In this document: in pieces, positions 1 to 27,559 of the stretch | How the letters are laid out: every line of letters begins with the position of its first letter | Numbering within the stretch: the stretch's first letter is position 1 | DNA from: a virus | DNA: 27,559 nt | Virus record (IMG/VR): IMGVR_UViG_3300037961_000952 | Location: 1-27,559 of that record | Strand: one strand, 5' to 3' | Position numbers and translations under genes: made by a program | Notes under the pieces: model-generated | Seen by the model: the letters and a program-made list of their open reading frames with translations, nothing else | What the model was told of the DNA's origin: nothing | Databases searched by the model: none

Positions 1-741
1 CTATTACTTAGTAATATAACAGGTGATGCTAGTGTACCTTATTCTGTAGCAAGTAATGCAGGAACATCTACATTAACATCAGCTAGTACAAATCTTACAG
101 ATCAGCAGTTATTATCTATAGTTTATAAGTCAGCTTATGGAACTAATGCAGATTTAGCTTTTAAAGATTGTTTTTGTACTGCTCTTAGCTTTAATGGTGA
201 TGCAAATACAGAAGGTGGTAGAGTAAAATTCTCAGCTACATTTAAGACAGGTAGCCTTGCAGAAGATTTAACCGATGCAACTACAACAATAGATACAGCA
301 ATTACTGCTAATAACTACTACATGAGTGCATGGGATGCTAATGATAGAATAATCGCAGGTCATTCTGATGTAATCTTATCATCATTCAGCTTAAACATTA
401 CAAATGATGTTGAGTTTGTAGGACTTACTTCAACAGGTTTTGAGAGTGCTACTAGAGCAGGTGAGATAAGTGCAACAGCAGATTTTACTTGTGTATATGA
501 TGCTAATACAGCACCAATGTTTGAAAACTTCAATGATCAAGTAACAGGAGCATCAGAAGGTTCTACATTAATGGGAGCAGATGCTACACCTTCAGATGGT
601 GCATTTGAGTTCAAATTTGCTAGTTCAGTATTAACAGATGTTAGTTTTAGTGATGCAGGTTTGATGATGTTAAACGCATCTGTAAAAGCTGTTGGTGCAG
701 GTATTGGTTCATCTACAGCACTATTTGAAGTAAGCTGTTAA
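1..741 (+). CDS. Probable major tail tube protein (5' end outside the window)
   Basis: The reading frame is open from base 1 and ends at TAA 739-741, giving 246 residues with no start codon inside the window that explains the upstream coding sequence. The protein is rich in Ser, Thr, Ala and Gly, has few charged stretches and looks all-beta. No sequence signature proves tail tube. The call rests on composition, size and position, directly before a frameshifted tail chaperone and the tape measure, the conserved order in siphoviruses. The tube protein polymerises into the tail shaft through which DNA passes. The C-terminal part (ALFEVSC end) is complete. It could alternatively be another beta-rich tail protein. 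Confidence 0.6.
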   Translation, partial: LLLSNITGDASVPYSVASNAGTSTLTSASTNLTDQQLLSIVYKSAYGTNADLAFKDCFCTALSFNGDANTEGGRVKFSATFKTGSLAEDLTDATTTIDTAITANNYYMSAWDANDRIIAGHSDVILSSFSLNITNDVEFVGLTSTGFESATRAGEISATADFTCVYDANTAPMFENFNDQVTGASEGSTLMGADATPSDGAFEFKFASSVLTDVSFSDAGLMMLNASVKAVGAGIGSSTALFEVSC

Positions 742-756
742 TAGAAAGGGGAGGAA

Positions 757-1041
757 ATGAAAATAGAAGTTGATGGTCATATCATACAAATAAAGCCTAT
801 ATCTTATGTGGATAGGTTAGGATTACAGGGAGAGTTTGCTGATGTATATGCTAATGGTACAGATAATGTTTCACAAAAGAAATTCAATCTTCTACTAGGG
901 CATACAGCAGAAATAGCTTTTAATGATCCAGATGATTCACTTAAAGAATATCCTTATGAGGTGCAGTTAAAGATACTTACTAATATAATGAGTGAGTATT
1001 TAGGTTTGTCTGATAACCAAAAAAAATCCGATGGGGTTTAA
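757..1041 (+). CDS. Tail assembly chaperone, short form (gpG-like)
   Basis: A 94-residue acidic protein with a strong Shine-Dalgarno sequence (GGGGAGG) just before ATG 757. It lies between the tail tube and the tape measure, the place of lambda gpG-type chaperones, which coat the tape measure during tail assembly. Its last codons hold a run of eight A (1019-1026), in which A AAA AAA is in zero frame. A -1 slip there leads into the next frame (1026-1445). Zero-frame reading ends at TAA 1039-1041 after residues KKSDGV. Family membership is inferred from position, size and the frameshift arrangement rather than from a recognised motif. Confidence 0.72.
   Translation: MKIEVDGHIIQIKPISYVDRLGLQGEFADVYANGTDNVSQKKFNLLLGHTAEIAFNDPDDSLKEYPYEVQLKILTNIMSEYLGLSDNQKKSDGV
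1020..1026 (+). promoter_or_regulatory. Probable programmed -1 ribosomal frameshift site (A AAA AAA)
   Basis: Zero-frame codons CAA AAA AAA TCC place the heptamer A_AAA_AAA exactly on the X_XXY_YYZ pattern. The -1 frame is open from 1017 (a TAA lies at 1014) and continues into the 1050-1445 frame. I see no convincing downstream stem-loop and only a weak AGG upstream. Confidence 0.72.
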
Positions 1042-1049
1042 GTTATGCT

Positions 1050-1445
1050 GTGTGGTTTTGGTTTTTACAGCCAGACGAACACGAACAATTAATCCTCCCC
1101 TACTCATGCTTGAACCCCATCACTCGAGAAACAGGGGATTACAATATAGTTGATGATATTTGGAATACTATAAAAGATGTTGTTAATGCACATGATCCGA
1201 AAAGAACTTTGGGGCAGGAGTTATATTACTTACTGCCTCTTTTTGCAAATCCTAAATATATATTGGATGAACATCATTTTAGCCTTATCAATGAATATCA
1301 CTATGTCAAAGACTATAATATCCCACTTGGAAAATCACTTAATGAAACTGATGCACTCAAATTGGATTACTTTACAATTATTAAAAATGAACTCGCATCA
1401 GTAATAAGACATAAACAGGAAAAAGATGGCAGATCAAAAAGTTAA
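1050..1445 (+). CDS. Tail assembly chaperone, frameshift extension (gpT-like part)
   Basis: The frame has no ATG near its beginning; the first usual start would be GTG 1050 with a poorly placed G-run as ribosome site. The same frame is open back to 1017 and is entered by a -1 slip at 1020-1026. The likely product is therefore a fusion of about 229 residues: 90 from the upstream frame and then 139 beginning IRWGLSYAVWFWFLQ. This matches the G/GT layout, in which the long form contacts both tail tube and tape measure. The 3' end overlaps the tape-measure start by 20 bases, again typical. Independent initiation at GTG 1050 cannot be excluded. Confidence 0.7.
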   Translation: MWFWFLQPDEHEQLILPYSCLNPITRETGDYNIVDDIWNTIKDVVNAHDPKRTLGQELYYLLPLFANPKYILDEHHFSLINEYHYVKDYNIPLGKSLNETDALKLDYFTIIKNELASVIRHKQEKDGRSKS

Positions 1446-2934
1446 TATAAAAGTAACAGCACAAGGTGCTAAGAAAACACAGAATGAGTTAAAAGGTGTT
1501 GAAGGTGCTATCAGTAAAATGGGTAAAGCTGTTGGAATTGCATCTACAGCATATTTTGGAGCTACAGGATTAATTAATGGTTTTAGTACAGCAATACAAT
1601 TAGCAGGTAGACAGGAACAAGCTGAGAGAGCATTAGAGGTAGCTTTAGGCAGGACATCACAATCATTGCTTAATCAAGCATCAGCCTTACAAAAAGTAAC
1701 TACATTTGGTGATGAGGCTATTATATCACAACAAGCATTTCTAGCATCATTAGACTTTACTGAGACACAAATAAAAGATATTATAAATGCCTCTGTAGAT
1801 TTATCTGAGGCTACAGGTATCAGTTTAGAATCAGCAGTAAGAAATACAGCTAAAACATTCTCTGGTTTATCTGGTGAGTTAGGTGAATTAATACCACAGC
1901 TTAGAGACTTAACTACTGAAGAAATGAAAGCAGGAGAGGCTGTTAAAGTAATGGCTGATCTATTTGGTGGTACTGCTCAAGCACAAGCTGAGACACTTAC
2001 AGGGAAAATAGAACAAATGAAGAACGCTGTAAGTGATGCAGGTGAGGCTATAGGTAGTTTACTTGCTCCCGTAGTAATAAGTGTTGCAGGAGGTATAGCA
2101 AATTTGGCAAATGCCACAGGTAGTTTAGTAAATAATTTTTCTGATATTATAGATGGTAATTCTTTAGCATCTGCTGAGTTTGAGTTATTAAATACAGAAA
2201 TGGAAGATTTTAAAAAGGTCACTGAAGAATTGGGATTTTATTCGTTACTTGAAATGAATAATCAGATAAATGACTTATTAAGTACAATGCCAATAGTAAC
2301 TCCAGAAGTTCAGAAATTAATGGATCAACAAACTATTTTAGCTCAAGCAATGAATGATGCAACTAAAGAAATAATAAGGCAGAAAGAGGTATTAGATTTA
2401 GATGATGAGATTGAACAAGGTTCTAAATTAGCTGAATCAACAATGAATAGAGTGAAGGCAGAAATGGAGCTTGGTAAAATAAAAAAACAAAATTTAGAAC
2501 AAGATTTAAGAGGTGCAATACTGTCTGGGCAAAGTGCTAAACAAGCAATGATTTCTGTTGTAAGGGCTGAAACAATGGAGGCTGTTGCAGGATTGTTATC
2601 AAGTATATTAAAAAGCGTTCCATATCCACTTAATTTAATTGCAGGTGCAGGGGCAGGTGCAGTAGTTAGTGGTTTAATGGATAAAGCAATAGGGCAGATA
2701 AGTTCAGTAAAGTTCGCAGAAACAGGATTTGAGGGGGTTGTTACTAAGCCTACTTTATTTATAACAGGTGAGAATAACAAACCAGAACAAGTATCTGTAA
2801 CACCTTTAGGTGGACAGGCAGGAGGCAATGGAATAAATATTAATATACAAGGTAATATGATTGGTAATGAAGAGTTTGTAAGGGATGTATTAATACCAGA
2901 AATGTCTAACGCAAGGAATCAAAATCTAGCATGA
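1426..2934 (+). CDS. Tail tape measure protein
   Basis: 502 residues. The N-terminal part (about 1-45) has a tape-measure style opening with many Lys and Gln (KVNIKVTAQGAKKTQNELKG). The middle is long helical sequence rich in Ala, Glu and Gln with hydrophobic patches around residues 205-230 and 385-425, including GAGAGAVVSGLMDKAIG. The C-terminus turns into a Gly/Asn-rich tail. It sets tail length and passes into the host with DNA. By the usual rule of about 1.5 angstroms per residue the tail would be short, roughly 75 nm. It starts inside the chaperone extension and its stop overlaps the next start (ATGA). No lysozyme or peptidase domain was recognised in it. Confidence 0.9.
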   Translation: MADQKVNIKVTAQGAKKTQNELKGVEGAISKMGKAVGIASTAYFGATGLINGFSTAIQLAGRQEQAERALEVALGRTSQSLLNQASALQKVTTFGDEAIISQQAFLASLDFTETQIKDIINASVDLSEATGISLESAVRNTAKTFSGLSGELGELIPQLRDLTTEEMKAGEAVKVMADLFGGTAQAQAETLTGKIEQMKNAVSDAGEAIGSLLAPVVISVAGGIANLANATGSLVNNFSDIIDGNSLASAEFELLNTEMEDFKKVTEELGFYSLLEMNNQINDLLSTMPIVTPEVQKLMDQQTILAQAMNDATKEIIRQKEVLDLDDEIEQGSKLAESTMNRVKAEMELGKIKKQNLEQDLRGAILSGQSAKQAMISVVRAETMEAVAGLLSSILKSVPYPLNLIAGAGAGAVVSGLMDKAIGQISSVKFAETGFEGVVTKPTLFITGENNKPEQVSVTPLGGQAGGNGININIQGNMIGNEEFVRDVLIPEMSNARNQNLA

Positions 2935-5099
2935 GTTTAACTTTACCATCAGCGTACTCAAGTGCATTAGAAAAGACTATAATAAAAGAAAATTGGATTA
3001 TTCAGTTATATTATGATGGTGGCTCTAGCTTTACTCCCATAGCATTATCAGATACAACTGTAGATAGTGTTTTTTATCAAGGTGTAGTAACCAATAGACC
3101 ATCTGTAAGAACATCTATATCATTAGAACAATCGAAAGCAAAAACATCTAACATATCTTTAACTATTGCAAACTTTAAATATAATAATGCAGATTTTTCT
3201 GCTGAGTTATTTTTAGGTACAAGAAAGTATATTAATAGAACTGTAAAAGTATATTCACAATTAAATGATGAATCTAGTTTATCTAATTGCTTACAAATAT
3301 ATCAAGGAAGGTTAATAGATATATCACATGATGATAAGATTATTAATCTAAATATTACTGAGCAAAGACCTTATGATTTTATTAGTATTCCACAAGCAAG
3401 AACTGAAAGAACTAGAAACTATTACACTTTAGCCTACGGAGATTATACACCTAATAGCTCAACAAGAGATTCTCAAGCATTCTGCCATGAAAAGAAATTA
3501 TATCCTGTAAAAGTGGATAGATTAAGTGCTACTCATTTAATAGCATTACAAGAAAGAGCATTAGATGGCAACTCTGGCAATGAAGGTAGATTACATTATT
3601 ATGAGAAAAATGCAGATGCTTTTGTTCCTTTAACACTTTCAAATAATTCATATAACAATGTTTCTATATCTACCCATGATCCTAATGGTAATGCTATAAG
3701 AATAGACAATGATTTATACAGAGGGTTCATTTGTAAGCCAACAGGTTTAAATGATGAAACTGATCCGAGTTTATGGAATAATCCAGAATTTGCTTTTGAT
3801 GTAATTGGTGATGATTCTACATATAGCACAGGTACTAGAGAAACATTAGTAGCTACAGGCTCATCAACACAATCATCTGAATTAATATTTGATGTACCAG
3901 ATATTGAAGGTGAAATAAGCTCTATGAAAATGAAGGTTAGATACAGAGTAGATGTTGATAAATCTGGTTCACCTGTTTATGCAGTTACTTTAGAAAACAC
4001 AACTCCAGAAGATTATAGTGGATCAGCAGATACTATTGTAAATATAACACAAACATCTGGAACGCAGGATACAGGTGATGTTATATCTAGTTTAATAAAT
4101 ATGGATTCTTTCTTATCTGGAAATGATAATAAGTTACTTAATCCAATAAAATTAAATGCTGAGTTAGTATTTGGTGGTGGTAGTGGTGTTGTAACAGCAA
4201 ATTTTTATGTTTATGATGTTCATATATATGTTAAAAGTGCTTTAGATATAGCAGGTAGCAGGGATGCTAGTAAAAAAATAGTAAATGATATAGAATATCT
4301 ATATGTAGGTGCAAATGGATTAACAGAATCATATAGTGGTAGTAATAACTCTATAGCCTATGGGCATGAGGCTCATCGTGATTTATTAGTAAGGTATACA
4401 GGATACACTACAACCGATCCAGAAAATTGGAGTTCATTAAATACTGATAGAGCCACTTCTAATTGGAAGATAAGATATTGGTTAGATGAACCAACTGATC
4501 TAATTAAGATACTTGATAAATTAGCTTATGAGTTTGCTTTTATTTTTAAGTTTAGACCAGATGGCACAGGTAGCTATGTACATATAAAGCAGACATCTGA
4601 ATTATCAGCAGTACAGACATTAAATAAAAATGATATAAAAAATCTTAATATAACAAATACATCATTTAGAAATCTAATTACTAAGATGGAAATAAACTAT
4701 GAAAGACATCCTGCTGATGGTAAATATTTAGAAACAGTTACAGGTACGAACAGCACAGCTAGGACAAATTTTAATATTCAAACAAAAGAAAATATTAAAA
4801 AAGTAGATTTAGAAATGAATGTTGGTACTCCAAGCACCACACCACAATCTGATCCTAATAATGATTTTTATTCTTATTATGATAATATATTAGGAGATAT
4901 ATATAAACAGGTTTCTTGTGAGATTGTAAATCCTAATAAGGGTTATAATTTAGAAACAGGTGATATAATACAATTTTCAAACACAGCAGGAGATATGCCA
5001 ATAAACCCATTTGGTGGTGATTGGACTAATTATTATATGATAACACAATTAAATAGATTACCAAATAAAGTAAATATTGTTGCGAGAGAGGTAGGATAA
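2931..5099 (+). CDS. Large minor tail / tail-tip hub protein
   Basis: 722 residues, starting at ATGA overlapping the tape-measure stop. Gene order (directly after the tape measure), size and mixed beta-rich sequence fit a baseplate hub or tail-tip protein. The N-terminal 160 residues (VFYQGVVTNRPSVRTSISLEQ, then YQGRLIDISHDDKIINLNI) resemble the start of hub-like proteins that build rings under the tail tube. A central region (about 290-430) rich in Ser, Gly and Thr may be an inserted carbohydrate-binding or structural domain. The C-terminal third (about 520-720) is again hub-like, ending NKVNIVAREVG. No catalytic motif is evident. The exact family is not recognised. Confidence 0.7.
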   Translation: MSLTLPSAYSSALEKTIIKENWIIQLYYDGGSSFTPIALSDTTVDSVFYQGVVTNRPSVRTSISLEQSKAKTSNISLTIANFKYNNADFSAELFLGTRKYINRTVKVYSQLNDESSLSNCLQIYQGRLIDISHDDKIINLNITEQRPYDFISIPQARTERTRNYYTLAYGDYTPNSSTRDSQAFCHEKKLYPVKVDRLSATHLIALQERALDGNSGNEGRLHYYEKNADAFVPLTLSNNSYNNVSISTHDPNGNAIRIDNDLYRGFICKPTGLNDETDPSLWNNPEFAFDVIGDDSTYSTGTRETLVATGSSTQSSELIFDVPDIEGEISSMKMKVRYRVDVDKSGSPVYAVTLENTTPEDYSGSADTIVNITQTSGTQDTGDVISSLINMDSFLSGNDNKLLNPIKLNAELVFGGGSGVVTANFYVYDVHIYVKSALDIAGSRDASKKIVNDIEYLYVGANGLTESYSGSNNSIAYGHEAHRDLLVRYTGYTTTDPENWSSLNTDRATSNWKIRYWLDEPTDLIKILDKLAYEFAFIFKFRPDGTGSYVHIKQTSELSAVQTLNKNDIKNLNITNTSFRNLITKMEINYERHPADGKYLETVTGTNSTARTNFNIQTKENIKKVDLEMNVGTPSTTPQSDPNNDFYSYYDNILGDIYKQVSCEIVNPNKGYNLETGDIIQFSNTAGDMPINPFGGDWTNYYMITQLNRLPNKVNIVAREVG

Positions 5100-5851
5100 T
5101 GGCAAAAAAGTTTTATTATGATTCAGCAGATTTATTAGATGCTACTATTACAGCAGGAACATATAGTAGTGGTAATTTTTCTGAATCAGCTAGTGCAGTT
5201 ACAAATGAACACTATATAACAGATCAATCTTTATCTTTAGCTGTTACAAGTTTTGATGATGAAGATACAATTAGAATAGATTTATCATCTTATAAAGCTG
5301 TGGATTTTATTACATGGTATATGTCTAGTAGTGATGCACAACCATTAAAATTTTATTATTCAACAGCAGGTGCATCTGGACTTACTGAAGTAGCATCAGT
5401 AACAGAAGGTGATCTTAATGCAGGTTGGAATATTGAAACATTTTCATCACAATCTAAAAGATATTGGTTTATAAGAGCAAACGATGGAACAGTAGACAAT
5501 ATTACAGAATTAATATTAGGTTCAGCTTTAACATTTGAAAATGAGCCAGATATAGGTATAGCTACACAGGAAATATTTGCTACAGACCTAAATACATCGC
5601 TTGGTGGTGTAGAATATGCTAATAAAAGACATGAACCTAAGACCACATGGCAACTAAACTTTAGTAATATATCACAAACATTTAAAAACAATCTGGTCAG
5701 CTTTGAGCAGGATGTTACCAACTTTAAAAAATTCGTGTACTATGATGATTCTAGTTATCATTATGTACGCTTAGACTCACCTATTAAATTCACAGAAGTA
5801 GCATTTGAACGATTTAGTGCCTCTCTAAAATTACGAGAGCAACTCAGTTAA
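5099..5851 (+). CDS. Minor tail protein, probable tail-tip component
   Basis: 250 residues, beginning at TAATG overlapping the stop of the hub gene, so probably translationally coupled. The first 140 residues are Ser/Thr-rich beta sequence with a WYMSSSDAQPLKFYYS stretch reminiscent of a jelly-roll or discoidin-like fold. The last 90 residues (KTTWQLNFSNISQTFKNNL, then YVRLDSPIKFTEVAFERFSA) resemble tail proteins that attach at the tail tip. It is the last gene before a strong terminator, so it closes the tail operon. A receptor-binding role is possible but unproved. Confidence 0.6.
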   Translation: MAKKFYYDSADLLDATITAGTYSSGNFSESASAVTNEHYITDQSLSLAVTSFDDEDTIRIDLSSYKAVDFITWYMSSSDAQPLKFYYSTAGASGLTEVASVTEGDLNAGWNIETFSSQSKRYWFIRANDGTVDNITELILGSALTFENEPDIGIATQEIFATDLNTSLGGVEYANKRHEPKTTWQLNFSNISQTFKNNLVSFEQDVTNFKKFVYYDDSSYHYVRLDSPIKFTEVAFERFSASLKLREQLS

Positions 5852-5865
5852 TATATTACGCTACC

Positions 5866-5921
5866 AATAACCCATGATGTAACGAATCCTGTCTATCGCT
5901 ACATTGTGGGTTATTTTTTTT
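5866..5921 (+). terminator. Strong intrinsic terminator closing the tail operon
   Basis: AATAACCCA (5866-5874) pairs with TGGGTTATT (5907-5915). The stem continues inward through ATGTA/TACAT and CG/CG with two wobbles and one mismatch, and the loop is about 12 bases. It is followed at once by a T-run (5914-5920). The reverse strand has no U-tract, so it acts on + strand transcripts. Confidence 0.88.
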
Positions 5922-5922
5922 C

Positions 5923-5951
5923 TTGCATCTAATTATTATTATTATTAATAT
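5923..5951 (+). promoter_or_regulatory. Possible sigma70-type promoter
   Basis: TTGCAT (5923-5928) and TAATAT (5946-5951) are 17 bases apart in a very AT-rich stretch right after the terminator and just before the first small gene. The predicted start, about 5957-5959, would leave almost no leader before ATG 5960. AT-rich DNA yields such matches easily, so this is tentative. Confidence 0.4.
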
Positions 5952-5959
5952 TGTTATAG

Positions 5960-6349
5960 ATGAATACTAAAATAAATAATAATTTGAACATCACCGAGGG
6001 CACTTCAAGGTTACCTAACCTACAGTATTCATCTCCCTCGGTGGTTTCAGAGAAAGATGAATACAAAATGAATAACATATTAAAAAATGCACCTACTTGC
6101 TCGGTCATTGAAAATAATGAGAGCATTAGGTTTGATTCATTATCTAATCTTATTGATGATGTTAAACATGAAATATACATCATTGAAGAAGAAGAGTTAA
6201 TTGAAGATGCTAAAGAGACTTTAGATTTAGTTAAGCGATGTAATGTCAGACCACATACCTTAAAACAATATAAAGATGCTTATGATAACATCAAGAGAGA
6301 GTACAAAGAACTCAAAGATTATCTCAAGTATCTGAAAGGGGGTAAGTAG
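5960..6349 (+). CDS. Unknown protein, first gene of the early-type block
   Basis: 129 residues, not recognised. The C-terminal half is helical and charged (LVKRCNVRPHTLKQYKDAYD, then IKREYKELKDYLKYLKGGK), likely a coiled coil. The N-terminal 36 residues are Asn/Ser-rich and low in complexity. ATG 5960 has no Shine-Dalgarno sequence and sits 1-3 bases after the predicted transcript start, so it might be read leaderless. The alternative in-frame start is ATG 6068 (93 residues), which would leave the hairpin at 5992-6043 in an untranslated leader. The 3' end carries AGGGGGTAAGTA, the ribosome site of the next gene. Confidence 0.65.
   Translation: MNTKINNNLNITEGTSRLPNLQYSSPSVVSEKDEYKMNNILKNAPTCSVIENNESIRFDSLSNLIDDVKHEIYIIEEEELIEDAKETLDLVKRCNVRPHTLKQYKDAYDNIKREYKELKDYLKYLKGGK
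5992..6043 (+). repeat. Inverted repeat inside or upstream of the first early gene
   Basis: CACCGAGGG (5992-6000) and CCCTCGGTG (6035-6043) are perfect 9-base complements and GC-rich in an AT-rich setting. A smaller dyad GGTTacctAACC lies between them. The element is flanked by a direct repeat AGATGAATAC at 5958-5967 and 6055-6064. Confidence 0.6.
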
Positions 6350-6350
6350 G

Positions 6351-6542
6351 ATGATAAATGAAATAAAAAATCAAATAGAAATATTATTATCTCTTTTAGG
6401 TAATCAAGATTCTGAAATAAAAGAAAATGGAATCTATGAATCTGTACACTCTTTAATTGATTTAATACAAATCAAAAGTGATAAAGATGAGTATGATTAT
6501 GTTATGACTGTTTTAAACAAATTAACAAACTCAAGGGGGTAA
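6351..6542 (+). CDS. Small unknown protein
   Basis: 63 residues with no recognised family. It is mainly helical and acidic to neutral (INEIKNQIEILLSLLG at the N-terminus, SVHSLIDLIQIKSDKDEYDY in the middle). The start is supported by a G-rich ribosome site, AGGGGGTAAGTAGG, just upstream. It ends with the same AGGGGGTAAGTA block that serves the next gene. It sits in a run of small genes after a possible promoter, a typical place for host-takeover or anti-defence genes. No function can be assigned from the sequence. Confidence 0.7.
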   Translation: MINEIKNQIEILLSLLGNQDSEIKENGIYESVHSLIDLIQIKSDKDEYDYVMTVLNKLTNSRG

Positions 6543-6549
6543 GTAATAA

Positions 6550-7026
6550 ATGATTAAATACATACTGAATCTATTTTCTAGTGATAGGTTAGCAGGTAGT
6601 GATGACCGAAATGCTGTCATCGAGTGTTCTAGCAGAGCCTTTGCATTCGATAAAACTAAAAGTGGCTATCAAAAGGTATGTAAAGAGAGGGTTGGGCATT
6701 CTTCTTTGATTGTCTCTTATGGAGATTCTAAGGATTTCGCTTATAAATTAGAATCTCATTATAACACGCTCAACTCTCTCTCCGATTTAGTAAAATCAAG
6801 ACTAGGTATAATAAGATTTTTAGCATCTGGAGAAATGGGAGATTTAGATAGAATCCAGATCATGCAGTTATTTGATGAAATAGATAACCAAGTAGAGGAA
6901 CTTGAATATGAGATTGATCAACACAGAAAAAGAGCTTATCGAACAAGCAAACAAATCAGACAAAGCAATAATGTGCAACAACGAGCAATATATGATGATT
7001 ATGAAATCATTAAAAAAAGTGATTAA
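6550..7026 (+). CDS. Unknown protein with C-terminal coiled coil
   Basis: 158 residues. The ribosome site AGGGGGTAAGTA (6534-6545) lies before ATG 6550. The N-terminal part (about 1-75) is mixed, with AVIECSSRAFAFDKTKSGYQ. The C-terminal part (about 75-150) is strongly helical and charged (LFDEIDNQVEELEYEIDQHR), suggesting a coiled coil. No enzyme motif is seen and the family is not recognised. The 3' end overlaps the next small reading frame. Confidence 0.65.
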   Translation: MIKYILNLFSSDRLAGSDDRNAVIECSSRAFAFDKTKSGYQKVCKERVGHSSLIVSYGDSKDFAYKLESHYNTLNSLSDLVKSRLGIIRFLASGEMGDLDRIQIMQLFDEIDNQVEELEYEIDQHRKRAYRTSKQIRQSNNVQQRAIYDDYEIIKKSD

Positions 7027-7153
7027 GATGATTAAGGCAGATGTAGTTATTGATAATAGTATTGATGTAAATGTTTTATCTGAGTTAGTAAATGACATTG
7101 AAAAAGATAATAATATACCTACATTAGAAGAGTGCGAAATATGCGAACTATAA
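6992..7153 (+). CDS. Small unknown acidic protein (start uncertain)
   Basis: The frame ends at TAA 7151-7153 with CEICEL, containing a single CxxC pair. Several starts are possible: TTG 6902 and ATG 6908 would overlap the preceding gene by more than 110 bases; ATG 6992 overlaps it by 35; ATG 7028 starts one base after its stop and gives about 41 residues. None has a good Shine-Dalgarno sequence; a GAG at 6983 slightly favours 6992. The core (ADVVIDNSIDVNVLSELVND) is acidic and helical. Function is unknown. Confidence 0.5.
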   Translation: MMIMKSLKKVIKMIKADVVIDNSIDVNVLSELVNDIEKDNNIPTLEECEICEL

Positions 7154-7536
7154 ACATTAGAAGTATCATGTGGGGTAAATATCCTTTTAAAGCTATATCT
7201 GTAGCTGATAGAAAAATAGCAGGATTGGATAGATTTAAGCTAGTGATTGAAGATAAGAACTATGGTGGCACTTATTTAGTTAAAACAAAAAACCTTACTA
7301 AATGCGATGATTTTAAGTATGGTAAGGGTTGGGTTATAGATGTAGAAGATTACAGCGTTTTAGAGCCATTTACAGAGCCTATAGAGCATGATAAGATGAT
7401 TATAAAAGATGCAGTAAATAATGTTATACAAAAAAAATCAACATTTACAGATTCTATGGGTAACACTAAAGATGACATAGAAGAATTTAGAAATTTATTA
7501 AAAGAATGTATGGAGCAGTTAGATAGTGCAAAGTAA
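7141..7536 (+). CDS. Unknown protein with FTDSMGNT motif
   Basis: 131 residues from ATG 7141, chosen because AGAAGAG (7126-7132) is well spaced for it; GTG 7132 would add three residues. The first 85 residues look like a small beta domain (KAISVADRKIAGLDRFKLVI, then GGTYLVKTKNL), possibly OB- or SH3-like. The C-terminal tail is acidic and helical. The segment TFTDSMGNTKDDI is mirrored by AFTNAMGNTMQEL in the next gene, with 23 of 25 bases identical. The family is not recognised. Confidence 0.62.
   Translation: MRTINIRSIMWGKYPFKAISVADRKIAGLDRFKLVIEDKNYGGTYLVKTKNLTKCDDFKYGKGWVIDVEDYSVLEPFTEPIEHDKMIIKDAVNNVIQKKSTFTDSMGNTKDDIEEFRNLLKECMEQLDSAK
7442..7466 (+). repeat. 25-base direct repeat, copy 1
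   Basis: This copy encodes FTDSMGNT near the C-terminus of the 7141-7536 protein. It differs from the copy at 7611-7635 at two of 25 positions. Confidence 0.75.
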
Positions 7537-7792
7537 ACAAGTAATAGCTAATGTACCTCATAGTTTTTTATATCATGCTGAGATTATATATGAGACTAAG
7601 GAAAGTTTTGCATTTACAAATGCTATGGGTAACACCATGCAAGAATTAATAGATGATATTAATAGTAGGTTTAAACAATATGCTGATAGACAACCACAAT
7701 TATCTGAGGTTTTATTTGAGCCTAATGGTGAAAAAATTGATATTACACATAAAATAAGAACAATCTTAAATAAGGGGGATTACAATGGTTGA
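7526..7792 (+). CDS. Small unknown protein with FTNAMGNT motif
   Basis: 88 residues from GTG 7526, with GGAG at 7512-7515 as ribosome site; the first in-frame ATG lies too far inside. The N-terminal half is beta-like (IANVPHSFLYHAEIIYETKE) and is followed by a helix (MQELIDDINSRFKQYADRQP). It shares the FT-x-x-MGNT segment with the gene before it. The 5' end overlaps that gene by 11 bases and the 3' end overlaps the next small gene by 8, so it is probably coupled with both. Function is unknown. Confidence 0.62.
   Translation: MQSKQVIANVPHSFLYHAEIIYETKESFAFTNAMGNTMQELIDDINSRFKQYADRQPQLSEVLFEPNGEKIDITHKIRTILNKGDYNG
7611..7635 (+). repeat. 25-base direct repeat, copy 2
   Basis: This copy encodes FTNAMGNT in the 7526-7792 protein and has the same codon phase as copy 1, so both DNA and peptide are repeated. 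Confidence 0.75.
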
Positions 7793-7901
7793 TTTTTTAA
7801 ATGACTTACTAGATTATATGATGTATTGGGTACAGCGTATAGCACCATATTTTATATGTTTCTGGTTAGGTTTTGTATTAAACGAACTAATAAGACTTTA
7901 A
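7785..7901 (+). CDS. Small single-span membrane protein
   Basis: 38 residues. A strong ribosome site (AAGGGGG) lies before ATG 7785, which overlaps the stop of the preceding gene (ATGGTTGA). The first 12 residues are acidic (MVDFLNDLLDYM). They are followed by a hydrophobic span of about 20 residues (IAPYFICFWLGFVLNELI) and a single Arg near the end. It may be an early membrane-acting protein; a holin role is less likely in this position. The strong ribosome site is the main reason to accept so short a gene. Confidence 0.6.
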   Translation: MVDFLNDLLDYMMYWVQRIAPYFICFWLGFVLNELIRL

Positions 7902-7923
7902 TTAACAAAAGTAGGAGAGAAAT

Positions 7924-8535
7924 ATGGCTTTTCAAATAAAGAAAGAACTTCACTTAAATACAGGTATTTACTTGAAGTTGTTAGATGATCCAACAAATGC
8001 AAAAATGGAAAATGATAGATTTGGTAATACTAAATATACCTTACCGATTGAAATGGCGGGACATGATATTACTGATGGTTCTGGTGTTAAATGGTTTAAG
8101 AACGCTGAAGGGCAATGGATAGAACTTAAACTAGGTAAACAGACTGATTTCGAGTTTAGTGATGCACTTTATAAAAAGTTAGCAGGGAATCCATCTGGTA
8201 GCACAGTACAAGTAATGTTAAAAGAAATGGAAGGTAAACAAGGAAAATACGCAGGATGGACTGTAATGCCTATGAGTAGTGGTAGCACAGAATCATCAAA
8301 TAAGCCTCAAAAAGCAGTCTCTAACGCTAGTTTAGGTATTACATGGGGTATGTGTATCAATAACGCTACACAGATAGCTATAAAGCAAGGTATTGATGGA
8401 ATGAATTTAGGTGATCAGATTGAACAAATAGCTAAACAACTAATGGATGTAGCTGTTAATGGACTTGTAAGATGGGAGCAAGGTGAACACGAAAAAGATC
8501 AGAATGATAAACCTAATGATGATCTACCCTTTTAA
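7924..8535 (+). CDS. Probable single-stranded DNA-binding protein (SSB-like)
   Basis: 203 residues. The C-terminus is a hydrophilic acidic linker ending in DDLPF, the form of the SSB tip (DDDIPF in E. coli) that recruits replication and repair enzymes. The N-terminal half (about 1-115) is beta-rich, with a KYTLPIEMAGHDI stretch and WTVMPM near its end, compatible with an OB fold. The segment at about 138-175 (WGMCINNATQIAIKQGID) is helical and not typical of bacterial SSB. It lies upstream of an HNH protein and an initiator, fitting a replication group. The start at ATG 7924 follows AGGAGAG. The SSB call is inference from tip and context. Confidence 0.62.
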   Translation: MAFQIKKELHLNTGIYLKLLDDPTNAKMENDRFGNTKYTLPIEMAGHDITDGSGVKWFKNAEGQWIELKLGKQTDFEFSDALYKKLAGNPSGSTVQVMLKEMEGKQGKYAGWTVMPMSSGSTESSNKPQKAVSNASLGITWGMCINNATQIAIKQGIDGMNLGDQIEQIAKQLMDVAVNGLVRWEQGEHEKDQNDKPNDDLPF

Positions 8536-8885
8536 TGAAAAAAGAACTCATTAAAAAATTAGATGATGCTTGGTCTGATAGGATTAGGCAATATGGCAGG
8601 TGTGAGGTATGTGGAAAGGATAGTAGGCTAAATGCACACCACTTTTATTCTAGGGCAATTAGAGTAGTAAGGTGGGATATAGATAATGGATTTTGTCTAT
8701 GTGTGGGGTGTCATGTATTTAGTTCAAAATTCTCTGCACACTTAACACCTGCTGAGTTCGTAGAATGGGCAATAGATCATAGAGGTCAGAAGTGGTATGA
8801 TGACCTTAAAATAAAAAAGAATACACCACAAAAAATTATAGATGCAGATTTTGATCTAATTATGGGGAGTTTATTAGGTGAGTAA
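8535..8885 (+). CDS. HNH / NinG-Rap-like nuclease
   Basis: 116 residues, start overlapping the SSB-like stop (TAATG). A zinc-binding HNH core is visible: CEVCG at about 24-28, AHHFYSR at about 35-41, then WDIDNGFCLCVGCH at about 47-60. Two CxxC knuckles frame the AHH histidines, as in HNH nucleases and the NinG/Rap recombination proteins that process Holliday junctions or D-loops. Placement between SSB-like and initiator genes supports a recombination or replication role over a homing nuclease. A C-terminal tail of about 40 residues (AEFVEWAIDHRGQKWYDDLK) is helical. Specificity cannot be read from the sequence. Confidence 0.72.
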   Translation: MKKELIKKLDDAWSDRIRQYGRCEVCGKDSRLNAHHFYSRAIRVVRWDIDNGFCLCVGCHVFSSKFSAHLTPAEFVEWAIDHRGQKWYDDLKIKKNTPQKIIDADFDLIMGSLLGE

Positions 8886-9735
8886 TGGTTGGATAAAACT
8901 GCATCGTAAGATACAAGATAACCCTATCTGGGATAAACCAGAGCAATTAAAAGCATGGCTTGATCTACTACTAATGGCTACACATAAAGAGCGTACAAAG
9001 TTTATAAAAGGTGAAGAAGTCATATTACAGCAGGGTGAAATAGATGCCTCATTTAGATACCTATCTAAGCGTTGGAATTGGAGTATAGGTAAGGTTCAAA
9101 GGTTTATAAACCTGTTAAAAAAGTGTTCAATGATTGAAGTAAAAACGGATACAGGTCAAAATGTTGTAAGTATTTGTAATTACGCAACTTACCAGATTGA
9201 AGAAAATCAAAACGATACACTAACGGGTACAGCACCGATACAGAACCGATACAAAAACAAGAATGATAAGAAAGAAAGAAATAATATATATGCTCAAGAG
9301 TTTGAAAAACTTTGGATATTAGTACCTAAGAAAGTTAGTAAAAAGAAAGCCTATCAAAAGTATATACTCGCTGTTAAAAAGAAAGACCATGATGAGATTT
9401 ACACAGCTTTTAAAAACCAAGTTGATAATAATTGGAAGGATACTGATCCAAAGTTCACACCTGCCTTAGATGTGTGGTTAAATAATGAAAGATGGGATGA
9501 TGCTGTGATTAAACCTACAGTACAAACTGTTACTAAAAAGAAACAATTTAGATTACTGCCATCTGGAATGTATAAGGGATATTGTGGTAAATGTGCTGAT
9601 GCTATGTATTTAAAAGCAGATGAGTTTTATAAAAGCAGTCCTTGCTGTGGGGTTGAATTTGTACCAGAACAGCCAAAAGTTTACAAGGGTAAGGATTACA
9701 CAGAAGAAACACTTAATCAAATAATGGGGGGATAA
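8878..9735 (+). CDS. Phage replication initiator (O-like / DnaD-like)
   Basis: 285 residues from GTG 8878, with GGGGAG (8863-8868) as ribosome site and an 8-base overlap with the HNH gene. Residues 1-105 match the winged-helix N-terminal domain of phage replisome organisers (GWIKLHRKIQDNPIW, then FRYLSKRWNWSIGKVQRFIN). A polar linker (about 112-138) is encoded by the iteron-like repeats at 9211-9253. A helical middle part (EKLWILVPKKVSKKKAYQKY) follows. A Cys4-type zinc finger (CGKCADAMYLKADEFYKSSP, then CCG) lies near residues 240-262. It would bind the origin and load host replication proteins. No helicase or polymerase gene is seen in the window. Confidence 0.75.
   Translation: MSNGWIKLHRKIQDNPIWDKPEQLKAWLDLLLMATHKERTKFIKGEEVILQQGEIDASFRYLSKRWNWSIGKVQRFINLLKKCSMIEVKTDTGQNVVSICNYATYQIEENQNDTLTGTAPIQNRYKNKNDKKERNNIYAQEFEKLWILVPKKVSKKKAYQKYILAVKKKDHDEIYTAFKNQVDNNWKDTDPKFTPALDVWLNNERWDDAVIKPTVQTVTKKKQFRLLPSGMYKGYCGKCADAMYLKADEFYKSSPCCGVEFVPEQPKVYKGKDYTEETLNQIMGG
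9211..9294 (+). other. Candidate replication origin inside the initiator gene
   Basis: Four imperfect units related to ACCGATACA end at 9219 (ACGATACA), 9231 (ACGGGTACA), 9242 and 9253 (both ACCGATACA), that is about every 11-12 bases, one helical turn. An AT-rich, purine-rich tract (about 9254-9294) follows. This is the plan of the lambda origin, which also lies inside its initiator gene. No test of function is possible here. Confidence 0.5.
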
Positions 9736-9736
9736 T

Positions 9737-9964
9737 ATGAGTATCTTCGAGGAATTAATTAATGCACCACTAGATACAAGGCTAAGAAACACTAATACTG
9801 ATAGGCAGACACCTATAAAAGCAGATAATAAATTATTTTTATGTCCTACATGTAGAAATGTATGGGAATATGAAAGAAATTCAAACGGAACTAAAAAGTT
9901 ACTGAGATATGATCATTTACCTAGATATGGTAAATCTAATAAGGTTTGTGAGGTCTGTGGATGA
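9737..9964 (+). CDS. Small zinc-ribbon protein
   Basis: 75 residues. A strong ribosome site (GGGGGGATA) lies before ATG 9737. It has two Cys pairs: CPTC at about 37-40 and CEVCG at the C-terminus, about 30 residues apart, suggesting a zinc ribbon. The N-terminal 30 residues are polar (IFEELINAPLDTRLRNTNTD) and probably flexible. It follows the initiator by one base and overlaps the next gene by ATGA. Its role is unknown; a DNA-binding accessory of replication is one possibility. Confidence 0.65.
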   Translation: MSIFEELINAPLDTRLRNTNTDRQTPIKADNKLFLCPTCRNVWEYERNSNGTKKLLRYDHLPRYGKSNKVCEVCG

Positions 9965-10110
9965 TTATTATAAACTTATATGAGATTATTATTAATCTAT
10001 TAGCATTTGCTACAGCTTTGGTTTTAATACCTCTGGGATTATTACTATGGTTTTTTATTGGAACATTTATTTATAACTTAATATGGGATTATTATGGACA
10101 AAGAGATTAA
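9961..10110 (+). CDS. Small hydrophobic membrane protein
   Basis: 49 residues, starting at ATGA overlapping the zinc-ribbon stop, with AGG 8 bases upstream. Nearly the whole protein is hydrophobic: a short opening (MIIINLYEIIINLLAF) is followed by LVLIPLGLLLWFFIGTFIYN, so one long or two short membrane spans. The C-terminus is polar (WDYYGQRD). It shows no charged motif typical of a known family. Its coupling to neighbours supports it as a real gene. Confidence 0.55.
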   Translation: MIIINLYEIIINLLAFATALVLIPLGLLLWFFIGTFIYNLIWDYYGQRD

Positions 10111-10222
10111 AGAAATACTAAAAGAAGTAAATGAGCTTTTATCTGAGCAAGGTCATTTTAAATTAATAGATTTAGAAAGAGTTAGAAAGTTAAACTCTAA
10201 AATAGAAGAATTGCTAAAATAG
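10094..10222 (+). CDS. Small coiled-coil protein
   Basis: 42 residues of alternating charged and hydrophobic sequence (MDKEIKEILKEVNELLSEQG, then LERVRKLNSKIEELLK), probably a helical hairpin or short coiled coil. A GGGA site lies 5 bases before ATG 10094. It overlaps the preceding membrane gene by 17 bases. Its stop codon is part of the terminator hairpin at 10210-10226, so it is the last gene of this transcript. Function is unknown. Confidence 0.55.
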   Translation: MDKEIKEILKEVNELLSEQGHFKLIDLERVRKLNSKIEELLK

Positions 10223-10237
10223 CAATATAGTTTTTTT
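10210..10237 (+). terminator. Weak intrinsic terminator
   Basis: ATTGCTA (10210-10216) and TAGCAAT (10220-10226) form a 7-base-pair hairpin with a 3-base loop. A run of seven T (10231-10237) follows after four bases. The stem is AT-rich, so termination may be partial. The stop codon of the small gene lies inside the hairpin. Confidence 0.6.
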
Positions 10238-10246
10238 AAGTTATCT

Positions 10247-10358
10247 TTTTAACCATTGTGGTTGTTAAAATATTACTTAGAAAAGACTGATAAATGAATC
10301 TAGTGGGTGGATTGGCGTTTACCCACTAGTTTACCCTAACCACATACCAGAGGTAAAC
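10247..10358 (+). promoter_or_regulatory. Structured leader / operator region of the HTH gene
   Basis: Three elements are visible. First, a dyad TTTTAAC (10247-10253) with GTTAAAA (10264-10270), holding AACCAttgTGGTT. Second, a perfect 9-base inverted repeat CTAGTGGGT (10300-10308) with ACCCACTAG (10321-10329). Third, two copies of GTTTACCC (10317-10324, 10329-10336), each complementary to GGTAAAC (10352-10358), which adjoins the start codon and covers part of the AGAGG ribosome site. The leader could fold so that the ribosome site is masked. No clear promoter boxes were found. Confidence 0.5.
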
Positions 10359-10652
10359 ATGAACAAAATAGAACCATGCGAAATGTGTGGCAGATACGAT
10401 GGAGATCATAAAGAAAGATGGGATATTAAAGAATTAGAGAATAATAAAATGAATCTCTTATTAGCAGGTATCTTATTCGCACAAGAGGCTACACATAGGC
10501 AAATAGAGCTATTTATGGCTAAATACTACATAGGTAGGGAATCAATTTCAGACATAGGCAGGGATTTTGGTATATCAAAACAAACAGTAGCAGAAACAAT
10601 AGATAGATCATGTGAAATTATAACTAAAATAATTAAAAGATTAAGTACCTGA
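10359..10652 (+). CDS. HTH transcription regulator, sigma-region-4-like
   Basis: 97 residues with AGAGG before ATG 10359. The C-terminal half carries a helix-turn-helix of the sigma-70 region 4 / LuxR type: ELFMAKYYIGRESISDIGRD, then FGISKQTVAETIDR. The N-terminus has one CxxC knuckle (EPCEMCGRYDGDHKERWD) that may bind zinc or a partner. It stands alone between two terminators, immediately before the head operon, the usual place of a late-gene activator (as with RinA/ArpU-type proteins). It could equally be a repressor of its own leader. Confidence 0.65.
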   Translation: MNKIEPCEMCGRYDGDHKERWDIKELENNKMNLLLAGILFAQEATHRQIELFMAKYYIGRESISDIGRDFGISKQTVAETIDRSCEIITKIIKRLST

Positions 10653-10784
10653 CAAATTCAGCCTTTTTTAAAGGTTAGAACCTGACAATTAAAAACTTTT
10701 TTTATTTTTTTAACTCTAACAATATTAGAGTTTACATTTTTTACCCCTTTATTTTACCCCCAAAATACTGCAAAATTACCTGAC
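10647..10784 (+). repeat. Three ACCTGAC repeats around the gene-free region
   Basis: ACCTGAC occurs at 10647-10653 (then AAATT), 10680-10686 (then AATT) and 10778-10784 (then TTT). The first overlaps the stop codon of the HTH gene. A short dyad AGGTTagAACCT (10672-10683) overlaps the second. They could be binding sites for the neighbouring HTH protein; this is inference. Confidence 0.4.
10712..10742 (+). terminator. Intrinsic terminator after the HTH gene
   Basis: AACTCTAA (10712-10719) and TTAGAGTT (10725-10732) form a perfect 8-base-pair hairpin with the 5-base loop CAATA, followed by TAC and a T-run (10737-10742). The stem is AT-rich. The remaining gene-free DNA to 10901 holds a small hairpin, TTACTC/GAGTAA (10818-10823, 10830-10835), and the methyltransferase start signals; no tRNA or further gene was seen. 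Confidence 0.62.
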
Positions 10785-10871
10785 TTTGATTACTATTTAT
10801 AGAGGCTTAATCGTGCCTTACTCGTTACGGAGTAATGATTATAAGACCAAGATGGTTGTTTAACGATAGAC

Positions 10872-10897
10872 AGGAAACGATAGTTGTAGCTACAACT
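10872..10897 (+). promoter_or_regulatory. Palindrome and displaced ribosome site before the methyltransferase
   Basis: AGTTGTAGCTACAACT (10882-10897) is a perfect 16-base palindrome. The only good ribosome site, AGGA (10872-10875), lies 26 bases from ATG 10902. If the palindrome folds into a hairpin the distance becomes about 10 bases. Two direct copies of AACGATAG (10862-10869, 10876-10883) overlap the region. It may be an RNA bridge, a protein-binding site, or both. Confidence 0.5.
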
Positions 10898-10901
10898 CTT
10901 T

Positions 10902-12089
10902 ATGAAAGATATTAATATTAAATATTATCCTGCCGATGATTTGGTAATGGCTGAATACAATCCACGACAGCTAACCAAAGACCAATATACACAACTAAAA
11001 GACTCTATTATGAGGTTTGGCTTAGTTGATCCCCTTATTGTAAATAAAAACAAAGAAAGAAAGAACATCCTAGTAGGTGGACACCAGAGACTACGCATAG
11101 CCAAAGAGATGGGTGTTGAATCTATACCATGTGTAGAGGTTGATCTTACTTTAGATCAAGAAAAAGAACTTAATATTAGATTAAATAAGAATGTTGGTGA
11201 ATGGGATTTTGATGCTTTGGCTAATTACTTTGATGTGGGGGAGCTTACAGAGTGGGGTTTTAGTAACGATGACTTACAATTTTATGAAGATGAGCCAAAA
11301 CAGGGATTGATTGATGATGATGAGATTCCAGAGGTAGAAGAGCCTATTACACAAGCAGGTGATCTCTGGATATTAGGAGAGCATCGTTTATTATGTGGGG
11401 ATGCAACAAAAAAAGAAGATGTTGATTTGTTAATGGATGGTAAAAAGGCTGATATGGTGTTTACTGATCCCCCTTATAATGTTAATTATGGAAATATTAA
11501 ACATCCAAAGTTCAAACAAAGAGAAATAGATAATGATTCAATGAGTTCTGAAGATTATAAAAGTTTTTGTAAAAACTTTATAAAATTAATTAAAGAAAAT
11601 ACTGAGGGATGTATTTATGTAAGTGGGGCTCAACATAAAGATGGTAGGATATTATTTACAGAATTAGATGAATTAGTTACTTGCAGTACTACAATTATAT
11701 GGGTTAAAGATTCTTTTACATTAGGCAGGGGTAAATACCACAATAGATATGAACCTATTTGGTTTGGTTGGTCAAAATCTGGTAGAAATTTTACAAATGA
11801 TAGAAAATTAGATAATGTTTGGAATTTTACAAGACCAAAATCATCCAAATTACATCCAACAATGAAACCTGTTGAATTAATTGTTAATGCTATAAATCAT
11901 GCCTCAAAAATAAATAATTCAGTTTTAGATGTATTTCTTGGTTCTGGATCAACCCTAATAGCTTGTGAGAAAACTAATCGTAAGTGTTATGGTATGGAGA
12001 TTGATCCACATTATTGTGATGTTATAGTAAAAAGGTGGGAGGAATTTAGTGGGAAGAAAGCAGAAAGAGTTGAAAGAGCAGAGAGTTGA
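10902..12089 (+). CDS. ParB-like domain fused to a DNA methyltransferase
   Basis: 395 residues. Residues about 1-90 form a ParB/Srx-like domain: YNPRQL, GLVDPLIVN, then ILVGGHQRLRIAKEMG. From about residue 150 an amino-methyltransferase follows with DPPY (motif IV) near 190 and the S-adenosylmethionine loop LDVFLGSGST near 345. This motif order (catalytic before SAM) is the beta class of N6-adenine or N4-cytosine enzymes. HPTMKPVELI is also characteristic of these. No restriction enzyme is next to it, so it is an orphan that may protect phage DNA or regulate packaging. Its 3' end overlaps the terminase small subunit. Confidence 0.88.
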   Translation: MKDINIKYYPADDLVMAEYNPRQLTKDQYTQLKDSIMRFGLVDPLIVNKNKERKNILVGGHQRLRIAKEMGVESIPCVEVDLTLDQEKELNIRLNKNVGEWDFDALANYFDVGELTEWGFSNDDLQFYEDEPKQGLIDDDEIPEVEEPITQAGDLWILGEHRLLCGDATKKEDVDLLMDGKKADMVFTDPPYNVNYGNIKHPKFKQREIDNDSMSSEDYKSFCKNFIKLIKENTEGCIYVSGAQHKDGRILFTELDELVTCSTTIIWVKDSFTLGRGKYHNRYEPIWFGWSKSGRNFTNDRKLDNVWNFTRPKSSKLHPTMKPVELIVNAINHASKINNSVLDVFLGSGSTLIACEKTNRKCYGMEIDPHYCDVIVKRWEEFSGKKAERVERAES

Positions 12090-12399
12090 GCCGATTGAAA
12101 ACGGAAGTAATCGGAATAATAAAGGGCAATTTGTTGCAGGAAATACTGCATCTGTTGGTAAAGGTAGACCAAAAGGCTCTCAATCTATTCCAGACATACT
12201 TAAAAAGATTGGTGAAGAAGAAGGAACACTTGATGGTAAGAGTAAGCTCGATGTTATTATGTATAAAGTATTTCAATATGCTCTGGAAGGTAAGCCGTGG
12301 GCAGTTCAGTTTATAGCTGATAGAACAGAAGGTAAAGCCAAAGAGATAAGGGAAGTAACTAACAAAAATGAACCCATCAAAATAATTACTATTGATTAA
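12049..12399 (+). CDS. terS: Terminase small subunit
   Basis: 116 residues from GTG 12049, with GGGAGGA (12037-12043) as ribosome site, overlapping the methyltransferase by 41 bases. The motif NNKGQFVAGNTASVGKGRPK (about 23-42) is shared with phage DUF5681-like and small terminase proteins; the part following it is helical (IPDILKKIGEEEGTLDGKSK). It recognises phage DNA and regulates the large subunit. Direct placement before the ATPase gene supports the call; sequence alone is weaker, as small subunits diverge quickly. Confidence 0.72.
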   Translation: MGRKQKELKEQRVEPIENGSNRNNKGQFVAGNTASVGKGRPKGSQSIPDILKKIGEEEGTLDGKSKLDVIMYKVFQYALEGKPWAVQFIADRTEGKAKEIREVTNKNEPIKIITID

Positions 12400-13600
12400 T
12401 TGGCAAATAAACGAGATACGAAAAGAAATAATCCAGAGTCCAGAAAGGATGAAGGTTGTTGTTGCAGGAAGAAGATGGGGCAAAAGTATCTTATCGGTTC
12501 TGTGGTTACTTCACGAAGAGATACGGCCAGAAGAACGCAGGTGGTTTGTTGCACCAACATACAGACAGGGGAAGATGGTAATATTTCCGATGTTGCGTTC
12601 TGTGTTTCGACAATGGCAGGGAGCTATAATCAACGAGTCAGAGTTATCTATTAAGTTACCTAACAATGCAGAAATTTCAATTAAAGGTGCAGAGCAAGAA
12701 AACAATCTTAGGGGAGCAACTTTAAATAAAGTAGTAATGGAAGAGTTTAGTTATATAAAACCTAATGTATATGAAGAGATTATCTATCCTATGCTAACAA
12801 CTACACAAGGTGAGACATTGTTTATTGGTACACCTAACTCATTTGACCACTTATATGATTACTATCTTAGAGGTCAATCAGATGATCCAGATTGGAGATC
12901 ATGGCAGTACACTACAGTACAGGGTGGGTTTGTAACACAAGAGGAAGTAGATAAAGCAAAAGCAACAATGGATGAGGTTACATTTAAGAGTGAGTTCATG
13001 GCTGATTTCGTATCTACAGGGAACAGAGTAGCATATAACTTTGACAGGAAGATACATATTAAACAGGCTAAACAGCTATCACCTAACTTATTCTGGGGTA
13101 TTGATTTCAATGTAGATTATATGTCTGCTGTACTAGGTTGTGAATATACAGATGGTTCTATACACTACTTCCATGAGATAAGACAAACAAACAGCAACAC
13201 AGAGCAGATGGCTGTAGCAATGAAGAAGGTAGCTCCACATATACCATGCTACCCAGATAGTGCAGGATCAGCCAGATCAACTACAAGCCATAAATCAGAT
13301 CATCAAATACTTAAAGATTATGGATTCCAAGTAATAGCAAAGAAAGCTAACCCACCTGTAATAGACAGGATCAATGCACTTAATAGAATGTTAAAGGATG
13401 CTAATGGTAGGGTTAAGATGACAGTTGATCCATCCTGTAAATACTTAATAAAAGATTTAGAACAATGTCAAAGAGATAGGGCAGGTAAGATAGAAAAGAC
13501 TAAAGATATATCTCTTACTCATGCTCTGGATGCTTGTAGTTATTATATAGCATTAAAGCATCCTATCGTTAAGCGTGTAGCTGTGAGTACAGAATGGTAG
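12392..13600 (+). CDS. terL: Terminase large subunit (packaging ATPase and nuclease)
   Basis: 402 residues. The ATPase half has Walker A AGRRWGKS (25-32) and a Walker B-like NKVVMEEFSY, where Glu stands in the position usually held by Asp. IGTPNS is the coupling motif. The RNase H-like nuclease half has WGIDFNVDY, CYPDSAGSA and SLTHALDACSY, holding the acidic metal ligands. It drives DNA into the prohead and cuts it. The start is unusual: TTG 12392 lies inside the small-subunit gene with no Shine-Dalgarno sequence; the frame is closed by TAA 12383 and the next ATG (residue 20) would trim the region before Walker A. Initiation is probably coupled. Confidence 0.93.
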   Translation: MINWQINEIRKEIIQSPERMKVVVAGRRWGKSILSVLWLLHEEIRPEERRWFVAPTYRQGKMVIFPMLRSVFRQWQGAIINESELSIKLPNNAEISIKGAEQENNLRGATLNKVVMEEFSYIKPNVYEEIIYPMLTTTQGETLFIGTPNSFDHLYDYYLRGQSDDPDWRSWQYTTVQGGFVTQEEVDKAKATMDEVTFKSEFMADFVSTGNRVAYNFDRKIHIKQAKQLSPNLFWGIDFNVDYMSAVLGCEYTDGSIHYFHEIRQTNSNTEQMAVAMKKVAPHIPCYPDSAGSARSTTSHKSDHQILKDYGFQVIAKKANPPVIDRINALNRMLKDANGRVKMTVDPSCKYLIKDLEQCQRDRAGKIEKTKDISLTHALDACSYYIALKHPIVKRVAVSTEW

Positions 13601-13746
13601 AATTTTTGTTGGGTATAGTAGTAGGAATCATTATCACTTTCATATTCTTACACTATTATGGTAAGCATTTAGATTTACGAAAGAAAGAACAGATGGGGGA
13701 GTTCATCAGAGAATATACAGAGGCTAATAATTATGCCACATCTTAA
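13594..13746 (+). CDS. Small single-span membrane protein between terminase and portal
   Basis: 50 residues starting at ATG 13594, overlapping the last codons of the terminase. The N-terminus is a membrane span (FLLGIVVGIIITFIFLHYYG), followed by a charged helix (LDLRKKEQMGEFIREYTEAN). Type I-like topology with a cytoplasmic C-terminus is likely. No matching family was recognised. It fills the gap exactly between two core genes, which supports it as real. Confidence 0.55.
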   Translation: MVEFLLGIVVGIIITFIFLHYYGKHLDLRKKEQMGEFIREYTEANNYATS

Positions 13747-13756
13747 AGGTTTATAA

Positions 13757-15079
13757 ATGGAATTACATGATAAAATAATGCTCCCAGACCTCGGTAAAGA
13801 GGCTGTTTTGCGTTCAGTTAAAGAGGCTGAATATAATGCACTAGATGATATTATAGCTGAAAAGAACACATCTTTAGACTTCTATTACAATAGAAACTTA
13901 GATGATCATATATCGCAGTATTTTAGTTCAGAATCCTTATCTCAGATTCCTCCTGTGATCATGTCATTAGTTAAGAGGTTTGCTAAGAGTAGATTGATGT
14001 TACTTAAACAACCTGCTGAAAGATTTATTAATGGTGAGTTTAATGATTACTATGCTGAGAAAGCTCACAACTTAGATAGTAAAGTAAGAGAGTTTGGGGA
14101 ATTATCTTGGCTATTAGGTAGCTGTCATCTACAGAGTATGTATAATGAAAAGATGCAACGCATTGAATATAAATTGCATCCTATTGTAAAAGAGTATGTA
14201 TATGATGGTGAAGTATATGGCATGAGCTATGAGATACATAGAGATCATAATGGGGATAGGCAGTTCGTATTCTGGAGTAAGCCTATGGATGGTGAGCAGG
14301 GTATGCACTTCCGTTTCAAGTTAAATGGTGCAATGTTTCCGATAGGTAATAACATAGAAATGGTAAATCCTTATGATGTTATCCCTATTACTAAAGTAGA
14401 GTTCAATACAAACGCATACGATGTTACAAGGTGTGCTATTCATGCTAGTAACGCATGGACAGAGATAATGATAGCTACAAGGCTTATGATGGGTTCACCT
14501 GTGATTACAGGATTAGATTCAGAGATACCACCTTATATGAAGTTTGGTATTGATAGACTTATTGCACTTCCAGAAGGTGCTAATATGCAGTATGTAAGTC
14601 CTAATGCTAATCTGATCCAGATGATACAATCCGTAAAAGATTTAATTAATCAAGTAGGGCAGAATCATAGCTTAACAATTAGATGGGGTGAATCATCAGC
14701 ACCTCCAAGTGGTGAGGCATTAAAGATTCTATCTGTAGATAATATAGAAACCAGAGAGTCTGATATTCCAATCTTTAGAGACTTTGAGCATGAAAGATAT
14801 ATGATAGATAGGGAAGTGTTAAGAGTGCATGAGGGTGCTAATCTATCAGAGAATTACAGCGTAGACTATCCAGAGGTAGGGTTTCCTATGACATGGACAG
14901 AAGAACGCAACAAACTAGAGTTTCTGATGGAGCATAACCTTATTACTAGGGAAGAGCTTATTAGAAAGTTTAATCCAGATATAGATGAGGCTGAACTTGC
15001 TATGAAGATGCAAGAGTTAGAACCAGAGCAACCAGAGCAACCTGCTAACAAGTTATTAGAGGCATTACAGCGTGGCTAA
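13757..15079 (+). CDS. Portal protein
   Basis: 440 residues. Position directly after the terminase and the segment SAPPSGEALKIL (about 314-325), a hallmark of SPP1-type portals, identify it. The N-terminal third is helical (DHISQYFSSESLSQIPPVIM), the middle has beta-rich clip/wing parts (KLHPIVKEYVYDGEVYGMSY). The C-terminal tail is Glu/Pro-rich (EPEQPEQPANKLLEAL). It forms the dodecameric ring at one capsid vertex through which DNA enters. The end overlaps the MuF-like gene by 8 bases. The start is ATG 13757 after an AGG. Confidence 0.88.
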   Translation: MELHDKIMLPDLGKEAVLRSVKEAEYNALDDIIAEKNTSLDFYYNRNLDDHISQYFSSESLSQIPPVIMSLVKRFAKSRLMLLKQPAERFINGEFNDYYAEKAHNLDSKVREFGELSWLLGSCHLQSMYNEKMQRIEYKLHPIVKEYVYDGEVYGMSYEIHRDHNGDRQFVFWSKPMDGEQGMHFRFKLNGAMFPIGNNIEMVNPYDVIPITKVEFNTNAYDVTRCAIHASNAWTEIMIATRLMMGSPVITGLDSEIPPYMKFGIDRLIALPEGANMQYVSPNANLIQMIQSVKDLINQVGQNHSLTIRWGESSAPPSGEALKILSVDNIETRESDIPIFRDFEHERYMIDREVLRVHEGANLSENYSVDYPEVGFPMTWTEERNKLEFLMEHNLITREELIRKFNPDIDEAELAMKMQELEPEQPEQPANKLLEALQRG

Positions 15080-15842
15080 AGAAACAGCATCATTAGAATA
15101 TGCTAAAGCAGTAGAACGAGTACAGAAAGAGCTTGTAGAACAGATATTTGATCTACAAAAGCAGGGACTTAGTAAGAATGAGATTCTACTTGTATTACAG
15201 GGGTTGGATATGGAAGATATTATTCTTAACCAACTTAATCTAAATGCTGATATAGATAAGCTAATGCTAGAATATGAGAATGTATTAGGTGCTATGGAAA
15301 TGACAGGTGCAGTTACAGCAGAGTCCTTAACAGCCTTACAGCGTATAGATAGAAACTCATTTGCTAAACAAGCAGGGGTAATGGGTGAGCTTATTAAAAA
15401 GGAAGTAGCTAGGGGAATACTAGCAGGTGCTACTGAGAAAGAGATAGCAGATGGTATTTTAAGGGGTGCAGGTGGCGTTTTAAGACCAGATCAAGCAGAA
15501 ACCCTAGCTAATACTGCCTTAAATCAATTTGAGCGTAATGTAACAGTAGAGATGGCAGAACTTGATCCTGCTGATGCTAGTTATGTTTACTTAGGTGTTA
15601 TAGACCAAAAGACCAGAGATATATGTTTACTTATGGCTAGTGAAGGTTCAATGACCAGAGCAGAGATAGATGCTAAGTATCCTAATACATTTAGTAATGC
15701 AGGTGGATTTAATTGCAGACATAGATGGGCAAGAGAAACATCTAGATCAGAACAATTAATCAAACCAGATAAAGCATCATCACTTATAGATGATAAAAAA
15801 AGATTTAATCCTGTAACTGTAGAGGGTATAAAGGTTGGGTAA
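15072..15842 (+). CDS. MuF-like minor head protein
   Basis: 256 residues from GTG 15072, overlapping the portal. The C-terminal domain has the MuF/SPP1 gp7 signature: YLGVIDQKTRDICLLM (about 178-193), then GGFNCRHRW (about 215-223), where the Cys and His residues match the family. The N-terminal 170 residues are helical (LEYAKAVERVQKELVEQIFD). Such proteins sit in the head near the portal and may be ejected with DNA. No toxin or other effector domain is fused to it. Confidence 0.8.
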   Translation: MAKETASLEYAKAVERVQKELVEQIFDLQKQGLSKNEILLVLQGLDMEDIILNQLNLNADIDKLMLEYENVLGAMEMTGAVTAESLTALQRIDRNSFAKQAGVMGELIKKEVARGILAGATEKEIADGILRGAGGVLRPDQAETLANTALNQFERNVTVEMAELDPADASYVYLGVIDQKTRDICLLMASEGSMTRAEIDAKYPNTFSNAGGFNCRHRWARETSRSEQLIKPDKASSLIDDKKRFNPVTVEGIKVG

Positions 15843-16287
15843 ACTAGCTAACATACCAAGATTTGATAAGCAGTTCTGGAGAGAGGTGGGTAATGAAATC
15901 ACCGATGAGATACGAGTACAGACACAGAAGAAGGGTAAGGATGTATTCAACAAGAATTTTAAGTCATATAGTAGGGGATATGCAGAGCGTAAGCCTCGTA
16001 TAAGAAGAGGTAGTGGGGGTAATAAAGTAAATCTAACACTTACAGGTGATATGATGAATGGATTACAAGTAAGAGGATTTACTACAGATAGTGTAACAAT
16101 CGGATGGAGTGGTACAAATGCTAAGAAGATACAATGGAATGAGGATATGGGCAGAGCAGTAACTACATCTAGTAAACCACTTAGTAATAAGTCTATCAAG
16201 ATTGTACAGCAAGAGGCGAGGCAAAGAATTAAAAGAAATGCAGACAAAGAAACTGCAAAGCCTATCAACTTTAAAATAGGCAGATAG
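15835..16287 (+). CDS. Neck or virion morphogenesis protein
   Basis: 150 residues from TTG 15835, with GAGGG (about 15822) upstream, overlapping the MuF-like stop by 8 bases. The N-terminus is basic and helical (FDKQFWREVGNEITDEIRVQ). It is followed by a beta-rich part (LTLTGDMMNGLQVRGFTTDS, then VTIGWSGTNAKKIQWNEDMG). The pattern 'TGDMMNGL..., TIGW..., AKKIQWNEDMGR' recalls phage virion-morphogenesis (Mu gpG) and HK97 gp10-type tail-completion proteins. Their usual role is joining head and tail. The lysine/arginine-rich end may touch DNA. Confidence 0.55.
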   Translation: MGKLANIPRFDKQFWREVGNEITDEIRVQTQKKGKDVFNKNFKSYSRGYAERKPRIRRGSGGNKVNLTLTGDMMNGLQVRGFTTDSVTIGWSGTNAKKIQWNEDMGRAVTTSSKPLSNKSIKIVQQEARQRIKRNADKETAKPINFKIGR

Positions 16288-16310
16288 ATTTCATTAATAT
16301 GGAGGAAAAA

Positions 16311-16859
16311 ATGGAAGAACAAGTACAAGAGAGTGTACAAGAGTTGGCTACTGAAAGCCAGAACAATACAGACAATATAAGTGATCGTGAGTCTGAATTG
16401 TTGCGTGAGGTCATGCAAAAGAAAGAACGATTACAGAAAGCAGAATCTGAAATAGCTGAACTTAGGAAAGCTCAAGAGGCTGAGAGGCAGAAACAGTTAG
16501 AAGAAAATGAAGAGTGGAAAACACTCGCAGAAGAAAGAGCCAAACAGCTTAGTGAACTTACTCCTGTAGTGGATCAGTATAAAGCTGAACGCACAGCAGA
16601 GAAAGAGAAACTGCTTTCAGACTTCCCAGAAGAAGATAGGGAAGATTTTAAGGAATTGACTCTAACACAGCTTAGATCAGTTCATGGTAAGATAATTAAA
16701 ACAAAATCAAATATTCCAAGTGTAGATACATCAGATTCTACAGGGATGCAGGGTTATGCCACTTTAAAAGAGGCTGTAAAAGACCATGTATCTGGGAAGA
16801 TAGATAGAACCACTTATGAGCAAATTAAAGAAAAGTTCACATCTAGAATCGGTAGATAA
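16311..16859 (+). CDS. Scaffolding protein
   Basis: 182 residues from ATG 16311. ATG 16299 is in frame but its codons GGAGGAA form the ribosome site for 16311, so 16311 is preferred. The protein is almost all charged helix: Glu/Gln-rich N-terminus, then a long coiled coil (about 35-100) with KERLQKAESEIAELRKAQEA, and a small basic C-terminal domain (DRTTYEQIKEKFTSRIGR). This is the form of phage scaffolds, which guide capsid assembly through a basic C-terminus. It directly precedes the capsid genes. There is no protease motif. Confidence 0.8.
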   Translation: MEEQVQESVQELATESQNNTDNISDRESELLREVMQKKERLQKAESEIAELRKAQEAERQKQLEENEEWKTLAEERAKQLSELTPVVDQYKAERTAEKEKLLSDFPEEDREDFKELTLTQLRSVHGKIIKTKSNIPSVDTSDSTGMQGYATLKEAVKDHVSGKIDRTTYEQIKEKFTSRIGR

Positions 16860-17082
16860 TAACCCCACAACAGGCTTAGAGATTGAAGGGGATATTAAAT
16901 CTGCTATTACGAAAGATAGAGAGCATATCTATATGGTGGGAAATGAAGAAGTACCTTATGAGGAAGGCTTTAGAATGTCTGTAGGACAGCAAAAAGTACC
17001 ATTCTCTGATATAAGATCAACCTTCTCTCATATTTCACAAGATAAGTGGGATTCTATATTTGGAAGGAAGGAAAATAAATAA
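16816..17082 (+). CDS. Small protein between scaffold and capsid
   Basis: 88 residues if ATG 16816 is used, overlapping the scaffold gene by 44 bases. The ribosome site there is poor, and ATG 16933 (MVGNEEVPYEEG) would give a shorter form. The conserved-looking part is the end: EEGFRMSVGQQKVPFSDIRS, then FSHISQDKWDSIFGRKENK. The stop overlaps the major capsid ATG by one base (TAATG). The position suggests a head-related factor, such as a decoration or maturation protein, but no family was recognised. Confidence 0.6.
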   Translation: MSKLKKSSHLESVDNNPTTGLEIEGDIKSAITKDREHIYMVGNEEVPYEEGFRMSVGQQKVPFSDIRSTFSHISQDKWDSIFGRKENK

Positions 17083-17942
17083 TGGCAACAGGAGATAGTG
17101 GCAATTACGCAGGTAGCCTTTTAGAGGTTATCGAGGCAGAGGCTATTCTTAAATTTAGTGAGGCAAGTGTATCTGTGCCTTTGGTTTCTCAGAAGAGTGA
17201 GCCAAAAGCTGATCAGATTACTTTCATCGCTTATAACGCAGGTTCTAACACAGTAACATCAGCAGATGTGGCTAACACAGCAGAGGGTACAGTTACCCCA
17301 TCTACAGCATTGGATTCTGAAAAGAAAACAATCACTCTAGATATGTATAGTGTTATGCTACCTATCTATGATGAGGCTAAGTTATCAAACGCTGATGATG
17401 TATATGCTAACGCAGGTGCATTAGCAGGTAATGCAATGGCATCTAAGTTAGATTCATTAGTAAATGCACTTTACGATGGTTTTTCAAACGCTGTAGGTGG
17501 TGCATCAACTACTATTGATGTAGATGACTTATTCCAATGTTTAGCAAAGCTAAAAGAGAACTCTGCTCCTGGACAACCAAATGCTGTTCTTGATCCTAGA
17601 CAGATATGGGGAACTTATGGTATCCATAATGACCTTATTACACAGGCTCAGTTTGCAGGTTCTGGAATACAGGATGAGGGTGCTAGAAGTGGTTTTGTAA
17701 GCAGAATTGCAGGTATTGGCATCCATAGCTCACCAGAGTTTACAGTAGCATCAAATGCTGTAAAAGGTGGGGTATTCGTACCAGAGGCTCTAGGGTTTGG
17801 TTATGCAGGTGAAATGATGAGAGTTGAAGAGTACAGGGAAGGTTCTTTCCTACGCTCTAACATCGTTGTATCTAGTTTCTGTGGTGCTACAGAAATCATA
17901 GATGGCTATGGTGTTGAAATGCACTCACAGGTTACTTCTTAA
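17082..17942 (+). CDS. Major capsid protein
   Basis: 286 residues with AGGAAGG before ATG 17082. Order (terminase, portal, MuF, scaffold, capsid) and sequence fit the HK97-fold capsid: acidic N-terminal arm (SLLEVIEAEAILKFSEASVS), an E-loop region rich in Thr/Ala (about 50-80), the spine helix (AMASKLDSLVNALYDGFSNA), and a C-terminal A/P domain ending VEMHSQVTS. The region at about 150-225 (VLDPRQIWGTYGIHNDLITQ) is typical of coat proteins of this group. It is short for an uncleaved capsid protein, consistent with having a separate scaffold. Confidence 0.85.
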   Translation: MATGDSGNYAGSLLEVIEAEAILKFSEASVSVPLVSQKSEPKADQITFIAYNAGSNTVTSADVANTAEGTVTPSTALDSEKKTITLDMYSVMLPIYDEAKLSNADDVYANAGALAGNAMASKLDSLVNALYDGFSNAVGGASTTIDVDDLFQCLAKLKENSAPGQPNAVLDPRQIWGTYGIHNDLITQAQFAGSGIQDEGARSGFVSRIAGIGIHSSPEFTVASNAVKGGVFVPEALGFGYAGEMMRVEEYREGSFLRSNIVVSSFCGATEIIDGYGVEMHSQVTS

Positions 17943-17959
17943 TAGCTAATCAATAATAT

Positions 17960-17981
17960 GGGGGGTGGGCAACTGCCCCCC
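17960..17981 (+). terminator. GC-rich hairpin after the capsid gene (attenuator or processing site)
   Basis: Six G (17960-17965), T, GGGC, AACT, then G and six C (17976-17981) can pair as GGGC/GCCC plus three further G-C pairs with one bulge. The loop is AACT. No T-run follows, so full termination is doubtful; reduced read-through or RNA stabilisation is more likely. Confidence 0.5.
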
Positions 17982-18003
17982 TACTTAAAACAAAAGATTT
18001 AAT

Positions 18004-21000
18004 ATGCCAGAAAGTATAAATAGTAAATTAAAAGAACAATATGATCACGATGATAGTGGGGGATCGTTAGACACTAATCTAGGGGATTTTTTAGATTCTG
18101 AAGGTGCATCTGGTACTTCCAATAACTCTAAATGGAGGAATTGGGCATCTGGTACAGGCACTAGCTTAAATACAAGACTATTCCACAAGCATGGTGGTTC
18201 TGGCTCATTTATGACCAGATGGAAGAATTGGATAGCATTTAGTTCAACTCATTCCTTCAATTTCGATGGTAATGATAATTATATAGAAGCACAGGATACA
18301 TTAGAAAGTGTTTTTCAAGCATCGTATTCTATTTCACTTTGGTTAAAAGCAGATGATGGACAACCATCTTCAGACCAATCTTTATTTGGAGTTAGAACAA
18401 GTGCTAATAGTTCAATAAACAATGTAGTAAGAGGTATGATAAAAACTAACGGAAAATTGTTTTTTACATACCAAGATGGTTTAAATGATGCTCCTGCAGA
18501 AACATATAGTGCTGTTTTTTCAGATGGTGCAACAGATTGGACTCATGTCGCTATAGTAGTTAGTGAAAGTGCAGACCAAATATATATATATGTAAATGGC
18601 TCTGTTCAAACTTTACATCCAACATATAATGGTGATACATCTGCTTTAACATTTAGTAATTTTGGAACAAGTAATAATTTTCCTATAGGTGGTAGAAATA
18701 ACTTGGGAACAGTTGGGCAGTTTTTTAGTGGTAAAATTGACGAAGTTGCAATCTGGGATACTGCTTTAAGTGCCTCAGATGTTACTTCTATATACAACAA
18801 TGGTAAGGTAATTGATCTTAGTAAATCAGCATCATACGGAACGGACAGGACAGGTAATTTAAAACTCTGGTTACGCTGTGGAGACAAAGCAGAACCAGAA
18901 TCTACTACTGCAATCGCAAGACAGGACTTCTATACAGACTTTGATGGTACGGATGATTATGTGAGCATAGCAGATGATAATTCTTTAGACCAAACTTCAG
19001 CTTTAACGATTGTTTGTTGGGCAAAAAATGCTAATTCTGGTTTAAGTGCAACTGAATTACTTGTAGCTAAATATACATCTACAGGTTCTGATAATCGCTC
19101 TTATGCTTTTGAAATAAACTCAAGCGAAAAATTAGTTTTTACTGCATCGGCTGATGGTACAAGTTCATTAGGTACACAAACATCAGATAGTGCTTTATCT
19201 ACTATAAATGAATGGCATCATTATGCTGTTACATTTAGTTCTGGTACTTGCAAACTTTTTCAAGATGGAGTAGAAATAGCATCTACAGCATCAAATATGC
19301 CATCATCTATATATGCAGGAGCATCAACACTACTTATAGGTGCAATTAATACAGGAACATTAAATTGGGAAGGTGCAATATCAAATGTAAGTGTATATCA
19401 AACAGCACTCGATGCTCAAACCATTTCACAGATGGCAAAGAGCAGATTCACCCCCATGAGAGACAATCGCTTTTCTGTAGTTTCTCTGGATGGAACAAAC
19501 GACTTCATTGATTGTGGTAATGATTCAAGTCTACAATTTAGTGGTAGTTTTTCTATTGGATGTTGGTTTAGAACAACTGATGCAACTGCAACTAATGAAA
19601 TATTAATATCCAAATCAGATGATGGTGTAAGTGCAGGTTGGTTAATTAGATTAAATAGTAGTAGAAAATTAGATTTTACCTATACTAATTCAGCAAGTGG
19701 TGGGGTGGGTGCTACAATAAGTGATACAGGAAGTGTTGTAAATGATGGGCAATGGTATCATGTAATGTTTGTACATGAGTCGGGAGTAGGTAATAGAGCT
19801 TATAAAAATGGTGTATTAGTTGGAAGTAATTCTACAGGAACAGACCTCGGAAGTCATACACCAAACTTCCACATAGGAAATCAAGATTATACTACTGCAA
19901 GAGCATTAGCCTGTGATGTGAGTTCAGCATCAGCATATAATGTAGCTAAGTCTACAGAAGAAGTTTACGCTATCTATCAGCAAGGTATCACTTATGATGA
20001 ATCTTCACTTAATGGTATAGTTGGCTATTGGAGAATGGGAGATGGAACAGGTGATACTTTTAAATACATATTAGACCAAAGTTCTAATAGTAATAATGGT
20101 GCTATGACAAATATGACTCGGAGCGATATATCTGAGCAAATGGTAGCAGGATATGATTTAGGTGCATTTACTAATAGTACAGAATCAACATTAGAAAATG
20201 TATATAATTCTGATATGAGTTTATCTACAACACCAAGTTTTAACGGAGTTGATTTTTCATATTATAGTAACACTTCATCAGCACAAGAAACAAGCACCAT
20301 AGGTGGCAGAACAAATGTATGGAAAATTGTTACAGCCTCTGATGATACTTATTCTGCTGTGAGATTTATTCCTAATCCAAATCAAGATATTTCTAATAAG
20401 CAGTTTAATATAAGTGTAAAAGTATATATACCATCAACTGATGGAGTGCCAAGTGTAAGGCTTAGATATGTTTATGACTCTGGTGGTAATAATACAATAA
20501 TCGCAACAACTACAACAACAGATGAATGGGTAACCTTATCAACAAGTAGTCCTGTAACGATTGCAGATTATAATGGTTGGTCTTTAAATATTGAATTTGT
20601 ATCAAGTGGTGTAGCAAATAAAATATGCTATATTGATGATTTCTCTATTACTTCAGTCCTACAATCAGAAGTATCAGACTCTTACCCTGCCATCATAGAT
20701 GTAAATGAGCCTGTGTTGGGAGTTGACCAAGTTACTAACGGAACTTTTGATGCAGATTCTAATTGGACAAAAGGGACAGGATGGAGTATAGGTAGTGGAG
20801 TAGCAAGTTGTGATGGTACGCAGACAGGTAATACAGGCTTAATACAACAAGGTACTATTTCTGGAGCAAATTTAGATTTTGAAGTAGGAAAAACTTATAA
20901 AATTACTTTTGATGTAACAACCACAGCAGGAGCAATAACTTATATAGAAATCGGTGGTACAACAGAACATACTGATGTTCCTGCATCAGATAGTACAGCT

Positions 21001-21933
21001 ACGAGATACATACAAGCCTCAAGCACTAATGATAGATTAACTATAGCAGGAAATTCTTCATTTGTAGGTACAGTTGATAATGTAGTAGTTAAAGAAGTAC
21101 ATGGCAATGTCGGCACAATGACAAATCAAGACTCAAGTGATTTAGTCTATTCCTCAGTTCTACCTGACCAATCCTTTCTCACAGGAGTAAACTCTGCGTA
21201 TAACTTTATAGACTTGGATGGTACAAATGAATATATAGATTGTGGTGATATTAACGAAATAGATGGTGCAAGTGCTTTATCTATATCAGCTTGGATAAAA
21301 TGCGATGTAACCTCTGGTGCTCATGTTATAGTAAGTAAATACTCATCATCAAGCGTAAGAACAGAACTTATTATAAGCAGTAATGTATTATATATGGCTT
21401 TTGGAGCTACAAATGGTAATTTTTCATTTACAAGTACAGATTGGAATCATGTAGCTATGGTCTTTGATGGCTCTGGTACAGGAAACACAGGAAGATTAAA
21501 AATATATTTAAATGGAGAAAATCAAACATTAAGCTATACTGGTACTATTGGTACTACCACACCAGACACAGGTACTAATGTTTTAAAAATAGGTAATAGG
21601 ACATCTCATCATTTTGATGGAGCAATGGGGCAAGTATCTATTTTTAACAAATCACTTTCAGCAACAGAAGTATCTGCAATTTACACAGCAGGTCGCCATT
21701 CTAATCTACTTGATAGCTACTCAGATAATTTAGTTGGTTATTGGGCAATGAGTGCTTTAGATGCTAAAACAGGATTAAGTGATGTGGGTGATGGTACTAT
21801 CTACGATAGAAGTGGAAACTCAAATCATGGTACTGCTACCAATACAGAATCAGCAGATTTAAAAAGTTCACCAAACGCAGAAAGCAATGGCTATGCAAAA
21901 GGTGATACTAATCGTTCAACAACAACACCTTAG
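18004..21933 (+). CDS. Large LamG-repeat adhesin (capsid or tail fibre candidate)
   Basis: 1309 residues. Four LamG/concanavalin-like domains begin near residues 80, 308, 491 and 1067, each marked by a DG(N/T)xxYI-type opening (FDGNDNYIEA, FDGTDDYVSI, LDGTNDFIDCG, LDGTNEYIDCG) and later W-H-H/V strands. Between the third and fourth lie two beta-sandwich modules resembling carbohydrate-binding domains (about 729-895 and 909-1038, VTNGTFDADSNWTKGTGWS). The first 75 residues are different (TRLFHKHGGSGSFMTRWKNW) and may anchor it to the virion. It follows the capsid gene rather than the tail, so a head-surface adhesin is possible. LamG domains bind glycans or proteins. The ribosome site is weak. 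Confidence 0.85.
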   Translation: MPESINSKLKEQYDHDDSGGSLDTNLGDFLDSEGASGTSNNSKWRNWASGTGTSLNTRLFHKHGGSGSFMTRWKNWIAFSSTHSFNFDGNDNYIEAQDTLESVFQASYSISLWLKADDGQPSSDQSLFGVRTSANSSINNVVRGMIKTNGKLFFTYQDGLNDAPAETYSAVFSDGATDWTHVAIVVSESADQIYIYVNGSVQTLHPTYNGDTSALTFSNFGTSNNFPIGGRNNLGTVGQFFSGKIDEVAIWDTALSASDVTSIYNNGKVIDLSKSASYGTDRTGNLKLWLRCGDKAEPESTTAIARQDFYTDFDGTDDYVSIADDNSLDQTSALTIVCWAKNANSGLSATELLVAKYTSTGSDNRSYAFEINSSEKLVFTASADGTSSLGTQTSDSALSTINEWHHYAVTFSSGTCKLFQDGVEIASTASNMPSSIYAGASTLLIGAINTGTLNWEGAISNVSVYQTALDAQTISQMAKSRFTPMRDNRFSVVSLDGTNDFIDCGNDSSLQFSGSFSIGCWFRTTDATATNEILISKSDDGVSAGWLIRLNSSRKLDFTYTNSASGGVGATISDTGSVVNDGQWYHVMFVHESGVGNRAYKNGVLVGSNSTGTDLGSHTPNFHIGNQDYTTARALACDVSSASAYNVAKSTEEVYAIYQQGITYDESSLNGIVGYWRMGDGTGDTFKYILDQSSNSNNGAMTNMTRSDISEQMVAGYDLGAFTNSTESTLENVYNSDMSLSTTPSFNGVDFSYYSNTSSAQETSTIGGRTNVWKIVTASDDTYSAVRFIPNPNQDISNKQFNISVKVYIPSTDGVPSVRLRYVYDSGGNNTIIATTTTTDEWVTLSTSSPVTIADYNGWSLNIEFVSSGVANKICYIDDFSITSVLQSEVSDSYPAIIDVNEPVLGVDQVTNGTFDADSNWTKGTGWSIGSGVASCDGTQTGNTGLIQQGTISGANLDFEVGKTYKITFDVTTTAGAITYIEIGGTTEHTDVPASDSTATRYIQASSTNDRLTIAGNSSFVGTVDNVVVKEVHGNVGTMTNQDSSDLVYSSVLPDQSFLTGVNSAYNFIDLDGTNEYIDCGDINEIDGASALSISAWIKCDVTSGAHVIVSKYSSSSVRTELIISSNVLYMAFGATNGNFSFTSTDWNHVAMVFDGSGTGNTGRLKIYLNGENQTLSYTGTIGTTTPDTGTNVLKIGNRTSHHFDGAMGQVSIFNKSLSATEVSAIYTAGRHSNLLDSYSDNLVGYWAMSALDAKTGLSDVGDGTIYDRSGNSNHGTATNTESADLKSSPNAESNGYAKGDTNRSTTTP

Positions 21934-21942
21934 AGGAAAATT

Positions 21943-22371
21943 ATGAGTGAAGAAGTAACAAACAGATGGTCAGATGACTATAGTGGTAGATGGTCGCACA
22001 GGGCATATATGATCGTGCCTGTAGCTGATATTGATTCAGCAGATGCACCTACAGACTCAAATACAGTAGCACAGATAAAAGCATGGATGGATAGCTATGG
22101 CTATGAATATACCTCAGATATGAGCAAATCAGAGCTATTAGGAGCTATCCCTGTATCTAATGCCTTTATAGCTAATGCAATACAATCAAGCAAAGAAACG
22201 CTTAGAAAGAACAACGGAGATGAGGGTGATAGTTCTAAAGCATTATTAAAGTTTCCTTGTGATAATGATGCAGACAATGATCCTGCCATGTTTAGCTCTT
22301 ATGATAAATACTCTCACGCACAGATAATGGATATTTTATCTGGTGATGAGTGGAGTTCATCTATTGAGTAA
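21943..22371 (+). CDS. Unknown protein with a HeH/LEM-like helix pair
   Basis: 142 acidic residues with AGAGGAAAA before ATG 21943. The segment IKAWMDSYGYEYTSDMSKSE, then LLGAI (about 45-69) matches the helix-extension-helix plan of HeH/LEM/SAP-type folds. The N-terminus has WSDDYSGRWSHRAYMIVPVA. The C-terminus has a Asp/Asn-rich stretch (FPCDNDADNDPAMFSSYDKY). It follows the adhesin by nine bases and may be an accessory to it, for example a chaperone or a fibre partner. Function is not known. Confidence 0.6.
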   Translation: MSEEVTNRWSDDYSGRWSHRAYMIVPVADIDSADAPTDSNTVAQIKAWMDSYGYEYTSDMSKSELLGAIPVSNAFIANAIQSSKETLRKNNGDEGDSSKALLKFPCDNDADNDPAMFSSYDKYSHAQIMDILSGDEWSSSIE

Positions 22372-22372
22372 T

Positions 22373-22891
22373 ATGTGCAGTTGTATTTATAATTGTATTT
22401 GCAGTAAAAAGGGTAATAGTCTTGCTGAGTTCGCAGTTACTATGGCTATCATGGCTACTTTGGCAACTACCTCTGCTCCTGCTTTTAGTCGTATCGGTGA
22501 GGGAGCTAAAGCTAAACAAACTAAGGCTAATCTGGAGAAAATAGTTAAAGCATCCCAGATGTGGTACAATCAACAGGTAGAAATAAATGGCATGGGAAAA
22601 TTCCCTTCACAGCCTCATAGAACAGTAAGCATAGGTGAGGTCAATGATTACAATAATAATCGCAGAATAGAGGTAAATGAGGTGTTAGAAGGTACTTATG
22701 TGCCTGTATTTAGTGATACTAGCTTTCTGCATTTATTTGATAATGACACAATCAGATCACCTTACCAAGATGGTAGATATTTATATGCTATTGTAGGGGG
22801 TTCTGGAACAGGGAACAATATAGTAAGTCCTATCTTTGTTGTAGTGGATCAAGAAAACCCAGAAGATTTTTATAAGTATTACAAGCCATGA
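22373..22891 (+). CDS. Type IV pilin / pseudopilin-like protein
   Basis: 172 residues from ATG 22373, two bases after the previous stop; GTG 22343 and ATG 22346 are in frame upstream. The leader is MCSCIYNCICSKKG, then NSLAEFAVTMAIMATLATTS. This is a class III signal: Gly before the cut, Glu at mature position 5 and an unbroken hydrophobic helix. A long helix follows (GAKAKQTKANLEKIVKASQM) and a beta-rich C-terminal part (YLYAIVGGSGTGNNIVSPIF), as in GspG-type pseudopilins. The host prepilin peptidase could process it. Four Cys in the leader are unusual. Roles may include interference with host pili or a virion/membrane function. Confidence 0.75.
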   Translation: MCSCIYNCICSKKGNSLAEFAVTMAIMATLATTSAPAFSRIGEGAKAKQTKANLEKIVKASQMWYNQQVEINGMGKFPSQPHRTVSIGEVNDYNNNRRIEVNEVLEGTYVPVFSDTSFLHLFDNDTIRSPYQDGRYLYAIVGGSGTGNNIVSPIFVVVDQENPEDFYKYYKP

Positions 22892-23007
22892 GTTCAGACG
22901 ATATACACGATTACGTAAAGATAATAATGTTTTTAGCATTTGTATTTGGAATAATGATTTTTGCATCATGTGATGGAGGTTGGTCTATTGCAGGTTATGA
23001 GGTATGA
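22888..23007 (+). CDS. Small membrane or lipoprotein-like peptide
   Basis: 39 residues, starting at ATGA overlapping the pilin-like stop. After an acidic opening (MSSDDIHDYVK) comes a hydrophobic stretch (IIMFLAFVFGIMIFASC), then CDGGWSIAGYEV. FASC looks like a loose lipobox, so lipid attachment is possible, but the N-terminus is not positively charged, so a plain single-span protein is equally likely. The stop overlaps the next start. The tight coupling on both sides supports it. Confidence 0.5.
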   Translation: MSSDDIHDYVKIIMFLAFVFGIMIFASCDGGWSIAGYEV

Positions 23008-23330
23008 GTGAGGAAAAGACCTACAGATCAGTTGGGATGGCAAAAATTGATGATAACTTTCGTATTAGTCTTAACATTAAGTGGCTTACTCAGATTATCG
23101 TGGGAGTTGGGTTTATTATTATGGGCTACCTACGAATTGAAAACAGAATTAAATCACTTGAGCAATCAATGGAATCAGCTAATACTGAAATATCAAATCT
23201 AATAGATAAGCACATTGAAGAAGAAGAAGTTAAAATAGCAGAGATGCAAGAGCAAATAGAATGGTATCAGAAAGAATTAAATCTATCACTAAATCCCTTA
23301 TCATGGGGAAAGAAAAAAAGAAGAAAGTAG
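23004..23330 (+). CDS. Membrane protein with coiled coil (paralog A)
   Basis: 108 residues, ATG 23004 overlapping the previous stop. One span lies at about 27-43 (WLTQIIVGVGFIIMGYL), followed by a coiled coil (about 45-95, IENRIKSLEQSMESANTEIS) and a strongly basic end (GKKKRRK). The pattern VGF-x-RIxxLE is shared with the gene at 23715, suggesting tandem duplication. It resembles inner-membrane spanin or 'phage membrane coiled-coil' proteins in shape only. The protein probably has its helix on one face of the membrane. Confidence 0.65.
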   Translation: MSEEKTYRSVGMAKIDDNFRISLNIKWLTQIIVGVGFIIMGYLRIENRIKSLEQSMESANTEISNLIDKHIEEEEVKIAEMQEQIEWYQKELNLSLNPLSWGKKKRRK

Positions 23331-23395
23331 TATTAACAGAAGATGATATTAATCATAATTACTTTATTAACAGGGAGCTACGGAGAGTTAAATGA
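23303..23395 (+). CDS. Very small lysine-rich protein, coupled
   Basis: 30 residues (MGKEKKKKVVLTEDDINHNY, then FINRELRRVK). It starts within the end of the preceding gene and its stop overlaps the next start (ATGA at 23392-23395), which fits the coupling used across this cluster. It has no clear ribosome site of its own, so it may be read by re-initiation. Its function is unknown and it may be a coupling device only. Confidence 0.4.
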   Translation: MGKEKKKKVVLTEDDINHNYFINRELRRVK

Positions 23396-23715
23396 TTGAA
23401 ACTTTTGCAGATGCTTATTTACAAATTGGAGCAGTTGGTTTTTGCCTCTGCTTGTTTGGGTTTATGATACTGAACCTTATTAAATCGCAAAAGGAACAAT
23501 CAGATGATTTAGAATCTATTAGAGCAGATTTAAGCCAGATGGCTAGTGAGATAAACAATACAATGTCTATCTGTGTAAAGTTGATTGATTCTATCAACGC
23601 TTTTAAGGCATCTCTAGATGACAAACTAGACAGAAGGCATGAAAAGATGACTGAGACTATAGATGAGCTAAGTAATCAGATTAATTATATGCAAGGTAGA
23701 ATAAACGGAAAGTAA
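23392..23715 (+). CDS. Membrane protein with coiled coil (paralog B)
   Basis: 107 residues. The span is at about 11-30 (IGAVGFCLCLFGFMILNLI), and a long charged helix follows (SDDLESIRADLSQMASEINN, then ETIDELSNQINYMQGRINGK). The preceding GGAG (about 23380) serves as ribosome site. The layout is the same as the neighbours at 23004 and 23715: short N-terminus, one span, coiled coil. It may form hetero-oligomers with them. No catalytic residues are apparent. Confidence 0.65.
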   Translation: MIETFADAYLQIGAVGFCLCLFGFMILNLIKSQKEQSDDLESIRADLSQMASEINNTMSICVKLIDSINAFKASLDDKLDRRHEKMTETIDELSNQINYMQGRINGK

Positions 23716-23987
23716 TGGCAGAATCTAAAGGCATATCAGACTCAAGCAGTTTAAAAATCTCACTACCTATGATTATACAAGCAGTTGGATTTATTGGTGC
23801 ATTAGTATATGGTTATGGACAGCTAAATACTAGAATACAATTTTTAGAGGTTGAGAGTCAGCGTACAGCAAGTTATATAAAAGAAATGAAAGAACAGCAA
23901 GATGATCCTATTCCTTCTGATGTAAGGCAGGACATCATTTTAGAATTTATTTTAGAAGATATTGAAGAGTTAAAGGAAAATCTTTAA
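23715..23987 (+). CDS. Membrane protein with coiled coil (paralog C)
   Basis: 90 residues starting at TAATG. The span is at about 17-34 (LPMIIQAVGFIGALVYGY), followed by LNTRIQFLEVESQRTASYIK. The VGFI-x-LxxRIxxLE pattern is close to that of the 23004 gene (VGFIIMGYLRIENRIKSLE). The C-terminus is acidic helix (DIILEFILEDIEELKENL). It overlaps the next start by one base. Together with the two genes before it, it forms a set of similarly built membrane proteins. Confidence 0.65.
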   Translation: MAESKGISDSSSLKISLPMIIQAVGFIGALVYGYGQLNTRIQFLEVESQRTASYIKEMKEQQDDPIPSDVRQDIILEFILEDIEELKENL

Positions 23988-24124
23988 TGGATAGTTTAAA
24001 AGTATCATTTGCAAGTTTATTTAATTATGGTTTATCACTAGCTGAGGTAAGTCTAATCTTACAATGTATTGTAGCTGTGATGACCATTATTTATTTAGGA
24101 TATAAAATAAAAAGGGAGATATAG
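23987..24124 (+). CDS. Small membrane protein, holin candidate
   Basis: 45 residues from ATG 23987 (TAATG overlap). One span (about 20-39, EVSLILQCIVAVMTIIYLGY) is followed by a short basic end (KIKREI). Small size, single span and basic C-terminus fit several phage holins, and an M15 endolysin lies 1 kb downstream. Other small membrane genes in this block could fill that role too. The next gene begins directly after its TAG. Confidence 0.5.
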   Translation: MDSLKVSFASLFNYGLSLAEVSLILQCIVAVMTIIYLGYKIKREI

Positions 24125-24361
24125 ATGTTAAAAAAAGCAGTATTAGCAAAGATTGTAGATAAAGCTAAAGATCACATTATAGAGGAATATAAAGATGAGA
24201 CAATTAGCTATATACAATCAGAAGAATTAAAAGTAGAGTTAGCTACAAAAATAAATAAAAAATTAAATCTTCCTTTCTTAAATGAAGAGCAAGAACAGGA
24301 ACTACTAGAAAAACTAATAGATTGGTTTACTGATATATTAGAAGATTTAGCTAAAAAATAA
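24125..24361 (+). CDS. Small helical acidic protein
   Basis: 78 residues with AGGGAG before ATG 24125. It is fully helical and charged (LAKIVDKAKDHIIEEYKDET, then EEQEQELLEKLIDWFTDILE) with no membrane span; an amphipathic C-terminal helix might lie on a membrane. It sits between the membrane cluster and the basic-protein cluster, overlapping the following start by one base. No family was recognised. Confidence 0.6.
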   Translation: MLKKAVLAKIVDKAKDHIIEEYKDETISYIQSEELKVELATKINKKLNLPFLNEEQEQELLEKLIDWFTDILEDLAKK

Positions 24362-24642
24362 TGGCTCGTGATCCCAGACTAAAACGCTTTGGACTTAAAG
24401 GATTTAACATCCCTAAAAGAACTCCCAAGCATAAGACTAAAAGCCATGTTGTGTTAGCTAAAGTTGGTTCAAGAACTAAGTTAATTAGATTTGGTCAGCA
24501 AGGGGTGAAAACAAACATGACAGTAGCTCAAAGAAGGGCATTTAAAGCTAGACATCGCAAGAATATAGCCAGAGGTAAGCTAAGTCCTGCATGGTGGGCA
24601 AATAAGGTTAAATGGAGTCCTTCTAAGACTAAGAGAAAGTAA
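24361..24642 (+). CDS. Basic DUF6321-like protein
   Basis: 93 residues, very rich in Lys and Arg. The sequence MARDPRLKRFGLKGFNIPKR, later KLIRFGQQGVKTN and RRAFKARHRKNIARGKLSPA, follows the plan of a family I recall from cyanophages and other marine phages (DUF6321). Its role is not established. The conserved opening and the regular RFG / KARHRKNI motifs suggest a folded nucleic-acid-binding protein. It begins at TAATG overlapping the previous stop. Confidence 0.75.
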   Translation: MARDPRLKRFGLKGFNIPKRTPKHKTKSHVVLAKVGSRTKLIRFGQQGVKTNMTVAQRRAFKARHRKNIARGKLSPAWWANKVKWSPSKTKRK

Positions 24643-25034
24643 TGGCAACTAAGCGTACAAAACCAAAATTATGGAAAAGTATAGTATCACGAGTAAAGCG
24701 TGGTAGTAAGGGTGGTAAAAGAGGTGTCTGGACAGCTAGAAAGGCACAGATAGCCACAGCAAGATATAAAAAAGCAGGTGGGGGTTACAGGGGTAGGAAA
24801 TCATCAAGTAATTCACTTACTAAGTGGAGTAAGCAAGATTGGGGTTATGTTAGTAAAAGGGATGCTAAAAAACCCAGATCACAGCGAGGTAGATACTTAC
24901 CTAAAAAAGTAAGAGAGTCTTTAACTAAAGGACAAAAAGCCTATACGAATCGCAAGAAACGAGAGGCTACCAAAAAGGGAAGGACTAGAGCAAGTTATAC
25001 TAAACGAGTAGCAAGAAAAGTTAGGAGAGCATAA
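24642..25034 (+). CDS. Basic DUF5872-like protein
   Basis: 130 residues with a strong positive charge. The pattern KLWKSIVSRVKRGSKGGKRG, then VWTARKAQIATARYKKAGGG and NSLTKWSKQDWGY, is the core of a family I recall as DUF5872, seen in large DNA viruses and marine phages. The C-terminal 50 residues are a Lys/Arg tail (KKREATKKGRTRASYTKRVA). It is probably a DNA- or RNA-binding protein, possibly packaged. It starts at TAATG and its stop overlaps the next start the same way. Confidence 0.75.
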   Translation: MATKRTKPKLWKSIVSRVKRGSKGGKRGVWTARKAQIATARYKKAGGGYRGRKSSSNSLTKWSKQDWGYVSKRDAKKPRSQRGRYLPKKVRESLTKGQKAYTNRKKREATKKGRTRASYTKRVARKVRRA

Positions 25035-25132
25035 TGCCAAGAGGAAAAGGAACATACGGAAGTAAAAGGGGTAGACCACCAAAGAAAAAGAAATCAATGT
25101 TTAAATTTGGTAAAAAAAGGAAAAAGAAGTAA
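25034..25132 (+). CDS. Tiny basic protein with AT-hook-like core
   Basis: 32 residues: MPRGKGTYGSKRGRPPKKKK, then SMFKFGKKRKKK. KRGRPPKK is the core of an AT-hook (GRP flanked by basic residues), which binds the minor groove of AT-rich DNA. It starts and ends with TAATG overlaps, between the DUF5872-like and endolysin genes, so it is very likely translated. With about half of its residues Lys or Arg, it may help condense the AT-rich genome. Confidence 0.65.
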   Translation: MPRGKGTYGSKRGRPPKKKKSMFKFGKKRKKK

Positions 25133-25512
25133 TGCCAAGATTTGGTAAAAGATCAAAGCAAAGAATGGTAGGTATTGATCCCAGACTGAGAGAGGTCTTA
25201 GATAGGCTTATTGATATTATGGATGTAACTATCATTGAAGGCATAAGATCACCAGAGAGGCAAGAAGAACTGCTTAAAAAGGGTGCTACAAAGACTAAAT
25301 ACAGTAAGCATCTTGAAGGTAAAGCTGTAGACCTAGCACCATATCCAATAGATTGGGATGATAGGGAAAGATTTCATTACATGGGTGGTATGATTAGAGG
25401 AATAGCAAAGCAGTTAGGTTATTATGTTAGATGGGGTGGTGATTGGGATTCTGATGGTGAAATCAAGGATAATAACTTCGATGACTTAGTACATATAGAG
25501 ATTATAGGATAA
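25132..25512 (+). CDS. M15-type peptidase endolysin
   Basis: 126 residues. The zinc-peptidase pattern is complete: H60 in SKHLEGKAVD, D67 in AVDLAPY and H121 in LVHIE, with IEGIRSPERQEELLKKGATK upstream. This is the VanY/L-alanyl-D-glutamate peptidase type (M15), which cleaves the peptide cross-links of peptidoglycan. There is no signal peptide or separate wall-binding domain, so it needs a holin for release. The start is ATG 25132, overlapping the previous stop. Confidence 0.88.
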   Translation: MPRFGKRSKQRMVGIDPRLREVLDRLIDIMDVTIIEGIRSPERQEELLKKGATKTKYSKHLEGKAVDLAPYPIDWDDRERFHYMGGMIRGIAKQLGYYVRWGGDWDSDGEIKDNNFDDLVHIEIIG

Positions 25513-25665
25513 TTGTTTAGTCATTGCATTAAAATAGATAGGATTTGTCCTTTTGCAACTAAAGAGCAAGATTACGATTACTGTGGATTAGCCACAAATG
25601 AAAACAGGATACAGCTTATGGCTAAGTGTCCTAAAAAACCTAAAAAAAGATGGGGTAGGAGATAG
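25513..25665 (+). CDS. Small Cys-rich protein
   Basis: 50 residues from TTG 25513, directly after the endolysin stop with AGGA (25506-25509) upstream. Cys at positions 5, 12, 24 and 39, two of them followed by Pro (ICPFAT, KCPKKPKKRWGRR), suggest a zinc-binding or small redox protein. The C-terminus is basic. Its stop precedes the TTG start of the phosphoesterase by four bases. It covers the stretch that a longer phosphoesterase start (ATG 25598) would claim, so that start is less likely. Confidence 0.5.
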   Translation: MFSHCIKIDRICPFATKEQDYDYCGLATNENRIQLMAKCPKKPKKRWGRR

Positions 25666-25669
25666 TTTT

Positions 25670-26434
25670 TTGAAAAGAGCAATAGTAATACCAGATCAAC
25701 ACTTTCCAATACATGATCAAAGTGCTGTAAATGTGGTTCTACAAGCCTTAGAGCTTATTAAACCAGATATATTTATAAACTTAGGTGATGTGGGAGAGTG
25801 GGAGACTGTTTCAGCATGGAGATACAAAGGTAAGAAATTACCACCTCTGGAATATCAACTACCTTTAATTGATGAGGAAATAGAACAAGTCAATGAAGGC
25901 ATAGATCAGTTTGATGTTGTACTTGATAAAATAGGGTGCGTAGAACGCTATATTTGTGCAGGAAATCACGATGAGTGGCTTACCTATGGATTTGTTGAAA
26001 AGTATCCATATATGAAGGATTACACCTTTAGAAAAGCGTGTAAGTTTGATGAGAGAGGTTATAAATACTTGAGTTACAATCAACCTTTAAAATTAGGAAA
26101 AGTAAACTTTATACATGGAGCATACGCTACTACATACCATGCAAAGAAACATCTGGAGGCTTATGGAGCTAATATCATCTATGGGCATACCCATGATATA
26201 CAACGCCATACGCTTACTAAATTGGATTCTGGAACAATAGGAGCGTGGTCTATGGGTTGTTTAAAGGATATGAGTGCAGAAAAGAATAAATGGTTGAGAG
26301 GTAGGTTACATAATTGGAATCATGCTTTCGGTATTGTTACTTGGTTTGATAAACCTAGAGGCAACTTCCAAGTAGATACTATTGAAATCGTAAAAGGACA
26401 GGCAACTGTTTGGGGAGAGGTAATAAATGGATAA
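25670..26434 (+). CDS. Calcineurin-like metallophosphoesterase
   Basis: 254 residues if TTG 25670 is used: AGGAGA (25657-25662) is 7 bases upstream and the product opens KRAIVIPDQHFPIHD. ATG 25598 would add 24 unrelated residues. All metal-binding motifs are visible: PDQHFPIHD, NLGDVGEW, CAGNHDEW, NFIHGAY and YGHTHDIQRH. The enzyme class hydrolyses phosphodiesters or phosphomonoesters with two metal ions; the phage substrate is unknown (nucleotides, RNA ends or DNA are all possible). It sits beside lysis and head-joining genes. Confidence 0.88.
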   Translation: MKRAIVIPDQHFPIHDQSAVNVVLQALELIKPDIFINLGDVGEWETVSAWRYKGKKLPPLEYQLPLIDEEIEQVNEGIDQFDVVLDKIGCVERYICAGNHDEWLTYGFVEKYPYMKDYTFRKACKFDERGYKYLSYNQPLKLGKVNFIHGAYATTYHAKKHLEAYGANIIYGHTHDIQRHTLTKLDSGTIGAWSMGCLKDMSAEKNKWLRGRLHNWNHAFGIVTWFDKPRGNFQVDTIEIVKGQATVWGEVING

Positions 26435-26648
26435 GAATACAAAATTTATGCAGGTATTTAATGAAGAGATAGAACTAATGAACACTTTTGAAAGTTTAAA
26501 TAAGTGTATAGAGCTATCTAAACAAATAACATTAACAGATTTAATATCACCAAGTTCTAAAACAACAGGCGAGGTGGCTGAACTTATATATAGGTTACAG
26601 AACTTAGTAGAGTTTGAAGTTTTAGACTTTAACCATAATGAGGCTTAA
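26427..26648 (+). CDS. Small unknown protein
   Basis: 73 residues with GGGGAGAGG before ATG 26427, overlapping the phosphoesterase by 8 bases. It is mainly helical and acidic (FMQVFNEEIELMNTFESLNK, then TTGEVAELIYRLQNLVEFEV). No motif was recognised. It directly precedes the adaptor gene, its TAA being followed at once by that gene's ATG, so it is cotranslated with it. Confidence 0.6.
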   Translation: MDKNTKFMQVFNEEIELMNTFESLNKCIELSKQITLTDLISPSSKTTGEVAELIYRLQNLVEFEVLDFNHNEA

Positions 26649-27559
26649 ATGAGTACATACGAGGCATCATATTGTTCACAATCAGATGTAAAAGCTATTT
26701 TACCAGAGCTAGGTAAGTATAACCAACGATCTATACTAGCTCCTAATTGGGTAGCATCTGGAACATCACATCTATTTTATCTGCATTCAGCAGGTGGTAG
26801 TGGATATAGTGTATTATTTAAAGATGGTAAGGATTTAGGTGCTGAACATGGTTCTGAGCCTTCATCAGATAATCAATGGAGATATGTAGAGGCTGATGGC
26901 AGATTAGAATATTATTTAGGTGGTGGAAGTGCTAACACACTTAATGGTAGTGTATGGGAGTTTGGTGAAGATCAAGATGCTAACCTTACTAAAAACATAG
27001 CCAGAGCCTCAGATTTTGTTAGAAGTATGTCTGGTGGTATGCCTATCTATCCTAGAAAGGGTGTAGGTAACGCATCTGCAACAGGTAATGACTACCCAGA
27101 ACTCATTGTAAGATGTACAGCGTATGTATGTGCTAGTTTTATCACAGAAAGCTATGATGAGGAACTATCTAATAGATTGATGGCTAAAGTAACAAACGAA
27201 GATAATACAGGCTTTTTAGATAGGTTAAGAGGTGGTGAGATAACCATTAGCCAACAAGAATCCCTACAAAAGAATAAGGGTATAGTAAGAAGAGTATCTG
27301 TAAACGCATCATCTACATCAGATATTGTGGATGTTCGTGGCAGACCTACAGCTAGATGGGATTTGATTAAAATTAAGATTACAACAGCAGGAACACTTGA
27401 AAGAGGTACAGATTCCACAGTTAGATATTCAACTTTCGGTAGTAGCTCAGATGGCTTACAGGTAGATGAAATGATTGAGAATGAGATAGTAACAGGTGGA
27501 TGGGATCAAGTTGGTAGGGGGATGTTCTGTAGGTTCTCACCTGGTGTACTTACCTTAAA
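26649..27559 (+). CDS. Head-tail adaptor-like protein (3' end outside the window)
   Basis: At least 303 residues, open from ATG 26649 to the window end. The N-terminus (YCSQSDVKAILPELGKYNQR) and the helical part at about 118-200 (LTKNIARASDFVRSMSGGMP, then LIVRCTAYVCASFITESYDE) resemble head-tail connector proteins. A beta-rich insertion lies between (about 40-115, LFYLHSAGGSGYSVLFKDGK), and a further beta-rich C-terminal part follows. This arrangement suggests an adaptor carrying an extra surface domain. The gene order, just upstream of the tail tube if the ends are close on the genome, agrees. The exact family is uncertain. Confidence 0.55.
   Translation, partial: MSTYEASYCSQSDVKAILPELGKYNQRSILAPNWVASGTSHLFYLHSAGGSGYSVLFKDGKDLGAEHGSEPSSDNQWRYVEADGRLEYYLGGGSANTLNGSVWEFGEDQDANLTKNIARASDFVRSMSGGMPIYPRKGVGNASATGNDYPELIVRCTAYVCASFITESYDEELSNRLMAKVTNEDNTGFLDRLRGGEITISQQESLQKNKGIVRRVSVNASSTSDIVDVRGRPTARWDLIKIKITTAGTLERGTDSTVRYSTFGSSSDGLQVDEMIENEIVTGGWDQVGRGMFCRFSPGVLTL

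Follow-up and report, generated by a model that had tools for sequence, protein, structure and literature searches.

The stretch of viral DNA analysed here, IMG/VR record IMGVR_UViG_3300037961_000952 (27,559 nt, hereafter the window), carries a gene for a DnaD-like replisome organizer, and within the codons of this initiator lie four putative iterons and an AT-rich tract (Table 1). A NinG/Rap-like HNH endonuclease gene (8535-8885; phrog_5034) overlaps the start of the initiator gene, and its 3' end lies in a flank common to the relative L007. Elsewhere, a ParB-like domain fused to an N6/N4 DNA methyltransferase (10902-12089; phrog_498, 4e-125) adjoins the terminase genes, and an ORF at 22343-22891 has, as read by eye, a type IV prepilin-like N-terminus, KGNSLAEFAVTMAIMATLATTSAPAF, which is unexpected in a phage late region.

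Table 1. Features of the initiator gene, in coordinates of the window.
Feature	Position	Strand	Basis or remark
Initiator gene, DnaD-like phage replisome organizer, 285 aa	8878..9735	+	phrog_2514, phrog_186 and SPP1 gp38 matches
N-terminal winged-helix DNA-binding domain (predicted), codons 4-106	8887..9195	+	AlphaFold2 pLDDT mostly 80-96; fold matches
Predicted disordered linker, codons 109-133	9202..9276	+	pLDDT below 50 (AlphaFold2)
Iteron 1 (putative), AACGATACA	9211..9219	+	codon phase 0, read as NDT
Iteron 2 (putative), ACGGGTACA, degenerate	9223..9231	+	codon phase 0, read as TGT
Iteron 3 (putative), ACCGATACA	9234..9242	+	codon phase 2, read as PIQ
Iteron 4 (putative), ACCGATACA	9245..9253	+	codon phase 1, read as NRY
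Candidate AT-rich duplex-unwinding element, least stable 40 bp of initiator gene	9252..9291	.	stability computed from sequence
C-terminal part of initiator	9286..9735	+	425/450 nt identical in L007; phrog_270/9327/9474 matches

Against PHROG, the initiator product matched two DnaD-like phage initiator families, phrog_2514 (E=3e-29) and phrog_186 (E=3e-21), the first of which is also matched by gp38 of phage SPP1 (1.8e-33). By tblastn, SPP1 gp38 and the window initiator are 41% identical over the N-terminus, and further matches were obtained with initiators of Listeria, Staphylococcus, Lactobacillus, Vibrio and Pseudoalteromonas phages. An earlier note, made from the DNA letters alone, had described an O-like gene built on the λ plan with different iterons. 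The layout stands, but the assignment to O does not: the product is DnaD/G38P-like, with no Pfam match to Phage_rep_O (the λ O family) at E<=1 and no O-like PHROG at E<=0.1. Nor did it match the RepA_N Pfam family at E<=1. The window initiator is homologous to SPP1 gp38 and has, by prediction, the N-terminal winged-helix domain by which G38P-type (DnaD-like) organizers are recognized.

The AlphaFold2 model (mean pLDDT 74.7, pTM 0.38) comprises a confident N-terminal winged helix, with the recognition helix predicted at about residues 70-82, followed by a linker and the C-terminal part. Compared with solved structures, the N-terminal fold resembles winged helices generally. RepA_N initiators (4pql, Z 8.5 over 94 residues with rmsd 5.8; 4pt7, 8.2; 5kbj, 7.4; alignment lengths 92-94 residues) are tied with CAP-type winged helices, Foldseek against the PDB returned generic winged helices only (best E 0.008), and a sequence search of solved structures gave no meaningful match. 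A perfect 14-nt palindrome, AGGTTTATAAACCT, lies within the codons of the DNA-binding domain at 9100-9113. The C-terminus carries, at 9560-9670 and 3' of an FEKLW..WLNNERW region, a zinc-ribbon-like motif (CxxC...CC) for which there was no Pfam match.

The earlier note had placed four imperfect units at about 11-12 base spacing in the linker part of the gene, followed by an AT-rich, purine-rich tract, and all of this is borne out. The four 9-bp units are spaced 12, 11 and 11 bp apart; three are good and the second is degenerate. The predicted disordered linker codons are the codons of the iterons together with most of the AT-rich ones. Tandem Repeats Finder reports period 11 at 9228-9253, and nowhere in the window is an 11-bp lag stronger than the self-match at 9222 (22/30). 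Measured against synonymous codon shuffles of the initiator gene, the array has p=0.003 at lag 11 and p=0.01 for the best of all lags from 7 to 25. No comparable lag-11 repeat occurs in the other window ORFs (32 ORFs tested; no other lag-11 p below 0.08), and the p=0.02 at lag 18 in the ORF at 10359-10652 is about what 32 tests should yield. No second array resembling SPP1 oriR was found elsewhere in the window. A look-alike unit, ACGGATACA, at 9145 is probably not part of the array, as it lies 66 bp upstream and is unchanged in the relative L006.

Directly 3' of the array, the tract at 9255-9294 is 80% A+T and 75% purine, and the candidate unwinding element is less stable than all but 1.3% of window positions. 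At the level of sequence, it answers to the adjacent AT-rich unwinding element that goes with a G38P-type organizer. One might imagine the tract as a TnnT array on the bottom strand, like the DnaD recognition element (PMC10201434). However, codon positions 1 and 2 are enriched in A, whose period is locked to the reading frame, so that K/N/D/E codon composition would suffice for such a pattern.

Alignment of relatives had been suggested in the earlier note as a check on synonymous sites, with conservation beyond coding need named beforehand as the point to be decided. In relatives L001-L005, the 105 codons of the DNA-binding domain differ from the window by 9-10 synonymous and no non-synonymous changes, and the 27 iteron and AT-rich codons by no synonymous and 0-2 non-synonymous ones. 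L028 has 16 synonymous and 11 non-synonymous differences in the domain and 0 and 7, respectively, in the iteron and AT-rich codons, so that six relatives together have no synonymous change in those 27 codons. The repeats are thus kept beyond what coding would demand. In L006, GATACA has become GACAC in all three well-matched units and the degenerate unit is altered too, with the spacing kept; these changes mostly alter amino acids, and the look-alike at 9145, outside the array, stays as it was. This is how binding sites, as the units are predicted to be, behave when they evolve in concert with their reader. L006 and L028 show that the array can drift. These alignments show the repeats and the predicted unstable tract to be constrained as DNA and not as protein.

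Comparison of relatives makes it unusually plain that the repeats have been exchanged jointly with the protein part expected to bind them. In L007 the upstream flank is common with the window and the C-terminus is 93% identical over the last 150 residues, whereas the DNA-binding domain is 38% identical to that of the window and is followed by a linker with GTGAACAACAA units at 11-12 bp in place of the window iterons. L008 has the same domain and linker as L007, and in both the C-terminus is near-identical to that of the window. A search with the L007 domain found genes whose domains are 45-98% identical to it and whose C-termini fall to as little as 7% identity. Indeed, GTGAACAACAA-type units are kept down to 45% domain identity while the C-termini fall to 7-40%; the GAACAAC linker units are still present in most of these genes and are drifting in L128 and L129. 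Several of L115-L127 carry longer GAACAAC arrays (3-5 copies) with CGAACAAC units interspersed, which suggests array expansion. In a Mantel test on 61 representatives, iteron similarity correlated with domain similarity (r=0.195, p=0.001; r=0.23 for the recognition region) and not with C-terminus similarity (r=0.025, p=0.2). Since GTGAACAACAA units persist with the domain across unrelated C-termini, it is the DNA-binding domain, not the C-terminus, that the putative iterons follow. Both the repeats and the unstable tract exist and are inherited with that domain. Because domain and iterons are adjacent, linkage contributes in part to this co-inheritance and is not fully separable from it.

We lean towards the view that, in phage initiators of this family, the winged helix travels with its iterons and melting tract as one exchangeable cassette of about 400 bp, such that origin specificity would change while the C-terminus, which probably recruits the helicase, stays. 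If so, nature has supplied DNA-binding domains already paired with their target sites, a set that could yield a recognition code. The paired exchange opens the recognition code of these initiators to direct testing.

The arrangement is not peculiar to the window. We took 61 diverse representatives below 75% identity and compared the 75 nt 3' of the domain with synonymous shuffles as the baseline. Excess self-match was found at lags 11, 12, 22 and 23 (t of 9.8, 4.9, 8.0 and 6.3), and |t| was at most 3.9 at all remaining lags. Linker repeats reached p<=0.05 in 50/61 genes and 11/61 missed it. The lowest-GC 36-mer of the gene lies 20-120 nt past the domain in 42/61 (8.7 expected), and the iteron zone is GC-richer than its gene in 54/61. 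Looking for repeats of 11-12 bp in the linker codons immediately 3' of the winged helix is a simple rule that finds candidate origins across a broad phage family.

Very probably, then, the feature is the theta-replication origin of this phage, located within the linker codons of its own initiator gene, which would narrow its probable position in this uncultured phage to about 85 bp. The proposal of the earlier note, that the initiator gene holds an origin with iterons and an AT-rich region, gains support from the synonymous constraint, the concerted change in L006 and the homology to SPP1 gene 38. GC skew around the site, which the note had also proposed, was computed but is uninformative, since it stays positive over almost all of the window and does not switch at the site. 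By homology we infer binding, melting, helicase recruitment and origin firing as follows. Several initiator molecules would bind the four iterons via their N-terminal winged helices, and the 11-12 bp spacing, about one helical turn, would stack them on one face of the DNA. The complex would then open the 40 bp of AT-rich DNA next to it, and on the strand so exposed the C-terminal domain would place the replicative helicase of the host or its loader. The C-terminal part is likely to recruit host helicase machinery. Because no DnaB-type helicase (PF03796) or DnaC/IstB ATPase (PF01695) was found in the window and four related records, which are possibly incomplete, the phage may rely on host replication proteins.

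The same binding evidence would look identical if the repeats were an operator through which the initiator represses or times its own operon, with replication starting elsewhere. Initiator sites can also regulate, and the array lies within a run of same-strand small genes. We consider this unlikely, however: about 335 bp of coding sequence precede the array, the least stable DNA of the gene comes directly after it, an order that recurs across the family, and equivalent repeats are the origin in SPP1, TP901-1 and Tuc2009. Less likely still is that the linker is simply a repetitive or low-complexity stretch of protein and the DNA repeat its by-product. The linker is indeed predicted to be disordered and polar, and poly-K/N/D/E codons alone give AT-rich DNA. 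Yet the units are read in all three codon phases and an 11-bp spacing is no multiple of three, so a protein repeat cannot explain the array; moreover, the array beats synonymous shuffles, and its changes are mainly non-synonymous while the DNA repeat is kept. This reading is already contradicted. Equally improbable is a recombination hot spot, in which the repeats would be a crossover point for swapping initiator domains and not a protein-binding array: the domain-plus-linker exchange in L007 and L008 would fit it, but the exchanging partners have no common units, the sequence they share starts 3' of the array, at about 9286, and it is the DNA-binding domain that the units track.

Read as an origin, the feature has its nearest model in SPP1 oriL, together with TP901-1 and Tuc2009, rather than in λ O. 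According to a published account (PMC6316719), SPP1 gene 38 contains oriL, where gp38 binds direct repeats and an AT-rich unwinding element is present, and initiation requires gp39 and gp40. In our own analysis, SPP1 gene 38 has an 11-bp array at the same place, in the linker codons. SPP1 and the window thus have in common a homologous N-terminal domain (41%), linker-codon direct repeats at 11-bp spacing and an adjacent AT-rich tract. They differ in the units, which in SPP1 are AAACGACA/AAAGACAC, and in the C-terminal domain, which in SPP1 is PF09524. SPP1 also has its own loader and helicase and a second origin, oriR, of which none was found here, within the scope of the searches given above. 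The replisome organizers of the lactococcal phages TP901-1 (ORF13) and Tuc2009 (Rep2009) bind a repeat-rich region in their own gene that serves as ori, as described in PMC8965321; the internal-ori plan is the same there, in different hosts.

The resemblance to λ O is one of layout, with iterons and an AT-rich tract inside the initiator gene in both, whereas the window gene is no member of the O family by sequence. The window units are 9 bp long at 11-12 bp spacing, and λ iterons are longer than that. In λ gene O, four iterons and an adjacent AT-rich region lie mid-gene (PMC7466680). RepA_N initiators offer a further parallel, with a fold-level resemblance no closer than that to CAP-type winged helices. 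The Rep boxes of plasmid pSK41 lie centrally in rep and are bound by the winged-helix N-terminus of its RepA_N initiator, and the pPR9 chimera has exchanged about 500 bp covering domain and origin while keeping its C-terminus (PMC5703833). The exchange seen here shows how a phage could acquire a new origin specificity through a single recombination event, as plasmid pPR9 is reported to have done. The feature is largely ordinary in kind, with a layout that SPP1, λ and other phages were known to have; of most interest is that domain and iterons are exchanged jointly.

Follow-up and report, generated by a model that had tools for sequence, protein, structure and literature searches.

A type IV pilin-like gene in small and larger marine phages and its relatives in filament operons of Marinimicrobia

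Background

Among proteins of solved structure, the major pseudopilin of type II secretion (GspG/EpsG) has the fold closest to that of the phage protein described here. Both have a leader, a Glu at mature position 5 (Glu+5) and a Pro at mature position 22 (Pro+22), but they are only 12-13% identical, and the phage family has SLAEF where GspG/EpsG has FTLIEL. It is established in the pilin field that Glu+5 is required for filament assembly.

Type IV pilin-like genes also occur in other tailed phages, such as the 'pilin' genes of Synechococcus phage ACG-2014f (Kyanoviridae) and a prepilin-type gene of Pseudomonas phage F10. We reached both with classical-pilin queries, through short N-terminal matches in ACG-2014f and a weak match (E 0.03) in F10, and their neighbours differ from those reported below, being photosynthesis genes in ACG-2014f and tail genes in F10. 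A classical-pilin query matched 74 phage records at E<=0.1 and E. coli GspG matched 80, mostly over short parts. Since annotated phage pilins and such matches exist, the presence of a pilin in a phage is in itself no novelty.

A different class of phage products acts on the host type IV pilus and excludes other phages by disabling it. PfsE acts on PilC, while Tip and Aqs1 act on PilB, and they are described in connection with superinfection exclusion (PMC8764522); such precedents are also covered in the review PMC11436027. These products resemble the protein studied here in being aimed at the pilus, but they bind PilC or PilB, and the word pilin does not occur in the main text of PMC8764522. 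Among the papers listed in searches of the open-licence literature outside bioRxiv, no title or abstract beginning described the present pilin family, Marinimicrobia phage pilins or subunit substitution.

Here we analyse a pilin-like gene in IMG/VR virus record IMGVR_UViG_3300037961_000952, of which positions 1 to 27,559 (27,559 nucleotides, hereafter the window) were studied. Both ends of the window (1-741 and 26649-27557) cut through open frames, which suggests that the record is a phage genome that is incomplete or was cut open from a circular form.

The pilin gene of the window

A preliminary description, made from the sequence of the window, had placed a pilin or pseudopilin-like protein at 22373-22891, and the frame there indeed codes for 172 aa. 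The gene, its parts and its neighbours are as follows.

18004..21933, plus strand: LamG-rich protein with four Laminin_G_3 stretches (PF13385, E 3.1e-77), putatively receptor-binding from its domain and place
21943..22371, plus strand: cluster-5 gene, the commonest immediate upstream neighbour (in 50 of the 71 loci that have one on the same strand)
22373..22891, plus strand: pilin/pseudopilin-like gene, 172 aa, ATG at 22373, stop at 22889-22891
22373..22414, plus strand: Cys-rich class III leader MCSCIYNCICSKKG, with the cut predicted to follow Gly14
22415..22489, plus strand: hydrophobic helix NSLAEFAVTMAIMATLATTSAPAFS at the mature N-terminus, containing Glu+5 and Pro+22, from the signature and hhalign
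22499..22588, plus strand: amphipathic second half of the long pilin helix (AlphaFold helix 43-72, pLDDT 78-91 in blocks of ten)
22646..22681, plus strand: EF-hand-like loop DYNNNRRIEVNE, pattern present in 85/85 loci, putative metal binding
22694..22888, plus strand: C-terminal globular part with three short strands in the predicted structure
22888..23007, plus strand: small putative lipoprotein of 39 aa (cluster 7), putatively o-spanin-like, start overlapping the pilin stop (ATGA)
23004..23330, plus strand: one-TM coiled-coil protein (cluster 0), putatively i-spanin-like, best PHROG match the unannotated phrog_20984 (E 1.8e-9)
25132..25512, plus strand: M15-type peptidase, putative endolysin (Peptidase_M15_4, E 1.9e-6, 28.8 bits vs a cut-off of 25)

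The cluster-0 protein also matches an Rz-like spanin PHROG (E 4.5e-4). The class III signal read in the preliminary description is present: Gly14 precedes the predicted cut, the mature protein begins with NSLAEF and so has Glu at +5, and an uncharged hydrophobic helix containing Pro+22 is followed by a long second helix. We combined these traits into one signature rule, which takes a Gly in the first 30 residues, a Glu five residues later and, after that, a run of 16 hydrophobic residues free of charged residues, Asn, Gln and His. The window and 82 phage loci together gave 1613 predicted proteins in 341 clusters. Among these the rule selected the pilin cluster alone (81 of its 81 members, all 81 with Pro+22), and a single one of 32,260 shuffled proteins satisfied it.

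The start codon of the window gene is uncertain. In-frame alternatives are a TTG at 22364, also seen in the near-identical locus L002, and a GTG at 22343. The leader varies among loci and can extend into the upstream gene. Many relatives have short leaders before the Gly, often of 5-8 residues (for example MNGLGNR or MINNK), and the residue preceding the Gly is Lys in 43, Arg in 38 and Ser in 4 of the 85 loci. The Cys-rich leader remarked on earlier is real, but it is no general family trait, since CxCxxxCxC occurs in 11/85 loci. The same Cys spacing appears in two sequence versions, in the window (22373-22411) and in L002-L006, L035-L037, L039 and L046.

Conservation and neighbourhood in small phages

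One scan of IMG/VR confirmed 177 relatives, 80 of them listed. The 85 loci considered here comprise 80 from a pattern scan that did not use the signature motif, L082, L083, L167 and L169, added through queries L045, L082 and A2, and the window itself; they are not dereplicated and contain 66 distinct full-length proteins. Two matches of one pattern scan were rejected as unrelated long repetitive proteins.

GNSLAEF[AT], Glu+5 and Pro+22 can be read in 85/85 loci, so the Gly/Glu(+5) pair that had been noticed in the window is kept throughout the homologues. The mature length is 159 aa in 83/85 loci, and the other two (156 and 153) end at a contig edge. Over the 66 distinct proteins (2027/2145 pairs used), the median dN/dS was 0.105 and the maximum 0.336, values that are rough because synonymous sites are near saturation. 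The fixed mature length and the low dN/dS indicate a translated gene under selection, and purifying selection with a median of about 0.1 bears out the frame that had been proposed as coding. The loop pattern D.[DN].N..[IVL][ED]..[ED] is likewise kept in all 85 loci. An EF-hand calcium site has a DxDxDG-type loop with an acidic position 12; the spacing is retained in 85/85 loci, but in the rows aligned Arg stands for the usual Gly at position 6.

The genes upstream of the pilin vary. The same-strand gene just upstream (71 loci) belongs to cluster 5 in 50 cases, to cluster 31 in 9 and to seven others in 12, and the largest gene within six upstream (45 loci) belongs to clusters 6, 27, 33, 82, 206 and 313 in 26, 12, 3, 2, 1 and 1 cases, respectively. 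Downstream, the next same-strand gene (80 loci) is cluster 7 in 43 and cluster 0 in 31, together 74/80, and cluster 0 lies within four genes in 76/78 loci with room. An endolysin-type gene was found within eleven genes downstream in 60/66 loci with enough sequence, belonging to the M15 cluster in 53 and to a GH108-like cluster, named by eye, in 7. Upstream families are thus exchanged while downstream ones are kept, which indicates that the pilin stays with the lysis side. Because the large upstream genes change and the pilin remains, the pilin does not go with any single receptor type.

A second subfamily in larger phages

A second phage subfamily, of about 200 aa and 38-45% identical to the window protein (18 rows aligned), was recovered by a scan that matched 86 stretches on contigs of up to 132 kb. 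The T4-type capsid protein gp23 was found in 5/15 of the records tested (106-132 kb) and was not found in the other ten, one of 120 kb and nine shorter.

The subfamily-2 genes of these larger phages are accompanied by classical pilins. Among 35 subfamily-2 genes, 30 have a stop codon and four of these have too little room after it (<500 bases), leaving 26 loci, some of them near-copies. FTLIEL-type pilins follow the subfamily-2 gene in 26/26 of them, one in 14 loci, two in 9 and three in 3. Three classical pilins of L244 exceed the cut-off of the Pfam N_methyl model (PF07963), and 12/15 records hold a match over that cut-off. We obtained 39 matches between these classical pilins and those of the bacterial loci described below, with 35.5-76.3% identity to the best match; the two at 76% have their match in L274, a locus titled Neomarinimicrobiota.

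Fold and family membership

The structure prediction depended on the alignment supplied. AlphaFold with near-identical rows only gave a pLDDT of 46, and addition of subfamily 2 raised the mean to 74.6, with blocks of ten at 73-91 from residue 41 on and the membrane helix below 50. A Foldseek search of this model against the PDB gave no significant match, the best (E 0.83) being a type II pseudopilus model, and nothing in a viral structure library was significant (best E 0.19). When 295 Foldseek-ranked chains were compared by VIA-align, pilins and pseudopilins occupied the first 16 of the best 19 rows, led by V. vulnificus GspG with Z 6.4 (2.9 A over 80 residues), followed by V. cholerae EpsG with Z 6.3. 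The comparison with GspG/PilA proposed as a check in the preliminary description speaks with moderate strength for a pilin fold: pseudopilins are the nearest folds, at Z 6.4, but the Foldseek match is not significant (E 0.83). Since a Z below 8 can reflect a common arrangement, the fold match supports a pilin without proving it.

Curated sequence models gave low scores. The window protein scores 12.6 bits with N_methyl, against a cut-off of 21.2, and nine of ten small-phage records match at E<=0.001, with a maximum of 20.6 bits vs 21.2. All six operon-type bacterial homologues scanned lack a Pfam match (at E<=0.001 or E<=0.01), which indicates that N_methyl misses the SLAEF branch. The GspG model (TIGR01710, cut-off 88.85 bits) does not match the window protein at E<=10. 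In NCBIfam scans of 45 single members, PilA_Myxo appeared in 30 (best E 0.011) and GspG in five (best E 0.057), and unrelated families reached comparable or better E-values, CydC in 16 members (best 0.0021) and glyoxylate reductase (best E 0.009). A profile search of PDB sequences reached a pilin only at E 0.54, with unrelated proteins alongside. There is thus a SLAEF-type branch of pilins that falls below the cut-offs of the curated Pfam and NCBIfam models or escapes them.

In profile-profile comparison with hhalign, the profile of the small-phage subfamily (A1) matched eleven classical pilins at 90.7% (E 1.2e-6), and a profile of both subfamilies matched them at 94.7% (E 6.2e-8). As judged from sequence comparison, the window protein is almost certainly a filament-subunit homologue of bacterial pilins, and the pilin or pseudopilin identity first proposed for it is supported by the signature in 85/85 loci and by homology to pilins of bacterial operons.

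Relatives in bacterial filament operons

A genome scan with subfamily-1 patterns gave no relative among 21 matched stretches, and a scan with subfamily-2 patterns gave 19 loci with relatives. By their titles, ten of these are Marinimicrobia/Neomarinimicrobiota, six are only 'bacterium', and one each is Balneolaceae, Euryarchaeota and Alphaproteobacteria. Some of the Marinimicrobia/Neomarinimicrobiota titles carry names that we take to be of the single-cell-genome kind. The 19 loci come from 17 genomes, which were analysed further (L283 belongs to the same genome as L269 by contig name); 12 of the 17 are Marinimicrobia, eight by title and G031, G035, G036 and G038 by a phylum draw with the titled G040.

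Profile A1, built from the window subfamily only, matched 17/17 genomes (E 8e-25 to 2.5e-19), a count that is not a frequency because the genomes were chosen for subfamily-2 relatives. The match was at E 1e-22 or better in 16 and at 2.5e-19 in the Alphaproteobacteria bin, with a separate C-terminal match in most. Within the phylum of G038, a profile of both subfamilies (A4) matched 29/199 genomes at E<=1e-5 and down to 2e-61; seven were at E<=1e-36, five of them already known from the genome scan. In the phylum of the Alphaproteobacteria bin, A4 matched 2/200, the bin itself and one marginal genome (9e-7).

The clearest context is an operon on a 220-kb contig of G038 (locus L287). In order, it has a response regulator (PF00072, E 1.8e-13) and a prepilin peptidase (PF01478, E 1.3e-17), followed by a PilB-like ATPase (T2SSE E 9e-128, MshEN 6e-13), a sigma-54 activator and a PilC-like protein (T2SSF 4e-57). 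Between PilC and the first operon pilin stands a gene whose product has an Mrr-type restriction endonuclease domain (L287:8462-9472, PF04471, E 6.7e-14), and the homologue of the window pilin then occurs twice. Eight FTLIEL-like or minor pilins, recognised by reading, come next; two were scanned and both exceed the N_methyl cut-off. After these come a large protein with a LamG domain at the GspK position (L287:17273-19762, PF13385, E 9.4e-18), an AAA/PilM protein, PilO and a secretin (E 1e-40). PilD (Peptidase_A24) and the pilin homologue are thus in the same operon with four genes between them. By reading, L268, L271 and L284 share this gene order as far as the homologue, the nuclease gene being absent from two of the three, and the prepilin peptidase of L268 was confirmed (PF01478, E 5.3e-15). 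A secretin was found in 13/17 genomes. Two or three tandem SLAEF/SLMEF-type pilins occur in the Marinimicrobia-type genomes of L287 (9655-11314), L274, L275 and L282.

The first pilin or pilins after PilC in these operons (e.g. L287:9655-10326 in G038) have a mature N-terminus, GNSLAEFAVTTAMMATLATTAAP, nearly identical to that of the window subfamily, and the profile matches roughly 75 residues at the N-terminal end and 56 at the C-terminal end. The operon pilins are longer in the middle, whereas the window subfamily is shorter (159 aa mature) and forms its own branch (SH-aLRT 100) with the loop DxNxNRRIExxE, in some members DxDxNRRIDxxE.

The Alphaproteobacteria locus, L267 (DQLC01000014.1), is of another kind. 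By reading, it holds sugar-nucleotide genes, a nuclease-like gene and a truncated pilin of the large-phage type; one protein is 65% identical to a large-phage one, and there are no pilus genes in the stretch read. It is possibly a phage contig binned with a cell.

Host and origin

Marinimicrobia are abundant in the ocean, and we know of no cultured phages that infect them. The host of the phages described here is probably Ca. Marinimicrobia (SAR406) or close relatives, and filament operons of Marinimicrobia are the probable origin of the phage pilin. For the small phages, we infer this host from the pilin gene alone. Their capsid protein was found in 0/245 genomes of the Marinimicrobia phylum, a count made without a positive control.

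The nearest phage-record matches of the window capsid protein are four pelagiphage capsids (27-34% identity) and that of a freshwater phage (32%). Pelagibacter was considered as a host and set aside, the likeness to pelagiphage capsids notwithstanding. Neither the window protein nor its large-phage relative in L244 has a tblastn match at E<=0.01 in 50,697 phage records, and no pilin was found among the annotations inspected of HTVC111P, DSL-LC06, HTVC026P and HTVC035P (31,001 of 36,066 bases); Pelagibacter is therefore an unlikely host.

In a quick unrooted tree, the large phages fall in two places. AU tests reject neither a single large-phage clade (p 0.54) nor a single clade of all phages (p 0.64), and the trees of these runs were slightly better when the large phages, or all phages, were held together. 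As a single phage clade is not rejected, we do not claim repeated capture.

Possible role of the phage pilin

The nearest cellular relatives found belong to filament operons of uncultured marine bacteria, mostly Marinimicrobia, which suggests that these viruses alter or block a host filament. On balance, we favour the reading that the phage has captured a subunit gene from a type IV filament of its host, one of the MSHA/type II secretion-like kind, and that the subunit changes that filament late in infection. The small-phage pilin is presumably expressed late, and the neighbouring lysis genes point to a benefit when infection is ending. At that stage the precursor would enter the inner membrane, and host PilD would cut it after the Gly. 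The window has no prepilin peptidase (PF01478), and 25 related records have none over the cut-off, the sole sub-threshold match scoring 16.2 bits vs 26.5 and having stop codons inside. The earlier suggestion that the peptidase would have to be the host's agrees with this and with the PilD encoded beside the homologue in the Marinimicrobia phylum, and maturation by host PilD is very probable. The mature subunit, with Glu+5 kept, would then likely join the filament driven by host PilB/PilC, an entry already considered in the preliminary description with the blocking of other phages as an example. Selection on Glu+5 argues for an assembling or capping subunit and against a mere peptidase plug. 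A filament containing the phage subunit would be altered in what it shows or does, and it could become unusable for other phages, or no longer trap them and the phage's own progeny; exclusion or anti-trapping of this kind is the likeliest benefit, although this is the most doubtful step of the proposal.

The main rival, because large phages carry pilin sets, is that the phage subunit maintains the function of the host filament or pseudopilus (in attachment, secretion, or DNA or nutrient uptake) during the shut-off of host transcription and in this way feeds phage production. The order of those small sets, with the SLAEF type first as in the host operon, fits such a function, as do Glu+5 and Pro+22 in 85/85 loci. 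In the small phages, however, there is one recognised pilin only, and its gene is flanked by probable receptor-binding genes on one side and lysis genes on the other, a position that would be expected to give late expression; we regard this explanation as unlikely. Less probable again is a part in the virion or in adsorption, with a tail-associated pilin-fold protein that is produced in the membrane and then taken into the particle. In the structural half of the genome, the gene does adjoin probable receptor-binding genes, and phage F10 has its prepilin-type gene between those for the major tail protein and the tape measure, but the conserved class III leader and hydrophobic helix target the inner membrane, and the pilin stays the same where the large upstream genes change.

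A lysis function, in which a membrane-anchored helper of the spanin/endolysin cassette merely retains a pilin frame, would agree with the small lipoprotein-like and one-TM coiled-coil genes directly after the pilin and with the endolysin-type gene in 60/66 loci. We consider it improbable, since in large phages the gene adjoins classical pilins and selection retains residues important in filament assembly. That a one-TM coiled-coil phage protein looks like a pilin by chance is hardly credible: the weak Foldseek result and the sub-threshold Pfam scores would be expected of such a protein, but only 1/32,260 shuffled proteins fits the signature rule, the homology to operon-borne bacterial pilins reaches E ~1e-24, and hhalign gives 90.7% with classical pilins.

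Extending the favoured reading, the capture of a host subunit, to both kinds of phage, we tentatively propose that small siphovirus-like and T4-like marine phages, probably on Marinimicrobia, may take over the host type IV filament with their own subunits, one in the small phages and up to four in the larger ones, so that the filament would be partly virus-made. If true, this would be host takeover or superinfection exclusion by subunit substitution. The analysis links many marine viral contigs from uncultured sources (at least 177 relatives) to a probable host phylum. It also describes a bacterial filament subunit that two kinds of phage have retained as a stable gene, and this opens to test the idea that phages use subunits of their own to re-dress or block host pili, beyond inhibition of the motor.

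Other genes near phage and host pilins

In a single comparison, the LamG protein of the window was 32% identical to the protein at the GspK position of the host operon over 138 aa (E 4e-9), and phage receptor-binding proteins and the host filament may therefore share a domain type. Some large phages encode a protein (L255:4757-5431, also in L236 and L243) whose first ~68 residues resemble the N-terminus of host PilB (37%, E 8e-6, single comparison), followed by a TM segment and a coiled coil. A sequence pattern detected this protein in 3/44 loci scanned, and it is a possible second handle on the filament motor in phages with pilin sets. A TM protein shared between the small phages and this PilB-N-like protein of the large ones was considered, and no similarity was found. 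Near the pilin set of the same large phage, L255:6009-6659 codes for a POPDC/cyclic-nucleotide-binding membrane protein (PF00027 E 2.1e-16, PF04831 E 2.2e-14).
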